A DNA stretch of 64,000 nt from Halohasta litorea (GTDB lineage Archaea; Halobacteriota; Halobacteria; Halobacteriales; Haloferacaceae). The position numbers were made by a program, and so were the translations under genes. This document shows, in pieces, positions 1 through 64,000 of the stretch. Below the pieces are notes generated by a model, which worked only from the letters and a program-made list of their open reading frames with translations, was not told the DNA's origin and made no database searches. Location of the stretch: positions 1 to 64,000 of the forward strand of contig NZ_JANHDJ010000001.1 of NCBI RefSeq assembly GCF_024494645.1, given 5' to 3'. The stretch's first letter is position 1; every line of letters starts with the position of its first letter.

Positions 1-1106
1 GATCGGATCACGACCACGAACCCCTCGGCCGCCCAGACGCTCTGGGAGTTGGACGCAAAGGATCGCGTTGTAGGGGTCACACAGTTCGCGTCGTATCTCA
101 ACGGCTCCGACTCGAAAGCGAACGTCTCGGCATCGGAACTCGGTGTCAGTACCGAGCGCGTCGTCGACACGGAGCCGGATCTCGTGTTAGCGCCAAACGC
201 CTCGGCCGGTGACGTCGAGGGACTCCGGAACGCAGGCTTGACCGTCTACCACTTCCCGGCGGCGACGGATGTCGACGATGTCGCCGCCAAAACCGAGACG
301 ATTGGGCGGCTCGTCGGCGAGTGTGCGGCCGCTGAGTCCGTGAACCAGGAGATGTACGATGCGGTCGACAAGACGCGTGAGCGAACCGCGGATCTCGACC
401 GACCCGAAGCGCTCTACCCGCTCGGCGGCGGTTTCGTTGCGGCCGATGAGACGTTTATCAACGAGATCATGCGGATCGGCGGCGTCAACAACGTTGCAGC
501 GGCCGAAGGCGACGGCTATCCACAACTGTCCGATGAAGTGATTATCAGTAGCGATCCCGAAGTCCTACTCGTCACAGATCCCGATGCGCCGATAGTCGAC
601 CAACAGCCATACGCGAGTACGACTGCTGGACAGGAAAACAACTCTATCGTCCTGGATACAAACGATCTCAACCAGCCCGCACCGAGGAGCGTCATTGAGG
701 CGACACGGACGCTCGCCGACGGTGTCGAGGCGTATCACGACAGCCAAACCGCTGGCGAGCAGTGTGGATATCCGGTGACGCTGACCGATGCGACGGGAAC
801 CGAGGTCACTCTCGACGAGCGTCCCGATCGGATCACGACCACGAACCCCTCGGCCGCCCAGACGCTCTGGGAGTTGGACGCAAAGGATCGCGTTGTAGGG
901 GTCACACAGTTCGCGTCGTATCTCAACGGCTCCGACTCGAAAGCGAACGTCTCGGCATCGGAACTCGGTGTCAGTACCGAGCGCGTCGTCGACACGGAGC
1001 CGGATCTCGTGTTAGCGCCAAACGCCTCGGCCGGTGACGTCGAGGGACTCCGGAACGCAGGCTTGACCGTCTACCACTTCCCGGCGGCGACGGATGTCGA
1101 CGATGT
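1..1106 (+). repeat. Intragenic tandem duplication, 825-bp period
   Basis: Bases 1-281 are identical to 826-1106 (offset 825 bp, or 275 codons). Identity drops in the following 120 bp, then returns near 403-511 versus 1228-1336. The unit encodes one binding domain. Alternating identical and diverged blocks suggest a recent duplication homogenised by gene conversion. The first copy probably begins before the window. Confidence 0.9.
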
Positions 1107-2472
1107 TGCCACCAAAACCGAGACGATGGGGCGGCTTGTCGGCAACTGTACCACAGCCGACACAGTAAATCAAGAGATGTACGACGCGGTCAACGAGACA
1201 CGGGAGCGAACCGCAGACTTCGACCGGCCCGAAGCGCTCTACCCGCTCGGCGGCGGTTTCGTTGCGGCCGATGAGACGTTTATCAACGAGATCATGCGGA
1301 TCGGCGGCGTCAACAACGTTGCAGCGGCCGAAGGAGACGGCTATCCGCAGCTATCCGACGAAGTGATCATCAGCACCGACCCGGAGATATTGCTCGTTAC
1401 GAACCCCGAAGCACCGATTGCGGATCGGCAACCGTACACGAGTACGGCGGCTGGGCAGGAGAACAGCACTATTGTCTTGGATGTCAACAACCTCAATCAG
1501 CCCGCACCACGGAGCGTGATCGAGGCGACAGGGACGCTTGCCGACGGCGTTGTGGCCTATCGCCAAGCACAGGACGACTCGAACGATGAGGAGCCCCCAG
1601 AACAGGACGACTCGAACGATGAGGAGCCCCCAGAACAGGACGACTCGAACGATGAGGAGCCCCCAGAAGCCGATGACAACGGAGATGATCCGGATGGAAA
1701 CACTGCTGACGAGGCCGAAATGACCGAAACTGCCGATGACGGCATGACTCGACGGACGACCATCGACATCGAGGATAGCGACCCAGAAGCCGACGGCCTC
1801 ACGGTCACGCTCAACGAGGACACGGGAGCGGATTCGGGGTCGTCTGACGCCGACTCCACCGGTGAGACACCGGGATCAGTCGACTCGGTGACCTTTGCCG
1901 ACGACTCCATCAGTGGAACGGTCGACGTCGAGACATACACTGAAACGCCCGCCGATATCGCCGCCGAGATCAGTGAAACGACCGTTGAAACGGCCGAACC
2001 CGGCGATGACGGTTCCGAGTCGGCTGACGACGAATCGTCGACAGATTCGGCTGACACCGCCGAACAAACGGTCAATGTCGTTTCCGTATCTGACATCTCG
2101 GTGACTGACGAAGACGGGGACCCGGCCGACAACACCCCAGCGACAGTCACCATGAGCGTCGACGCCGAGTCGGTGACGGCCCCAACGAACACGGTAATTG
2201 TCCATAAAACCGACGACGGCTGGGAGACGCTTGCAACGACTGTCACCGCCAGCAACGACGAGAGGATTACACTGACCGCTGAAACCGGTGGCTTCTCGCT
2301 GTTCGCGGTCGCCGAAGTCACGAGCCCACAGGAAGACCGGTCCGAAAACCAGACCGTACAGGAAAACGGGTCAGCCAGCGAGACGACAGTCGACGAGAGC
2401 CCCGGTTTCGGTGTTTTCGGTGCGCTCGTTGCACTGTGTTCGATGGGGGTTTTGGCCCGTCGTAATCGCTGA
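1..2472 (+). CDS. Secreted tandem-domain metal/cobalamin-binding protein, 5' partial
   Basis: The frame is open from base 1, so the true start lies upstream; the first in-frame start-like codon (TTG at 49) falls inside a domain. Two periplasmic-binding domains of the BtuF/FhuD class follow each other, with matching motifs such as RVVDTEPDLVLAPNASAGDV and EALYPLGGGFVAADETFI in each copy, offset by 275 residues. A linker holds three copies of QDDSNDEEPPE, then an acidic region. A beta-rich domain ending GFSLFAVAEV follows; it resembles the domain that often precedes PGF-CTERM anchors. The protein ends PGFGVFGALVALCSMGVL-ARRNR, a PGF-CTERM-type sorting signal processed by archaeosortase and leading to lipid attachment. 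The expected role is surface capture of corrinoid or iron chelate for an ABC importer. The permease and ATPase genes are not in view. Two fused binding domains plus a long stalk are unusual. Confidence 0.85.
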   Translation, partial: DRITTTNPSAAQTLWELDAKDRVVGVTQFASYLNGSDSKANVSASELGVSTERVVDTEPDLVLAPNASAGDVEGLRNAGLTVYHFPAATDVDDVAAKTETIGRLVGECAAAESVNQEMYDAVDKTRERTADLDRPEALYPLGGGFVAADETFINEIMRIGGVNNVAAAEGDGYPQLSDEVIISSDPEVLLVTDPDAPIVDQQPYASTTAGQENNSIVLDTNDLNQPAPRSVIEATRTLADGVEAYHDSQTAGEQCGYPVTLTDATGTEVTLDERPDRITTTNPSAAQTLWELDAKDRVVGVTQFASYLNGSDSKANVSASELGVSTERVVDTEPDLVLAPNASAGDVEGLRNAGLTVYHFPAATDVDDVATKTETMGRLVGNCTTADTVNQEMYDAVNETRERTADFDRPEALYPLGGGFVAADETFINEIMRIGGVNNVAAAEGDGYPQLSDEVIISTDPEILLVTNPEAPIADRQPYTSTAAGQENSTIVLDVNNLNQPAPRSVIEATGTLADGVVAYRQAQDDSNDEEPPEQDDSNDEEPPEQDDSNDEEPPEADDNGDDPDGNTADEAEMTETADDGMTRRTTIDIEDSDPEADGLTVTLNEDTGADSGSSDADSTGETPGSVDSVTFADDSISGTVDVETYTETPADIAAEISETTVETAEPGDDGSESADDESSTDSADTAEQTVNVVSVSDISVTDEDGDPADNTPATVTMSVDAESVTAPTNTVIVHKTDDGWETLATTVTASNDERITLTAETGGFSLFAVAEVTSPQEDRSENQTVQENGSASETTVDESPGFGVFGALVALCSMGVLARRNR
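1570..1668 (+). repeat. Three perfect 33-bp direct repeats (QDDSNDEEPPE)
   Basis: Units at 1570-1602, 1603-1635 and 1636-1668 each encode QDDSNDEEPPE in frame. They sit in the linker between the second binding domain and the C-terminal stalk. Because 33 bp is a whole number of codons, copy-number change would lengthen or shorten the linker without a frameshift. Confidence 0.95.
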
Positions 2473-2475
2473 CTA

Positions 2476-3211
2476 GACTCGCCTCCGATCGTGTCTGTCC
2501 TCCGGAAAATTAGATGGGTCTTGAGGGGGTTGGTGTATGGTTGTGGTAGTGTTCAGACACGTTGGCTCCCACGAAGGTGAGCAAGCTGAGCTGACCCAGC
2601 CGTCGGCAGGTCTGTCGAGGCGTTCGGCTTTGAACACAGAGCACTCGGAAAACTCGATGTCCCACTTTTCATCCCTTTCCGAATACTGCCATAGATATGA
2701 GGCATCTTCGGGGCTCTCTCTGTGCCGTCGTAGCCTCGTTGCGCTCGGCACTCTCGGGACGCTCACGGTCGCGATGACCGTCGACCGACTTCCGTGAGTG
2801 GGGCCAGTCGATCAGCGCACCCGACATCCTGCCATCGAGTGATTGGGTGCATACAACTGGCCTCTTTCGGACATCTCTGTCTCGCAAAAACGGACCGAAC
2901 GCCTCCAGGACCGTGTTGTCGATCAAGCGGAATACCAAACGACGGTGTGACTGTCGAGTATCGTGCTCAAAAGTGTCGTAGTGTGGGGGACCGGCAGTGG
3001 GGGAGAACACTGCCGGGGCAGACTGGAGTAACGCAGCACCGGGTGGGGGAGTCGACACCAACATCGACTGCAGGGGGATCACAGTCGACTGCTGCTGTCC
3101 CCGGTACCTCACTACTTCGTATGCGCCCATCCCACAAAAGCACTGAACCTAATCAGTTTGGTAGTCACGCGAATTGATGAGAATATCCGTATGGTCCCAC
3201 TATCGCCGTCG
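2476..3211. other. Gene-poor interval with hairpins and possible decayed gene
   Basis: I see no convincing intact gene here. A minus-strand frame over about 2670-3130 has protein-like stretches (for example RRLVFRLIDNTVLEAFGPFL) that could be a decayed transposase or other dead gene. This is a weak impression with no terminal repeats to support it. The part at 2980-3090 carries two inverted repeats and four G-rich boxes, listed separately. Confidence 0.4.
2980..3088. other. Paired hairpins with G-rich boxes (candidate structured RNA)
   Basis: A perfect 9-bp inverted repeat, CCGGCAGTG at 2991-2999 and CACTGCCGG at 3008-3016, encloses an 8-nt G-rich loop. A second, TCGACTG at 3064-3070 and CAGTCGA at 3082-3088, encloses 11 nt containing GGGGG. 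Related GTGGGGGA or AGGGGGA boxes occur near 2984, 2997, 3041 and 3072. No coding function is evident. It could be a structured transcript, a terminator region or a protein-binding array. Confidence 0.4.
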
Positions 3212-3835
3212 TCAGAACTCCTGCCAGGCCGTCGGCGAGGAGCTCCGATCACGGAGCCGCATCTCCCAGCCCTCGTCGGTCGTGCGAGTGTCGACGACGG
3301 TGTCGAACGGATCGAGCAGGGTGTGGAGGGTTCGCTCGTCGTGCATCGTCGAGTTGATGACCGCGACCGTCATCCACTCCTGGTTGCGTGTGCGACCAAG
3401 AAGGACGCGGACGAACTGGTAGATCCGGTCGGCGTCCCAGTACATCAGCAGCTGGGACAACGAGTGAACGCCTACCGTGGTTTCGGGGTGGTCCTCCCAG
3501 TTCTCGGCGAGTTCGGTGAACTTCACGCCGAGTTCGGTGAGGTTCTTCGGCGAGGAGGCGTACTTGGTGCGGTCGGTATCTTCGGCCTCGGCGCCCTGCT
3601 CGCGGGTGACGCAGTCGACGATGGCGCAGGTGTCGGGATCATGACCGGTGGTTTCGGCGTAGTCCTCCCGGACGCGCTCGGCGTCGTGGCCCGTCGAGAG
3701 CACGATGGCACGCTTGCCGGCCTTGCCCAGGATCCGGTGCATCAGTTCGTACTTCCCGCTCATTGGGGGACCGGCGATCACGACGCTCTCGGCATCGGTG
3801 AGCGTCGGCGCCAACGGGAGTTCCTCTACAGACAT
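3212..3835 (-). CDS. RecA/KaiC-superfamily ATPase-like protein (DUF7504-type)
   Basis: A protein of about 207 aa begins MSVEELPLAP; an in-frame ATG 30 bp further upstream (3865) is possible. VVIAGPPMSGKYELMHRIL near the N-terminus is a Walker-A-like P-loop. AIVLSTGHDAERVREDY follows, where KaiC-like proteins have their second strand. The sequence is much diverged from RadA and lacks an obvious second KaiC domain. It matches my memory of the haloarchaeal DUF7504 group, whose members occur near signalling genes, but I cannot confirm that. It is the last gene of a minus-strand run (cheW, KaiC-like ATPase, small hypothetical, this gene), so a role linked to taxis signalling is inferred from position only. 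Confidence 0.7.
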   Translation of the reverse strand: MSVEELPLAPTLTDAESVVIAGPPMSGKYELMHRILGKAGKRAIVLSTGHDAERVREDYAETTGHDPDTCAIVDCVTREQGAEAEDTDRTKYASSPKNLTELGVKFTELAENWEDHPETTVGVHSLSQLLMYWDADRIYQFVRVLLGRTRNQEWMTVAVINSTMHDERTLHTLLDPFDTVVDTRTTDEGWEMRLRDRSSSPTAWQEF

Positions 3836-3924
3836 GGGTGGGTCACGTGGTATCGATTGCGGCATGGGTATCGAACGGAGCTGTCACTCGCGGGGGGCTG
3901 CCGCGAGGCGATTGGAGGGCACCG

Positions 3925-4332
3925 TTATACATTGTCTTTGTCGTCCCGTACTAAAAACGATGGCTTGTTCAGTGTGCTCGGCGGCCCCTCGACCTGTCCG
4001 AACCGGTCGAGCAGGTCGGCCGGAGCCAACGCCTCGGGGAGCCCGCCGTCCCGAGCCGGAAGCTTGACCGTCGACGACTCGACGAGCCGGTCCCAGATCT
4101 CCTCGTGATCGGTCTCCGAGGCGTCCAACTGCAGGGCTTGGCTCTTGCCCTGCTCGAAGGAGAGCTCGATGAGGCTCCGGTCGTAGGTGGAGTCGGCAGC
4201 GGCTTTAATCGCCTCGTACTCCTCGCGGTTGTCGTGGCCACAGGCCGCGGCCACCCCCAGTGCGTAGGCTCGCTCGACGGCCTCGTCGCGGGCGAGTTCG
4301 GACCATTCGGCCGAGAACGACGACTCGTACAC
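3925..4332 (-). CDS. Conserved hypothetical in the chemotaxis cluster
   Basis: A 135-aa soluble, acidic protein beginning MYESSFSAEWSELARDEAVE. I see no recognised domain, signal peptide or membrane segment. The N-terminal half is predicted mostly helical (ERAYALGVAAACG; IKAAADSTYDRSLIELSFEQ). The gene starts one base after the stop of the KaiC-like ATPase gene (4334-5026), so the two are almost certainly co-transcribed and may be partners. Function unknown. The tight linkage to cheW and to a RecA-like ATPase is the only clue. Confidence 0.7.
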   Translation of the reverse strand: MYESSFSAEWSELARDEAVERAYALGVAAACGHDNREEYEAIKAAADSTYDRSLIELSFEQGKSQALQLDASETDHEEIWDRLVESSTVKLPARDGGLPEALAPADLLDRFGQVEGPPSTLNKPSFLVRDDKDNV

Positions 4333-4333
4333 G

Positions 4334-5026
4334 CTAGTTCACCGGCGTCCCGGCCGTTACTTTCAGCCCCTTCGGTCCGAACGAGAGCGTCCGGATATCG
4401 GTATCGACGTCTGTGCCTCGCATCTTGATAACCTGTATCCCGCGACGCATCCCGTCGTCTTCGAGATAGTTGTGGAAGAAGACGACGCCGTGGGCTAAAA
4501 AGTGCTCGTCGGCATACGCCGAGGGGTCGGTCATCTCCGAGATCAACAGCGTCGTCGCCGAGGTTCGTTTGATCGCGGTCAGAAACCGCATCAGCGTCGT
4601 ATCGCTGTCATCGAACAGATACCGCAGCAGCATCGTCGAGTCGATAACGACACGGTCGATGTCTCGGGAATTGATAAATCCGGCCAGCCGGTTGGTGACG
4701 TTGGTCCGATCCATCTTCTCGCCCGGCCCGCCGAAGAAGCGCCGCCCCTCCGAGGAGAGTGCGTCGAGAAAGGTGATCGAATCCGATTCGAGGGCCTCCT
4801 CGAAGCCGAAGTCGAAATCCCCCATATCAGTCGTGATTCCGTCCCGCGTCTCGTGCATACTGACATAGAGGCTGGTGTCGCCCTCGGCGGCACCCGCAGC
4901 CATGAACTGGGCGGAGAACGTCGTCTTCCCGCTTCCTGGTGGCCCACTGAGGACGTAGAGTCGGTCTTCCGGAAAGCCGCCGTCGACGAGTCGATCGAAC
5001 CCCTCGACGCCGCTTGAGACGCGCAT
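4334..5026 (-). CDS. KaiC/RadA-like single-domain ATPase beside cheW
   Basis: A 230-aa protein with a clear Walker A, LSGPPGSGKTTFSAQFMAAG, at about residues 26-45. A Walker-B-like strand is DRVVIDSTMLLRYL, and the C-terminal beta segment is typical of single-domain KaiC-like proteins. Where classic KaiC domains carry a Phe-Glu-Glu motif this one has YVSMHETRDG, so catalysis may differ. Haloarchaeal homologues near the che genes have been labelled HTR-like, although this protein is not a transducer. A TATA-like TAAATAA (read on the reverse strand at 5046-5052) lies about 25 bp upstream of the ATG, compatible with a leaderless transcript. It probably transmits signal state to the taxis system, but that is inference from position. 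Confidence 0.8.
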   Translation of the reverse strand: MRVSSGVEGFDRLVDGGFPEDRLYVLSGPPGSGKTTFSAQFMAAGAAEGDTSLYVSMHETRDGITTDMGDFDFGFEEALESDSITFLDALSSEGRRFFGGPGEKMDRTNVTNRLAGFINSRDIDRVVIDSTMLLRYLFDDSDTTLMRFLTAIKRTSATTLLISEMTDPSAYADEHFLAHGVVFFHNYLEDDGMRRGIQVIKMRGTDVDTDIRTLSFGPKGLKVTAGTPVN

Positions 5027-5111
5027 GAAAACAGTGCTGTCGTATCTCTAAATAAGCATTCGTACCTAGTTCTCATGATTGAGAACGGTGTGCCGAATCC
5101 GACGCAAGACG

Positions 5112-5576
5112 TTATTCGGAGCTGACAATATCCGGGTCGACCCAGACGACGAACTTGTCGTCTCCTTTGACAATCCCGTGGACGTTTTCGTCGTTTGCGG
5201 TGGTCGTCTCGTCGACATCGTCGGGCGTGATGTCGGTGACTTGGTAGACTTCGTCGACGATCCAGCCGATGGTGCCCTGGTCGCCGATCGAGTCGGGATC
5301 GAAGACGATAATGCGGTTCCGCTCGCCTTCGTCGTCGATATCGAACACTGTTTTCGGATTGATAATCGAGGTCGTCCGGCCGCGGAGATCCATCACGCCT
5401 TCGACCTGTGGTGGCGAGTTCGGGATGCGGGTGAGCTGCCCGGCGTCGACGATCTCGTCGATTACGTCGATATCCAGACAGTACGTTTCGTCTCCCAGTC
5501 CGAACTCGAGAACCTGTGTCGCCCCGCCGGTCGAACCGGTTCCCTCCTCGTCTGTGGAGCTCTCACTCTGTGCCAT
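5112..5576 (-). CDS. cheW: Chemotaxis adaptor CheW
   Basis: A 154-aa protein. After a low-complexity Ser/Glu-rich N-terminus the CheW fold starts at VLEFGLGDETYCLDIDVIDE. It includes LTRIPNSPPQVEGVMDLRGR, the segment by which CheW couples transducers to the P5 domain of CheA, and ends VVWVDPDIVSS. Length is normal for the family. It is transcribed divergently from cheB across a 180-bp promoter region, with the reverse-strand TATA-like AATTTATTGG about 40 bp upstream of its ATG. It is the only cheW in the window. Confidence 0.95.
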   Translation of the reverse strand: MAQSESSTDEEGTGSTGGATQVLEFGLGDETYCLDIDVIDEIVDAGQLTRIPNSPPQVEGVMDLRGRTTSIINPKTVFDIDDEGERNRIIVFDPDSIGDQGTIGWIVDEVYQVTDITPDDVDETTTANDENVHGIVKGDDKFVVWVDPDIVSSE

Positions 5577-5757
5577 ATTCGCAGTGTGACTGTTCGATAG
5601 TTAACTCTGTCCAATAAATTATCAGCCATGATTATCGGGTCGGTGGCTTTATTCTCGGCGTTTTAGTATGTCATCGCAATGTGGACTGACCCAACGCGAA
5701 CGGAGCGGCGGTCGGCGCGGGTCGGCCGTTCGTTCGACCGACCTCATGGTGGTGGTG
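5577..5757. promoter_or_regulatory. Divergent cheW / cheB promoter region
   Basis: The interval separates the divergent starts of cheW and cheB. An AT-rich core at 5605-5640 (CCAATAAATTATCAGCC) can serve as the reverse-strand TATA for cheW. GCGTTTTAGTATG near 5660 may act for cheB, which would leave a leader of roughly 70-90 nt. No operator palindrome is obvious. Confidence 0.4.
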
Positions 5758-6843
5758 ATGCGTAAGCCACGGACGGTCGTGGTCGACGACTCACGGTTTA
5801 TGCGTGGGTTGATTACCGATCTCCTCGACGAGGGTGGGATTCCGGTCGTTGGTGAGGCCAAAGACGGCCGCGAGGCGCTGTCGGTCATCGCCGACGAGCA
5901 GCCGGATGTCGTCACCATGGACCTCGAAATGCCGACGATGAACGGCATCGAGGCCGTCGAGCGGATCATGGACGAGAACCCCACTCCCGTCCTGATGTTG
6001 AGCGCCTACACCGACGACGACGCGGAGGTCACCTTCGAGGCCCTCGAGAAGGGCGCGGTCGACTTCTTCGCCAAACCCGGCGGCGAGGTGTCGATGGAGG
6101 TCTCCCGGCTGGGCGACCAGCTGATCGAGACGATCCGGACAGTCGCCGACGCCGATCTCGCACAGGCCAACCGGGCCGACCAGTCGGCGGCCACGGCGAC
6201 GGCCACGCCGACCGCAGCGTCGGCCACCGAGGGGTCGACTGCTGGCTCACAGCCTGATACCGACGCTTTCGATGACACCCGGACGGTCGTTATCGGCTCC
6301 TCGACGGGTGGGCCGAACGCGGTCGAGCAGGTCATGAGCGAACTGCCGGGCGGCGACTGTCGGGTGTTGGTCGTCCAGCATATGCCGGAGGCCTTTACCT
6401 CGCGGTTCGCCGACCGACTCGACGGAGCGACAACCGAGTACGACGTTCGGGAGGCCAGCGACGGCGCGCGGATCGGGGCCGGAGAGGCGTTGGTCGCCCG
6501 TGGGGGGACACATATGGAGATCACTGGCTACCGAAACGGCCGGATCAGGGTCGGCCTGATCGACGACGATCTGGGCCACTCGGTGATGCCCGCGGTCAAC
6601 GTCACGATGGAATCGGCCGCCGAAACGATCACCGACCCGTTGACAGGGGTGATCCTCACCGGCATGGGTGCCGACGGTGCCGAGGGGATCTGTGCGATCC
6701 AGGAGGCCGGTGGGCCGACGATCGCCCAAAACGAGGAGAGCTGTGTTATTTATGGAATGCCGAAACGAGCAGTCGAGGCCGGATGCATCGACACCGTCTG
6801 TCATCTCGACGACGTTGCAGCAACGATACGGGAGTTGGTCTGA
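5758..6843 (+). CDS. cheB: CheB protein-glutamate methylesterase/deamidase
   Basis: The 361-aa protein starting MRKPRTVVVDDSRF is chosen because the receiver domain begins at once; an in-frame ATG at 5746 adds only MVVV. The receiver domain covers about residues 4-120, with phosphoacceptor Asp55 (VTMDLEMP) and Lys106 (AKPGG). An Ala/Thr-rich linker leads to the methylesterase domain, with Ser182 in VVIGSSTGGP, His208 in VVQHMPEAF and Asp306 in MGADGAEG as the expected triad. CheB removes methyl groups from transducers and deamidates glutamines when phosphorylated by CheA. cheA follows after the stop codon with no gap. Confidence 0.95.
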   Translation: MRKPRTVVVDDSRFMRGLITDLLDEGGIPVVGEAKDGREALSVIADEQPDVVTMDLEMPTMNGIEAVERIMDENPTPVLMLSAYTDDDAEVTFEALEKGAVDFFAKPGGEVSMEVSRLGDQLIETIRTVADADLAQANRADQSAATATATPTAASATEGSTAGSQPDTDAFDDTRTVVIGSSTGGPNAVEQVMSELPGGDCRVLVVQHMPEAFTSRFADRLDGATTEYDVREASDGARIGAGEALVARGGTHMEITGYRNGRIRVGLIDDDLGHSVMPAVNVTMESAAETITDPLTGVILTGMGADGAEGICAIQEAGGPTIAQNEESCVIYGMPKRAVEAGCIDTVCHLDDVAATIRELV

Positions 6844-9000
6844 ATGAGTGACGAACACCGCAAAGCCTTCGTTGCCGAAAGCGAGGAGGGGATCACCGAG
6901 CTCAACAACGCGCTGTTGGCGCTCGAATCCGACCCCGAGGACGCCGAGGCGATGGACCAGATCTTCCGGACGGCCCACACGCTCAAAGGCAACGGGGCGG
7001 CGATGGGCTACGACTCGGTCAGCGATCTGGCCCACGAGATGGAGGATCTCCTCGACGAGATCCGCTCCGGCGAGATCGAGATCAATCCCGAGTTGATGGA
7101 CCTGCTGTTCGACGGCGTCGACTATCTCAGCGCGATGGTCGACGACATCGCCGAAGAGGGCGAGACCGATCTCGACGCCTCCGGGGTCGAAGCCGATCTC
7201 CGGGAGCTGATCGAAACCGGCGAAGTGCCGGGTGCCAGCAGCGATTCCGACAGTGACTCGACTGAAACGGAGTCGACCGACGATGCTGACGAGGCCGACG
7301 AGAGCGACGAAGCCGACGACGAAGCCGACGACGAAACGGACGACAGCGACGAAGCCGACGAGTCCGCCGCGGATATCGACCTTCCCGAGGAGCTGGCCGA
7401 CTACGAACTCGATACGGGCCACGCCGTCTTCCGGGCGACCGTCGGCCTTGGCGAGTCGGCGATGCAGGGCGTCGATGCGATCTTCGTCCTCCAGGCGCTC
7501 GACGACGCCTATGAGACGTTCGTTACCGATCCCGACCGCGAAACCATCGAGGACGGCGACTTCGAGGAGACGTTCGACCTCTATCTGATCGACTCCTCCC
7601 AGGAGGCGATCGAAAGCGGGCTCAGCTCGCTCAGCAAGGTCGAATCCGTCTCGGTCACGCCGGTCACGGCGATCGTCGACGACCCGATGACTGCCGCCGA
7701 GGCGGCCGAACTCGATATCACCGACTCGGCGACCGACGCTGGCGACGACGAGCAGACCGACGACGCCGACAGCGGATCGAGCGACGACGCCGAACAGTCC
7801 GAGGACGACGGCGACAGCGATTCCGACGACTCCGGCGGTCGCTCGACCCCCAACCGCTCGAAGAAGGACGGCACCAACATCGCCTCCGTGCGGGTGGACG
7901 TAGACCAACTCGACGAACTCTACAGCCTCGTCGAGCAGCTCGTGACCAGCCGGATCAAGCTCCGCCGGGAGATGGAGTCGGCGGGGATGGATTCGGACAA
8001 CCTCGACGAGCTCGACAAGATCACCGCCAACCTCCAGAACACCGCGATGGATATGCGGCTGATCCCCCTCTCGAAGGTCGTCGATACCTTCCCGCGACTT
8101 GTGCGGGACGTGGCCCGCGAGACGGGCAAGCAGGTCAACTTCAATGTCTCGGGCTCCGATATCGAACTCGACCGCACCATCCTGACCGAGATCCGCGATC
8201 CGCTGATCCACATCCTGCGGAACTCGGTCGACCACGGGATCGAGCCGCCCGAGGAACGCGAGGAGAAAGGCAAGGCCCCGACCGGCTCGGTGTCGCTGAC
8301 CGCGACCCGCGAGCGGGACCACGTCACCATCGAGGTCGCCGACGACGGGGCGGGCCTCGACAAGGAGGTCCTCAAGGAGAAGGCCATCGAGAAAGGGGTC
8401 AAAACCCAAAACGAACTGGAGCTGATGGACGACCAGGAGATCTACGAGCTGATCTTCCACCCCGGCTTCTCGACCGCCGAGGAGGTCACCGACGTCAGTG
8501 GCCGTGGTGTCGGGATGGACGTCGTCCGCAACACGGTCAAACAGCTCGACGGCACCGTGACCGTCGACAGCGAACTCGGCGAAGGAACGGTCGTCCGGCT
8601 CCGCCTGCCGGTGACCGTGGCGATTGTCAAGGTGATGTTCGTCGAGGTCGGCGGCACCGAGTACGGCATCCCGGTCAAGAACATCGCCGAGGTCACCCGT
8701 GCCAAGAAGATCAGCGAGACCAACAATAAAGAGATCATCAAACACGACGACGATATCTACCCCGTACTGCGGCTCAGCGACGTGCTCGACGAGCCCAGTG
8801 CCGTCAACGGCGACGGGATGCTGTTGCGAATCCGGGACGAAAAGCGCAAGGTCGCACTCCACTGCGATCAGGTAATCGACCAAGAGGAGGTCGTTGTCAA
8901 ACCGCTTGAGGGGGTCCTGAGCGGGATTCCAGGACTCAGCGGCACGGCCGTGTTGGGTGATGGTGATGTGGTGGCGGTACTCGATGTGGTGACCCTATGA
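6844..9000 (+). CDS. cheA: Chemotaxis histidine kinase CheA
   Basis: A 718-aa kinase with the full domain order. The HPt (P1) domain has phospho-accepting His45 in RTAHTLKGNG. Next are an acidic Asp/Glu/Ser linker, a P2-like region (about residues 180-300), a second acidic linker, and a P3 dimerisation helix from about VDVDQLDELYSLVEQL. The P4 ATPase domain has NSVDHGIEPPEER (N box), EVADDGAGLD (G1), GRGVGMDVV (G2) and GEGTVVRLRL. The P5 CheW-like domain is at the end. It phosphorylates CheY and CheB under transducer control. The start lies right after the cheB stop; the last bases ATGA overlap the start of cheR. The two long acidic linkers reflect halophilic composition. Confidence 0.97.
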   Translation: MSDEHRKAFVAESEEGITELNNALLALESDPEDAEAMDQIFRTAHTLKGNGAAMGYDSVSDLAHEMEDLLDEIRSGEIEINPELMDLLFDGVDYLSAMVDDIAEEGETDLDASGVEADLRELIETGEVPGASSDSDSDSTETESTDDADEADESDEADDEADDETDDSDEADESAADIDLPEELADYELDTGHAVFRATVGLGESAMQGVDAIFVLQALDDAYETFVTDPDRETIEDGDFEETFDLYLIDSSQEAIESGLSSLSKVESVSVTPVTAIVDDPMTAAEAAELDITDSATDAGDDEQTDDADSGSSDDAEQSEDDGDSDSDDSGGRSTPNRSKKDGTNIASVRVDVDQLDELYSLVEQLVTSRIKLRREMESAGMDSDNLDELDKITANLQNTAMDMRLIPLSKVVDTFPRLVRDVARETGKQVNFNVSGSDIELDRTILTEIRDPLIHILRNSVDHGIEPPEEREEKGKAPTGSVSLTATRERDHVTIEVADDGAGLDKEVLKEKAIEKGVKTQNELELMDDQEIYELIFHPGFSTAEEVTDVSGRGVGMDVVRNTVKQLDGTVTVDSELGEGTVVRLRLPVTVAIVKVMFVEVGGTEYGIPVKNIAEVTRAKKISETNNKEIIKHDDDIYPVLRLSDVLDEPSAVNGDGMLLRIRDEKRKVALHCDQVIDQEEVVVKPLEGVLSGIPGLSGTAVLGDGDVVAVLDVVTL

Positions 9001-9818
9001 GCACCGAGGACAACGAGGGGTTCATGCGGGTCGTCCGGCACATCCAGGACGAAGTCGACTTCGAGCCGGAGTACTACAACGAGGCGTATCTCAACCGCCG
9101 AATTAGCGCCCGGATGCGCCGACAGGACGCCGATACCTACGACGAGTACCTCTCGGTGCTCAAAGACGACCCCGACGAAAAGGAGGCGTTGATGGACTCG
9201 CTGACGATCAACGTCACCAACTTCTTCCGCAACGGGAAGATGTGGGAGGCGCTCCGCGAGGTCGTCCAGGAGCTGACCGACAACAACCGCTCGGTGAAGG
9301 CCTGGAGTGCCCCCTGTGCGGACGGCCGGGAGCCCTACTCGCTGTACATGCTCGCTATCGACGACCGCAACATCGACGAGTCGCGGCTCTCGGTGCTGGG
9401 CACCGACATCAGTGACGAGGCCCTCGAAAACGCCCGCAAGGGTGTCTACGAGACGACCCGGACGACCGACATCGGCGAGGAGTTGAGTCTGCTCGACCAT
9501 CCCGAGAACTACGTCGACGTCGAGGACAACACCTTCACGGTCAAACCCGAGGTCCGCAGACAGATCGACTTCGAGCGCCACGATCTGGTCCAGGACGGCC
9601 CGAAGCGGAACTACGACCTGATCTTCTGTCGGAACCTGCTGATCTACATCGACAGCGAGTACAAACTCCCGGTGTTCGATACGCTCACCTCGTCGCTGAA
9701 ACACGGTGGCTACCTCGTCGTCGGGATGACCGAGACGGTGCCACAGGAGATTCGGGACGACTTCGAGCCGGTCAGCAAGCGGTGTCGAATATACAAGTAC
9801 GTCCCGGAGGAACGCTAG
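8997..9818 (+). CDS. cheR: CheR transducer methyltransferase
   Basis: A 273-aa protein. The N-terminal helical domain includes EYYNEAYLNRRISARMRRQD, followed by the SAM-binding Rossmann domain with VKAWSAPCADGREPYSLYM (motif I, Gly replaced by Ala in GC/APCA), SVLGTDISDEALENARKG and YDLIFCRNLLIYID. These are standard CheR signatures. It methylates transducer glutamates with S-adenosylmethionine, opposing CheB. The ATG overlaps the cheA stop by four bases (ATGA), implying translational coupling, and the HEAT-repeat gene follows after 3 bp. Confidence 0.95.
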   Translation: MSTEDNEGFMRVVRHIQDEVDFEPEYYNEAYLNRRISARMRRQDADTYDEYLSVLKDDPDEKEALMDSLTINVTNFFRNGKMWEALREVVQELTDNNRSVKAWSAPCADGREPYSLYMLAIDDRNIDESRLSVLGTDISDEALENARKGVYETTRTTDIGEELSLLDHPENYVDVEDNTFTVKPEVRRQIDFERHDLVQDGPKRNYDLIFCRNLLIYIDSEYKLPVFDTLTSSLKHGGYLVVGMTETVPQEIRDDFEPVSKRCRIYKYVPEER

Positions 9819-9821
9819 GCC

Positions 9822-11036
9822 ATGTCCCTGTACCATCTCGCGCGCGACGGAGACGCCGAGGGCATCCGGGAGCTGCTGTTGGAGAGCGACAGCACCGCAG
9901 TCCGGGTCCGCTCGGCCAAACTGCTGGGCGAGGTCGCCGACGAGGAGGACACCGAATCCGTCGAGACGCTGGTTTCGGTGTCGGTCACCGACGACGAGGA
10001 CGAGGTCCGCGCGGCCGCGGTCGAAGGGCTCGATCAGCTCGGCTCCAAGGCGGTCGAACAGCTGTTGGTGAAGATCACCGGCTCGAAGATCCAGGAGGGG
10101 GCCGATTGGGCCACTGCGAAAAAGTTCGCCAACGCCCTGTCCTCGGAGGTGCCCGAACTTCGGATGGCCGCCGCCAGCGCGCTGGGGAAACTCGGCGAGA
10201 CCTCCGCGGTGCCCGCGTTAGTCGACGCGCTGACCGACGAGAACCCGAACGTTCGGATTCGGGCGTGTGCGGCACTCTCCCAACTCGATCACCCGAAGGC
10301 GGTGCCCGCATTGATCGAACGCCTCTCGGACCCCAACGGCGAGGTCCGGATGGAGGCGGCGGTCACGCTGGCGTCGATCGGGACCGATCAGGCGCTGGCG
10401 GCGCTGTTGGATATGCTGGACGACAGCAACACGGCGATCAGACGGATCGCGGCCTCCTCGCTGGGCGAGGCAGGCAGCGTCTCGGCGGTCCAGCCGCTGG
10501 CCGACGCGCTGGCGGACCCGAGTTCGGCGGTCCGCAGTGCGGCAGTGTTTTCGATCATCGAACTGCTGTCGAACGCACCGACCCAACAGAGCCACCAGAT
10601 CCGCGATACGGTGGTCTCGGAGCTCCAGAACTCCGACAGCGCGACCGTCCAGCCGCTGGTCGAAATTCTCGACGAGAGTACCCAGACCCGCCAGCAGCGC
10701 AACGCGGCGTGGTTCTTGGGCCGGGTCGTCGACGAACCCACCGACAAAACCATCGGAGTGCTGGTCGACGCCCTGGAAAGCGACGACAACTCCACCGCAC
10801 AGTTCGCGGCGACCAGCCTCTCGGAGATCGGCGGCGAGCCCGTCGAGGACGAACTCCTCGATTTCGTCGACGACGAGAGCAACGACGAGGAGGCCCGCGC
10901 GAAGGCGGTGTACGTCCTCGGGCAGATCGGCGGCCAGCGGTCGGCCGACAAGATCCAGCAGCTGACCGAAGACGACAGCAAACAGGTCCGCAAGCGTGCG
11001 TTTGCCGCGGTGTCCAAGTTCCGGGGGCGACAGTGA
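9822..11036 (+). CDS. HEAT/PBS-lyase-repeat protein of the che operon
   Basis: A 404-aa alpha-solenoid made almost entirely of HEAT_PBS-type repeats of about 30 residues. Examples are VRVRSAKLLGEVADEEDTES, VRAAAVEGLDQLGS, LRMAAASALGKLGETSAVPA, VRIRACAALSQLDHPKAVPA and IRRIAASSLGEAGSVSAVQP. There is no signal or membrane segment. In Halobacterium salinarum a HEAT_PBS protein (OE2401F) next to the CheF genes was shown by interaction work to belong to the Che-archaellum interface. This gene sits between cheR and cheF in the same position, so the same scaffold role is likely. It probably binds CheF and CheY-type proteins. Confidence 0.85.
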   Translation: MSLYHLARDGDAEGIRELLLESDSTAVRVRSAKLLGEVADEEDTESVETLVSVSVTDDEDEVRAAAVEGLDQLGSKAVEQLLVKITGSKIQEGADWATAKKFANALSSEVPELRMAAASALGKLGETSAVPALVDALTDENPNVRIRACAALSQLDHPKAVPALIERLSDPNGEVRMEAAVTLASIGTDQALAALLDMLDDSNTAIRRIAASSLGEAGSVSAVQPLADALADPSSAVRSAAVFSIIELLSNAPTQQSHQIRDTVVSELQNSDSATVQPLVEILDESTQTRQQRNAAWFLGRVVDEPTDKTIGVLVDALESDDNSTAQFAATSLSEIGGEPVEDELLDFVDDESNDEEARAKAVYVLGQIGGQRSADKIQQLTEDDSKQVRKRAFAAVSKFRGRQ

Positions 11037-11097
11037 ATACTAAGACACCCCCACCCCAATGGTCTGTCACGATTAACTCTCAGGGGCGCTGAGCATT

Positions 11098-11961
11098 ATG
11101 AGTGAAGGCGAGTACAAAATACTTGATACGAAGGGGCGGTTCGCACAGGCGGTCCAGGATGGGAGAACCATCAACGACGTCTCGTGGACACAGGGCCGTA
11201 TCCTCCTGTCGAACCGCCGCATTATCCTCGCGAGCAACGAGGGCAAACGGACGCTCCCGCTCTCGAAAATCAAGGGGCTCGGCGGCCGGCACGACCCCAA
11301 CCAGAACATCGCGGCGGTCTCAAGCTACCTGAGCCTGAAGATCGACAACAACGTGATGCTGATTTCGGCCTCGGACCACGAGGAGTTCAAAACGTCCGTC
11401 TACGAGGCCGTTCTCGACCAGAAAGTCGCCCAGGCCAAACACCCGGCGGTCGCCGGTGGCGTGGTCCAGGACACCGAGTGGGAAAAGGCTCGGCTCAAAG
11501 TCGAGGAGGATGCGATCGCTGCAGCACTGAAAAGCGGCTCGTTCGTTCGCCTGGATCTCGACGACATCAGTGGGGTCGAAACCGACCAGCGAACCGTCAA
11601 CGGCGAAAAACGGGTCGTCATTCAGGTCTCCCACGTCGAGGGCGACACCAGCGTTCAGACCCACCTCACCGGCCCCAAACGCATCTGTATGTTCCTTCAG
11701 TCGTTCCTCGCGGAGGGCGAACGCCGCAGCCAGACCAACGCCGACCTCTCGGAAGCCGACAAGGAGGTCCTGATGGCGCTGTACTCCGGCGTCTCGCCGT
11801 TCGAGATCCCCGCCTTCATCGGCAAGGACGTAGACGACGTCGAGGAGATCTTCGAGCGTCTGGTCGAACTCGACATCGTCGACGAGGTTCGGGTCCGCCG
11901 TGAAGTCACGCTCAACTCCCGCGGTCGCAACATCGCCAGCGAGGCGATGAACGATCAGTAA
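11098..11961 (+). CDS. cheF: CheF, archaeal chemotaxis-archaellum adaptor
   Basis: A 287-aa DUF439-family protein. The N-terminal PH-like beta region (GRILLSNRRIILASNEGKRT, LPLSKIKGLGGRHDPNQNI) and the C-terminal wHTH-like region (SEADKEVLMALYSGVSPFEI, then VEEIFERLVELDIVDEVRV) match the known CheF arrangement. CheF is archaea-specific and connects phospho-CheY to the motor complex ArlCDE, allowing switching. A 61-bp gap with the C-rich CACCCCCACCCC separates it from the HEAT gene, so it may have its own promoter. The protein ends block A; the next gene is a convergent, unrelated esterase. Confidence 0.92.
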   Translation: MSEGEYKILDTKGRFAQAVQDGRTINDVSWTQGRILLSNRRIILASNEGKRTLPLSKIKGLGGRHDPNQNIAAVSSYLSLKIDNNVMLISASDHEEFKTSVYEAVLDQKVAQAKHPAVAGGVVQDTEWEKARLKVEEDAIAAALKSGSFVRLDLDDISGVETDQRTVNGEKRVVIQVSHVEGDTSVQTHLTGPKRICMFLQSFLAEGERRSQTNADLSEADKEVLMALYSGVSPFEIPAFIGKDVDDVEEIFERLVELDIVDEVRVRREVTLNSRGRNIASEAMNDQ

Positions 11962-11967
11962 CGCCGA

Positions 11968-12873
11968 TCAGTTTCTCCCTGTTTCGGCAACAGCCCGACC
12001 GCCGACCCGTCCCATCTCGTTGAGGCCCGCCTGATTGTAGTGGAGCATGTCTTTCATTTTCCCCGCCGCCGGGAACGCCACGGCCCCCTCGAAGACGACC
12101 TCCACGTTCGGATCGGCCGCCGCGACCGCCCGCTGGATTCGTCGTAGCTCCTGGAACCCACGCGTCTCGCCGTCGCCTCGCCGACCGAGCAGAAACAGAT
12201 ACATCGGAGCCTGTCGGTCGCCGATCTCCAGGCGATAGCGCTCGATCATGGTTTCGAACGCGAGCCGGTAGTCGGCTGGCTCGATCCGTCCCTCGTCGAT
12301 AGCGTGGGCGTCCGTCTCGCCCTGATGCCAGAGCAGCCCACCGAACCGTGGCGTGATTCCGGCCCGCTGGAGGTTCACGGTCGCACTCCGGAGCCGCCCG
12401 AGGGCGCGATACAGCAGGCCGCCCGATTCGCCCCACCAGTTGTCGTTGGCGGCCGGATGGACCGAGGTTCCGCCGACCGACGCCGGGACGTACACCGCGT
12501 GTCGACCGCTTGCTGCCCAGTAGGCGTCTGCGAACGCTGGCCACGCGCTCCCCGTGTTCGCCGTGCCGACCGGATCGACCAGCGGCTCGAACCCCTCGTG
12601 GGGGACGTGTTCGAACGCCGCACCCTCCGGCGGCGGTATCGAGGCTTCGCTACTGCCGTGGCCCGTGGCGTTCGACTGGCCGCCGATCAGAAAGACCTCG
12701 GCCGCCTGGATGGCGGGCGGATCGTCGAGCCCGGTCGCTCGGTCGACGGCTGCCTGCTGGCGGTGAGACTCCTCGCGGTCGGCATCCTGTTCGGTCGTCA
12801 GGCTGTGTGCGACGGCGCCGAAGATCGTTCCGCCACCTGCGGCTGTGAGTAGCTGTCGTCGAGCGACATCCAT
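11968..12873 (-). CDS. Exported sialate-O-acetylesterase-like SGNH esterase (SASA domain)
   Basis: A 301-aa protein. An N-terminal Arg pair and hydrophobic run (MDVARRQLLTAAGGGTIFGA) suggest Tat export. The SASA/CE6 domain starts at VFLIGGQSNATGHG, with nucleophile Ser67 in GGQSN. It has the family signature LLWHQGETDAHA and a C-terminal Asp-x-x-His (KDMLHYNQAG). Enzymes of this group remove acetyl or other acyl groups from sugars. In haloarchaea the substrate is unknown and could be surface glycan or exopolysaccharide. A palindrome covers its start codon (see 12871). It converges with cheF, with only 6 bp between the stop codons, and marks the edge of the che block. Confidence 0.8.
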   Translation of the reverse strand: MDVARRQLLTAAGGGTIFGAVAHSLTTEQDADREESHRQQAAVDRATGLDDPPAIQAAEVFLIGGQSNATGHGSSEASIPPPEGAAFEHVPHEGFEPLVDPVGTANTGSAWPAFADAYWAASGRHAVYVPASVGGTSVHPAANDNWWGESGGLLYRALGRLRSATVNLQRAGITPRFGGLLWHQGETDAHAIDEGRIEPADYRLAFETMIERYRLEIGDRQAPMYLFLLGRRGDGETRGFQELRRIQRAVAAADPNVEVVFEGAVAFPAAGKMKDMLHYNQAGLNEMGRVGGRAVAETGRN

Positions 12874-12887
12874 TCGGTGACCGAATG
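12871..12887. promoter_or_regulatory. 17-bp palindrome over the esterase start codon
   Basis: CATTCGGT-G-ACCGAATG is a perfect palindrome with a single central base, and its left end is the ATG of the minus-strand esterase. A TATA-like GTTATAC (read on the minus strand at about 12901-12907) lies roughly 28-30 bp upstream of that ATG. The palindrome therefore sits exactly where a repressor would block a leaderless transcript. In RNA it can also form a 7-bp stem with a 3-nt loop that hides the start codon. Confidence 0.55.
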
Positions 12888-13004
12888 CAGTCGATTGGCT
12901 GTATAACGGTATCGCTTACTGACAGTCCACTCATGCGAACAGTCGGACAGCTCCAGGAGCCGATATAAAAAGGCCGACAGCGACCGAGCCGGGCGACAGC
13001 GCAG

Positions 13005-13574
13005 CTATTGTCCCGCGAGTGCGCCCGCGATAGACTCACGCACGAACCGAGCGGCCCGGCGGGGCAACGCGAGTCCTGGATACCCCGCCTGTCGCCAGAC
13101 CACGGCTGCGATGGCCGCGAGGACGAACTCCGCGAGGAAGTAGGGCTCGCCCAGCGAGTCGGCCAACAGGCCCATGATCGTCGGCGCTCCATCGGGGTAG
13201 GGTTCGAGCGGCAACAGCGGCCACACTAGGATCGCCGGGTCGGCCGCGCCCCACAGCGTAGGAAGGGCATCGACCAGGGGGTGTGAGCCCACACCCACAC
13301 CGGCGGCGATGCCGTACTCGGGGCGACCGTACCGACTGGCGACGAGGAGGGCGAGGCCGATCAGGGGGCCGATCACCAGAAGCGAGTGGCCCAACGACCG
13401 GCCCGTCGGGAGGACGCCCAGATACCACGCCAGCGGCTTGTCGATCAGATCGGGGATCTGGCTCCCGACGAGGACAGCGAGGACCGCGCGTTCGCCCGGT
13501 GGGCTCGTACTGCGGGCCCGACAGAGGCCGGTATAACAGAGATAGGCGACAGCCGCGTGTCCGAGTGGCCACAT
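13005..13574 (-). CDS. DUF457-type membrane-bound metal-dependent hydrolase
   Basis: A 189-aa integral membrane protein with about five hydrophobic segments. Its family motifs are MWPLGHAAVAYLCYTG at the N-terminus, VGSQIPDLIDKPLAWYLG (Asp-rich turn after the second segment), GRSLGHSLLVIG and VGSHPLVDALPTLWG. The His and Asp residues in these motifs are the likely metal ligands of the LexA-binding/YdjM (DUF457) family. Its true substrate is unknown; some family members act on lipids. It stands alone, 51 bp downstream of the divergently spaced TRAP gene pair on the same strand. Confidence 0.75.
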   Translation of the reverse strand: MWPLGHAAVAYLCYTGLCRARSTSPPGERAVLAVLVGSQIPDLIDKPLAWYLGVLPTGRSLGHSLLVIGPLIGLALLVASRYGRPEYGIAAGVGVGSHPLVDALPTLWGAADPAILVWPLLPLEPYPDGAPTIMGLLADSLGEPYFLAEFVLAAIAAVVWRQAGYPGLALPRRAARFVRESIAGALAGQ

Positions 13575-13625
13575 TCTAGTCTTTTTCGCGCCTCCTGGAC
13601 TGTAACCTTTGTTCTGTGGGAGTCG

Positions 13626-15134
13626 TTAGCTGCTGTCGATCGCCGCCACCAGCGCCCGGAGCCGTCTTTCGGCCGCCGGAGCCAGCAGCCAGCCGCCGAC
13701 CACTGCATACCAGACAAACAGGTGGGCCGTGAGTTCGGCGATGGGCGTCAGCGTTCGGAGCAGTGGGACGACCAACACCGCGGCGGTAGCGTACCCTGCC
13801 AGTACCGGCAGTGTGGTCCCCAGTACCACACAGGCGATACCCCCAACGACCACGACGAGCAGCGTGTTACCACCGCTGAGTCCGAGGACGGCCGACAGCA
13901 ACCCGGTCGACATATCGACACGTAGCAGCGCGGTGACCCCGCCGACCGCCGCGAGCAGTACCGCCACGCGCGCGAACAGCCCCACACCGATTGCTGCCCC
14001 GTCGAGTACCGTCCCGACCCCACCCCGGAGCCGCTCTTGGCCCGGCTTGTCGGCCGTCTCGGCCGTCTCGGCAATACCGAGCCGCGGACCCACCAGACAG
14101 AGGCCGATCAGACAGAGCCCGCCTGCCACCAGCACCACCCCGACCGGCAGCTGGAGACCCACCAGCAGGACGACCATCACCGCGAGCGGTCCCCCGATCA
14201 GGAACAGTGGGCCACTCCACGCCCGCCAGTCGACCGGCCTCGTGGGTCCCTCGATCCGGATCGGCGAGGCCGCGAGATGGCTCCCCACGAGCAGTGCCCC
14301 CCAGCAGAGCACCGCCGGAATCGCCGCGGCACCGATGACCTGGAGATAGCTCGCCTCAACACTCACCCACGCCACGAGTAGGGCCACAAAGCCCATACTC
14401 GGCGGGGTCAGCAGCCGGAGTCCACGGGCGAGCCGCCGACCCGTAAACCATCCCGACCCCCTCACGGTCGGCGCGAGTGTCCCCAGTCGGTCCGCGGTTC
14501 GGCTGGCCCGCCAGAGTCCTGCCAGCAGACAGGCGGGGGCGATCCAGGAGGCCGCCGCCCGTGTCAACGGCCCGTACAGTCCGTGGCTATCGTAGGCCAT
14601 CGTCTCGATGACCGACACGCTCGCGGAGGTCGTTAGCCAGCCGATTCCGATGCCGCCGACAGCAAGGCCAGCGGCGACCGGGCCGAACCATCGCCCAACG
14701 AGGGCGAACAGCGCACCGATCACCAGCACGGCGGCGACAAGCGCGGAGGTCGCAAACCCCGGCTGGCTGGCGGTGATTCCTCCGGCAGCACTTACCATAC
14801 CACCGGTTCCGATCGCCATCCCAAGCAGACAGCCAGTAAGCAGGAGTCGGTCGATGGCCGACCGCCCACTCGGTGGTGGCCCGGCCGGGTCGAGTCGGCT
14901 GTCGGGGTGTTCGCCATCATCGACCAATGCGATCGCCAGCCTGAGACAGACTGCCGTGCCGACGAGGCCGACCGTATAGGGAACCACTCGAACGGACTGA
15001 AACCGGCTGTAGAGGCCGACACCGATCCACAACAGCACCACGGGAAGGTGGAGCCACTGCCGGATCTGTCCCGAGAGCCCGCGGGGAGTCTCTTCAACCG
15101 CCGTGTTCTCCCGGCCGGATTCAGTCGACTGCAT
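13626..15134 (-). CDS. TRAP transporter fused permease, TAXI type (short)
   Basis: A 502-aa protein beginning MQSTESGREN, chosen because this ATG overlaps the end of the upstream solute-binding gene by 14 bp. There are about 12-14 hydrophobic segments, starting LPVVLLWIGVGLYS. The C-terminal half has Gly-rich loops such as LLSAVLGLSGGNTLLVVVVGG, like DctM-type permeases. Fused TAXI permeases usually run to 600-850 aa, so this is a short version. It would drive import of an organic acid by a cation gradient with the binding protein next door. The partner gene is much better identified than this one. Confidence 0.6.
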   Translation of the reverse strand: MQSTESGRENTAVEETPRGLSGQIRQWLHLPVVLLWIGVGLYSRFQSVRVVPYTVGLVGTAVCLRLAIALVDDGEHPDSRLDPAGPPPSGRSAIDRLLLTGCLLGMAIGTGGMVSAAGGITASQPGFATSALVAAVLVIGALFALVGRWFGPVAAGLAVGGIGIGWLTTSASVSVIETMAYDSHGLYGPLTRAAASWIAPACLLAGLWRASRTADRLGTLAPTVRGSGWFTGRRLARGLRLLTPPSMGFVALLVAWVSVEASYLQVIGAAAIPAVLCWGALLVGSHLAASPIRIEGPTRPVDWRAWSGPLFLIGGPLAVMVVLLVGLQLPVGVVLVAGGLCLIGLCLVGPRLGIAETAETADKPGQERLRGGVGTVLDGAAIGVGLFARVAVLLAAVGGVTALLRVDMSTGLLSAVLGLSGGNTLLVVVVGGIACVVLGTTLPVLAGYATAAVLVVPLLRTLTPIAELTAHLFVWYAVVGGWLLAPAAERRLRALVAAIDSS

Positions 15135-16137
15135 CACCGACCGTCCAGTCGTCGTCCCAGACCCCAAGCTCCTGGAAGGCCGCGGCAACCCCCTCGTGGA
15201 TCGGTTGGTCGCCGAGTACCGCGGCGCTCAGGGCGGCTGGCTCCGAGCGATCGAGCGCCAGTTCATCGACCGCCTGGATCGTCTCGCGGTGCTCGTGGGC
15301 GATGCGTGTGAGTTCGGCGACCGCCTCGCTGTCGGCGGTGGGGGCGACGAGCCACTGCATCGGCAGCGACCAGCCCCCGACCCGCGACAGGGTCGCCGCC
15401 GCCCAGCCGGTCGGCTCGATCTCCCGGCCGACCGCGTTGGGTGCCGCCGCGATGGCGCTCTCGAAGGCGTCGTCGGGCTCCAGGACGCCGAGTCGACTGC
15501 CGACCCGATCGTCGAGCGCTCGGCACCACGGAGTCAGCCGCTGACCGTTGATTTCGACGGCGGCCACCACGCCGACCGTGCCGGTCTCGACGGCCTCGGC
15601 GAGCCGGTCGCGGTGGCGGTTGTCGACGCTGATCGACTCCCAGCGGTCGGCCGCCCGGAGCAGCTGCTCGGTCACCAGTCGGCTCGGCTCGCCCGGCTGG
15701 ACCGGATACACCGTCCGCCCATCGAGGTCGGCCGTCGATTCGGCATCGCCGGTGGTTAGCCAGTAGTGATCGAGCCGTCCGTAGCCGAACCCCTGATACG
15801 GCAGGTCCTCGATCGGGTCGAGATCGAACACGCCCTCCCCCTCGGCGGCGCGGTAGAGCGTCGTGTTGTCGACGCCGACGGCCGCGAACCCTCCCTCGGT
15901 GAGAGCATACAGCCGTTCGGTCGCCCCGTCGACCGACTCCACGCCGAGACTGAGGCCCTCTCCATGTCGGTCGGCGGCGACTGATAGGGCCTGTCCGGCC
16001 CGGTGGCTCCGACTCCCGACGGGACCAACACCGAGGGTGAGCCGCTGGCTGCCGCCGAGACAGCCGACGGTCGCGGCCACCCCGACCGCCGACAGCCCGG
16101 CGAGTGCCCGTCTGCGTGTCACCCGAGTGCCTTCCAT
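15121..16137 (-). CDS. TAXI-family TRAP solute-binding lipoprotein
   Basis: A 338-aa protein. It starts MEGTRVTRRRALAGL, a Tat signal with Arg8-Arg10, and ends its signal at AATVGCLGG, a lipobox with Cys26, so it is a Tat-exported membrane-anchored lipoprotein. The mature part follows the TAXI pattern: LTLGVGPVGSRSHRAGQALS, GVESVDGATERLYALTEGG, DLDGRTVYPVQPGEPSR. The TAXI family is named for TRAP-associated extracytoplasmic immunogenic proteins, which bind glutamate or similar acids. Its stop lies inside the permease gene start, so the two are translated together. Upstream it is divergent from pspAB. Confidence 0.8.
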   Translation of the reverse strand: MEGTRVTRRRALAGLSAVGVAATVGCLGGSQRLTLGVGPVGSRSHRAGQALSVAADRHGEGLSLGVESVDGATERLYALTEGGFAAVGVDNTTLYRAAEGEGVFDLDPIEDLPYQGFGYGRLDHYWLTTGDAESTADLDGRTVYPVQPGEPSRLVTEQLLRAADRWESISVDNRHRDRLAEAVETGTVGVVAAVEINGQRLTPWCRALDDRVGSRLGVLEPDDAFESAIAAAPNAVGREIEPTGWAAATLSRVGGWSLPMQWLVAPTADSEAVAELTRIAHEHRETIQAVDELALDRSEPAALSAAVLGDQPIHEGVAAAFQELGVWDDDWTVGDAVD

Positions 16138-16317
16138 TGGTCTGCTGTTCCCGGCCGTGATACAAGGGTATGGACTGCATACTCCGGTTTGGGTACCGAA
16201 CGGTTGCGGTAACCTTCGGATACGGCCCAGCCGGGCGGCCCGTTTGGTCGGTACCGAGTGTCGTCTTCGGCCCGCAGAGACGGTGGTGATTTCCGTTTCG
16301 ACCGACAATCGCTCTCT

Positions 16318-16926
16318 ATGGGACTGATGGATACCGTCCGGTCGATACTTGGGGTCAGCGCCGAGGCCGATGCGACGCGGGATGCCGATCCCGAGGATTT
16401 GTTCGGCATGTCGACGGCCTACGTGACGATGGAAGCCGATCTGGGGTACGACAACGCCGGAAAGGCCGCCCTCTGTTTCTCGTCGGTCGACAGCACCGAC
16501 TTCGGCGAGATGGTCGACGAGGTCGAGGCGATCCTGGAGGCCGGAGCCGAAGAGACCGGCACGACGTTCAGCCAGCACGCCGACGACCACGGCTACAACT
16601 GGGTGATCCTCGACGACAACGACCCCGAAGACCTGCTGACGAGTATCCACTTCGCCGCCGACACCTTCATCGACCAGGGGTACGGCTCCCGCCTCCTGGC
16701 GGCGGTCTTCGCCTTCGACAAGACCGACACCGACCACGCCTACTGGATCTACTCGTTCCGCCGGGGCGGCTACTACCCCTTCGTCCCGAAGGGCGACCAC
16801 GAACGCGATAATAAAACAGAGTTCAAACTCCAGTCGGTCCTGGATGGCGAACTCGGCATCGAGGACGACGAGAGTTACTGGTATCCGCTGTGGCCCGACC
16901 GCCCCGGCGGCTACCCGTGGGAGTAG
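16318..16926 (+). CDS. pspAB: PspA-associated protein PspAB
   Basis: A 202-aa soluble protein. The start at MGLMDTVRSILGV is preferred over an ATG-less upstream extension. The motifs DPEDLFGMSTAYVTMEADLG, SIHFAADTFIDQGYGSRLL, YWIYSFRRGGYYPFVPKGDH and YWYPLWPDRPGGYPWE match my recollection of the haloarchaeal PspAB family. That family works with PspA-type membrane-stress proteins, which form scaffolds at the membrane. No pspA gene is in the window. It stands alone before radA. The assignment rests on recall of family sequence, not on a search. Confidence 0.7.
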   Translation: MGLMDTVRSILGVSAEADATRDADPEDLFGMSTAYVTMEADLGYDNAGKAALCFSSVDSTDFGEMVDEVEAILEAGAEETGTTFSQHADDHGYNWVILDDNDPEDLLTSIHFAADTFIDQGYGSRLLAAVFAFDKTDTDHAYWIYSFRRGGYYPFVPKGDHERDNKTEFKLQSVLDGELGIEDDESYWYPLWPDRPGGYPWE

Positions 16927-17052
16927 GCCGCTCCTGTATCGCTCTCTTTTAAACCGATTCGTGCCGATGGCCGACCGCTTCGGTCGCCCGTTTCACTTTC
17001 ACCCTACAGTTAACGAGGGTTTATGTACAAAACCGAGTAAGGTCGGTGTACA

Positions 17053-18084
17053 ATGGCAGACGACGATCTCGAAACCCTTCCAGGAGTCGGACCGGCCACG
17101 GCGGACAAACTGATCGATGCGGGCTACGAAAACTACCAGTCGATCGCGGTCGCCTCCCCCGGCGAGCTCTCGAACACCGCGGATATCGGCTCAAGCACCG
17201 CCTCCGATATCATCAACGCTGCCCGCGAAGCGGCGGATGTCGGCGGCTTCGAGACCGGCGCGACCGTTCTCGAACGCCGCAACGACATCGGCAAGCTCTC
17301 CTGGCAGATCGACGAGGTCGACGAACTCCTCGGTGGGGGACTGGAAACCCAATCCATTACGGAAGTCTACGGCGAGTTCGGCGCTGGCAAGTCCCAGGTC
17401 ACCCACCAGATGGCGGTCAACGTTCAGTTGCCGCCCGAGCATGGTGGCCTGCGTGGCTCCTGTATCTTCATCGACACCGAGGACACCTTCCGGCCCGAGC
17501 GAATCGACGACATGGTTCGGGGCCTCGACGACGAGATCCTGGAGGCGACCCTCGAAGACCGCGGCATGGAGGGCTCGATCGACGACGAGGAGACGATGGA
17601 AGAACTCGTGGGCGAGTTCCTCGACCGCATCCACGTCGCCAAGGCATTCAACTCCAACCACCAGATCCTCCTTGCGGAGAAGGCCAAAGAACTCGCTGGC
17701 GAGCACGAAGACACCGAATGGCCCGTCCGGATGGTCTGTGTCGACTCCCTGACCGCCCACTTCCGTGCGGAGTACGTCGGCCGAGGCGAGTTGGCCGAAC
17801 GCCAGCAGAAACTGAACAAACACCTGCATGACCTGATGCGAATCGGCGATCTGTTCAATACCTCGATTCTGGTCACCAACCAGGTCGCGGCCAACCCCGA
17901 CTCCTACTTCGGCGACCCGACCCAGCCGATCGGCGGCAACATCCTGGGCCACACCTCGACGTTCCGCATCTATCTCCGGAAGTCCAAGGCCGACAAACGC
18001 ATCGTCCGGCTGGTCGACGCCCCCAACCTCGCCGACGGCGAGGGCGTCATGCGCGTGAAAAACGAGGGGCTGAAGCCCGAATAG
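17053..18084 (+). CDS. radA: DNA repair and recombination protein RadA
   Basis: A 343-aa archaeal recombinase, the normal length, without an intein. The N-terminal helix-hairpin-helix domain runs [20 protein letters not shown]. Walker A is [10 protein letters not shown] at residues 107-116, followed by [16 protein letters not shown]. The Walker B region is [20 protein letters not shown], and the ssDNA-binding region is [20 protein letters not shown]. It polymerises on single-stranded DNA and catalyses strand exchange. TATA-like GTTTATGTAC about 30 bp before the ATG suggests a leaderless message. Single gene between pspAB and the amt region. Confidence 0.98.
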
Positions 18085-18457
18085 CGGATTCCTGCGCTGT
18101 CGGCCTTCTTCCCGCTGATATCGGCTATTTCCACTGTTTTTGATGAGCGCGCGTCGTCTCACCCTTCTGCGCCGCGACATCGAATATATTCGTTATTCGA
18201 CAAAACGGACGTCAATTTGTCCGGCAAGAATTGTCGAACAACTGGCCATCATACGACCTTATACACATATTATCGGATCTCATTTCTAACGCCTGTCTAT
18301 TAATTTAGTCAAAAAGCCACGTTCGTCAACGATTAACCTTATATTCATCTGTTCCATGAGGCTCAATCGTGATTCAGCAAACAACCATGCCTGTGGAGCA
18401 CAACACGATGTCCGATTGTAAACGTACTGCGCAGACGATTGAAACGGGAGGGAGCCT
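18085..18457. other. radA-amt intergenic region, AT-rich
   Basis: This 373-bp gap is much more AT-rich than its surroundings. It holds the 12-bp palindrome at 18181-18192, a nested inverted repeat at 18196-18238, AT-rich promoter-like stretches around 18255-18345, and a 24-codon open frame at 18387-18461 that ends on the amt start. No protein gene of ordinary size is present on either strand. Confidence 0.7.
18181..18238. promoter_or_regulatory. Palindrome plus nested inverted repeat upstream of amt
   Basis: CGAATATATTCG at 18181-18192 is a perfect palindrome. Immediately after it come nested arms: TTCGACAA (18196-18203) pairing with TTGTCGAA (18231-18238), and inside them CGGAC (18206-18210) pairing with GTCCG (18219-18223). 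The set could be a binding site for a nitrogen regulator or a transcript-end structure for radA. It is 220 bp before the amt start, so an upstream enhancer-like or terminator role fits better than a repressor site. Confidence 0.5.
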
Positions 18458-18461
18458 ATGA
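18387..18461 (+). other. Candidate leader ORF coupled to amt (24 codons)
   Basis: An ATG at 18387 opens a 24-codon frame with an internal ATG at 18408. Its TGA at 18459-18461 overlaps the amt ATG as ATGA. A strong Shine-Dalgarno-like GGGAGGG precedes the junction. The encoded peptide (starting MPVEHNTMSD) resembles nothing I know. It may be a translated leader that couples ribosomes to amt, or just a chance frame. Confidence 0.35.
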
Positions 18462-20176
18462 GCACGCTCCTGCAGATCGATCCGACCACGCTCGCAGAGA
18501 GCCTCAACACGACGTGGATTCTGGTCGTTTCGTTCCTGATCTTCTTCATGCACGCTGGCTTCGCCATGCTGGAGGCGGGGCAGGTACGCTCGAAGAACGT
18601 CGCCAACCAGCTGACGAAGAACCTCCTGACGTGGAGTATCGGCGTGACGGTGTTCTTCCTGATCGGGGCTGGCATCTCCAGTCTCGTCGGTGGCAGTGGT
18701 TTTGCCACACCGTTCCAGGGCGGTGACGCAAGCGCCTACGTCGGCTGGCTGTACGGCGCTGTCTTCGCGATGACCGCGGCGACGATCGTTTCCGGGGCCG
18801 TCGCTGGCCGCGCGAAACTCCGCGCCTACGTCACCTACACCTTCCTGCTGGCGGCGGTCATCTACCCCGTCGTCACCGGAATCACGTGGTCCGGTGCCTA
18901 CATCGGTGAGTTCCTCGGTGTCGGCTTCCACGACTTCGCCGGTGGAATGATCGTCCACGGAATGGGCGGTATCGCCGGTCTCACCGCCGCGTGGGTCCTT
19001 GGCCCACGGATGGACCGCTACGCCGAAGACGGTTCGACGAACGTTATCCCCGGTCACTCGATGACCTTCGCCGTGCTGGGAACGCTGATCCTCGCGTTCG
19101 GCTGGTACGGCTTCAACGTCGGGACGGGCGCGATCTGGATCGACTCCACCGGAAACGGCGTCCTCGATACGTTCGACTTCGCAACCCTCGGCCGTATCGC
19201 GATGGGGACGACGATCGCAATGGCATCCGGCGGCATCGGTGCCGCAGCCGTCGCCCTGCTGAAAACCGGGAAGGTCGATACCCTGTACGTCGCTAACGGA
19301 CTCCTTGCGGGTCTCGTCGGGATCACCGCGATTCCGGATACGACCGCGTGGTGGGGTGCGTTCCTCGTCGGCGGTCTCGCCGGAGCCCAGCTCCCGATCG
19401 TCTTCGACTTCGTCTCGGATACCCTGAAGATCGATGACGTCTGTGCAGTCTTCCCCGTCCACGGTAGTGCAGGCGTGCTGGGGACGCTGATGTTCCCGTT
19501 CGTTGCCGCACCGGGAACGCTGACCGGCAGTATCGGCCAGCACTTCATTGCACAGGTCGCCGGTGTCGCCATCATCGGCCTCTGGACTATCGTTGCGACC
19601 GGCGCGGTCTGGTACGCCCTCAAGGCAATGGGTGAGGCACGCGTCACCCCCGAACACGAACAGGACGGCCTCGACGTCTCCGAACACGGCGTCGAAACCT
19701 ACCCCGAGTTCGGCCGCGACCGCGTTGCAACCGACGGCGGCCCCGAACTGAGCGCCGACGAGTACGAGATCCGTACTGACGGCGGCAGCGCTGACGACCG
19801 CGAGATCCGCACCGACGGCGGCGAGCCAGCGGGCGACATCAAGATGATCACTTCGGTGATCCGCCCCGAGAAGCTCGGCGCGGTCAAACAGGCCCTCGCA
19901 GAGGTCGGTGCCCCGTCGCTGACGGTCACCAACGTCTCGGGTCGTGGCAGCCAGCCCGCAAAAAAGGGCAGCTGGCGCGGCGAGGAGTACACGGTCGATC
20001 TCCACCAGAAGGTCAAAATCGAGTGTGTCGTCGCCGACGTTCCGGCCGACGACGTGGTTGCGGCGATCCGCGATGCGGCCAACACCGGCGAGCCGGGCGA
20101 CGGCAAGATCTTCGTGATGGACGTCGAGAACGCGGTGCAGGTCCGCACCGGCAAAGAGGGAACGGAGGCGGTCTAA
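18458..20176 (+). CDS. amt: Ammonium transporter fused to a C-terminal P-II (GlnK) domain
   Basis: A 572-aa fusion. Residues 1 to about 415 are an Amt channel with 11 membrane segments and family motifs such as [38 protein letters not shown] and [13 protein letters not shown]; the two conserved pore-region His lie in GHS/HGS-type contexts. A linker of about 45 residues contains two IRTDGG motifs. Residues from about 462 form a complete P-II domain ([21 protein letters not shown]-loop region [36 protein letters not shown]). Normally GlnK is a separate protein that plugs the Amt pore when nitrogen is plentiful; here the sensor is tethered to the channel. GGGAGGG upstream is a clear ribosome-binding site. 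Confidence 0.95.
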
Positions 20177-20417
20177 CCGGCTTGGAACCCACTTCCCCAC
20201 TGGTCTGCCACCCTGCCCGTCAGCAGCAGGGACCTCTCATCGCTGACAGTCGCCCGTCCTCCTGACGGGCACCACACTCCTTCCGCAGCCGCACTCACCG
20301 TCCACCAGCGGCAGCACTAGTCACCACTCGTTTTCGGTTCTCTAACGACCGGCCGCGACAGCACTCGCGACACACGACGGCACCAAGGACTATTCTCCAT
20401 CGCCTCGTCGTCGACCC
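20177..20417. other. amt-glnK intergenic region with two stem-loops
   Basis: Two consecutive inverted repeats follow amt: CCCTGC (20211-20216) with GCAGGG (20226-20231), and GCCCGTC (20252-20258) with GACGGGC (20264-20270) around a 5-nt loop. They could stop or stabilise the amt transcript. No T-run follows either stem. ACTATTC near 20392 is the best TATA-like sequence before the separate P-II gene. Otherwise the 241 bp show nothing. Confidence 0.5.
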
Positions 20418-20855
20418 ATGACCGATCACACGAGACCCGACTCACAGCCCGGACCGTCTCCACTGATCCGAACCGATGGCGGCACACCGAGCGCCGAGAC
20501 ACCGAACGACGGTGGTATCAAACTTGTCGTGGCGATCATCCGTCCCGAAAAACTGGGGGCCGCAAAGGAGGCCCTCACCGAGGTCGGCGCACCGTCGTTG
20601 ACGGTGAGCGACGTGTCGGGTCGCGGCAGCCAGCCCGCGAAAACCGAGACGTGGCGCGGCGAGGCCTACACGGTCGACCTCCACCAGAAGGTCAAACTCG
20701 AGTGTGCGGTCGCCGACGTGCCCGCCGCCGACGTGGTCGACGCACTCGCCGACGCGGCCCACACCGGTGAGCCGGGCGACGGCAAGATCTTCGTCCAGGA
20801 CATCGAGCACGCAGTACAGATCCGAACCGGCGCGACGGGGACCGACGCGATCTGA
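20418..20855 (+). CDS. glnK: Free-standing nitrogen regulatory protein P-II (GlnK)
   Basis: A 145-aa protein: about 32 residues of leader, then a full P-II domain from [20 protein letters not shown] to the end ([15 protein letters not shown]). The T-loop region [20 protein letters not shown] keeps the Tyr of the uridylylation loop. The domain is nearly the same as the one fused to the Amt channel ([19 protein letters not shown] versus [19 protein letters not shown]). Its leader contains LIRTDGG, also found twice in the Amt linker. It therefore looks like a duplicate that kept part of the linker. P-II trimers bind ATP/ADP and 2-oxoglutarate and control ammonium uptake and glutamine synthetase. 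Confidence 0.93.
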
Positions 20856-20943
20856 GCGGGCGATCGGTCGACCAAAAGCGCGATTCGACTGATAGCCGCC
20901 GACGCGAACTATAATCGTCTGGAACCGATACGGGAACCAACGG

Positions 20944-21813
20944 ATGGTCGACTACACGTACACCGGCTCGGCCCATACGGAACTGGCGGCGTCCTACGAG
21001 GACGACGAGCCACGGTTCCGCACCCACGAATCGCCAAACTTCCCCGAGCGAGACACCGCTATCACCGAGACACGACTGCTCCGAAAACTGTTGTTTCCCG
21101 GCTGCTGGAACGGCTCCGACCTCGTCGGCGACGAGGCGGCCCTGCGTGCTGCCTTCGACGACCTCGGTGACCTGTTCTGTCGCGGCATCCAGCCCTACGC
21201 CCCCGACTGTCTGTCGACGCCCGTCGATGCGGTGCTCGACGCGCTGCCAGTGATCCGCCAGCAGCTGAAACAGGACGTCGAAGCCGCTTATAAAGGCGAT
21301 CCGGCGGCCACCAGCTACGTCGAGATCATTCGGTCGTATCCCGGTCTCCACGCGATGCTGGTCCACCGGGTGGCCCACATTCTGTATACCGAATCCCAGC
21401 AGGCCTACGCCCGCGAGCTGGCGGAAGCCGCCCACACTGCCACCGGGATTGATATCCATCCAGGAGCCGAGATCGGCGAGTACTTCTTCATCGACCACGG
21501 CAGCGGCGTCGTTGTCGGCGAGACGGCGACGATCGGCGACTGGGTTCGGATTTATCAGGAGGTCACCCTCGGGGCGCTCCACTTCGAGGAGGAGGCCGAC
21601 GACGAGCACGCGCTTAAAAAAGGCTACAAGCGCCACCCGGACATCGGCGACAACGTCGTCATCGGCGCGGGGGCCAAGATCCTCGGGCCGATCACCGTCG
21701 GCGACCACGTCAGCATCGAGGCCAACGCGTGGGTCGAAGACGATGTGCCCGACCGGACGAACGTCTTTATAAAGCATCCCGAACAGCAGCGCAAACCCGT
21801 CGGTGATCGGTGA
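20944..21813 (+). CDS. cysE: Serine O-acetyltransferase
   Basis: A 289-aa protein of the EpsC/CysE group. The N-terminal helical part includes PVIRQQLKQDVEAAYKGDPA and VEIIRSYPGLHAMLVHRVAH. A left-handed beta-helix of hexapeptide repeats follows (GIDIHPGAEIGEYFFIDHGS, GVVVGETATIGDWVRIYQEV, IGDNVVIGAGAKILGPITVG). Catalytic His and Asp lie in FIDHGSG and the repeat region, as usual. It makes O-acetylserine for cysteine synthesis. TATA-like ACTATAATCG precedes it by about 30 bp. An inserted acidic loop (FEEEADDEHALKKGYKRHPD) is typical of the longer EpsC type. It stands alone between glnK and hemL. Confidence 0.92.
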   Translation: MVDYTYTGSAHTELAASYEDDEPRFRTHESPNFPERDTAITETRLLRKLLFPGCWNGSDLVGDEAALRAAFDDLGDLFCRGIQPYAPDCLSTPVDAVLDALPVIRQQLKQDVEAAYKGDPAATSYVEIIRSYPGLHAMLVHRVAHILYTESQQAYARELAEAAHTATGIDIHPGAEIGEYFFIDHGSGVVVGETATIGDWVRIYQEVTLGALHFEEEADDEHALKKGYKRHPDIGDNVVIGAGAKILGPITVGDHVSIEANAWVEDDVPDRTNVFIKHPEQQRKPVGDR

Positions 21814-21876
21814 CTCGCCAGGGGTTCGGGGACGAAGTCCCGATACGCACAAGTTTGGGGAGTCGAAACGCGTGGT

Positions 21877-23214
21877 ATGAACCACGAACGGTCCCGCGAG
21901 CTCTACGACCGGGCGCTGTCGGTTATGCCCGGCGGCGTCAACTCGTCGGTGCGTGCAACCCAACCATACCCGTTTTTCGTCGAGAGCGGCGATGGAGCCC
22001 ACGTCATCGACGCCGACGGCAACCGATACATCGACTACGTGATGGGGTACGGCCCCCTCTTGTACGGCCACGACCTCCCCGAACCGGTACAGGCGGCCAT
22101 CCAGTCCCACGCCTCCGACGGCCCGATGTACGGCGCGCCCACGCAGGTCGAGGTCGAACTCGCGGAGTTCGTCGCTCGCCACGTGCCGAGCGTCGACATG
22201 ATCCGCTTCGTCAACTCCGGTACTGAAGCGACGGTTTCGGCGGTCCGCCTTGCCCGCGCCTACACCGGCCGTGACAAGATCGTCGTCATGCAGGGCGGCT
22301 ACCACGGGGCCCAGGAGTCGACGCTCGTCGAGGGCGACGCGACCGACCCCTCGCCGTCGACGCCGGGCATTCCCGATGAGTTCGCCAAACACACCCTGCC
22401 AGTGCCGTTCAACGACGCCGAGGCGATCCGAACCCTCTTCGAAGAGCACAACGAGGAGATCGCTGCCGTGTTGGTCGAGCCCATCCTCGGCAACAAGGGG
22501 ATCGTCACCCCGGTCGACGGCTACCACGATACGCTCCGGGAACTCTGTGACGACTACGGCTCGCTGCTTATTTTTGACGAGGTCATCACCGGTTTCCGGG
22601 TCGGCGGCCTCCAGTGCGCCCAGGGCAAGTTCGGCGTGACGCCGGATCTGACGACGTTCGGCAAGATCATCGGCGGCGGCTTCCCGGTGGGTGCGATCGG
22701 CGGTCGGGCCGACATCATCGAACACTTCACGCCCGCCGGTAACGTCTTCCAGTCGGGGACGTTCTCCGGTCACCCCGTCACCATGGCCGCCGGACTCGCC
22801 ACCCTGGAGTACGCGGCCGAACACGACGTCTACGACCACATCAACGGGCTGGCCGACCAGCTCCGCAGCGGGCTGACCGACATCCTCGAAGATCGGGCCC
22901 CCGAGTACACTGTCGTCGGCACCGACAGCATGTTCAAGACGATCTTCACGCGCAACGGCGCGACCGAGCGTGGCGAGAAGTGTGGGGCTGGCTGCAGGCA
23001 GGACCCCAACTGTCCGAACTTCGAGTCCTGTCCGAAGACGGGCGCGGACGTGGCCAACGCCGAAACCGACCGCTGGGAGCGGCTCTTCTGGCAGGAGATG
23101 AAAGACCGCGGCGTCTTCCTCACCGCCAACCAGTTCGAATCCCAGTTCGTCTCGTATGCCCACACTGAGGAGGACATCGAGCGGACGCTGGAAGCCTACG
23201 CCGAGGCGTTGTAG
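21877..23214 (+). CDS. hemL: Glutamate-1-semialdehyde 2,1-aminomutase
   Basis: A 445-aa class-III PLP enzyme of normal length. [11 protein letters not shown] near the start is a HemL signature, as is [19 protein letters not shown]. The PLP-binding Lys263 lies in [19 protein letters not shown], preceded by [14 protein letters not shown]. It converts glutamate-1-semialdehyde to 5-aminolevulinate, the entry to tetrapyrroles. A Cys-rich insert, [17 protein letters not shown], near the C-terminus has four Cys, a haloarchaeal feature that may bind a metal or be disulphide-bonded. Upstream of katG and the hemC-cobA-hemD group. Confidence 0.97.
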
Positions 23215-23299
23215 TCAACGCCCACTGTCGACGTTCCGGACACGGCTGGTGAGTATTCTGAAACGAAATCTCTTACTTGGGAAAGGTATTAACGCCAAA

Positions 23300-23312
23300 A
23301 GAAAATTTTTCT
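23300..23312. promoter_or_regulatory. AT palindrome in the katG promoter
   Basis: AGAAAA-T-TTTTCT is a perfect 13-bp palindrome with one central base, 47 bp before the katG ATG. It sits within an AT-rich promoter (GGTATTAACG to GATATGGCAATAG) in an otherwise GC-rich genome. It could bind an oxidative-stress regulator. AT content raises the chance of such palindromes, so this is tentative. Confidence 0.35.
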
Positions 23313-23344
23313 AACCGATCTGGAAAATATTGATATGGCAATAG

Positions 23345-25498
<2,154 letters not shown>

Positions 25499-25601
25499 GT
25501 TCGGAGAACGGGGTCGAAAACCACTGAGACGCCGTAGGCCTCGGTGCGTCGAGCGAATCCCGAACTGATGGGCTTTTGGGGCCCCGCCCCGAGGCTCAGG
25601 T

Positions 25602-26723
25602 ATGACCACAGACGCCGACATTCGGCTTGCCACACGCGGCTCCGATCTCGCCGTACGGCAGGCCACTGCCGTCAAATCGCAGCTCGATTCGCGCCGCCGC
25701 GAGGTGACGCTCACCGAAGTCGAGACCACCGGCGACCAGCTTCGGGACGAACTCATCCACCAGCTCGGCAAAACTGGGGCGTTCGTCCGCAGCCTCGACG
25801 AGAAAGTCCTCTCCGGCGAGTTGGATGCCGCGGTCCACTCGATGAAGGATATGCCGACCGAGATGCCAGACGACCTCGTCGTCGCTGGCGTCCCCGAACG
25901 CGCCCCCTCCGGGGACGTGCTCGTGACTCCCGACGGAACCGACCTCGATGGACTCTCCCCCGAGGCGGTCGTCGGCACGAGTTCGCTCCGCCGGACCGCA
26001 CAACTGTTGGCGGCCCGCCCCGATCTCGAAATCGTCCCGCTGCGCGGCAACGTCGACACCCGTCTCGAAAAGCTGCTCGCGCCGTCGCTCCAGCGTGAAC
26101 ACCAGCGGCTCGTCGACGCCAAAGAGAACGGCGACGAGGCCCAAGACCCCGACGAGTGGTTCGACGGGCTCTCGACGATCGAACGCGAGGCGATGGAACG
26201 CCGGGTCGATCAGGAGATGGACGCCATCGTACTGGCCGAAGCCGGACTCCGCCGAAGTGGCCTGTTCGACGACGTCGAGACCGCCCAGCTCCCGAAAAAC
26301 TCCTTCGTCCCCTCGCCGGGACAGGGCGCGATTGCAGTGACCGCCAGCGACCCGCAGATCGTCGAAACGATCCAGGAGGTTCTCGACCACCCCCGGAGCC
26401 GCATCGAAACCACCGTCGAGCGCACTGTGCTGGCGGAGGTCGGCGGCGGCTGTATCGCCCCCATCGGCGTGAGCGCGATCCTGCAGGGCGAGTACGTCCA
26501 AACCCGTGCCCAGATTCTCAGCCACGACGGCAGCGAAGTCATCGAGGCCACCCGCGACCTGCCGGTGACCAATCATGCCAGCGCGGCCACAGACTTCGCG
26601 GCTGAGCTCCGGGAACGCGGCGCGGCCGAGTTGATCGAGGAGGCCCGCGAGATCGCCGAGGCGGACGCCGAACCAAGTGATTCGGGAGGGGCCGACACCG
26701 TGATGGGTGACGACGATGCCTGA
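25602..26723 (+). CDS. hemC: Hydroxymethylbilane synthase (porphobilinogen deaminase)
   Basis: A 373-aa protein: IRLATRGSDLAVRQA start, HSMKDMPTEMP, GTSSLRRTAQLLAARPDL and RGNVDTRLEKL, all family signatures. Cys284 in EVGGGCIAPIGV carries the dipyrromethane cofactor. Compared with bacterial HemC (about 310 aa), an acidic insert of some 35 residues follows the RGNVDTRLEKLLAPSL helix (EHQRLVDAKENGDEAQDPDE), and there is a C-terminal tail. It polymerises four porphobilinogens. Its end overlaps the start of cobA by 8 bp, forming a hemC-cobA-hemD operon. Confidence 0.97.
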   Translation: MTTDADIRLATRGSDLAVRQATAVKSQLDSRRREVTLTEVETTGDQLRDELIHQLGKTGAFVRSLDEKVLSGELDAAVHSMKDMPTEMPDDLVVAGVPERAPSGDVLVTPDGTDLDGLSPEAVVGTSSLRRTAQLLAARPDLEIVPLRGNVDTRLEKLLAPSLQREHQRLVDAKENGDEAQDPDEWFDGLSTIEREAMERRVDQEMDAIVLAEAGLRRSGLFDDVETAQLPKNSFVPSPGQGAIAVTASDPQIVETIQEVLDHPRSRIETTVERTVLAEVGGGCIAPIGVSAILQGEYVQTRAQILSHDGSEVIEATRDLPVTNHASAATDFAAELRERGAAELIEEAREIAEADAEPSDSGGADTVMGDDDA

Positions 26724-27528
26724 AGGGGACCCGTCGGTCGGCACGGTCTACCTCGTCGGCAGCGGCCCCGGCGACCCGGAGCTGATGACTGTCAAGGCTC
26801 GGCGGCTCCTGGAGGAGGCCGACGTGGTGCTCCACGACAAACTCCCTGGCCCGGAGATCCTCGGTGAAATTCCCGAAGACAAACGCGAGGACGTGGGCAA
26901 ACGCGCCGGTGGCGAGTGGACGCCCCAGGAGTACACCAACAAGCGGCTGGTCGAACTCGCCCAAGAGGGCAACACTGTCGTCCGACTGAAGGGCGGCGAT
27001 CCGTTCGTCTTCGGCCGCGGCGGCGAGGAGATGGAACACCTCGCGGCCAACGAGATCCCCTTCGAGGTCGTCCCCGGCATCACCTCCGCGATCGCGGGGG
27101 CTGGCGTCGCTGGGATTCCGGTCACCCACCGCGATCACGTCTCCAGTGTCTCGTTCGTCACGGGCCACGAGGACCCGACCAAGGACGAATCGGCTATCGA
27201 CTGGGAAGCGCTGGCCGCCACCGGCGGCACGCTGGTCGTGCTGATGGGCGTCGGCAAGCTCCCCTTATATACGCAGGCACTGCTCGATGCCGGGATGGAC
27301 CCCGCAACGCCGGTCGCGCTCGTCGAGCGGGCGACGTGGCCGAATATGCGCGTGGCCACCGGGACGATGGCAACCATCGTCGACGTCCGCGACGAGCGGG
27401 AGATCGAACCGCCCGCGATAACGGTCATCGGTGAGGTCGCCGCTACACGCGAGGCGGTCGTCGAGTTCCTCGGCAACCGAACCGGCGAGTTGGCCGACCA
27501 CGATGGGCTGGGGACCACGACCGAATGA
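26716..27528 (+). CDS. cobA: Uroporphyrinogen-III C-methyltransferase (SUMT)
   Basis: A 270-aa protein starting MPEGDPSVGTVYLVGSGPGD; a GTG at 26707 would add three residues. Signature motifs are VYLVGSGPGDPELMTVKARR, VRLKGGDPFVFGRGGEE (SAM-binding region), VPGITSAIAGAGVAGIPVTH, and GTLVVLMGVGKLP. It methylates uroporphyrinogen III to precorrin-2, the start of siroheme, cobalamin and the archaeal siroheme-dependent heme route. It overlaps hemC at its start and hemD at its end (ATGA), so the three are translationally coupled. The position between the preceding and following pathway steps is logical. Confidence 0.96.
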   Translation: MPEGDPSVGTVYLVGSGPGDPELMTVKARRLLEEADVVLHDKLPGPEILGEIPEDKREDVGKRAGGEWTPQEYTNKRLVELAQEGNTVVRLKGGDPFVFGRGGEEMEHLAANEIPFEVVPGITSAIAGAGVAGIPVTHRDHVSSVSFVTGHEDPTKDESAIDWEALAATGGTLVVLMGVGKLPLYTQALLDAGMDPATPVALVERATWPNMRVATGTMATIVDVRDEREIEPPAITVIGEVAATREAVVEFLGNRTGELADHDGLGTTTE

Positions 27529-28271
27529 CCCAGGAGGTCACCGTCGCGGTTTTCCGTCCCGATGACGAGCGGCTCGAAAACGCAGTGGAACTCCTGGACT
27601 CGCTGGGCGCAACGCCGGTCGCCGATCCGATGCTCGCGGTCGAGCCGACCGGTGCGACCCCGGCGTCGGCCGCCGCCTACACGATCTTTACGAGCAAGAC
27701 GGGGATCGAACTCGCCGCCGAGGCCGGGTGGGAGCCCGGCGAGACGACGCTCGTCAGCATCGGCCCCGGCACCACGGCGGCCGCCGAAGCGGTGGGCTGG
27801 ACCGTCGACCGGGAGCCCGAGACCTACAGTTCGACCGGACTGGTCGACCTTCTTAAAAACGAGGTCGGCGGCGAACGCGTCGAGGTCGCCCGGAGCGACC
27901 ACGGAAGCCAGGAGCTCCTGGATGGCCTCGATGCTGCGGACGCCGACTGGTCGGAGACGGTCCTTTATAAATTGGTTCGCCCGCCGGAGTCGGGAAAATC
28001 CGCCGAGTTGGCCGCCGCGGGCGAGCTTTCGGCCGTGGCGTTTACCTCGTCGCTCACGGTCGAGCACTTCCTGGATGCCGCCGAAGAGCGCGGCATCCGC
28101 GAGGAAGCAGTCGAGGGGCTCGACGAGGCGGTCGTCGGCGTGATCGGCGAGCCGACGCGGGAGACAGCCGAGGCTCGGGGGATCGACGTCGACATCGTTC
28201 CCGACGAGGCGACTTTCGAGGCGCTGGCAACCACTGTGGTCGAAGCAGCCGCGCCGAGCTACACCGAATAG
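27525..28271 (+). CDS. hemD: Uroporphyrinogen-III synthase
   Basis: A 248-aa protein of the poorly conserved HemD family. It shows AVFRPDDERLENAVELLDSL at the start, TIFTSKTGIELAAEAGWEPG, VSIGPGTTAAAEAVGWTVDR, and, in the second lobe, VAFTSSLTVEHFLDAAEERG followed by VGVIGEPTRETAEARGIDVD. It cyclises hydroxymethylbilane to uroporphyrinogen III. The start overlaps the cobA stop. Last gene of the hemC-cobA-hemD operon. Confidence 0.93.
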   Translation: MTQEVTVAVFRPDDERLENAVELLDSLGATPVADPMLAVEPTGATPASAAAYTIFTSKTGIELAAEAGWEPGETTLVSIGPGTTAAAEAVGWTVDREPETYSSTGLVDLLKNEVGGERVEVARSDHGSQELLDGLDAADADWSETVLYKLVRPPESGKSAELAAAGELSAVAFTSSLTVEHFLDAAEERGIREEAVEGLDEAVVGVIGEPTRETAEARGIDVDIVPDEATFEALATTVVEAAAPSYTE

Positions 28272-28317
28272 CGACCGAAGCGGAGCCTTATATTCGAAGC
28301 CGCCCAACGCCCGGCAA

Positions 28318-29757
28318 ATGGCTTCGGCTCACCCTGTGTCCGATCTCGCCGACACCGCGACGGCCTGCGCCGAGCGGCTCCGGGCGGCCGACTCCGTTCT
28401 CTTGGCCTCTCATATCGACGCCGACGGGCTGACCAGCGCCGCCATCGCCGCGACCGCCCTCGAACGCGCGGGGATTTCCTTCGAGACCGTCTTTGCGAAA
28501 CAACTCGACGAGTCCGAAGTCGCCCGGATCGCTGCCACCGACCACGACACGGTCCTCTTTACGGACTTCGGCAGCGGCCAACTCGATATCATCGCTCCCC
28601 ACGAGGCAGCTGGCGATTTCACGCCCGTAATCGCCGACCACCACCAGCCCGCCGACGCAACCACGGAGTACCATCTCAACCCCCTTCTGGCGGGTCTCAA
28701 CGGGGCTTCGGAACTCTCAGGAGCCGGAGCTAGCTATGTTCTCGCGCGTGCGCTCGCGGTGACCGCTCAGCAGTCACCGGACAACCGGGATCTGTCCGCC
28801 CTCGCGGTCGTCGGTGCGGTCGGCGATATGCAGGCTGGCGTCGACGGCCTCTCGGGAGCCAATACCGAAATCGTCGCCGAAGGCGTCGACGCTGGCGTCA
28901 TCGAGGAGTCGACCGACCTCACACTGTACGGCAAACAGACCCGGCCGCTACCGAAGCTCCTGGAGTACGCCAGCGATGCCCGGATTCCTGGCATCTCGAA
29001 CGATGCGGCGGGCGCGATCGAGTTCCTGTCCGACCTGGATCTCGATCTAAAAGACGACGGCGAATGGCGGTGTTGGGTCGACCTCGCCGCCGACGAGCGG
29101 CAGGTTCTGGTTAGCGCGCTGGTCCAGCGCGCCGTCAAAAGCGGCGTCCCCGCGAGTCGGATCGACGAGCTGGTCGGCACGAGCTACCAGCTCACCCGCG
29201 AGGACCCCGGCACCGAACTCCGGGACGTCAGCGAGTTTTCGACTCTCCTGAACGCGACCGCCCGCTACGAGCGGGCCGACGTCGGGCTGGCGGTCTGTCT
29301 GGGCGACCGCGATGCGGCCCTCAGTCGCGCCCGGCAACTGCTCCGGAACCACCGGCGAAACCTCTCGGAGGGGCTCGAACTGGTGAAAACCGAGGGTGTC
29401 ACGGTCGAAGACCACCTCCAGTGGTTCGACGCCGGGACCGACATTCGGGAGACGATCGTCGGTATCGTCGCCGGGATGGCCGTCGGCGCACCCGGCATCC
29501 GGCGGGACTTGCCGATCATCGCCTTCGCCGAGAAATCAGACTCGGAGAGCAAAGTCTCCTCGCGCGGCAGCCACCAACTGATCCGCAACGGCCTGGACCT
29601 CTCGGTCGTCATGCGCGAGGCCGCCCGTGCGGTCGGCGGCGACGGTGGCGGCCACGACGTTGCGGCGGGGGCGACGATCCCGACCGGCACCCAACAGGCG
29701 TTCGTCGATCATGCTAACGAGATCGTTGGACAGCAGTTAGGCGACACAGCAGAATAA
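28318..29757 (+). CDS. DHH-family phosphoesterase (archaeal RecJ-like nuclease)
   Basis: A 479-aa cytosolic protein. DHH-domain motifs are present: LLASHIDADGLTSAAI (His32, Asp34, Asp36 region), DTVLFTDFGSGQLD and VIADHHQPADA. The C-terminal DHHA1-like domain ends with GGDGGGHDVAAGATIP. Archaeal RecJ homologues (RecJ1, GAN) are single-strand-specific exonucleases that associate with the replisome. This one belongs to the haloarchaeal group usually called single-stranded-DNA-specific exonuclease. The exact nuclease polarity cannot be read from sequence. It is convergent with the HalX regulator gene, 18 bp away. Confidence 0.88.
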   Translation: MASAHPVSDLADTATACAERLRAADSVLLASHIDADGLTSAAIAATALERAGISFETVFAKQLDESEVARIAATDHDTVLFTDFGSGQLDIIAPHEAAGDFTPVIADHHQPADATTEYHLNPLLAGLNGASELSGAGASYVLARALAVTAQQSPDNRDLSALAVVGAVGDMQAGVDGLSGANTEIVAEGVDAGVIEESTDLTLYGKQTRPLPKLLEYASDARIPGISNDAAGAIEFLSDLDLDLKDDGEWRCWVDLAADERQVLVSALVQRAVKSGVPASRIDELVGTSYQLTREDPGTELRDVSEFSTLLNATARYERADVGLAVCLGDRDAALSRARQLLRNHRRNLSEGLELVKTEGVTVEDHLQWFDAGTDIRETIVGIVAGMAVGAPGIRRDLPIIAFAEKSDSESKVSSRGSHQLIRNGLDLSVVMREAARAVGGDGGGHDVAAGATIPTGTQQAFVDHANEIVGQQLGDTAE

Positions 29758-29775
29758 GAGCCGTTTCGGGCCGGA

Positions 29776-30369
29776 TTAGGCGTTGCCGAGATCGCGGAAC
29801 ATCACGCGGTAGTCGTCGGAGGACAGCGACCCCGCCAGGTCGAGCAGTTCGTCGTCGAGTTCGCTCATCCGGTCTAAGAGCGTGCTGTACTCCTCGCTGG
29901 CTTGGAGTTCGGCTTCCGATTTCTCGGATTCGAGTAGCGCACGCTTCGAGGCCAGCGATGCGGCTTCTCTGAGGAGGCCGCCGTACTCCGAGCGGACGAA
30001 CAGCGTTTCGACGGCCTCCAGGAGTTCCGACCGAGTCACCGGCTTGACGATATAGAGGTCGAACCCCATGTCGACGATGTCGAAGTCTGGCTCGACGCCG
30101 GTGACCATCGCCACCCGGCAGTCGAAGCCCCGCTCTTCGATGAGGTCCAGGACCTCCTCGCCGGGGGCGTCGGGGAGCCGCCGGTCGAGCAACACGGCGT
30201 CGATCTCGGCGGCGCCCGCATCGGTGGCTTCGCCCTGTCCGAGCAGCATGTCGATTCCTTCGTGGGCGGTTTCAGCGGTCAGGACCGTATACTCCGGCTC
30301 CAGAAACTGGACGTAGAGCTTCGTTACCGACGGTTCATCCTCGACGACGAGTATCGTCTTCGATGTCAT
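29776..30369 (-). CDS. HalX-domain response regulator
   Basis: A 197-aa protein. The start MTSKTILVVEDEPSV is chosen because the receiver fold begins there; an in-frame start 60 bp upstream adds a tail unlike receiver domains. The receiver domain has phosphoacceptor Asp62 in VLLDRRLPD and Lys in IVKPVTRSELL. The C-terminal HalX domain is a helical region, with SEYGGLLREAASLASKRALL and SEEYSTLLDRMSELDDELLD. HalX regulators are haloarchaeal and their output is unclear. It is transcribed away from the KaiC-like gene on the other side and forms the boundary of motility block B. Confidence 0.9.
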   Translation of the reverse strand: MTSKTILVVEDEPSVTKLYVQFLEPEYTVLTAETAHEGIDMLLGQGEATDAGAAEIDAVLLDRRLPDAPGEEVLDLIEERGFDCRVAMVTGVEPDFDIVDMGFDLYIVKPVTRSELLEAVETLFVRSEYGGLLREAASLASKRALLESEKSEAELQASEEYSTLLDRMSELDDELLDLAGSLSSDDYRVMFRDLGNA

Positions 30370-30585
30370 ACTCGGATCACCCAGCCGGGACACCGCTCGG
30401 AATCTGTCGGTTGGTCGGTTCGACGCCACACACCCATTCGTACTGTGACATCCACAACCCTGAAGGTATAAATGTATCTACTAACCGTTCATAACAAATC
30501 AACCGTTTTGATCTTATTTGGTAACAACAGGTTCGAGCCGGTGGGCTCTTTTAGGGGGCGGTCGTATTATCTCTCAACAACAGGT

Positions 30586-31332
30586 ATGACAGACGTAGTT
30601 CCAACTGGGGTCGACGGACTCGATGAGATCCTCAACGGCGGTATCGTGAACAACGCAACCGTCCTCGTCAGCGGCAACCCGGGGACCGGCAAGAGCATCC
30701 TCGGGATGCAGTATCTCTACACCGGCGTCACCGAGTTCGACGAGCCCGGGATCTACATCTCCTTCGAGGAGAACGCCGCCGACATCCGGGAGTCGGCCGA
30801 ATCCGTCGGCTTCGATCGCTTCGGCGAGCTGGTCGACGACGGCCAGATCAAGATCTACGACAAGCGGGATATGTTGAGCGACGGTGATTTCACCGCGACG
30901 ATGGACCGGCTGCTCGAAGACTTCTCGGCCGAGGCCTACGACCGCCTCGTGTTGGACTCGCTGACGATGTTCCAGCTGTTTTTCGACGACGAACGCGAGA
31001 AGCGGACCTATCTCCTCAAGTTCTCCGATATCCTCAAACAGTACGGCCTGACCTCCCTGCTCATCAACGAACAGGGTGCGGTGTTTCCCGACACCGAGAT
31101 CGGCCTCGAAAACTTCCTCACCGACGGCAACATCTACGTCATCCAGACGCCGACCGACTCCGGCGTCAACCGCTACGTCTGGGTCGCCAAAATGCGGAAA
31201 CAGAACATCGATACTGACATCTTTCCGATGGAGATCAGCGACGGCGGGATCACCGTCCACAACAAGGCCAGCGGCTTCTCGATGATGGGCGGCGACGGCG
31301 GCACCGGTGGGAGCGGCGGCCCCTCGTTCTAA
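30586..31332 (+). CDS. KaiC-like RecA-superfamily ATPase beside the archaellin cluster
   Basis: A 248-aa protein starting MTDVVPTGVDGLDEILNGGI. The KaiC-domain motifs are complete: Walker A SGNPGTGKSILGMQYLY, the paired catalytic Glu in GIYISFEENAADIRESAESV, and the Walker B region YDRLVLDSLTMFQLFF. It is a single-domain protein with a Gly-rich tail (MMGGDGGTGGSGG). Such KaiC-like ATPases are common in archaea as signalling or regulatory switches and are not proof of a circadian clock. It is transcribed toward the wHTH gene and archaellins, and resembles ArlH, itself a KaiC-like ATPase, so a regulatory or assembly role is possible. Confidence 0.85.
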   Translation: MTDVVPTGVDGLDEILNGGIVNNATVLVSGNPGTGKSILGMQYLYTGVTEFDEPGIYISFEENAADIRESAESVGFDRFGELVDDGQIKIYDKRDMLSDGDFTATMDRLLEDFSAEAYDRLVLDSLTMFQLFFDDEREKRTYLLKFSDILKQYGLTSLLINEQGAVFPDTEIGLENFLTDGNIYVIQTPTDSGVNRYVWVAKMRKQNIDTDIFPMEISDGGITVHNKASGFSMMGGDGGTGGSGGPSF

Positions 31333-31668
31333 CTACTGGCTCGACATCGTCCGCCAGACGTCGTCGAGTTTGTTTTTGACGACCGACCGCTCGGAGATGT
31401 CGACGGCGATCCCGTTATCGAAACTGATCTCGATCTCGTCGACGTTCCGCCGGTAGACTTTGATCCGGCGGTGCTCGTCCGACAGCGGCCGGTCGTGGAG
31501 CTCCAGGAGATTGGTTTCGGTGAGTTCGTTGATCCGTCGGTAGCAGGTTGCGATAGGGACATCCAGCTCGTCGCTCAGGTCCTGGGCGGATTTGGGATCC
31601 GTCGTCGCCGACAGGATCTCGGTATTGTACTTGTTACCGAGTACCTCGATAAGATCCTCAGATGTCAT
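31333..31668 (-). CDS. Winged-helix regulator divergent from the archaellin operon
   Basis: A 111-aa protein starting MTSEDLIEVLGNKYNTEILS, typical of ArsR/TrmB-like winged helices. The recognition helix region is QDLSDELDVPIATCYRRINE. The beta wing includes LLELHDRPLSDEHRRIKVYR. There is no sensor domain beyond a short C-terminal beta stretch (EIEISFDNGIAVDISERSV). Its position, divergent from the first archaellin over a 383-bp AT-rich region and convergent with the KaiC-like ATPase gene (stops adjacent at 31332/31333), makes it a candidate regulator of archaellin expression. EarA-type regulators of euryarchaeal motility are the functional analogy; homology is not established. Confidence 0.75.
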   Translation of the reverse strand: MTSEDLIEVLGNKYNTEILSATTDPKSAQDLSDELDVPIATCYRRINELTETNLLELHDRPLSDEHRRIKVYRRNVDEIEISFDNGIAVDISERSVVKNKLDDVWRTMSSQ

Positions 31669-32051
31669 TAGTTGATAATTGGGAGTGTCACAATAAAAAG
31701 GGTGTCGGTGGTTCGCTGTCGCGTCTTTTTCGAATCCGGTTATCATCGATGGTAGTGTGGTATCAGTTCTGGTAACTTGCGACCATGTACGAAATCAATA
31801 TTTTGTACTCGCCATCGATCGTCTATCGACGCTGATAGCGTTGATGATGCTGTCACTGAATCGATATTGCTTTCTCCCCTGTTCTCGTGGGTCTTTTCGC
31901 TGCTTCAACTGTGTTGGTGCGTACCATCCGGACTGATTATCAAAGTCAATATTCACGGACATAATTTTAATACCGATATTCTATTTTCTGTTCATAACGT
32001 CGGGTTTCCCTATCCAATGGGCAGGCCGACGCGGAGAACCAAAACTACCCT
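31669..32051. promoter_or_regulatory. Archaellin / wHTH divergent regulatory region
   Basis: A 383-bp AT-rich region between divergent starts. On the plus strand ATAATTTTAATACC near 31960-31973 is a plausible TATA for archaellin 1, implying a leader of about 55-60 nt. Near 31782-31801 the imperfect palindrome TACGAAA-TCAATA-TTTTGTA is a candidate operator. CTATC (31823-31827) pairs with GATAG (31834-31838). The short frames here have no recognisable domain. Confidence 0.5.
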
Positions 32052-32603
32052 ATGTTCAACGATACAGATCGAGGCCAGGTTGGAATTGGAACACTCATCG
32101 TGTTCATTGCAATGGTACTGGTCGCAGCGATTGCGGCAGGTGTACTGATCAACACGGCTGGACTCCTCCAAACGCAGGCGGAGGCGACCGGCGAAGAATC
32201 ATCACAGCAGGTCAGCGACCGGCTCCAGATTCAGAGTGCAACAGGTAATGTCACGGGTGACGAGACGGTCGACGAAGTCAATATCACCGTGACGAAGGCT
32301 CCTGGTGCTGATGACATTCAGCTCGAAAACGTGACCTACGAGTTCGTCACCAGTGACCTGGTTAATTCTGGTGTGCTCCAATCCGGCCAAATAAGCAACA
32401 TTACGTCCGCAACGAATGATAACGTGATCACTGATCGGAGTGATCGATACAAGCTCACATTCGATACGGATAACGGTCTAGACGCGGAGCTCCAAGGTGG
32501 CGAGAGCGTCTCGGTGACGCTGACGACCGCTCCTGGTGCCTCAACGGTCACCGAGCTCCGAGTTCCTGATTCGCTGGTCGATCGGTCAGCGGTGAGTCTC
32601 TAA
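32052..32603 (+). CDS. arlA1: Archaellin 1
   Basis: A 183-aa type-IV-pilin-like filament subunit. The class-III signal has its cleavage site [13 protein letters not shown], cut by the prearchaellin peptidase, followed by the hydrophobic helix ([20 protein letters not shown]) that packs in the filament core. The globular part has four N-glycosylation sequons (NVT, NIT, NVT, NIT). The end [12 protein letters not shown] is shared by all four paralogues. First of four tandem archaellins. The codons of its first 90 bp differ more from the other copies than those copies do from each other. Confidence 0.96.
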
Positions 32604-32605
32604 CA

Positions 32606-33178
32606 ATGTTCGAGACCGTACTCAACGCTGAAGACCGCGGTCAGGTCGGGATCGGGACGCTCATCGTGTTCATCGCGATGGTGCTCGTGGCAGCGATCGC
32701 CGCGGGTGTGCTGATCAACACGGCTGGCTTGCTCCAGACGCAGGCCGAAGCAACAGGTGAGGAGTCCTCACAGCAGGTGAGCGACCGTCTCCAGATCCAG
32801 AGCGCAACCGGTGTTGTTGGAGATAATAACGTCACCAAAGTAAACCTCACAGTAACGAAGGCACCCGGTGCTGACGATATCCAGCTGGAGAACGTGACCT
32901 ACGAGTTCGTCACGAGCGACGAGGTCATCACGGATGTCGTCAACGGTGAAGGTAGTGGTAGTTCTATCAGCGAGATCACCGCTGCTACCGATGACAACGT
33001 CATCACGTCGCGGAACGATCGGTACGTGTTGTCGTTCAACTCCAGTGTTGCTCTCGGTGGCGATCTGGATGGCGGCGAACAAGTCTCGGTCACGCTCACT
33101 ACCGCTGCTGGTGCGTCATCGGTGACGGAACTCCGTGTTCCTGACTCGCTGGTCAACCGGGATGCAGTGACCCTCTAG
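32606..33178 (+). CDS. arlA2: Archaellin 2
   Basis: A 190-aa paralogue with signal [14 protein letters not shown] and the same core helix. Sequons: [16 protein letters not shown] and FNSSVA. It starts 2 bp after archaellin 1. A stretch of 97 bp at its 5' end (32628-32724) is identical to archaellin 3 (33205-33301), while the central variable region differs. This is the pattern left by gene conversion among tandem copies. Confidence 0.96.
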
Positions 33179-33182
33179 CCCC

Positions 33183-33758
33183 ATGTTCGAGACCGTATTC
33201 AACACTGAAGACCGCGGTCAGGTCGGGATCGGGACGCTCATCGTGTTCATCGCGATGGTGCTCGTGGCAGCGATCGCCGCGGGTGTGCTGATCAACACGG
33301 CCGGACTCCTCCAGACGCAGGCTGAAGCAACTGGTCAAGAGTCGGCACAGCAGGTCGCTGACCGACTCCAGATCCAGAGTGCAACCGGTGTCGTCGGTGA
33401 CGAGAACGTCACTGCGGTGAACATCACGGTAACGAAAGCGCCCGGTGCTGAAGACATCCAGCTGTCCAACGTGACCTACGAGTTCGTCACCGATGATCAG
33501 GTCATCACTGGCGTACTGAACGGGAGCGACAGCTCCAACCAGATCGGGACGATTACCGCCGAGACGTCCGAGGACAACGTCATCACCGACCGGAGCGATC
33601 GTTACCTGCTCAACTTCAGTGCCACGGACGATCTCGATGGCAAACTGCAGGGCGGCGATCGAGTCAGTGTAACGCTCACGACTGCACCCGGCGCGTCGAC
33701 AGTCACGGAGCTCCGTGTCCCCGATTCGTTGGTGAACCGTGATGCTGTAACGCTATAA
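33183..33758 (+). CDS. arlA3: Archaellin 3
   Basis: A 191-aa paralogue with the cleavage site [14 protein letters not shown] and five sequons (NVT, NIT, NVT, NGS, NFS). The variable region [20 protein letters not shown] is its longest difference from archaellin 2. It starts 4 bp after archaellin 2 and ends in CTATAA, which runs into the TATA-like sequence that precedes archaellin 4. Confidence 0.96.
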
Positions 33759-33790
33759 AAATATAAATACAATAACAATAATGTGGAAAC
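33759..33790 (+). promoter_or_regulatory. Internal TATA box for archaellin 4
   Basis: TATAAATA at 33762-33769 lies in a 32-bp spacer made almost wholly of A and T, and 27-29 bp upstream of the archaellin 4 ATG. That is the spacing for transcription starting at or near the start codon (leaderless). The first three archaellins have no such spacer between them. It suggests a separately controlled fourth archaellin. Confidence 0.65.
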
Positions 33791-34360
33791 ATGATACCCA
33801 AACATAACACGGAAGACCGCGGTCAGGTCGGAATCGGGACGCTCATCGTGTTCATCGCGATGGTGCTCGTGGCAGCGATTGCCGCGGGTGTGCTGATCAA
33901 CACGGCCGGGATGCTCCAAACACAGGCAGAGGCAACTGGCGAGGAATCCGCACAACAGGTAAGCGACCGGATTCAGATCCAGAGTGCAACCGGTGAGATC
34001 GGCGGTACTAACAACGAGACTCTCACCAATGTGACTCTCACCGTGACGAAAGCACCCGGTGCCGGTGATATCGAACTGCAGAACGTGACATACGAGATCG
34101 TCACCGATGATGAAGTCATCACCGACGTGATCGACGAATCCAACATCGGGAATATCACTGCAGCTACGGACGATTCGGTCATAACCGATCGTGCCGATCG
34201 ATACGAGATTACGCTCAACAAATCCCGTGATCTCGAAGACGCAGATATCTCCGGTGGTGGGACCCTCACAGTGACGCTCACAACCGCCTCCGGTGCCGCG
34301 ACGATCGAGGAACTACGCGTCCCGGACTCGCTGGTCGGACGGTCCGCCGTGAGACTCTGA
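33791..34360 (+). CDS. arlA4: Archaellin 4
   Basis: A 189-aa paralogue, signal [18 protein letters not shown], with Met in place of Leu in the core (TAGMLQTQ). Five sequons (NET, NVT, NVT, NIT, NKS). It is the most diverged of the four in its globular part ([33 protein letters not shown]). It has its own TATA box and is followed by a terminator-like hairpin, so it may be made under different conditions or used as a minor or hook-like subunit. Confidence 0.95.
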
Positions 34361-34396
34361 TCGCAGCACCGAATCGGTAGCTAACCTCTCATGATG

Positions 34397-34415
34397 GGAC
34401 TGACGCAGTCCTTTT
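34397..34415 (+). terminator. Intrinsic-type terminator after the archaellins
   Basis: GGACTG (34397-34402), loop ACG, CAGTCC (34406-34411), then TTTT: a 6-bp GC-rich stem with a T-run, 37 bp after the archaellin 4 stop. It would end the archaellin transcript before the downstream Gln/Ser-rich gene. Archaeal termination mainly needs the T-run; the hairpin may add stability. Confidence 0.6.
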
Positions 34416-34543
34416 CATGACCTCCATTTTTCGAGCACTTATCGAAGAGCCGCGCTGACGACACGCTGCTGCCGATTCTCTGGCATCGAGAGCCCGACAG
34501 AGGGGCAACACTCTTTTAATCGGCTGACAAACTCTATCATATC

Positions 34544-35692
34544 ATGGGCTCGGACGATTCGGACGAGGAGAACCGCGACCGCGTGCTCGCGCCCGACGAT
34601 CTCGATATCACGAAACAGCCCGAGGTCGAGGAGATCGATGACGGACGGTACGTGGTCTCTCCTGACGGGCCAGCAAAGAAACCGGACCGGGAGCTGCTCG
34701 AAAACCCCGACTGGCTTACCGAGGACGACGAGGAGACCGCACCCCAATCGAGTAGCAGCCAGCCGTCACAGCCCGACCAGCCGTCACAATCTGGTCAAGA
34801 GCAGCGACGGAACCAATCCACAGCACCACAGCAATCTCCACAGGCCGATCGATCGACACCATCCCAACAGCCGCAGCCAGACAAGAACCCAACTCGACAG
34901 TCGAGTGGTCGTGGTGGACAATCGCCACCGAACAGTCAGTCGGGTGGTCCGAGCCAACAGTCGTCATCAAACGTGCAGTCGGGTGGCCGGAATCAGCAAT
35001 CGCCACCGAACACTCAATCAGGAGATCCGAGCCAGCAGTCACCGCCAAACGCGCAGTCAGGCGGTCGAAAGCAGCAATCGCCATCGAACCCCAACTCGGG
35101 CAGTCGGAACCAGCAGCCACCGAGCGATCAGTCGGGCGGCCGGAACCAGCAGTCGACGCCCGACCGGTCGACTAACCGGGGCCAGCAGGCTGGTGCTGCG
35201 GATCGATCCGGTGGTCGGAGTCAACAGCCACCTGGGGACGACCAGTCCGGCGGGAGAACGCCCCAGCCGTCGTCATCGGAGCTCGCGGCCCACGACCAGC
35301 CGCCGGTCGAGCCGCCTGCGGTCGAACTCACAAACGAGACCGTCAGCAAGTTCCTCGCCGAGGAACTCACCCAAGGCGATGGTGACTACGGGTTCGATGC
35401 CACGCTCAACGTCGAGGGACAGGTCAACCGCGGCCGGATGACCTCCGACGACATCGGCGAGACGCTCGAAACACTGCTGCGGTGGTACGCCCGACAGACG
35501 ACTGACGAAGTCGAGCCCGAATCGGTCCTCGGGATCATCCTCGCCGGGAGCGATCTGGCCGTCGAGTATCCGGTCCAGAGCGTCTACACGGTGGTCAAGC
35601 GCCACGGGCTCACACCGGATGATTCGATCGGCGACCTGCTGGCAGCCGTCCGCAAAGAGGGCTCGTTTACGGTTCCACCGTCCGAGGAGTAA
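34544..35692 (+). CDS. Gln/Ser-rich repeat protein with folded C-terminal domain
   Basis: A 382-aa protein with three parts. Residues 1-65 form an acidic N-terminal segment (DRVLAPDDLDITKQPEVEEI, DDGRYVVSPDGPAKKPDREL). About residues 66-245 are low-complexity Gln/Ser/Pro/Gly/Asn sequence, with irregular copies of about 13-14 residues such as QSGGRNQQSPPNTQSGDPSQ. The rest is a folded domain of about 130 residues (VELTNETVSKFLAEELTQGD, LETLLRWYARQTTDEVEPES, YTVVKRHGLTPDDSIGDLLA). There is no signal peptide or membrane segment. The N-terminal motif resembles the haloarchaeal DUF7500 group, from memory. Lying between archaellins and cheY, it is a candidate accessory factor of the archaellum or of polar assembly. 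Function unknown. Confidence 0.75.
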   Translation: MGSDDSDEENRDRVLAPDDLDITKQPEVEEIDDGRYVVSPDGPAKKPDRELLENPDWLTEDDEETAPQSSSSQPSQPDQPSQSGQEQRRNQSTAPQQSPQADRSTPSQQPQPDKNPTRQSSGRGGQSPPNSQSGGPSQQSSSNVQSGGRNQQSPPNTQSGDPSQQSPPNAQSGGRKQQSPSNPNSGSRNQQPPSDQSGGRNQQSTPDRSTNRGQQAGAADRSGGRSQQPPGDDQSGGRTPQPSSSELAAHDQPPVEPPAVELTNETVSKFLAEELTQGDGDYGFDATLNVEGQVNRGRMTSDDIGETLETLLRWYARQTTDEVEPESVLGIILAGSDLAVEYPVQSVYTVVKRHGLTPDDSIGDLLAAVRKEGSFTVPPSEE

Positions 35693-35795
35693 GCCGACGT
35701 TCCATACAAAAATCGGGTCGGCTCGGCAGTTCTGTTCTCAGCGCTGATAACTGTAGGGGAGTGTTTATGATATTGGGGCATCGCCAACTGGGTAT

Positions 35796-36158
35796 ATGGC
35801 AAAGCGTGTGCTGATCGCCGACGACTCGGAGTTCATGCGGAACTTGCTCCGTGAGATCCTGGAGGGCGATTTCGAGATCGTCGGAGAGGCCGAAAACGGC
35901 GTCGAGGCCGTCGACTTGTATAAGGAACACAACCCCGATATCACGATGATGGATATCGTTATGCCGATCCGCAGTGGGATCGAGGCGACCGACGAGATCA
36001 CCAGCAACGATTCGGATGCGAAGATCATCATGTGCACCAGTGTCGGCCAGGAAGAGAAAATGAAGGAAGCGATCAAGGCGGGTGCCTCGGGGTATATCAC
36101 CAAACCGTTCCAGAAACCTAACGTACTTGAAGCAATCAACGACGTCATCCCCGCCTAA
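35796..36158 (+). CDS. cheY: Chemotaxis response regulator CheY
   Basis: A 120-aa single receiver domain: acidic pair Asp9-Asp10 (LIADDSEF), phosphoacceptor Asp53 (MMDIVMP), Thr81 (MCTSVG), and Lys103 (ITKPFQ). All key residues are present. Phosphorylated by CheA, archaeal CheY acts through CheF on the archaellum motor. TATA-like TTTATGATA lies about 32 bp before the ATG. cheC begins 1 bp after its stop, so cheY-cheC are one operon. Confidence 0.97.
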   Translation: MAKRVLIADDSEFMRNLLREILEGDFEIVGEAENGVEAVDLYKEHNPDITMMDIVMPIRSGIEATDEITSNDSDAKIIMCTSVGQEEKMKEAIKAGASGYITKPFQKPNVLEAINDVIPA

Positions 36159-36159
36159 T

Positions 36160-37338
36160 ATGAAAGTCGACATCCGCGAGCTTGGGCAGTTCAACCATCT
36201 CGCCTCACAGGGCGCACAGCGCGCCGCCAGATCGCTGTCGCAGTTGACGGGCGTGCAGATGGACGTCGAAGTCACCGACGTGAGTCTCGTTACCGAAAAC
36301 GTGCTCGCGGAGACGTTTACGGGCCAGTCGTTCGTCGGCGTCGAACTCGGCCTCGAAGGCGGCCTGGAGGGCGAGACCGTTCTGGCGTTCGAACGGGAGC
36401 GGGCACTGAAGCTCCAGGACCTCCTGTTGGAAGCCACCGGATCGAGCGACGAACTCGCCCAAAGCAGCGTTACGGAGCTGGGCAACATCATGATCGGCGG
36501 CTTCATCGACGGCTGGGCCAACCACCTCGGGAAGGCGATCAACATGACGCCGCCGAAGTACACCGAAGCGGTCGGCCCGCGAATCCTGCCGGATCAGGCG
36601 ATCGAGGCCGCCAAAAACCACGGTGTGTTCCTCTTCGAGAGCAAGCTCGAAGCGATGGATGTCGACCTCGATTTCTCGATCTATATGCTGCCGGAGTACC
36701 GGCAGTTCGTCGACCTGCTGTCGGGGACCGACAGCGGCAATCAGATCCCGGTCAACCGCCTCAGTGCCTTCGAGGATCTCGCCAAGGAGGGCGCTGGCAA
36801 CGCCGCCGGACAGATCGGCATGATGACCGGTCTCGACACCGACGTCGACATCAGTCGGCTCCGGTTCGTTCCCCTGGAGGGCGTCCCGCGGCAGGTCGGC
36901 GACGACCGCTTCGTCGGTGTCGTTTTCGAGCTGAAGGGGATGCCGAGCGGTTATCTCGTCGTGCTGTTCGACGAGCAGTCCGCAAAAACGGTCGCCAGCT
37001 CGATGATGCCCGGTGGTAGCTCCGAGGAGGAGGGGATCGGGACGATGACCGAGGGGGCGATCAAGGAGCTGGGCAACATCATGACCAGCGGTTTCATCGA
37101 CGGCTGGGCGAACGTGCTGGGGACGAGCATCGAACACACGCCGCCGAACTTCGTCCACGATATGGGCTCGGCGATCATGAGCCCCGTCGTCGGCAAGCTC
37201 GGTAAACAACAGGACTACGCCTTCGTCATCGACTCGACGATCGAGATCGACGGCCATCAGGGTCGCTGTGACATCTACGCGCTGCCCAACGAGCGCGAAC
37301 TGGCTCGGGCACTGTCGGCGCTCCCGGCACAGACGTAG
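36160..37338 (+). CDS. cheC: CheC-type phospho-CheY phosphatase, two-domain
   Basis: A 392-aa protein made of two CheC units, starting MKVDIRELGQFNHLA. The first has the full active-site pattern (Ser-x3-Glu106-x2-Asn109-x22-Pro) in SVTELGNIMIGGFIDGWANH. The second has KELGNIMTSGFIDGWANVLG with Glu303 and Asn306, but Gly where the first pattern residue (Asp/Ser) should be. Bacterial CheC is about 200 aa, also with two half sites; here two full-size units are fused. It dephosphorylates CheY to end a response, and partners with CheD, which follows after a 42-bp gap. Confidence 0.93.
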   Translation: MKVDIRELGQFNHLASQGAQRAARSLSQLTGVQMDVEVTDVSLVTENVLAETFTGQSFVGVELGLEGGLEGETVLAFERERALKLQDLLLEATGSSDELAQSSVTELGNIMIGGFIDGWANHLGKAINMTPPKYTEAVGPRILPDQAIEAAKNHGVFLFESKLEAMDVDLDFSIYMLPEYRQFVDLLSGTDSGNQIPVNRLSAFEDLAKEGAGNAAGQIGMMTGLDTDVDISRLRFVPLEGVPRQVGDDRFVGVVFELKGMPSGYLVVLFDEQSAKTVASSMMPGGSSEEEGIGTMTEGAIKELGNIMTSGFIDGWANVLGTSIEHTPPNFVHDMGSAIMSPVVGKLGKQQDYAFVIDSTIEIDGHQGRCDIYALPNERELARALSALPAQT

Positions 37339-37380
37339 CTCCCCGCTCGGTGTGGACACAGCGAAATACGAGGACCAGCC

Positions 37381-37884
37381 GTGAAACGTCTTGAAACGGA
37401 GGATACAACAGTCACCCGACGGAAGATCGGCATCGCCGAGTACGCTGTCGTCACCGACGAGACCGCTCTAGTGACAAGCGGGCTCGGCTCCTGTCTCGGG
37501 ATCGTCCTGTTTGACTCTCGAAACACCGTTTCGGGACTCATTCACGTCATGTTGCCGTCGGTCGACCAGGCACGCGACAGCAACCCCGCGAAGTTCGTCG
37601 ACACTGGGCTCCCGCTTTTGATCGACGAGATGGAGGCCGCCGGAGCCGACGTCGACCGGCTACAGGCGTGGATCGTCGGCGGCAGCGAGATGCTCAACTT
37701 CGAATCCAGCACCGAATCCATCGGGAGTCGAAACATCGCGATGGCCGAACAACTGCTCGACGATCACGGTATCCCGCTGGTCGATGCGGACATCGGCGGC
37801 GGTCACGGCCGCTCGATACGGTTCGATCCGGCGGCCGAAGCCGTCACGATCCGGACTGCCGACGACTCTTCACGGACGATCTGA
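37381..37884 (+). CDS. cheD: Chemoreceptor glutamine deamidase CheD
   Basis: A 167-aa protein, starting with GTG at 37381. Catalytic Cys38 lies in SGLGSCLGIVLFD and His55 in SGLIHVMLPS, with KFVDTGLPLLIDEMEAAGAD after. These match CheD, which deamidates transducer glutamines and binds CheC to stimulate its phosphatase activity. The C-terminus keeps the ADIGGGHGRSIRF-like turn of the family. Last gene of the cheY-cheC-cheD group before the arl operon. Confidence 0.95.
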   Translation: MKRLETEDTTVTRRKIGIAEYAVVTDETALVTSGLGSCLGIVLFDSRNTVSGLIHVMLPSVDQARDSNPAKFVDTGLPLLIDEMEAAGADVDRLQAWIVGGSEMLNFESSTESIGSRNIAMAEQLLDDHGIPLVDADIGGGHGRSIRFDPAAEAVTIRTADDSSRTI

Positions 37885-37924
37885 CCCCGTCTCAAAATCT
37901 CAACCCTGAAATTCAGAGGGGTGG

Positions 37925-37957
37925 TTTGAAGTATACTGGTTGTTACGATTTCACGTA
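37925..37957 (+). promoter_or_regulatory. arl operon promoter (leaderless)
   Basis: GTATACTG at 37931-37938 is TATA-like and ends about 20 bp, starts about 27 bp, before the arlCE ATG (37958), giving a start of transcription at or beside the start codon. Just upstream, CTGAA-A-TTCAG at about 37903-37913 is a perfect 11-bp palindrome that could be an operator. Confidence 0.55.
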
Positions 37958-39526
37958 ATGGGTCTCGGTATATCGCTCCTCGTCACACACCCCGCGCTCG
38001 ATGGGATCTCGCTGTTCGGTACCGAGCTCTCGGTGCTGGGTCCCACCGCCGCCGGAACAGCAGGGTTAGTCGGCGCGAGTATCATCGACAGAATCCTCGA
38101 CTCCGACGGGGACGATGACTCCGACGACGGTGGCGGCGGTGGCGACGGACTGATGGACGACGGCGACGAGTTCGGCGGGATGGACGAGTTCGGCGGCGGA
38201 GGCGGCGGTGGCGGCGACGAGTTCGGCGGGATGGACGACGAGTTCGGCGGGATGGACGACGACTTCGGTGGCGGCGGTGGCGGCGGTGGCGGTGCCGACA
38301 TGGACGAGCTGGAACACCAGGTAGACGAGCTCGAAAACGAAGTCGCCAGCCTCTCCTCGACGGTCAACACCGTCAAAAGCGAAAACACCGAGATCAGCGA
38401 CCGGATCGAAGACGTCGAGGAAGACGTCCGCAACCTGCTTGACATCTACGAGATGGTCACCCGTGGAATCAACCCCTTCGTCGACGAACAGGACGCCGGC
38501 GACTTCGATGTCGGCGGTGCTGGCGGTGGCGGTGGCCTCGGCCTGTTCGACGACGGAGAGGACGACTCACAACAGGACGACGAGGACGTCGACGACTCGG
38601 TGATGAGCGAAGACGCCGATGGCTTCTTCGACGATGACTTCGAGGACGAAGACGACGATGACGACTTCGCGGACGACGACTTCGACGAGGCGGACGACTT
38701 CGAGGAACTGGACGAAGATGACGCCGACGATCTCGGCGGCGAAACCGAATCCGAAGAAATGGTGAGCGATCAAGATTCAACTGGCGGTAAGTCGTTTAGT
38801 GAACTGAAAGACGAGTACGACTCCGGAGACGCCTCCTGGGCCGAAGAAGACGAGGAGGCCGACGACGACCTCGGCGGGATGGACGACTCCTTCGAGGAAG
38901 ACGACGATCTCGGCGGGATGGACGATTCCCTCGAAGCCGACGACGATCTCGGTGGGATGGATGACTCCTTTGAGGCCGACGACGACTTCGCGGACGACGA
39001 CTTCGGCGAGATGGACGACGAGCCCGACGAGGCGCTCGGCAACGGCTCGGAGGCCACGATGGAAACCGAAGAGCCGACCACGACCGAGGAGTCGACCGCA
39101 GCTACCGACGCCACCGCCGACGCGGATGGCGACTTCGAGTATGTCACCTCCGACCAACTGTCCAGCAGCGGCGACAAGCCGTATCTCACGGCGATCCCCG
39201 GCGATTACGTCGGCGATCTGGTGGTCATGGAGTGGCTGGAGTTCCTCGTCGAGGAGTCGACAGTCACCGATGCGGCACGGGCGGTCAACTACTACGAGCG
39301 GATCGACTGGATCGACGCGGCCGCCGCCGACCACCTCCGGTCGTTCCTCTCCGGGTTCGGCACCATCGACCGCAACAAGGTCGACCAGCCCGGCACCGAC
39401 CAGTTGACACGTACCCACCACGTGCACAGCCTCAAATACATCATGAAGCTCAACAACGGCACGACTGCGACGTCGGTGATCCTGGATCGCTGGGATACCT
39501 TCGCAACAGGCGACGATGGGCTTTAG
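37958..39526 (+). CDS. arlCE: ArlCE fusion, archaellum motor-switch component
   Basis: A 522-aa protein starting MGLGISLLVTHPALDG. The hydrophobic N-terminus is followed by an extreme Gly/Asp low-complexity region with DEFGGMD repeats. A coiled coil with the ArlC signature comes next (DELEHQVDELENEVASLSST, LLDIYEMVTRGINPFVDEQD). A long acidic region includes DDLGGMDDSFE repeats. The ArlD/E domain ends it (KPYLTAIPGDYVGDLVVMEW, DAARAVNYYERIDWIDAAAA). ArlC/D/E form the cytosolic ring that receives switching signals through CheF. Fusion of C with D/E is known in haloarchaea. The hydrophobic N-terminus and the size of the acidic inserts are remarkable. Confidence 0.9.
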   Translation: MGLGISLLVTHPALDGISLFGTELSVLGPTAAGTAGLVGASIIDRILDSDGDDDSDDGGGGGDGLMDDGDEFGGMDEFGGGGGGGGDEFGGMDDEFGGMDDDFGGGGGGGGGADMDELEHQVDELENEVASLSSTVNTVKSENTEISDRIEDVEEDVRNLLDIYEMVTRGINPFVDEQDAGDFDVGGAGGGGGLGLFDDGEDDSQQDDEDVDDSVMSEDADGFFDDDFEDEDDDDDFADDDFDEADDFEELDEDDADDLGGETESEEMVSDQDSTGGKSFSELKDEYDSGDASWAEEDEEADDDLGGMDDSFEEDDDLGGMDDSLEADDDLGGMDDSFEADDDFADDDFGEMDDEPDEALGNGSEATMETEEPTTTEESTAATDATADADGDFEYVTSDQLSSSGDKPYLTAIPGDYVGDLVVMEWLEFLVEESTVTDAARAVNYYERIDWIDAAAADHLRSFLSGFGTIDRNKVDQPGTDQLTRTHHVHSLKYIMKLNNGTTATSVILDRWDTFATGDDGL

Positions 39527-39926
39527 TGTCAGTGCATCGACGGCAATCATCTTTGCGGGGGTCTTCCTCGCAATCGGGGTGCTGTACCCCGCGGTCTCGA
39601 ACGGCTACGAGCGAGTAACGGACGCGGAAATCGACCGGGACGACGCCCACCTGGATATGCGAAACACCGACATCAACATCACCAGTGTCAGTAGCTCGGC
39701 GATCACGGTGCGAAACGAGGGGTCGACGTCCCTGGACGCCGACGAGATCGATCTCGTCGTCGACGGTGAGTACCGACCTCGTGACGACTACACGACGAGT
39801 GTTGATTCCGATCCTGATACGGGACTGTGGCTCCCGGGTGAATCACTCACGATCGATGGTTTATCCGCCAGTAATCGAATCAAGCTCGTGACTGACCACG
39901 GTGTCAGCGTCACAGGGGTGGTGTAA
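39516..39926 (+). CDS. arlF: Archaellum stator protein ArlF
   Basis: A 136-aa protein. One N-terminal membrane segment (IIFAGVFLAIGVLYPAVSNG) is followed by a beta-sandwich domain outside the membrane (DINITSVSSSAITVRNEGST, DEIDLVVDGEYRPRDDYTTS). ArlF with ArlG binds the S-layer and anchors the motor. It overlaps the arlCE end by 11 bp, so translation is coupled. Length and topology are normal. Confidence 0.93.
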   Translation: MGFSVSASTAIIFAGVFLAIGVLYPAVSNGYERVTDAEIDRDDAHLDMRNTDINITSVSSSAITVRNEGSTSLDADEIDLVVDGEYRPRDDYTTSVDSDPDTGLWLPGESLTIDGLSASNRIKLVTDHGVSVTGVV

Positions 39927-39928
39927 TC

Positions 39929-40387
39929 ATGGCAAGCGTCTCGGCATCCCACCTGATCATCTTCATCGCGAGCCTCGTGATCGCCGCGGGCGTCGTCGGT
40001 ACGCTCACCACCGGCGTCGACCGGGTCAGCAGCGCGATCGATGATCGGAGCCTCGACGTGAGCCAACAGGTCCGGATGGATATGGCGATCATTAGCGATC
40101 CGAGCGACACTCCCTACAGCGGGGATGAGCTGACCATCCACGTCCGCAACACCGGCTCTCAGGGTGTGCCGACAGAGCCATCAGCGGTCGACATCGTCCT
40201 CAACGGGCAGTTTGTCGGCAACGACAACCTGGCCGTCGAGGACGTCAACGATCCCGACTCGCCCGTCTGGGACCCCGGTGATGTCGTGGCGATCACGATC
40301 ACCGACGACGGGGTCGATACGACCGGCGACAACCGGCTGATACTGACTGTCAACGAGGATCAAGAGACGTTCGAATTTACAACATAA
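39929..40387 (+). CDS. arlG: Archaellum stator protein ArlG
   Basis: A 152-aa protein with one N-terminal segment ([20 protein letters not shown]) and a beta-sandwich domain ([37 protein letters not shown]). It forms filaments capped by ArlF and ties the motor to the envelope. It starts 2 bp after arlF and is followed 2 bp later by arlH. Confidence 0.93.
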
Positions 40388-40389
40388 CC

Positions 40390-41148
40390 ATGAGTAGAGC
40401 ACAACGCAACCTGCTGTCGCTGGGAATGGAGGATCACGACCGACTGAACAAAGAGCTAGGTGGCGGCATCCCTCGCGGTAGTATCGTCCTGATGGAGGGC
40501 GACTACGGTGCCGGGAAAAGCGCCATCAGCCAGCGGTTCAGCTACGGATTCACCCAGGAGGATACCACGGTGACGTTCCTCTCGACGGAGCTGACCGTCT
40601 CCGGGTTCATCGACCAGATGCACTCGCTGTCTTACGATATCACCAAGCCGCTGCTTCGAGAGGAGCTGCTGTTCCTCCATGCGGACTTCGATAGCGCTGG
40701 AGCGCTCCGTGGTGACGAAGACACCGAACGGAAACAGCTGCTCAAGCGGCTGATGGAGGCCGAAACGATGTGGGAGCCGGATGTCGTCATCCTGGATACG
40801 TTCGATGCGATCCTCCGGAACGACCCCACTTTCGAGTCGCTGGTCCGCCAGAACGACGAACGACAGGCCGCCCTGGAGATCATCTCCTTCTTCCGAGATA
40901 TGATCTCCGACGGCAAGATCATCATTCTCACCGTCGACCCCTCGACGGTCGACGAGGAGGCCATCGGCCCCTTCCGGTCGATCGCCGACGTGTTCATCGA
41001 GATCCAGATGATCGAGGTCGGCAACGACATCCGACGGCAACTGCAGGTCAAGCGATTCGCCGGAATGGGCGAACAGGTCGGCGATACGATCGGTTTTTCC
41101 GTGAGATCCGGAACTGGTATTGTCATCGAGAGCCGTAGTGTAGCCTAA
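40390..41148 (+). CDS. arlH: Archaellum KaiC-like ATPase regulator ArlH
   Basis: A 252-aa protein starting [20 protein letters not shown]. Walker A is [18 protein letters not shown] (about residues 37-46). The catalytic region and Walker B are [20 protein letters not shown] and [16 protein letters not shown]. ArlH forms a hexamer on ArlI, binds ATP with little hydrolysis, and regulates archaellum assembly. The length is standard. Part of the arlCE-J operon. Confidence 0.95.
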
Positions 41149-41160
41149 GGAACCGAGAGT

Positions 41161-42834
41161 ATGACCGAACAAGGAACCCCGAAACCCTCCGACGAACTCA
41201 AGCAGATGGCGATGCGGGAGCCGCATCTCCGCGAGCATCTGATGAAGTTCAAGCAGATTACCGGGGAGTTCCCGCTGTTCGTCGACGAACCCGACGACTA
41301 CGAATCCCGCCGTCCGAACGTGCTGTACCCGGCTGGCGGGCCGATTTACATTCACGTCCACGGTGACGTCGGCCAGAAGCTCAAATACTACACCGTCGAG
41401 CCGACGCTGTCGGATTCGGAGGCGGTGATCCTCGAAAAGGTCAAGCGGAAACTGCTCTCGATGAGCGGCCATCGGGACTCCCCCGAGGAGGAGTCCGAGT
41501 ACGACGACCTCATCGAGGAGCTCCTGGAGGATGCGACCTACATCTCCGACGGCGAGACCAACTTCTACGACCGGGTCAAACAGTTCTGGAACCTCGGGAA
41601 GATCGAGGTCAACCAGCAGACCTACAACGCGATCCGCTACCGGCTCAATCGGGATATCGTCGGTTTTGGACCCCTCGAGCCGGTCATGCGCGACACCCAA
41701 AACGAGGATATTCACGTCATCGGTCCCCACGAGTGCCACGTCGACCACGGAACGTTCGGCATGATGCCGACCACGGTCGACTTCGGGACCCTCGACGAGT
41801 TCGACAGCTGGCTCCGCAACATGGGCGAGCGGATCGGCGACCCAGTGTCGGACTCCGATCCGATCGTCGACTCGACGCTGCCCGACGGATCGCGTGTCAA
41901 CATCATCTACTCCGACGACGTCTCGATCAAGGGTCCCTCGATGACGATCCGGCAGGGCGAGGGCGTCCCGCTGTCGATCAACCAGATTACCAACTGGAAC
42001 ACGCTCTCGCCACGGCTGGCGGCCTACCTGTGGCTCTGTCTGGAGAACGAACAGACGGTGTTCGTTGTGGGCGAGACGGCATCCGGGAAGACGACGACGC
42101 TCAACGCGATCCTCTCGTACATCCCCCGAGACGCCAAGATCTACACCGCGGAGGACACCGCCGAGGTGCTGCCGCCCCACGACACGTGGCAGCAGCTCAT
42201 GACGCGTGAGGGTGAGGAGGGCAGCGAAGTCGATATGTTCGATCTCGTGGCGGCCGCACTGCGTTCCCGTCCCGACTACATTATCGTGGGGGAGGTTCGT
42301 GGTGCGGAGGGGCGGATGGCGTTCCAGGCCGCCCAGACCGGCCACCCCGTCATGCTGACGTTCCACGCCAGCGATATCGTCTCGATGATCCAGCGGTTCA
42401 CCTCCGAGCCGATCAACGTCCCCGAGACGTTCATGGACGTCGCCGACGTGGCGCTGTTCCAGAACCGTGTCAAACAGGGCGACGACGTGCTGCGCCGGGT
42501 AACAAGTGTCCAGGAGATCGAGGGCTACTCCTCGGAGATGGACGGCGTCGTCACGCGTGAGGCCTTCAGCTGGGACCCCGTCGAAGACGAGATCCTCTTC
42601 CAGGGGATGAACAACTCCTACGTCCTGGAGGAACAGATCGCGACCCTGCTGGGGTATGCCGACACCCGGGATATCTACGACCAGCTCGACTACCGTGCGG
42701 AGGTCATCGAGCGGATGATCCAGGAGGGCGTGATGGGCTACCACGAGGTCAACGAGACCATCGACGCCTTCCAGCGTGACGGCGTCGAAGGGCTGCCGTT
42801 CTCCATGCGGCCGTCACCAGTCGGCAACGACTAA
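41161..42834 (+). CDS. arlI: Archaellum assembly and rotation ATPase ArlI
   Basis: A 557-aa type-II/IV secretion ATPase of the GspE/PilT family. The N-terminal domain is about 200 residues. Walker A is VVGETASGKTTTLNAILSYI (from about residue 303), the Asp box is AKIYTAEDTAEVLPPHDTWQ, and Walker B is YIIVGEVRGAEGRMAFQAAQ with HPVMLTFHAS. ArlI powers filament assembly and, with ArlX/ArlC and others, rotation. It sits 12 bp after arlH and 7 bp before arlJ. Confidence 0.97.
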   Translation: MTEQGTPKPSDELKQMAMREPHLREHLMKFKQITGEFPLFVDEPDDYESRRPNVLYPAGGPIYIHVHGDVGQKLKYYTVEPTLSDSEAVILEKVKRKLLSMSGHRDSPEEESEYDDLIEELLEDATYISDGETNFYDRVKQFWNLGKIEVNQQTYNAIRYRLNRDIVGFGPLEPVMRDTQNEDIHVIGPHECHVDHGTFGMMPTTVDFGTLDEFDSWLRNMGERIGDPVSDSDPIVDSTLPDGSRVNIIYSDDVSIKGPSMTIRQGEGVPLSINQITNWNTLSPRLAAYLWLCLENEQTVFVVGETASGKTTTLNAILSYIPRDAKIYTAEDTAEVLPPHDTWQQLMTREGEEGSEVDMFDLVAAALRSRPDYIIVGEVRGAEGRMAFQAAQTGHPVMLTFHASDIVSMIQRFTSEPINVPETFMDVADVALFQNRVKQGDDVLRRVTSVQEIEGYSSEMDGVVTREAFSWDPVEDEILFQGMNNSYVLEEQIATLLGYADTRDIYDQLDYRAEVIERMIQEGVMGYHEVNETIDAFQRDGVEGLPFSMRPSPVGND

Positions 42835-42841
42835 CAATCCA

Positions 42842-44584
42842 ATGGCGACCCAACAGGAACAGTCCGGCGACCGGCTCGATACGCTGTTGTCGTTTATTGC
42901 GGAGCTGCTGGCGTCCTACGACCAACTGGAGATGTCGCGGCGGCGGTATCTGCTCACCATCCTCCTGCCTGCGTTCGGCTTTTTCGTACTCACGATCGTC
43001 GGTACGGTCCTGCTGACCGTTCCGTTGCTCGTCAGGCTCCCACTGCCGCTGTTGGGGCTGTTGATCGTCGCTGCGGCGGTCGTCTACCCCAAGATCTACA
43101 TCAGCCAACGCCGCATCCAGATCGAAAACCAGTTCCATCTGGTGATGACCCACATGACGGTGTTGTCGATGACCAACATCGACCGGATGGAGGTCTTCCG
43201 AACGCTGGCCAGAGAAGAGGAGTACGGCGTCCTCGCCGAGGAGATCGGCCACGTCGTCCACCTCGTCGACACCTGGAACCAGAGTCTCGATGATGCCTGT
43301 CGTCGTCGGGCCAAGGAGGTTCCGAGCAAGGCGCTGGCTGACTTCTTCGAACGGTTGGGCTACATTCTGGGCGCTGGCCAGGAGATGAAGGACTTCCTCG
43401 TCAACGAACAGGACATCATGATGGAGCAGTACAGCACCGTCTACGAGGGGGCGCTGTCGAACATCGAGGTGATGAAAGACCTCTATATGTCGATGATCCT
43501 CTCGATGACGTTCGCACTCGTCTTTGCGATCGTTCTCCCGATTCTCTCGGGAATCAATCCGACACTGACGGTCGTCGGCGTCATCGTGATGTTCATGTTC
43601 GTCCAGTTGGGCTTCTTTTTCGTCATTCGGACGATGGCCCCCTACGATCCGGTCTGGTACTTCCCGGAGGCTCGGTTCGTCGAGAACCGCAAGCTGTGGG
43701 GATCGCTGGCCTTCGGCGGGGTCGGCTCGATGCTGCTGGTGTTCTATATGGGGTTCGGCTTCCTCGGTGTCGGGCCGGGCGTCGACGGACTGTTTTTCTT
43801 CCTCGACGAGGTGCCGCTGCCGGTGTACATCGCGTTCCCGGTGGCTCCGCTTTTGGTCACGGGGATCGTCCTGCGGAACGAAGAACAGACGATCCACAAA
43901 CGCGACGATCAGTTCCCGAACTTCATTCGCTCGCTGGGGTCGGCCGAGAACGCCAAACAGGCGACCACCTCGGCGGTCCTCGAAACGCTGCGAGAGAAGG
44001 ATTTCGGCGAGCTGTCGCCGAACATCAACCGGCTCTACCGGCGGCTCAAGATGCGACTCGATCCCGATCAGGCCTGGGGCGAGTTCTCGATCGAGTCCCG
44101 GTCGTACCTCATCCAGAAGTTCAGCGAGATGTTCCTGGTCGGACGACAGATGGGTGGCAACACCAAGCTGTTGGGCGAGATCATCAGCGCCAATATGAAC
44201 AAGGTCAACCAGCTCCGCACCCAGCGGAAGCAGGCGACGACGACGCTGATCGGGCTGCTGTACGGGATTACCGCGGCCGCAACGTTCGCCTTCTTCATCG
44301 GGCTGGAGGTCGTCAACATCCTGGCGGACTTCTCGACGACCCTCGAAGTCTCGCAGTTCAACATCGGCCAAATCATCCATCCGGGCCAGTACAACATCCC
44401 GCTGATCGAGTACCTGCTGTTGCTCGTGATCCTCTTTAACGCCGCGCTGTCGGCGGTCATGATCCGAACCATCGACGGCGGGAACAAGGCGACCGCCTAC
44501 ATCCACTTCGTCATGCTGACGTGGTTGGGGTGTCTGGTCGCTATCTTCACCCGCGAGGTCGTCAGCGTCATCCTCGCGATCTGA
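42842..44584 (+). CDS. arlJ: Archaellum membrane platform protein ArlJ
   Basis: A 580-aa polytopic protein starting MATQQEQSGDRLDTLLSFIA, with about nine membrane segments grouped as an N-terminal pair (LLPAFGFFVLTIVGTVLLTV), a central set (MILSMTFALVFAIVLPILSG; VGVIVMFMFVQLGFFFVIRT) and a C-terminal set (LIGLLYGITAAATFAFFIGL). Two T2SSF-like cytosolic domains with helical Glu/Arg-rich regions lie between. It is the core on which ArlI and ArlH act and through which archaellins are inserted. Last gene of the operon. Confidence 0.95.
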   Translation: MATQQEQSGDRLDTLLSFIAELLASYDQLEMSRRRYLLTILLPAFGFFVLTIVGTVLLTVPLLVRLPLPLLGLLIVAAAVVYPKIYISQRRIQIENQFHLVMTHMTVLSMTNIDRMEVFRTLAREEEYGVLAEEIGHVVHLVDTWNQSLDDACRRRAKEVPSKALADFFERLGYILGAGQEMKDFLVNEQDIMMEQYSTVYEGALSNIEVMKDLYMSMILSMTFALVFAIVLPILSGINPTLTVVGVIVMFMFVQLGFFFVIRTMAPYDPVWYFPEARFVENRKLWGSLAFGGVGSMLLVFYMGFGFLGVGPGVDGLFFFLDEVPLPVYIAFPVAPLLVTGIVLRNEEQTIHKRDDQFPNFIRSLGSAENAKQATTSAVLETLREKDFGELSPNINRLYRRLKMRLDPDQAWGEFSIESRSYLIQKFSEMFLVGRQMGGNTKLLGEIISANMNKVNQLRTQRKQATTTLIGLLYGITAAATFAFFIGLEVVNILADFSTTLEVSQFNIGQIIHPGQYNIPLIEYLLLLVILFNAALSAVMIRTIDGGNKATAYIHFVMLTWLGCLVAIFTREVVSVILAI

Positions 44585-44630
44585 GTCGGCAACCGTCGCG
44601 TTTTATCCACCGACCGCCGAACAATCCCGT

Positions 44631-45365
44631 ATGAACGATCCGTTTCCAGCGTTCGAAGTGATTCCCGCCGTCGACGTCCAGGACGGCGAGGTCGTCCAAC
44701 TCGTCGCGGGCGAGCGCGGCACCGAAAAGCGGTACGGTGAACCACGCGCGGCGGCCGACCAGTGGCTCGACCAGGGCGCGGAGACGCTCCACCTCGTGGA
44801 TCTCGACGGCGCATTCGAGGGCGAGCGCGTCAACAGTGCGGCCTTCGAGACGATCATCGAATCGACCGACGTCGACCTCCAAATCGGCGGCGGCATTCGA
44901 ACGGCCGAGGATGCCTTCGAACTCCTTGAGTTGGGCGTCGACCGCGTGATTCTGGGGACTGCAGCCGTCGAGAACCCCGAGATCGTCGCCGACATCTCCG
45001 AGCGGTATCCCGGGAGCGTGATGGTGAGTCTCGACGCCAAGGACGGCGAGGTCGTCGTCTCGGGGTGGACCGAATCGACGGGGCTCGATCCCGCCGAGGC
45101 CGCCGGGCGGTACGAGGACCTCGGCGCGGGCGCGATCCTCTTTACCGATGTCGACGTCGAGGGGCAACTGGAGGGCGTCAATACGGAGCTGGTGAATCGG
45201 GTCTGTGCGGCGGTCGACATCCCGGTGGTCGCCAGCGGCGGGGTGGCGACGATCAACGACGTGCTGGCCCTCCAGGAGGCTGGCGCGGCAGCGGTCGTCG
45301 TCGGTACCGCCCTGTATGAAGGGGCATTCACGCTGGATGCGGCTATCGAGGCCGTTTCCGAGTAG
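44631..45365 (+). CDS. hisA: Histidine biosynthesis isomerase HisA
   Basis: A 244-aa TIM-barrel protein: FEVIPAVDVQDGEVVQL with catalytic Asp15, VDLQIGGGIRTAEDAFELLE (phosphate loop), VDVEGQLEGVNTELV with the second catalytic Asp in AGAILFTDVDVEG, and IPVVASGGVATINDV. It isomerises ProFAR to PRFAR. TTTTATCC about 29 bp before the ATG indicates a leaderless transcript. hisB lies 480 bp downstream with one small gene between. Confidence 0.97.
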   Translation: MNDPFPAFEVIPAVDVQDGEVVQLVAGERGTEKRYGEPRAAADQWLDQGAETLHLVDLDGAFEGERVNSAAFETIIESTDVDLQIGGGIRTAEDAFELLELGVDRVILGTAAVENPEIVADISERYPGSVMVSLDAKDGEVVVSGWTESTGLDPAEAAGRYEDLGAGAILFTDVDVEGQLEGVNTELVNRVCAAVDIPVVASGGVATINDVLALQEAGAAAVVVGTALYEGAFTLDAAIEAVSE

Positions 45366-45417
45366 TTCTCCGGGACGATCCGGGATTTTAAACGTCCATC
45401 CCGGATACGATGTGTCA

Positions 45418-45747
45418 ATGAAAAATCTCTTGATGGTCGGACTCGTTCTCGGTGCCGCCATCGCAGGGGGTGGTCTGATTGCCGTTTGGGACAATGCGAC
45501 GACCCCTGACCGAACCGCTGCGGCGTTTCTTCACGCTGAGCAGATTGATGACTCGGCGGCTGTGGACGGGTCTGTGATCGGATACGAGAACCTCACGGCC
45601 GATCAGCAGACGGTCTTCGAGCGAGCGATCGCCGACGATCTGAACATCACGGAGATCCCTGACGACACCAATGCATCCGTGTGGTACGACGGTGGGGCCG
45701 TGAGCTACCAGAATCGGACGTATGAGATCGCCGTGAGCGAAACCTAG
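45418..45747 (+). CDS. Small secreted or anchored protein between hisA and hisB
   Basis: A 109-aa protein beginning MKNLLMVGLVLGAAIAGGGL, a hydrophobic N-terminal segment that is either a signal peptide or a membrane anchor. The outside part is acidic (EQIDDSAAVDGSVIGYENLT, DQQTVFERAIADDLNITEIP, ASVWYDGGAVSYQNRTYEIA), with sequons NLT, NIT, NAT-like DNATT, NAS and NRT. No catalytic motif is visible. TTTTAAAC at about 45387 is a TATA candidate. Function unknown; a link to histidine synthesis is unlikely. Confidence 0.7.
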   Translation: MKNLLMVGLVLGAAIAGGGLIAVWDNATTPDRTAAAFLHAEQIDDSAAVDGSVIGYENLTADQQTVFERAIADDLNITEIPDDTNASVWYDGGAVSYQNRTYEIAVSET

Positions 45748-45843
45748 CACTCTCGCTGAAATCGCTTGAAACGAGTCGACCGAACGGCACCGAACGGACA
45801 GCAACAGCGCAACCACCATATTCCCCGCGTCTCTACTGCCCCT

Positions 45844-46440
45844 ATGAGCGATACCACACGGACCGCCGCCGTCAGCCGCGAGACCGGCGAGACGACCATC
45901 GAGGTCACGCTGGACCTCGACGGCGACGGCGACTCGACCGTCGACACCGGCATCGGCTTTTTCGACCACATGTTGACTGCACTGGCCAAACACGGCCTCT
46001 TCGACCTCACGGTCCGCTGTGACGGTGACCTCGAAATCGACGACCACCACACCGTCGAAGACGTGGGCATCACCCTCGGCGAAGCCTTCCAGGAGGCCCT
46101 CGGCGACAAACGCGGCATCGTCCGGTATGCCGACCGCCGGGTGCCGCTCGATGAGGCACTCGCCTCCGTGGTCGTCGACGTCAGCGGGCGTCCCTACTTC
46201 GTCTTCGACGGCGACTTTTCGCAGGACCGGATCGGCGACTTCACGAGCGACATGGCGCGGCACTTTGCCGAATCGCTCGCGCTCAATGCCGGGCTGACGC
46301 TCCACGCCGAAATCGTCGCGGGAACCAACGCCCACCACGAGGTCGAGGCCCTATTTAAGTCGCTGGCCCGCGCGCTCGACGATGCGACGCGGGTCGACGA
46401 GCGGCGGAGCGACACCCCGAGCACGAAAGGCGAGCTGTAA
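45844..46440 (+). CDS. hisB: Imidazoleglycerol-phosphate dehydratase
   Basis: A 198-aa protein starting [20 protein letters not shown]. The His-rich metal motifs are [32 protein letters not shown] and [17 protein letters not shown], and [20 protein letters not shown] is the central segment. Normal length for the monofunctional enzyme. It dehydrates imidazole glycerol phosphate in histidine synthesis. It is followed 6 bp later by the ACT-domain gene. Confidence 0.97.
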
Positions 46441-46446
46441 TCGCCC

Positions 46447-46947
46447 ATGTTCGACGAAATCATGGAGAAGTTCGAGGGGAGCCCGAGCCAGCAGGCGGTG
46501 ATCCGACTGCTCCTGGAGCGCGGTTTCTCGGTCAACGAGGAGGGCCGCGTCGTCTCGGGAGGTATCGAAATTCCCTACACCGGGATCGCCCGCGAGATCG
46601 ACGTCGACCGCCGCGTCGTGGATTCGACGACCGACGCGATCCGGAGCGACCCGGACCTCCAGCGCATCTTTGCGAACATCTCCGCCATTCCGAGCCTCCG
46701 GGATCTCGCGCCCGTGTTGGATCTCACCGTGATGACCGTCGAGGTCGATGCCGCCGACGCCTCGGGGATCGTCGCCGAGGTGACGGGACTCATCGCCGAC
46801 CACGGGATCTCGATCCGCCAAATCATCAGCGAGGACCCCGAGTTCACCGACGAGCCACAGCTTCACATCATCACCGACGCCGAGCTCCCCGGTGACCTCC
46901 TGTTGGCGATCCGTGAGCTGCCGTTCGTCCGGCGCATCGAGTTCTGA
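46447..46947 (+). CDS. ACT-domain regulator protein
   Basis: A 166-aa protein: an N-terminal wHTH-like part (FDEIMEKFEGSPSQQAVIRL, YTGIAREIDVDRRVVDSTTD) and a C-terminal ACT domain of about 70 residues (MTVEVDAADASGIVAEVTGL, IADHGISIRQIISEDPEF). It fits the archaeal group described as a regulator of amino-acid metabolism with an ACT domain (COG2150-like). It may sense an amino acid, plausibly histidine given the location next to hisB, but that is inference. It is 6 bp from hisB and 2 bp from the next gene. Confidence 0.8.
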   Translation: MFDEIMEKFEGSPSQQAVIRLLLERGFSVNEEGRVVSGGIEIPYTGIAREIDVDRRVVDSTTDAIRSDPDLQRIFANISAIPSLRDLAPVLDLTVMTVEVDAADASGIVAEVTGLIADHGISIRQIISEDPEFTDEPQLHIITDAELPGDLLLAIRELPFVRRIEF

Positions 46948-46949
46948 CC

Positions 46950-47372
46950 ATGCAGGCCACAATCGAGCGTTTCTGCCGACTCGCCGCGATCCAGGCCACA
47001 CTCGTCGTCGCGGCGGTCCATCTGCTGTGGGCGATCCCCCGGCTCTCGGTCTCGCTGCTGGTGAATCCGGTCGCCGACGCGCGGCCGTTCGTCTTTGTGC
47101 CGACCGCCCTGCTGTTGGTGGCGATTTCGGTCGCCCTGTTTCGCGGCCACCGGTACCGTCGGCTCAGTGCCCTCGGCGGCGGGACGCTCGCAGCCCTGTT
47201 TGTCGGCTACATCCTGTGGGGTAGTGAGCCGCTACTCGTCGCGCTGGCTGGCGATCCGCTCGCGGCCGTCTCGAAGGCCGCCGAACTCGTTGGGGTCGCG
47301 GCCTTCGCCCTGTTGTACTACCTCCACCATCCCGACCGGCAGGGGTCGCCCATCGACGGAATCGACCGATAA
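46950..47372 (+). CDS. Hypothetical four-segment membrane protein
   Basis: A 140-aa protein with four predicted membrane segments (LVVAAVHLLWAIPRLSVSLL; PFVFVPTALLLVAISVALF; LSALGGGTLAALFVGYILWG; AAELVGVAAFALLYYLHHPD) and a short Asp/Arg tail. I recognise no family. Its start lies 2 bp after the ACT-domain gene, so it is probably in the same transcript as hisB. Function unknown. Confidence 0.65.
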   Translation: MQATIERFCRLAAIQATLVVAAVHLLWAIPRLSVSLLVNPVADARPFVFVPTALLLVAISVALFRGHRYRRLSALGGGTLAALFVGYILWGSEPLLVALAGDPLAAVSKAAELVGVAAFALLYYLHHPDRQGSPIDGIDR

Positions 47373-47447
47373 GGTCCGTTCCCCAAACAGTCAGCAGCGA
47401 TTGTCAGTCCCCACAACTATTTTGCGTTCTTGTGACCGAGGAGGGGT

Positions 47448-49661
47448 ATGTCGTCTGACTGGTCGGTCGAAGCTGATTATGCGCCGACGCTTGCGGTGTT
47501 TACTGCAGCCGAGAGGCCATCCGAACCCCGGACGATCGCTGAAATCTCCGCGGTGCTCGATGTCGACGAGGAGACCGTCCGGCGTCACCTCTCCGGACTC
47601 GTCGAGGCGGGGGAGCTACGGAGCAAGACGCTTGATTCGGGCCAACGTCTCTGGTGGCGGCCCGCCTCGGCGGTCGATCGATCCCTCCAGGACGAGACGA
47701 CGTATCTCGACAGGATCCTCTCGTACTCCGCGGACTACGTGTTGATCGTCGACGAGACGGGGAGAGTCAAATACAACTCCCCGCCGGTCGAGACGATGCT
47801 CGGCCACCAGCCGGAGGACGTGGTCGGGATCGACAGCTTCGCCAACGTCCATCCCGACGATCGGGCTACCGCCGAGGAGTCGTTTGCCAAACTCCTGGGC
47901 GAACCGGCCGACGAGCTGACAGTCGAGTTTCGCGCGAAACACGCCGACGGCTCCTGGCGGTGGGTCGAAGTCACGGGCGTCGACAAGCGGGACGATCCGG
48001 TGATCGACGGCGCGCTGTTGAACGTTCGGGACGTCACCACTCGAAAGGAACAGGAACGGGAGCTCCGCGAGACGACCCGTCGGCTCCAGGCAGTCCTCGA
48101 TACGATCGAGTCGGCCGTCTTCATGAAGGATGCCGACGGGCGCTACCTGTTGATGAACCAGACCTGCCGGGATATGTTCGGTATTCCGCCGGAAGTGCCC
48201 GTCTCTGAGCTCACCGACGAGGAGCTCTTCGACGCCGAGACCGCCGCGGCGTTCCGCGCCGACGACAGACGCGTGTTCAGCCGCGAGTCGACGGTCGCCG
48301 TCGAGGAGGAGATCCCCGTTGGCGACGATCTGCGAACACATCTTACACGCAAGACACCGATGGTCGACGACGACGGCGAGAGCTACGCACTCTGTGCGGT
48401 CGCGACCGACATTACCGAACAGAAGGCACGCGAGCGGCGACTCGCCGAACAGCGGGCGGATCTGGAGGCGCTCAACAGTCTCAACCGGGTGTTCCGTGAG
48501 ATTACTGATGCCGTCCTCGAACAGTCGACACGGGAGGAGATCCAGGAGACCCTCTGTACCCAACTGGCGGCCGCCGACTCCTATGAGGCCGCCTGCCTCG
48601 GGGAGATCGACCCGACCACCGGGGAGTGTTCGATCAGCGCACAGGCTGGCTCACAGGCGGTGTTCGATACAACGGGTGTCGCGTCGCTGCTCACCGAGCC
48701 GGTCGCCCAGGGGGATGCTGGCGCGGTGTTTCGTACCGATCTGGCGGATGACATCCTTCCGTTCGAGTCGGCTTCCGGGGCCGACTCCTCGGGCGAGCAG
48801 CCTCCGGCCGCCGAGATCGAATCGTTCGCGGCCGTGCCGATCGGCCACGAGTCGACGCAGTATGGCGTACTTGGGGTTTTCACCGGCCGCGGCGACGCCT
48901 TCGGCGCTCACGAACGGGCGGTGCTTGAACAGCTCGGCGAGGTCGTCGGCCACGCGATCGCGACCAGCGAACGCCAGCGGGCGCTGCTGAGCGACGAAAT
49001 CATCGAACTCTCCTTTCAGGTCGAGGCCGTCTTCGAGCGCCACGGGGTAGCACCGGTCGAGGGGCGAATCGCCTACACCCGATCGGTGCCGGTCGGCGAC
49101 GGCGGCTTCCTCGTCTACGGCACTGCGAGCGGCGGGGCGATACGGGCCATCGAGGCGGTCGTCGAGTCCGAGACAGCCAGCCGCTGGGAGTCGCTGACGA
49201 TCCTCGGCACCGACGACGAGCTCACCCGGTTCGAGCTGGCTGTCAGCGACCATCCCGTGCTCTCGACGGTCCGTGCCCAGGCGGGCTCGATCCACGAGGC
49301 GGTCATCGAGGACGGTAACCTCCAGCTGACGTTCCATTTCGCTCCGAACGCCGACATCCAGCAGGCGATCGACGGTGTCAAAGCCGCCTACCCGGCGGCG
49401 ACACTGCTTACCCGGAGCCTGACGGTCCGTCCCGACCAACAGCTCCACCGACCGATGGAGGTACTCTCCGAACGGCTTACCGACCGGCAGCTGGCGTCCC
49501 TCGAAGCCGCCTACGGGGCCGGGTTTTTCAACTGGCCGCGGGACAGCTCCGGCGAAGCTCTCGCCGACTCCCTCGGTATATCTCCCGCCACGTATCACCA
49601 ACACCTGCGGAAGGCCCAACAGACGCTCATGGAGATCGTCTTCGAGACGGACTCCGGCTGA
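47448..49661 (+). CDS. PAS/GAF bacterio-opsin-activator-type regulator with HTH_10
   Basis: A 737-aa multidomain regulator. A winged-helix segment lies near the N-terminus (EPRTIAEISAVLDVDEETVR, LVEAGELRSKTLDSGQRLWW). Then come PAS1 (LSYSADYVLIVDETGRVKYN) with its PAC, PAS2 (AVLDTIESAVFMKDADGRYL), a GAF domain (about residues 340-505), the BAT domain (EIIELSFQVEAVFERHGVAP) and the C-terminal HTH_10 (LASLEAAYGAGFFNWPRDSS, ALADSLGISPATYHQHLRKA). It has no kinase domain. Such proteins respond to redox, light or small ligands and bind DNA. No bacterio-opsin gene is in the window, so the target is unknown. Extra N-terminal wHTH plus C-terminal HTH_10 gives it two possible DNA-binding ends. Confidence 0.88.
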   Translation: MSSDWSVEADYAPTLAVFTAAERPSEPRTIAEISAVLDVDEETVRRHLSGLVEAGELRSKTLDSGQRLWWRPASAVDRSLQDETTYLDRILSYSADYVLIVDETGRVKYNSPPVETMLGHQPEDVVGIDSFANVHPDDRATAEESFAKLLGEPADELTVEFRAKHADGSWRWVEVTGVDKRDDPVIDGALLNVRDVTTRKEQERELRETTRRLQAVLDTIESAVFMKDADGRYLLMNQTCRDMFGIPPEVPVSELTDEELFDAETAAAFRADDRRVFSRESTVAVEEEIPVGDDLRTHLTRKTPMVDDDGESYALCAVATDITEQKARERRLAEQRADLEALNSLNRVFREITDAVLEQSTREEIQETLCTQLAAADSYEAACLGEIDPTTGECSISAQAGSQAVFDTTGVASLLTEPVAQGDAGAVFRTDLADDILPFESASGADSSGEQPPAAEIESFAAVPIGHESTQYGVLGVFTGRGDAFGAHERAVLEQLGEVVGHAIATSERQRALLSDEIIELSFQVEAVFERHGVAPVEGRIAYTRSVPVGDGGFLVYGTASGGAIRAIEAVVESETASRWESLTILGTDDELTRFELAVSDHPVLSTVRAQAGSIHEAVIEDGNLQLTFHFAPNADIQQAIDGVKAAYPAATLLTRSLTVRPDQQLHRPMEVLSERLTDRQLASLEAAYGAGFFNWPRDSSGEALADSLGISPATYHQHLRKAQQTLMEIVFETDSG

Positions 49662-49699
49662 CCGACACGGCTTACTGCGGCCGTCTCCAAGCCGAGGGC

Positions 49700-50326
49700 G
49701 TGACAGCAACGTTCCGTACCGTCGACGGCCGCGGCGAGGCCACCCTCGACCGACAGGGCTCGGAGTTCATCGGTGTCGTGGTCCCGGTCGACACCGTCGA
49801 AGAAGCCGAGGCTGTCATCGCCGAGGAACGCGAGACCTACCCCGAGGCGACCCACCACGTCCCGGCCTACCGTGTCCCGGCGGGCGAGGCCGCCGCCGAC
49901 CGCCCCGGCGAGGTAATGCTTCGGGAGTGGTGTAGCGACGACGGCGAGCCCAGCGGCTCCTCTGGCAAACCGGCACTCAACGTGCTCGTCCAACAGGACC
50001 TCCAGAACCTCGTGGCCGTCGTCACACGGTATTATGGCGGGACTAACCTCGGTGTCGGCGGCTTAGCCCGCGCCTACTCCGGGGCTGTCAAGCAGGCGGT
50101 CGACGACGCCGGAATCGTCGAACAGGAACCACACGAACGGTTCGCCGCGACTGTCGATTACGACGATTCGGGGACTGTGCGAAGTATCCTGGAGTCGACC
50201 GACACCGAGTTCGAGGCGAGCTACGACGAGCGGGCGTCGTTTGCGGTCCGCGTTCCCGTCACCGAGGCCGCCGACCTCCGCGAACGCCTGTTAAATGCGA
50301 CCAGCGGGCGCGTCGACCTCGATTGA
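49700..50326 (+). CDS. IMPACT (YigZ) family protein
   Basis: A 208-aa protein starting with GTG (MTATFRTVDGRGEATLDRQG). The IMPACT signature is clear: GSEFIGVVVPVDTVEEAEAV, WCSDDGEPSGSSGKPALNVL, then VAVVTRYYGGTNLGVGGLAR. A second, smaller C-terminal domain (SYDERASFAVRVPVTEAADL) is usual in YigZ proteins. The yeast relative Yih1 affects translation control; the archaeal role is not known. Standard length; no operon partner in view. Confidence 0.92.
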   Translation: MTATFRTVDGRGEATLDRQGSEFIGVVVPVDTVEEAEAVIAEERETYPEATHHVPAYRVPAGEAAADRPGEVMLREWCSDDGEPSGSSGKPALNVLVQQDLQNLVAVVTRYYGGTNLGVGGLARAYSGAVKQAVDDAGIVEQEPHERFAATVDYDDSGTVRSILESTDTEFEASYDERASFAVRVPVTEAADLRERLLNATSGRVDLD

Positions 50327-50378
50327 GTAGTCGGTCGCCTCCGACCGATTCGACTGATTCGGTGACCGCCTCGACTGA

Positions 50379-51059
50379 CTAGTCGGTCGTCCGGAAGGCC
50401 CGGTCGCCCGCATCGCCCAGGCCGGGGACGATGTAGCCGTCGTCGTTGAGTCGGTCGTCGATCGCGACTGTCAGGAGGTCGACCTCGGGGAACGCCTCGT
50501 CGACCCGAATCAGACCGGCCGGGGCCGAGACCGCCGAGAGGACGAAGAGGTTTTCGTAGCTATCGGTGACATCCAGGACGTGATCGAGGACCTTGCACAT
50601 CGTTGAGCCCGTCGCCAGCATGGGGTCGGCGACGATAACGGTGTCATCGGGGTTGATCTCGGGGAGCTTCACGTAGTCGATCGTGATCGGGAACTCGCCG
50701 TCGGCGTCCATCCCGGCGCTCTCGTCGCGCCCGGCGGAGATGACGCCCTGTTTGGCCCGCGGGAAGGCTTTTAAAAGTCCCTCGACGAAGGGGGTTGCGG
50801 CCCGCAGCACGTTGATGATCACGACGTTGTCGAGACCTTTGACCCGCTCGCCGGTCGTCTCGGCCAGCGGCGTTTGGATCGGGACGAACTCGGTGTCCAT
50901 CGCGCCGTCGATGATCTCGTAGCCGCAGATCCGGCCGAGCCGAACGAGGCCTTTCCTGAAGCCGACCTGTTCGGTCTCGGTCGATCGGAGCGTCGACAGC
51001 GTGTCTTGGGCCAGCGCGTGTGTGATGAGATGGGCGTGATCCCGCGTTTCGATCGCCAT
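50379..51059 (-). CDS. upp: Uracil phosphoribosyltransferase
   Basis: A 226-aa enzyme. PRPP-binding loop [10 protein letters not shown] includes Asp145 to Thr153. [20 protein letters not shown] and [13 protein letters not shown] are type signatures, and the C-terminus ends [20 protein letters not shown] plus [15 protein letters not shown]. It salvages uracil to UMP. An AT-rich CCTAAATAAAAG (51077-51088) gives the reverse-strand TATA TTTATTTAGG about 18-30 bp upstream of the ATG, compatible with a leaderless transcript. It is divergent from the aspartoacylase-like gene. Confidence 0.97.
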
Positions 51060-51138
51060 ACGGCGTACAGTGCGGTGGACCTAAATAAAAGAGTCGACCG
51101 TCCCGTAGCGATACAAGGCCACAGCCCGTGGGAGGCGT

Positions 51139-52119
51139 ATGCACACTGCCGAGCAGGTAACGCTGGCCCGGCTCCCCTCCGGCCGTCGGGTCGAGACCAC
51201 TATCCACCGGTACGGCACCGGCGATGGGCCGACCCTCTATGTACAGGCCGCCCAGCACGGCCGCGAGATCAACGGCACCGAACTCCTCCGGCGGCTCCAC
51301 GATCGACTCACCGCCCCGGACGCCGCCGACCTCTCGGGGACGCTGATCGCGGTGCCGGTGGCCGATCCGCTCACCTTCGATCGCGTCTCCTACACGACGC
51401 CCGAGCCGATCGACTCGGCCGCGCCCAACATGAACCGGTGTTGGCCGGGCGACGCCGAGGGCTCGATCCACGAGCGAATGGCCGCCCGGCTCTGGGCCGA
51501 GGCGGGCGAGGCCGATGCCATCGTCGACCTCCACACCGGCAGCCCCGAGATGCTGACCCACACGGTCTACCTTCGCGGCGACGACGACTCCCGGCGACTC
51601 GCCGAAGCTTTCGGCACCGACCTCCTCTTGGCCGAAGCTGCTGGCGCGGACGCCGACGACGAGTGGGACACCCGCGATTTCGACGGCAAGCTCCGGGTCG
51701 CCGCGACCCGCGAAGGGATCCCGTCGATCACCCCTGAACTCGGCTCCAACAAGCAGCTCGGCGAGGCGGCCATCGAAACCGGCCTCGACGGCCTCCTCGG
51801 CGTCTGTCGAGGGCTCGGCCTCCTGGACGGCGCGCCCGAACCGTGGGACGGCACGCGCGCTCGAAACCATCTCGGCCGGGTGCGGGCCAGCGATTCGGGA
51901 CTGTTCGTGGTCGGGGAGAGCGTCGAACTCGGGATGGCCGTCGAGTCGGGGGCGGCCTTCGGGACGGTCTACGAGCCGACGAGCTACGAGCCGCTCCAGG
52001 AGCCGACCGCCGACCGGGCGGGGATCGTCTACTCGATCGCCCGCGAAGCGACCGTTACGGCGGGCCAGACGCTCGTTGGGATCGCCGAGCGGCTTCCCGC
52101 CGCGGAGCAGAACGGTTAA
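51139..52119 (+). CDS. Succinylglutamate desuccinylase/aspartoacylase-family hydrolase
   Basis: A 326-aa protein of the M14-like AstE/ASPA group. Zinc ligands and active site: AAQHGREINGTELLRRL (His and Glu), NMNRCWPGDAEG, and VDLHTGSPEMLTHTVYLRGD. A C-terminal beta domain follows (RASDSGLFVVGESVELGMAV; GQTLVGIAERLP). It removes an acyl group from an amino-acid-like substrate, but haloarchaeal members have broad or unknown specificity. The starting ATG follows a GGGAGGCG ribosome-binding sequence. Independent gene divergent from upp. Confidence 0.88.
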   Translation: MHTAEQVTLARLPSGRRVETTIHRYGTGDGPTLYVQAAQHGREINGTELLRRLHDRLTAPDAADLSGTLIAVPVADPLTFDRVSYTTPEPIDSAAPNMNRCWPGDAEGSIHERMAARLWAEAGEADAIVDLHTGSPEMLTHTVYLRGDDDSRRLAEAFGTDLLLAEAAGADADDEWDTRDFDGKLRVAATREGIPSITPELGSNKQLGEAAIETGLDGLLGVCRGLGLLDGAPEPWDGTRARNHLGRVRASDSGLFVVGESVELGMAVESGAAFGTVYEPTSYEPLQEPTADRAGIVYSIAREATVTAGQTLVGIAERLPAAEQNG

Positions 52120-52144
52120 TTACCGGTCGGTGATTCGTCGGCGT

Positions 52145-53074
52145 ATGGACCTTTCGGATCAGCGGATACTCGTCACCGGCGGCGCGGGCTTCGTCGGCTC
52201 GCACCTCGTTTCCCGACTGCTCGCCGACGGCGCGGCGGTCACCGTCGTCGATAACTGCTCGAACGGCTCGCGGGAGCGCGTCGCCGACGACGCGCGCTTC
52301 GTCGAAGGCGACCTCACCGACCCCGATACCCTCGACGGCGTGCTGGACGATATCGACCTCGTGTTCCACCTTGCGGCCTCGAAACTCGTCAACACCGACC
52401 GGCCCCACGCCCAGTTCGAGGCCAACACGCAGATGACGCTCACTCTCCTGGAGGCGATGGCCGACGCCGGAGTCACACGGATCGCCTACACCTCTTCTTC
52501 GACCGTCTACGGCGAGGCTCCGCGGCCCACCCCCGAGGACTACGCCCCCCTGGAGCCGATCAGCGCCTACGGTGCGGGCAAACTCGCCGACGAGGGGCTT
52601 CTCTCCGCGCGGGCCCACAGCCACGACCTCACGGTCTGGAACTTCCGGTTCGCCAACGTCGTTGGCTCGGGGTTGCGAGGGGCGGTCATCCCCGATTTTA
52701 TCGAAAAGCTCGCCGACGATCCCGAGACGTTGACGATTCTGGGCAACGGGCTCCAGGAGAAATCCTATCTCCACATCGACGACTGCGTCGATGCAATGTG
52801 CCACATCGTCACTACCGCCGACGAGGCGGTCAACACCTACAACCTCGGCACCCGGACGACGACCTCGGTCGACCGGATCGCCGCCATCGTCGCCGACGAG
52901 ATGGGGCTGGACCCCGACTACGAGTATACGGGTGGCGACCGCGGCTGGACCGGCGACGTGCCCAAAATGCGGCTGTCGATCGAGAAACTCTCGGCGCTCG
53001 GCTGGGAGCCGACGCTCAGCAGCGACGAGGCAGTCCGACGATCGACGCGGGAACTGATCGACGAACTCCGCTAA
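52145..53074 (+). CDS. NAD-dependent sugar epimerase/dehydratase
   Basis: A 309-aa short-chain extended-type enzyme. The start MDLSDQRILVTGGAGFVGSH gives the Gly-rich NAD motif at residues 11-20. The active site has Ser/Thr in IAYTSSSTVYGEAPRPT and Tyr-x3-Lys in ISAYGAGKLADEG. The rest carries LTILGNGLQEKSYLHIDDCV, a sugar-nucleotide epimerase motif. It probably interconverts UDP- or GDP-sugars feeding the glycosyltransferase genes downstream. Specificity cannot be read from sequence. No operator of the TTTTAGG type lies before it. Confidence 0.9.
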   Translation: MDLSDQRILVTGGAGFVGSHLVSRLLADGAAVTVVDNCSNGSRERVADDARFVEGDLTDPDTLDGVLDDIDLVFHLAASKLVNTDRPHAQFEANTQMTLTLLEAMADAGVTRIAYTSSSTVYGEAPRPTPEDYAPLEPISAYGAGKLADEGLLSARAHSHDLTVWNFRFANVVGSGLRGAVIPDFIEKLADDPETLTILGNGLQEKSYLHIDDCVDAMCHIVTTADEAVNTYNLGTRTTTSVDRIAAIVADEMGLDPDYEYTGGDRGWTGDVPKMRLSIEKLSALGWEPTLSSDEAVRRSTRELIDELR

Positions 53075-53129
53075 CCCGCGTTTCCCACGATTCGACTGCT
53101 AGCAGCCCCGAAACAGCCGCCGAGCCGAG

Positions 53130-53147
53130 TTTTAGGTAGACTTAAAA
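53130..53147. promoter_or_regulatory. Metal-box-type inverted repeat, flippase gene
   Basis: TTTTAGG-TAGA-CTTAAAA. The right arm has one mismatch from the CCTAAAA seen at the other sites. It ends 22 bp before the ATG of the flippase-like gene at 53170, so it overlaps the promoter region. Weakest of the four copies. Confidence 0.6.
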
Positions 53148-53169
53148 ACTTCCCGACGAACGGGAGAGT

Positions 53170-54267
53170 ATGCTTCGCTCCGGCGGTCGGTGGACAGGCA
53201 GGCTTCGAGCCCTCCTGACGCGCCGACGGGTGGCTATCGCTGGCACGCTGGCCGTCTTCGCTGGCCTCGTTGTCGGCTTTCGAGACGTCGATCTCGCCTC
53301 CGTTCTCGCGGCTATCGGCCGTGCCGACCCGTGGCTGCTCGCTGTTGCGGTCGGCTTGTATTCCCTCTCGTGGCCGCTTCGCGGCCGCCGCTATGCTGAC
53401 GTGTTGGCCTCGACCGGCCACCCGCTCGGGACCCGGTTTCTCACGCTCACAGTATTTATCAGTCAGACGGCGAACCTCGTCCTTCCGGCGCGGGCCGGGG
53501 ACGCGGTGCGGGCTTACGTCCTCAACGCCCGCCGCGAGGTACCGTATCCGGCTGGCTTCGCGTCGCTGGCTATTGAGCGCGTCTTCGATCTGGCAGCGAT
53601 CGCCGTCCTCGGCGGGCTCGGAACCCTCTGGCTCACGGTCGACGGTGTCGGCCCGCTCGAACTGGTCGACGAGGTCGAGGGGGCCCGGACCGCGCTGATC
53701 GCCGCCGGTGGGGTGACCGCGAGCGTCCTCGCGGTCGGCCTGTCGACGCTCGTTGTCGTTCGTTCGCGGTTTCGCCCGGGTGCGATCGGGGCGATGGTCG
53801 TCGATCGCCTGCCGCGGCTCCGCACGCCGGTGGCGGCGCTGGCCAGTTTCGGCCGCGATGTGGATGCCGTCGCCCGAAACCCGCGTGCGCTGGCGGGTAT
53901 CGGGGCCGGGAGCTTCGTGATCTGGCTCCTGGATATCGGAACGGCGATCCTCGTCCTTGCGGCCCTCGACAGCGGCCTGGCGCTCGGCCCCCTGCTGGCG
54001 GTCGGCACCCTCGCGGTGAGCGTCGGCAACCTCGCCAAAGTCCTCCCGCTGTCGCAGGGCGGGATCGGCCTCTACGAGGCCGCCTTCACCGCGCTGGTGG
54101 TCGCGCTCACGCCCATCGGCGCGAGCACCGCACTCGCCGCGGCGGTCGTCGACCACGCCTTAAAAAACGGCGTCACGCTCGTCGGCGGGGCCGGAGCGAT
54201 CGTCCTGCTCGGCGTCTCGCCCACCGAAGCCGCCCAGCAGGGAACCGCCGCCGAGGCTGCCCAATAG
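53170..54267 (+). CDS. UPF0104/LPG-synthase-TM-type flippase-like membrane protein
   Basis: A 365-aa protein with eight to nine membrane segments, from the UPF0104 (lysylphosphatidylglycerol synthase transmembrane) family. Motifs are VGLYSLSWPLRGRRYADVLA, TVFISQTANLVLPARAGDAV (family PAR-G motif), and GNLAKVLPLSQGGIGLYEAA. The same fold forms the C-terminal half of Haloferax AglD, where the N-terminal half is a GT2 glycosyltransferase. Here the GT2-like gene is separate (62471-63241). It may flip or handle a lipid-linked sugar. A metal-box-like repeat precedes it by 22 bp. Confidence 0.85.
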   Translation: MLRSGGRWTGRLRALLTRRRVAIAGTLAVFAGLVVGFRDVDLASVLAAIGRADPWLLAVAVGLYSLSWPLRGRRYADVLASTGHPLGTRFLTLTVFISQTANLVLPARAGDAVRAYVLNARREVPYPAGFASLAIERVFDLAAIAVLGGLGTLWLTVDGVGPLELVDEVEGARTALIAAGGVTASVLAVGLSTLVVVRSRFRPGAIGAMVVDRLPRLRTPVAALASFGRDVDAVARNPRALAGIGAGSFVIWLLDIGTAILVLAALDSGLALGPLLAVGTLAVSVGNLAKVLPLSQGGIGLYEAAFTALVVALTPIGASTALAAAVVDHALKNGVTLVGGAGAIVLLGVSPTEAAQQGTAAEAAQ

Positions 54268-54292
54268 GCCGGTAGCAGCCCGGAACCCGCCG

Positions 54293-54417
54293 CCCAGTTC
54301 TCCGGCGGCAGCGGCCGCCCAGTACTCCGGTGGCAGCGGCCACCCAGTTCTCCGGTGGCAGCGGCCACCCAGTTCTCCGGTGGCAGCGGCCACCCAGTTC
54401 TCCGGTGGCAGCGGCCA
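54293..54417. repeat. Five tandem 25-bp repeats
   Basis: Units start at 54293, 54318, 54343, 54368 and 54393, and a partial sixth follows. Consensus: CCCAGTTCTCCGGTGGCAGC plus GGCCA. The first unit differs at two sites and the second at one; the others are identical. GGTGGC-AGCG-GCCACC gives each unit boundary a possible hairpin. Period 25 is not a multiple of three and no gene needs it. It lies between the flippase stop and the metal box of the glucan-protein-synthase-like gene. Confidence 0.95.
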
Positions 54418-54475
54418 CTCAGCAGAGGATCGCCACCACGACCGCACAGCAGCACGCTGGTGAACATCGACAATA

Positions 54476-54493
54476 TTTTAGGAATGCCTAAAA
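54476..54493. promoter_or_regulatory. Metal-box-type inverted repeat, GT75-like gene
   Basis: TTTTAGG-AATG-CCTAAAA, perfect arms, ending 17 bp before the ATG at 54511. An in-frame ATG inside the box (54485) is an alternative start but would place the operator within the gene. Confidence 0.75.
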
Positions 54494-54510
54494 AGGTATC
54501 AGCCACCGAA

Positions 54511-55662
54511 ATGAGTCAGGACATCTGCGTTATGGTGCCGACGATCCGGGAGTACGAGTGTATGCGGTCGTACTTCGAGAACGCCCGCAACCACGAGTTC
54601 GACCTCTCGCGGCTGCACGTCGTCCTCATCACCGAGGACTTCTGTGACACCGACGAGATGGAAGCCATGCTCGACGAGGAGGGCGTCGACGGCGAAGTCT
54701 TCGACGGAACGCGGCGAGAAGAGTGGTTCGCCGAGCATGACGTCTCGGAGTACAGCCACATCATCCCCGCCGCAAGCCACGCCGAAACGAGCTTCGGCCT
54801 GCTGTATATGTGGGCTGGCGACTACGACTACGGTTTCTTCATCGACGACGACACCCTGCCACACGACGAGGACTTCTTCGGCACCCACATGGAAAACCTC
54901 GCCTTCGAGGGCGAAATCGAATCCGTCTCCTCGGACGAGCAGTGGGTCAACGTCCTCTATCAGAACGCCGACGAGCACGACCTCTACCCCCGTGGCTACC
55001 CCTACTCGGCGATGCACGAGAGCGTCGAGACCGAGACGACGGAGATCGAGCGCAACGAGATCGTCGCCTCGCAGGGTCTGTGGACCAACGTGCCGGATCT
55101 GGATGCCGTGCGCATCCTGATGGACGGCGACTTGCAGGGCCAGGCCCAGACCCGAACCACCGAAGACGATTTCGAGGGCGACTTCGTCGCCGCGGAAGGT
55201 CAGTATCTCACGGTTTGCTCCATGAACCTCGCGTTCCGCCGCGAGGTCATTCCGGCTTTCTACCAGCTGCCGATGGACGAAAACGAGTGGGACGTCGGCC
55301 GGTTCGACGACATCTGGTCGGGCGTCTTCCTCAAACGCGCCTGCGACATCCTCGGCAAGCAGATCTACAACGGCGCGCCGCTCTGCGAACACAACAAAGC
55401 GCCCAGAAGCACCTTCGATGACCTCAACAACGAGGTGCCGGGCCTCGAACTCAACGAACACCTCTGGGAGATTATCGACGACGTCGGCGGCGACGTCTCG
55501 CCCGCCGACGACGAGCCCTACGCGGCGATCTTCGCGGCGATGGCCGCCGAACTCGAAGACGGCGACTGGTCGGACTACAACAACGGCGACTTTTTCAACT
55601 ACGTCGGCGAGTTCATGGGCGACTGGCTCGACTGCCTCGACGAGATCGACGCGGCGGCCTGA
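54511..55662 (+). CDS. Alpha-1,4-glucan-protein synthase-like (GT75-type) protein
   Basis: A 383-aa cytosolic, very acidic protein starting MSQDICVMVPTIREYECMRS. It resembles the reversibly glycosylated polypeptide family, with a DXD-like motif YGFFIDDDTLPHDEDFFG (Asp112-Asp114) after YMWAGDYD. Other motifs: GYPYSAMHESVETETTEIER, ALCEH-like GAPLCEHNKAPRS, and a long Asp-rich C-terminus. Plant RGPs are UDP-arabinopyranose mutases; haloarchaeal members are only named by similarity, so activity is uncertain. It has a perfect metal-box repeat overlapping its promoter, which ties expression to metal supply. Confidence 0.8.
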   Translation: MSQDICVMVPTIREYECMRSYFENARNHEFDLSRLHVVLITEDFCDTDEMEAMLDEEGVDGEVFDGTRREEWFAEHDVSEYSHIIPAASHAETSFGLLYMWAGDYDYGFFIDDDTLPHDEDFFGTHMENLAFEGEIESVSSDEQWVNVLYQNADEHDLYPRGYPYSAMHESVETETTEIERNEIVASQGLWTNVPDLDAVRILMDGDLQGQAQTRTTEDDFEGDFVAAEGQYLTVCSMNLAFRREVIPAFYQLPMDENEWDVGRFDDIWSGVFLKRACDILGKQIYNGAPLCEHNKAPRSTFDDLNNEVPGLELNEHLWEIIDDVGGDVSPADDEPYAAIFAAMAAELEDGDWSDYNNGDFFNYVGEFMGDWLDCLDEIDAAA

Positions 55663-55690
55663 CGGGGGGCGAACCGACGACTATAAGTTG

Positions 55691-55708
55691 TTTTAGGCTA
55701 GCCTAAAA
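55691..55708. promoter_or_regulatory. Metal-box-type inverted repeat, iron-binding-protein gene
   Basis: TTTTAGG-CTAG-CCTAAAA, a perfect 18-bp palindrome, ends 2 bp before the ATG at 55711. On a leaderless transcript this covers the start site of transcription. Among the four copies this is the most symmetrical, with a palindromic centre. Confidence 0.85.
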
Positions 55709-55710
55709 GT

Positions 55711-56847
55711 ATGACACGACAGAACGATTCGACTCGTTCCAACCGTCGACGGTTCCTCGCGGGATCGGCGGCGATCGGTGCAGTCACACTCGCAGGGTGT
55801 ACGGATCTCGTCGGTGCCCCGGACAACGAGGAGACGACGGAGTCGTCGGTCGGCCAGATCGGTTCGGGCCGTGAGGGGCGTCCCGCCCCCGGCGGCACGC
55901 CGGTCGCGGAAATGCCCGATCTGGAGGGCGAACTCCAGATATACTCGGGTCGCGGCGAGTTCCTTGTCGGCGAGCTGATCTCCTTCCTCGACGATACTTA
56001 CCCCGACTTCGATCCGGTCGTCCGCTACAACAGCGGCAGCGATCTGGTCAACCAGATCCTCAACGAGGGCGAGGGGACTCCCGCCGATGTCTTTTATACC
56101 GTCGACTCCGGCGGGCTCGGTGCGCTGGCCGACGAGGGCCGCACCCGCGGCCTGTCGTCGGAGATCACGGACCCGGTTCGCGACGAGTTCTACACCGACC
56201 AGTGGGTCGGCACCTCCGGCCGCGCACGATCGATCCCGTTCAACACCAACGCTTACAGCGAATCGGAGATCCCCTCCGACGTCATGGAGTTTCCCGACTT
56301 CGAGGGTGATATGGGCTGGGCTCCTTCCTATCCCTCCTGTCAGGGGTTCGTGACTGCAATGCGCCAGATCGAAGGCGAGGAGGCCACCCGCGAGTGGCTG
56401 GAGGGCATTGTTGACGCCGGAATCGAACCCTACCCCGACGAGTTCGCGGTCTCCCAGGCGGTCGCCGACGGCGAACTCGACGCCGGGTTCGCCAACCACT
56501 ACTACATACAGCGCGTCCTGGACGGCTCGCCGAACGCGCCGATCCAGACCGCCTTCACCAGCGGTGATGCGGGCTCGATCTTCGATGTCGCCGGGGCGGC
56601 GGTCATCGACGAGACCGACAGATCCGAGATGGCCGAGAACTTCATCCGCCACCTGCTGTCGGCCGAAGCCCAGGAGTACTTCGCCACCTCGACCTTCGAG
56701 TACCCCGTGATCCCCGAGGTCGATCCCGTCGGTCGGCTGCCGTCGATCGACGAACTCGATGTGCCGAATCTCCGGATCGCGGAGCTCGATCTCTCGGATG
56801 TCGATGCGACGATCGATCTGATGCGCGATGTCGGCATCCAAACCTAA
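55711..56847 (+). CDS. Iron(III)-type ABC transporter binding lipoprotein
   Basis: A 378-aa protein. The Tat signal has Arg-Arg-Arg at residues 12-14 (NRRRFLAGSA) and the lipobox TLAGCTD with Cys30, so it is an exported lipoprotein. The mature part is FbpA-like: LEGELQIYSGRGEFLVGELI, YPDFDPVVRYNSGSDLVNQI, EGTPADVFYTVDSGGLGALA, and LSSEITDPVRDEFYTDQWVG. FbpA-like proteins bind ferric ion. No permease or ATPase gene accompanies it; the next gene is a glycosyltransferase. A perfect metal-box repeat overlaps its start. Confidence 0.9.
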   Translation: MTRQNDSTRSNRRRFLAGSAAIGAVTLAGCTDLVGAPDNEETTESSVGQIGSGREGRPAPGGTPVAEMPDLEGELQIYSGRGEFLVGELISFLDDTYPDFDPVVRYNSGSDLVNQILNEGEGTPADVFYTVDSGGLGALADEGRTRGLSSEITDPVRDEFYTDQWVGTSGRARSIPFNTNAYSESEIPSDVMEFPDFEGDMGWAPSYPSCQGFVTAMRQIEGEEATREWLEGIVDAGIEPYPDEFAVSQAVADGELDAGFANHYYIQRVLDGSPNAPIQTAFTSGDAGSIFDVAGAAVIDETDRSEMAENFIRHLLSAEAQEYFATSTFEYPVIPEVDPVGRLPSIDELDVPNLRIAELDLSDVDATIDLMRDVGIQT

Positions 56848-56855
56848 CTCGAACC

Positions 56856-59027
56856 GTGGCGTCCGACCCCCGATTTCGGCCCGACCGCCTTGCCGATCTC
56901 GACCGTGAGGTATGGCTCGCGGCCACCGTGGCCGCGCTGTCGGGGGCGGTCGTTCTCTTCATTGCGCTTGCGGTTTTTCCCTACCACTCGACGAACCACG
57001 ACGAGGGCGTCTATCTCCTCCAGGCGGCGATGCTCCTGGAGGGCCAACTCGAACTGCAGGCCGGAGAACTGGCCGAGGCGTTCCGGCCGTGGTTCTTCAT
57101 CGAGGACGGCGGGCGGCTCTACTCGAAGTACAGCCCGGTTCCGGCGGCGATGTACGCGGTCTCGATGGCGATCTTCGGCGAGCCACGCGTGACGCTGGCG
57201 GCCCTCGCCGCGGGGTCGACCGGGTTAGTCTACTGGCTCGGCGCAACGGCCGTCGACCGTCGGGTCGGCTTCGTCGCCGCCGCGCTCTTCGCGGCCGCGC
57301 CGATGACGCTGTTGACGTCGTCGGTGTTTCTCCCCTACGCGCCGACGACGTTCCTCAACCTCTCGTTCGCGGTCGCCTACCTCTACGGCGTCCGCACGGG
57401 CTCGACGCGGGCGGCAGCGGCCGCGGGAATCGCCATCGGCCTCGCCTTCTTCGCTCGACCCTACACCGCCGTGCTGTTCGCCGCGCCGTTTATCGGCCAC
57501 GCGCTGTGGACTGTCGGCGGCTCGCTGCGTCGAGACGGGCTCCCGATGGGCCGCGGCGGCCTGCGGTTTGCTTCGCTTCCGGACCCGGTGCGGCGCAACA
57601 CGCTGACCGCGCTGGGCGGGCTCGCCTTCGTCGGCCTCACGCTGGCCTACAACCTCCGGCTCACCGGCTCGCCGCTGGTGTTCCCCTATCAGGTGTTCGC
57701 CCCGCTCGATGGCCCGGGGTTCGGCTACCGTGAGATCCTGGATCACTCCGTCGATTACACCCTCCCGCTGGCCGCCGAGGCCAACAGCTACGCCCTCCGG
57801 TATCTCGGCACCCGCTGGTTTACGGGTGGGCTGCTCGGGACGGCCGCAGCCGCTGTCGGCCTGGGGGTCGCCGTCCGCCGGTGGCGGTGGTCCGGGACCC
57901 GTATCGATTCGACCACCAGCCTGCTGCTGGCGGGCCTGTTCGTCTCGGTGCCGCTGGGCAACCTCGCCTTCTGGGGCAACTACAACATGTTGGCGACGCT
58001 GAGCGACCCGACCAACGGGCTCGTGGCCCACTTCGGCCCCTTCTACTATTTCGACCTGCTCGTGCCGTTGTCGATCTTTGCGGCGATCGGCTTCGTCGCT
58101 GGCTGGCGGTGGCTCCGTGACAGCCGACTTGCAGACCGCTTCGCGGCCAGAACCACCGACGCGACGGCCCGGCGACTCGCCGTCGCCGCCCTCGTGGTGA
58201 GCGTCCTCGTGGTCGGCGGCGCGAACGCAGCACTGCTCGCCGATCCCTTCGAGGAGAACGTCGAGCCCACACAGAAGTTCGCGGCCGCCTACGAACCGAT
58301 CGAAGAGGCCGACTTCGAGAACGCCCTCGTGTTCATTCCCGACCCCTACGGCCCCTGGCAGAACCACCCCTTCCAGTCGCTGCGGAACGACCCCGGACTC
58401 GACGGAGAGGTGGTCTATGCGCTCGACCGCGATCCGGCGGGTGATTTCGCGGTCCTGGATGCCTACCCGAACCGAACCTACTACCGCTACGACTACCGCG
58501 GCGAGTGGACGCCGAACCCAGAGGACTACGTCTCGCCGAAACTCGAAGCCCTCGCGGTGCGGCGCAGTCCGACGCTGGCTGGCGAGTCGACGATCGGTGT
58601 TCCCAACCGGATCAGCCGGGCGACCGTCAGGCTCGAAACCGACGACAACGCCACGAGCTACGACCTGCAGACCCCGACCGACTCGATCACCGTCGACTGG
58701 AGACTCACTCCCAACGAAACCCGCCTCGATGCCGTGAGCACCGGCGACCGATCGGTGGCGGTCAACGGGACGGCGATCGCAGTCGATGACGCCGACGAGG
58801 TCCGACTGTTGATCACGCTGGTCGACCCCGAGGGGTCGTCGTTTACTTACCGCCAGGAGGCGGCCGTCCGCTCGGACGGCCGCGAGGTCGAAGCCGTCTG
58901 GCCGCCCGAGCGGTCGGTCTGTCGGCTGGTGACGCTGTGTGGCAGCGAGGGAACGTATCTGCCCGACGATCCCGATGCACACCCATCGTGGGTCGGCTTC
59001 GAAACCGAGTTGGAACCCGCTGCCTGA
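56856..59027 (+). CDS. GT39/PMT-like membrane glycosyltransferase
   Basis: A 723-aa protein starting with GTG (MASDPRFRPDRLADLDREVW). Ten to twelve membrane segments are followed by a C-terminal extracytoplasmic region. After the first segment, PYHSTNHDEGVYLLQAAMLL carries the Asp-Glu motif of GT-C glycosyltransferases (PMT/ArnT/GT39-83), which use lipid-linked sugars. The C-terminal part has the beta-type sequence FTYRQEAAVRSDGREVEAVW. It could transfer a sugar to a protein or lipid on the outer face. Acceptor unknown. It begins 8 bp after the iron-binding gene, so both may share the metal-box promoter. Confidence 0.8.
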   Translation: MASDPRFRPDRLADLDREVWLAATVAALSGAVVLFIALAVFPYHSTNHDEGVYLLQAAMLLEGQLELQAGELAEAFRPWFFIEDGGRLYSKYSPVPAAMYAVSMAIFGEPRVTLAALAAGSTGLVYWLGATAVDRRVGFVAAALFAAAPMTLLTSSVFLPYAPTTFLNLSFAVAYLYGVRTGSTRAAAAAGIAIGLAFFARPYTAVLFAAPFIGHALWTVGGSLRRDGLPMGRGGLRFASLPDPVRRNTLTALGGLAFVGLTLAYNLRLTGSPLVFPYQVFAPLDGPGFGYREILDHSVDYTLPLAAEANSYALRYLGTRWFTGGLLGTAAAAVGLGVAVRRWRWSGTRIDSTTSLLLAGLFVSVPLGNLAFWGNYNMLATLSDPTNGLVAHFGPFYYFDLLVPLSIFAAIGFVAGWRWLRDSRLADRFAARTTDATARRLAVAALVVSVLVVGGANAALLADPFEENVEPTQKFAAAYEPIEEADFENALVFIPDPYGPWQNHPFQSLRNDPGLDGEVVYALDRDPAGDFAVLDAYPNRTYYRYDYRGEWTPNPEDYVSPKLEALAVRRSPTLAGESTIGVPNRISRATVRLETDDNATSYDLQTPTDSITVDWRLTPNETRLDAVSTGDRSVAVNGTAIAVDDADEVRLLITLVDPEGSSFTYRQEAAVRSDGREVEAVWPPERSVCRLVTLCGSEGTYLPDDPDAHPSWVGFETELEPAA

Positions 59028-59137
59028 GGCGGTCGAACGAGAGTACCTGCTGAACGCGTACCATCTCGTTTGACGACGATATCGTAGTTCGCGTAGCTAC
59101 ATCGGATCGATCTGATGATGGTCGACAGCTCGGCTGC

Positions 59138-61228
59138 TCACCGATCATCGTACACCATCGAGAACAGTTCCCGTTCAGCCGTCCGGAGATGACGGCTCAC
59201 TGTTGGCTGTGCAATCCCGAGGATATCCGCCAACTCCCCGGCGTTCGTCTCCCGTGGCCATTCGAAGAACCCGGCGTAGTATGCCGTCTGTAACACCTCT
59301 CTTTGCCGCTCGGTTAGCTGGTTTTGGTACTCCGTTTCGAACTGTTCGGCGGTCTGTATCGGCTCGTTGTACTCACGGCGGGCAACCAAGTCGACCGTGC
59401 CGAGGTGCTTCTGGAGAACCGTCTCGAACGTCCGAGGGTCGGCAGTCCGTGGAATTCGGATGACGATCCGTGTCGTCTCCGGCGCCGCCGTGGCATCCTG
59501 GACCATCCCGCCACGCTGGAGCAGTTGTGACCAGACGGTCGATTCTTCGAGGACGCATTCGAACAAACACTCCTCCTCGCGGTCGGTCAACAGTCGAATC
59601 TCGGTCACCGACGACTGGTCGTCGGCCCAGGCCACCACCTCGGCCGCGGTCGCACCACTGACGGCAAAAAACATGGTCGTCGTCCCATCGGGACGCTCGA
59701 TGAGGTTTTCCAGTGTGAATACACCGCCAACGTCGGTCGCCAGCGAGAACACCGACGCCGACCGGTCGTGAACCGAAAACTCGAGTTCGATCGACTGGTC
59801 GCTCACGAACGACTGTCGACGCTCGTCGGCGTTCAGCGCGTAGCCGACGATCCCGCCGAGCTCCTGGAGTACCGACACCTCCACCGAATCAAACGTGTCG
59901 GCTTCCGAGGCAAACACGGTAATGATTCCGTACAGGGTCCCCTGATAGATGACCGGAATCGAAATAGCTGCGCGGTAGCCGTGCTGAATCGCGGCTTCGC
60001 GCCACGGTTCGAACGGTGGGTCCTGGTGGAGTGCATTGTCGACTTGTGGCGTCCGTTCGTCGAGTGCACGACCCACCGTCCCGTGGGCGGTCGGCTCGTC
60101 GGTATACGGCTGCTCGAACGTTTCGAGCGACGAGCCGTCGCTCCCGACGGCGGCTTTCGGCACCACCTCGCCCGTTCCGTTACGGGCTCCGAACCACGCG
60201 AACTGGTAGGGTGAAAACGTGACGAGTCGCTCGCAGACGGTCCGATAGATCTCCGCTCGGCTCTCGGCTTCGGTCAGTCCGCTCGTTAGCTCGCGGGTGA
60301 TATCGTTTAGCCGACGAAGCCGGTCCAGCGACGCCGACTGCTGGTTCAACTGTGTCTGTTTCTCTCGGACCCTCCGTTCGTGGTCGACACGTTCTCTGGC
60401 TGCCTGGGTCGCGGCGACGAGGATCGTTGCGATGTCGAACTCCGTTTCAGTGAAGGTGTCCGGTTCCGTCGCGCCAATGATGAACACTCCGTGTGAGCCA
60501 ATCGGGAGCAGTATGGCGCTTCGAAGCGACGTTTCGTCGCTGTCGATCCGGTCGTATGCCGCCACGTCCGCCACGAGTTCCCCCTCCTGTCGGGAGAAGA
60601 TCCGCCACGGAAACGCCCACTCCGTACTGAACAACCGGGGCCCGTTTGTCAGCGCCTCGGCTTCCGGTGTCCATTCGGTCGGGTCGAGCCGACCAGCCGC
60701 CTCGTCGTACGTTTCGACCACCGCTATCGAGTGGTCGAACAGCCCGCGGGCCGTTTCGACAGTCTGCGTATAGATCTCGCTTGGTGATTCGGCCGTTGGA
60801 AGCTCCTGGAGACAGTCACTCAGCTCGGCAAGGCTGTGTTCATACGTGTTCTCGTCGGTTGAGGCCACAATAACTGCGAATAGATGCCGCTCGCTATCGA
60901 GTTCACAGCGATCCATTACGAGCTGTCGCACTGACTCGGTTCCATCACGATGGCGTCCTGTCACCCGAAATTCGACGCGACTTCCATGTTCGACTACCGT
61001 CTCAAGCGCGTCGACGATATCGGTCCGCGGCGGAGCGTCCTTGTCGGTCGCAAACAGGCTACCGAACGGCTCGCCGACGATCTCTACCGGCGAGTAGCCG
61101 AACAGCCGCTCAACGGCGGCATTCGCGTACTGCACCGTCCCATCAGTCGACAGAACGACGATTCCAGCCGGGAGCTTGTCGAGGATCGCTTCGAACGAAT
61201 ATGTCGGATCCGACTGAAAGGAACCCAT
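59138..61228 (-). CDS. PAS/GAF/BAT/HTH_10 regulator (bacterio-opsin-activator type)
   Basis: A 696-aa protein. Domain order: PAS near the N-terminus (DKLPAGIVVLSTDGTVQYAN; ERLFGYSPVEIVGEPFGSLF), two GAF-type domains (about residues 140-300 and 315-470, the second with AAISIPVIYQGTLYGIITVF), the BAT domain (IELEFSVHDRSASVFSLATD), and HTH_10 (REVLQTAYYAGFFEWPRETN, ELADILGIAQPTVSRHLRTA). There is no kinase domain. It likely senses a small molecule or redox state and controls transcription. Its target is unknown. It sits among the glycosylation genes but has no metal box of its own. Confidence 0.88.
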   Translation of the reverse strand: MGSFQSDPTYSFEAILDKLPAGIVVLSTDGTVQYANAAVERLFGYSPVEIVGEPFGSLFATDKDAPPRTDIVDALETVVEHGSRVEFRVTGRHRDGTESVRQLVMDRCELDSERHLFAVIVASTDENTYEHSLAELSDCLQELPTAESPSEIYTQTVETARGLFDHSIAVVETYDEAAGRLDPTEWTPEAEALTNGPRLFSTEWAFPWRIFSRQEGELVADVAAYDRIDSDETSLRSAILLPIGSHGVFIIGATEPDTFTETEFDIATILVAATQAARERVDHERRVREKQTQLNQQSASLDRLRRLNDITRELTSGLTEAESRAEIYRTVCERLVTFSPYQFAWFGARNGTGEVVPKAAVGSDGSSLETFEQPYTDEPTAHGTVGRALDERTPQVDNALHQDPPFEPWREAAIQHGYRAAISIPVIYQGTLYGIITVFASEADTFDSVEVSVLQELGGIVGYALNADERRQSFVSDQSIELEFSVHDRSASVFSLATDVGGVFTLENLIERPDGTTTMFFAVSGATAAEVVAWADDQSSVTEIRLLTDREEECLFECVLEESTVWSQLLQRGGMVQDATAAPETTRIVIRIPRTADPRTFETVLQKHLGTVDLVARREYNEPIQTAEQFETEYQNQLTERQREVLQTAYYAGFFEWPRETNAGELADILGIAQPTVSRHLRTAERELFSMVYDDR

Positions 61229-61359
61229 TGCAGAGTGTCCGGCGTCAACGGGTTTGTATTTTTATTCGCTTGAAAATATATTTTTGAAAACTATTCGTCC
61301 AGCGGATATCATCTAGCGACAGTCGACAGGAGTCCCTCCCCCGAGAGACTCGGCTGCGA

Positions 61360-61665
61360 CTACTCCGTTGTTTCGGCCGTGGTGTGGTCTGTAAGCCGTT
61401 CCGGCAGTACGGAGAGATCGAATTCGTCGATCTCCGGCCCCCGGTAGTAGACGATCAGCGACCACATGCCACAGGCAGCAAACGAGCCGAACGCCGAGAA
61501 CTCCATCCCCATACTCAGAAAGGTCAGCGAGTAGACGAACCCGATCACCATTGATGGAACGCTTGTTGCCCGTGGAACACACGCCGCTGCGTTCCGAATC
61601 GTGGGTGCCAAAAACCCGACCGACAGCAGACTGCCCGCCAGGAATATCATATCTTGCCACACCAT
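61360..61665 (-). CDS. Small three-segment membrane protein
   Basis: A 101-aa protein with three predicted segments (MIFLAGSLLSVGFLAPTIRN; SVPSMVIGFVYSLTFLSMGM; FSAFGSFAACGMWSLIVYYR) and an acidic soluble tail. Size and three-segment topology recall half-SWEET/PQ-loop proteins, but no PQ-loop signature is obvious. Function unknown. It lies upstream of the PAS/GAF regulator on the same strand, with a 131-bp gap. Confidence 0.65.
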   Translation of the reverse strand: MVWQDMIFLAGSLLSVGFLAPTIRNAAACVPRATSVPSMVIGFVYSLTFLSMGMEFSAFGSFAACGMWSLIVYYRGPEIDEFDLSVLPERLTDHTTAETTE

Positions 61666-62006
61666 TATCTGTCCCCCTCCGCCCGAACTATTGTCATCCC
61701 CATTTCAGACATTGCATCTTGTGACAGTCCCTATTCACGGTTAGGCAAACCGGACATACTACTAGCCCGGCACGCGACAACAGGGGCTAGCTTTATACCC
61801 GTTATATTATCCATGATAGAGAGGGCCGGTCGACGTAGTACCACATACGTCTCACCTGTAGTCGTTTCACTGGCGAAGTACTGGTGTTCGTCGACCGTGT
61901 TTTCGCTCGACAGACGCGCAGTGGATGCCAGACTGCGAACGCGTATATTGTAGAGTCAATAAATCGATCCCCAACCTCTTTGGGACCTCTCTTACATATC
62001 TTTCTT
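61666..62006. other. Divergent intergenic region
   Basis: A 341-bp gap between two divergent small membrane-protein genes. GCTTTATACCCGTTATATTATCC near 61790-61812 is strongly TATA-like, and GTATATTGTAG near 61943 is another candidate. A TTAGGCAAACC half-site of the metal-box type occurs at 61741 without its second arm. No gene is supported. Confidence 0.6.
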
Positions 62007-62336
62007 ATGACTCTTCAACAGTTCCTCACCCGCGAATTCAACCTCCAAAACGCCGGTTTCTCTCTCGCTTGGATCTTGACCCTCGTCCTCCTTCTCCCCG
62101 TTCAACTCGCTTCCATTATCGTCTTTGACTCTACCGGGCTTGATACCATTGCACCCGACCTCGTCTTTACGGTTGCTGTCCCTGCAGTTGTCCTCACTTT
62201 GGCCCCTACCGTTATCGCATATCGTCTCTACACCCCCCGAGCGGCACACGCCACCGCCGCCGTCGCTTTCGTTGCCTTTGGCCTCATCGCTGCGTATACG
62301 GTGCAGTTCTACGGAATGTGTGGGTTGGGCTGTTAA
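62007..62336 (+). CDS. Small membrane protein with low-GC codon use
   Basis: A 109-aa protein starting MTLQQFLTREFNLQNAGFSL. Three membrane segments (ILTLVLLLPVQLASIIVFDS; VFTVAVPAVVLTLAPTVIAY; AAVAFVAFGLIAAYTVQFYG) and a Cys-containing end (GMCGLGC). Third codon positions show many T residues (for example TCTCTCGCTTGG, CGTCTC), unlike neighbouring genes, which hints at acquisition by transfer or a young gene. Function unknown. Confidence 0.6.
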   Translation: MTLQQFLTREFNLQNAGFSLAWILTLVLLLPVQLASIIVFDSTGLDTIAPDLVFTVAVPAVVLTLAPTVIAYRLYTPRAAHATAAVAFVAFGLIAAYTVQFYGMCGLGC

Positions 62337-62470
62337 CCGCCATCCGCTGAAAACGTCTCTGAATTCCGTTCCGCTCTGTAGATAACGTTTTGCTGCATCC
62401 AGACTCTAAGTCTTGCAAACCACCTCTGTGAGTAGTATTCCGTTTTTAAATAGTCGACCCGCTCTTCCGA

Positions 62471-63241
62471 CTACCGGAACCGCTCTTCGAGACAGACCTT
62501 CACGATCGACTTTGCGATCGCTGCGCCGCCCTGGATCGGATCGAGCTTGGTCTCCCCGGCCCGCTCGCGGTAGGCGATCGGCTCCTCCCGGATCTCGTAG
62601 CCGCGCATGAGCGGTCGAATGAGGAGTTCGGCAGAGAGCCCGGTGTTTTCGGTCCACTCGATGGACTCGATGACCTCCTTGCGGTAGGCCCGCATCCCCG
62701 TGGTTGTGTCGTGGACGCGCGTGCCCATCAGCACGCTCGCAATCGCGGCGAAGGCCTGATTGCCGAACCGATTAAAGCCGGGCATCGCCGCCGCGCCGTG
62801 GTAGAGCCGGTCGCCGCTGACGACATCCGCGCCGTTGTTGATCTCCTCGAGGAACTCCGGCAGCTGCTCCATCGGATAGGTGTCGTCGCAGTCGGTGGTA
62901 ACGACAACGGGACGGTCCGGTGCGCTGATCGCCGCGCTGACGGCGACGCCGTACCCCTGTGGCTCCTGTTCGATCACGCGGGCACCATGCTCGCGGGCGA
63001 TCTCCGGGGTTCGGTCCGACGAGCCGTCGACACAGACGACCTCGGCCTTCCCGTCAGTGATCTCGTTGATATCCGAGACGACCTTCTCGATCGCCGCCTC
63101 CTCGTTGTAGGTGCCCATTACGACGCTCACGTCGTCGAAGGTGAACTCCGCCGCCGACTCCTCGTCGGTCGTGTCTTCGGCCGTTGCCGCGCCGTTCGTT
63201 CGTGTCTCGATACTGTCTGCCTCAAACGCACCCTGACTCAT
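62471..63241 (-). CDS. GT2 glycosyltransferase, dolichol-phosphate-sugar synthase type
   Basis: A 256-aa protein. An acidic N-terminal tail (about 35 residues) precedes the GT-A domain: VSVVMGTYNEEAAIEKVVSD, AEVVCVDGSSDRTPEIAREH, VVVTTDCDDTYPMEQLPEFL (DXD-like), FNRFGNQAFAAIASVLMGTR and VHDTTTGMRAYRKEVIESIE. No membrane segments follow, as in soluble dolichol-phosphate glucose or mannose synthases (AglJ/Dpm class). It would charge dolichol phosphate for N-glycosylation. A metal-box-type repeat ends 32 bp upstream of its ATG. Sugar specificity cannot be read. Confidence 0.87.
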   Translation of the reverse strand: MSQGAFEADSIETRTNGAATAEDTTDEESAAEFTFDDVSVVMGTYNEEAAIEKVVSDINEITDGKAEVVCVDGSSDRTPEIAREHGARVIEQEPQGYGVAVSAAISAPDRPVVVTTDCDDTYPMEQLPEFLEEINNGADVVSGDRLYHGAAAMPGFNRFGNQAFAAIASVLMGTRVHDTTTGMRAYRKEVIESIEWTENTGLSAELLIRPLMRGYEIREEPIAYRERAGETKLDPIQGGAAIAKSIVKVCLEERFR

Positions 63242-63272
63242 TACCCGTCGTTTCGACCGCTCCGGTTTATAC

Positions 63273-63290
63273 TTTTAGGTTTACCTAAAG
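63273..63290. promoter_or_regulatory. Metal-box-type inverted repeat, GT2 gene
   Basis: TTTTAGG-TTTA-CCTAAAG, one mismatch in the right arm. It lies 32 bp upstream of the minus-strand GT2 ATG and just downstream of the GMC oxidoreductase stop. GTATAAA (minus strand at about 63266-63272) abuts it as a TATA candidate. Confidence 0.7.
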
Positions 63291-63305
63291 CAGCGCTGTG
63301 AGACG

Positions 63306-64000
63306 CTACAGCGCCTCGTCGACGCCCTCGGCGCATTTCAGCGCGAGGGCGGCGATCGTGAGGGTGGGGTTCATCGCCCCGCCGGTGGGGAAGACGGAAC
63401 TGGAGGCGATCCAGCAGTTGTCGAGGTCGTGGGTCCGCAGGGAGGCGTCGACCACGCTCTCGCTCGCATCGTCGCCCATTCGAGTCGTCCCCATGTGGTG
63501 ATAGGCCGGGCCGGTCTCGTCGGGGCCGACCTGCCAGGTGATCTCCGCGCCCAACTCGTTGAGGATTCGCTCCTGGATCTCGTTGGCGCGCTCGATGGTT
63601 CGCAGCGCCCGGTCGTCGACCGTCCAGTGGACGTCCGGCACCGGATTGCCGTGGGCGTCCGTTTCCTCGCGGCTGAGGCCGATGTAGCTGTCGGCGCTGG
63701 GGATCGACTCGACCAGCCCGCCCATTGCGATGTGGGTGCCGTACTCGCCGCGAAGCCGCTCCAGGAGGGCGTCGCCCCAATCGTCGCCCGTGAGCGCTGA
63801 CTCGACCGGCGACGGACCGGCGTAGTTGAAGAACTCCAATTTGAAAGGTCCCACCTCCTCGTCGGCCTCGTCGTAGAACTGGTGGCTCTCGCTGGTGAGA
63901 AATCCGATGTAGCCCTGTCGGGTCGGCTCGTCGAGCACGCCGCCGGTGCCAGCGAACAGGTGGTCCATGAAGAATTTACCAACAAATCCGCTGGAGTTCG
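63306..64000 (-). CDS. GMC-family oxidoreductase, N-terminal part outside the window
   Basis: The frame stays open to base 64000, reading NSSGFVGKFFMDHLFAGTG before the first internal Met, so at least the N-terminal half is missing. About 231 codons are visible. The C-terminal GMC domain shows AYHHMGTTRMGDDASES (catalytic-His region) and FPTGGAMNPTLTIAALALKC (catalytic Asn), typical of FAD-dependent glucose-methanol-choline oxidoreductases such as gluconate or sugar dehydrogenases. Without the FAD-binding half the substrate cannot be suggested. It ends 16 bp from the metal-box repeat. Confidence 0.88.
   Translation of the reverse strand, partial: NSSGFVGKFFMDHLFAGTGGVLDEPTRQGYIGFLTSESHQFYDEADEEVGPFKLEFFNYAGPSPVESALTGDDWGDALLERLRGEYGTHIAMGGLVESIPSADSYIGLSREETDAHGNPVPDVHWTVDDRALRTIERANEIQERILNELGAEITWQVGPDETGPAYHHMGTTRMGDDASESVVDASLRTHDLDNCWIASSSVFPTGGAMNPTLTIAALALKCAEGVDEAL

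Follow-up and report, generated by a model that had tools for sequence, protein, structure and literature searches.

A DUF7500 protein is a probable motor-associated component of the haloarchaeal archaellum

Introduction

What does the gene lying between the fourth archaellin gene and cheY in the archaellum cluster of Halohasta litorea encode, and does its product serve the motor, taxis, or the archaellins themselves? The parts of the archaellum are generally taken to be known, yet nearly every archaellated haloarchaeon searched here has DUF7500 as an extra. Motor anchoring at the pole and the arrangement of ArlCDE are open questions (PMC8978795). Here we analyse this gene in a window of 64,000 nucleotides (the whole stretch of DNA studied, positions 1 to 64,000 of contig NZ_JANHDJ010000001.1), together with its homologues, and suggest that DUF7500 is probably a missed motor-associated protein of the haloarchaeal archaellum.

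Results

The ORF described in the first-pass annotation is real. It is intact, starts with an ATG at 34544, has a stop codon ending at 35692 and encodes 382 amino acids. The place assigned to it was right, as its 5′ neighbour is the fourth archaellin gene (33791-34360) and its 3′ neighbour is cheY (35796-36158). The dN/dS values against two congeners, about 0.05-0.15 for the C-terminal domain and 0.11-0.21 for the N-terminus, point to a real protein under purifying selection that is strong on both ends. The region around the upstream TTTTAA element and the start codon aligns with partial conservation in two congeners, L201 and L202, and the spacing of this element to the ATG fits a putative leaderless transcript. 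The features are:

30472-31332, cirA-like KaiC gene (domain type and H. volcanii gene order, PMC13286277)
31333-31746, minus strand, csmR-like wHTH gene (domain type and H. volcanii gene order, PMC13286277)
32052-34360, four archaellin genes
34514-34519, plus strand, TATA-like box TTTTAA, ~28 nt upstream of the ATG (sequence and congener alignment)
34544-35692, plus strand, gene for the DUF7500 protein, long form (ORF; PF24332, E 2.9e-57, 194 bits)
34580-34669, plus strand, N-terminal motif, residues 13-42 (VLAPDDLDITKQPEVEEIDDGRYVVSPDG), with invariant P, L, V and R (homologue alignment)
34760-35278, plus strand, disordered Gln/Ser/Pro/Gly linker, residues 73-245 (composition; length and composition vary in homologues)
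34919-35160, plus strand, tandem 13-residue repeat of QSGGxxQQ-type units inside the linker (TRF, repeat search, autocorrelation)
35324-35671, plus strand, C-terminal domain, residues 261-376, predicted H-bb-HHHH (alignment, AlphaFold2, profile span)

The cluster reads cirA-like KaiC, csmR-like wHTH, four archaellins, the DUF7500 gene, cheY, cheC and cheD, followed by arlCE/D, arlF, arlG, arlH, arlI and arlJ. The names cirA and csmR come from domain type and from the published H. volcanii gene order (PMC13286277) rather than from direct sequence comparison, and arlF, arlG, arlH and arlI were named by position and by homologous clusters. A HalX response regulator gene (29776-30369) lies beside the archaellum cluster, and a CheY-like ORF is found beyond cirA in many other sampled loci too.

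The protein belongs to Pfam family PF24332 (DUF7500), with 194.2 bits against a curated cut-off of 27. In the genome search the family profile matched in two stretches (profile positions 3-86 and 25-187), and both the motif profile and the C-domain profile match the protein, so that both conserved ends are present. This member shares the N-terminal motif and the C-domain with the family and differs in its unusually long Gln/Ser linker, with 218 amino acids between the two profile matches against a family median of 44. Pfam searches found neither the CheF domain (PF04283) nor the ArlC/ArlD/ArlE domains (PF04659, PF05377), and Pfam likewise gave no match to the CheC/CheX phosphatases or other taxis folds of solved structure; neither sequence nor fold comparison with the PDB gave a significant match. 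The layout had been called unlike that of known Arl and Che proteins, and the Pfam result confirms this. NCBIfam holds no model for the protein, and none of the papers searched names DUF7500.

The composition bears out the three-part layout proposed earlier, namely an acidic N-terminus, a Gln/Ser/Gly/Pro region of about 180 residues and a compact C-terminal domain. The acidic part is residues 1-72 (33% D+E, net charge -17). The linker (~173 residues) contains 22% Q, 21% S, 15% P and 12% G, compared with 3.5% Q, 6.4% S and 3.7% P in twelve other genes of the window. The compact part, of higher hydrophobicity, comprises residues 246-382. With a maximum 19-residue hydropathy of 1.09, the protein has no predicted transmembrane helix. 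The lag-13 amino-acid autocorrelation of the linker (0.375) exceeds the maximum at any lag in 2000 shuffles (0.267), indicating that the repeat is not due to chance; TRF placed 39/78-nt arrays at 34919-35122, and a repeat search found six units with 39-nt spacing at 34924-35160.

The N-terminal segment is acidic, as had been noted, and contains the most conserved short element of the protein, which the first-pass annotation had overlooked. In the homologue alignment this motif has the conserved elements LxPxxLD, VxE and GRYVV, and in a structure model of a short homologue it forms a beta hairpin (moderate confidence). A motif profile run against the genome of H. litorea found no second carrier at E<0.1; the DUF7500 gene itself scored E 2.4e-16. 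The structure prediction that had been proposed for the C-terminal part gave a helix, a beta hairpin and four helices (AlphaFold2, pLDDT 82.7, pTM 0.54). A PDB sequence search with the C-domain profile returned no significant match, and Foldseek searches of two AlphaFold2 models against the PDB gave zero matches at E<=0.001. Among 81 homologous ORFs, the linker between motif and C-domain ranges from 12 to 257 amino acids (median 44), and linkers of at least 30 amino acids vary from 4 to 42% D+E, 0 to 25% Q+N, 0 to 30% G and 4 to 39% P. In these alignments, conservation in DUF7500 is in the N-terminal motif and the C-domain, with the linker free to vary.

The family was then counted in 391 genomes of the class of the host (Halobacteria). 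DUF7500 was found in 301 of them, Arch_fla_DE (ArlD/E) in 305 and CheF in 234. Both DUF7500 and ArlD/E are present in 295 genomes, DUF7500 only in six, ArlD/E only in ten and neither in 80 (Fisher p 4e-64, a statistic that ignores ancestry). At least eight genera (g2, g3, g4, g5, g8, g10, g27 and g28) each include both-positive and both-negative species, which indicates that the presence or absence of DUF7500 and the archaellum changed together several times. Salt-loving archaea thus carry DUF7500, almost without exception, if and only if they bear an archaellum.

The exceptions were examined individually. In nine of the ten genomes with ArlD/E only, no ArlH-like match exceeds 67 bits; in the 12 archaellated controls, a subset of the 295 genomes that covers both types, the score is at least 264 bits in every case. 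By this profile check, the nine carry an orphan ArlD/E-domain protein and no complete archaellum; orphan Arch_fla_DE-domain proteins of such ArlH-less genomes are found in L207 and L209-L216. In the tenth, the draft genome G306, the contig with the archaellum cluster stops 3.8 kb beyond cheY, near the expected position of the DUF7500 gene, which lies about 3-6 kb upstream of cheY in the members of the genus that were sampled. Among the DUF7500-only genomes, archaellins, arlF/G and cheY persist in G060 and G226, where no ArlH exceeds background, G355 (L112) has an archaellin-like gene beside a short DUF7500 and no other arl genes, and G125 has a weak match, below the cut-off. The copy in G374 has no detectable N-terminal motif; this DUF7500-like remnant (L110, 9655-10690) directly adjoins a MinD/ParA-like gene. 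In G278, an arlJ fragment lies beside the retained DUF7500 gene (L218, 16732-17558), apparently the relic of a lost archaellum. In a sample of 148 genomes of the phylum, DUF7500 was found in 19, all in the class, and in none of the other 129 (five of them class members). Since other Euryarchaeota also have ArlCDE-bearing archaella (PMC8978795), DUF7500 cannot be a general motor part.

The position of the gene is also conserved. The refuting outcome named in the first-pass annotation, a gene not near archaellum loci elsewhere, fails on both counts, co-occurrence in the 391 genomes and location: more than 70 genomes were sampled, and in the great majority DUF7500 lies in or beside the archaellum/che cluster, the exceptions being solitary short copies and relics. 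Its neighbours across loci are archaellins, cheY, arlCE and arlJ. The long-form gene is found upstream of cheY or within the arl cluster, and short-form genes adjoin archaellins and arlCE. Five genera have an additional short copy that does not lie near archaellum genes (L184, L186, L192 and L196, also L189 and L194); those of L184, L192 and L196 lie beside an ileS-like gene.

Haloferax volcanii has DUF7500, as a control match confirmed. In genus g7 (L181) the order is cheD-cheC-cheY-DUF7500-csmR-archaellin-archaellin-cirA-arlCE, which matches the order published around H. volcanii csmR, HVO_1209 (PMC13286277); by synteny, HVO_1208 is probably the H. volcanii DUF7500 homologue. In the literature searched, HVO_1208 and HVO_1202 are mentioned only in the CsmR paper, the available part of which gives no phenotype for either (PMC13286277), and we found no deletion or motility phenotype for DUF7500.

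CheF never occurs without ArlD/E in the 391 genomes. DUF7500 is carried by 233 of the 234 CheF+ genomes and is retained in 62 of the 71 ArlD/E+ genomes without CheF, which argues that it tracks the motor and not taxis. Where CheF is missing, the match to the family profile usually stops near position 160 of 187 and leaves out the last helices (short form). Among the 150 top DUF7500 matches listed, 148 of which are in CheF+ genomes, all end at 185-187. In an ArlI tree of 53 loci, the short-form loci form one clade (12 tips, support 1.0) and the long-form loci are the other 41 tips, a complete separation. An association of the long form with CheF was considered and dropped, as the CheF-less genome G061 combines the long form with a type-1 motor and shows no che genes over the 19.5 kb inspected; the form of DUF7500 instead follows the motor lineage. 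G252 was listed as CheF+ on a weak match (E 6.9e-5) and has the short form and a type-2 ArlI. This second haloarchaeal archaellum type, with its own ArlI clade and a short DUF7500 beside archaellins or arlCE, is seen in L097-L101, L103-L105, L107-L109 and L111, with no CheF except one weak match.

Discussion

The combination of protein anatomy, distribution and gene order allows a role for DUF7500 to be proposed. The best explanation, which we hold with moderate confidence, is that it is an accessory protein of the archaellum, cytosolic and specific to haloarchaea, that acts as a two-ended tether on the motor/switch side. Two conserved ends joined by a free linker are the layout of a tether that binds at both ends: the conserved 30-residue N-terminal motif would dock on one partner, the variable disordered linker would give the tether its reach, and the small C-terminal domain would bind a second partner. 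The earlier suggestion of a motor or taxis protein as binding partner of the C-domain is plausible and agrees with the data. The cytosolic site, the tether mechanism and the partners are inferred. ArlCDE is a cytosolic hub that binds CheF and ArlH. This, together with the place of the long form between cheY and the arl operon, makes ArlCDE the leading candidate partner, as does the fact that no connection between the motor and the adjacent polar cap has been resolved (PMC8978795). The likeliest site would be the cytosolic motor/switch complex around ArlCDE, with ArlH/ArlI, where the tether perhaps links the ArlCDE ring to the anchoring platform at the pole; for the long form beside cheY, a link to taxis output would be an alternative. 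A stronger version, in which DUF7500 is an obligatory motor component tethering the ArlCDE ring to the polar platform, with versions for the two archaellum types, seems unlikely. Mirror-tree comparisons of DUF7500 with arl and che genes, in which pairs are non-independent, did not single out ArlCE, as ArlF, CheY, ArlG, ArlJ and ArlCE were indistinguishable.

Other roles have to be weighed against the tether. A cytosolic chaperone, or a translation or assembly factor, that serves the archaellins or their export would account for the adjacency of DUF7500 and archaellin genes that both archaellum types show, and the adjoining pair in L112 speaks for it as well. We nevertheless consider this unlikely, since several f4 genomes have DUF7500 between arlJ and arlCE/D, away from archaellins, a bipartite tether layout is unusual in chaperones, and archaellins show a low residual distance correlation with DUF7500 (0.13; weak evidence). 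An expression regulator working with CsmR and CirA is somewhat less likely again: DUF7500 is close to csmR and cirA in many loci, and motility in H. volcanii is under CsmR control (PMC13286277), but the protein has no match to a DNA-binding family in Pfam and no fold match, its residual distance correlations with CsmR and CirA are near zero (non-independent pairs), and it is found in type-2 clusters, where CsmR and CirA mostly were not found.

The gene lies directly upstream of cheY in many genomes, CheY has one of the highest residual distance correlations (0.65; non-independent pairs), and the long form is the form found in CheF+ genomes. A CheF-like adaptor from CheY/CheF to the switch could account for all three, yet we regard it as slightly less probable than a regulator, given the retention of DUF7500 in CheF-less genomes and the long form of G061 without che genes. 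That the Gln/Ser linker drives condensation, making DUF7500 a polar organiser, was the proposal of the first-pass annotation. The linker is low-complexity and repeat-bearing in this genus, and Gly/Gln-rich repeats recur in other DUF7500 loci, e.g., L191. However, in homologues located at the same place the linker is acidic or only 12-50 residues long, and across the family linkers are variously acidic or Pro-, Gly- or Gln-rich; as neither length nor composition is conserved, a conserved condensation is unlikely and this role highly improbable.

The preferred tether resembles known systems in part. Like DUF7500, CheF (PF04283, formerly DUF439) is an Archaea-specific protein of the che/arl cluster, often beside cheY, and was likewise first spotted as a DUF through gene position and co-occurrence (PMC2666748); it differs in sharing no sequence match and in being absent from many genomes that have DUF7500. 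In the available parts of the H. salinarum Che interaction papers (PMC2666748, PMC3579733), no protein recognisable as DUF7500 is named. A further comparison is the archaellum polar cap, or polar platform, the components of which are not identified (PMC8978795). The cap is described for Euryarchaeota generally, and the DUF7500 matches are confined to the haloarchaeal class. ArlCE/ArlD (PF05377, PF04659) are cytosolic, belong to the same cluster and have low-complexity linkers in haloarchaea, but share no domain with DUF7500 and are also found in archaea outside the class, where DUF7500 was not. The arlCE/D product of the window (37940-39526) has its own long low-complexity linker, which is acidic and Gly-rich.
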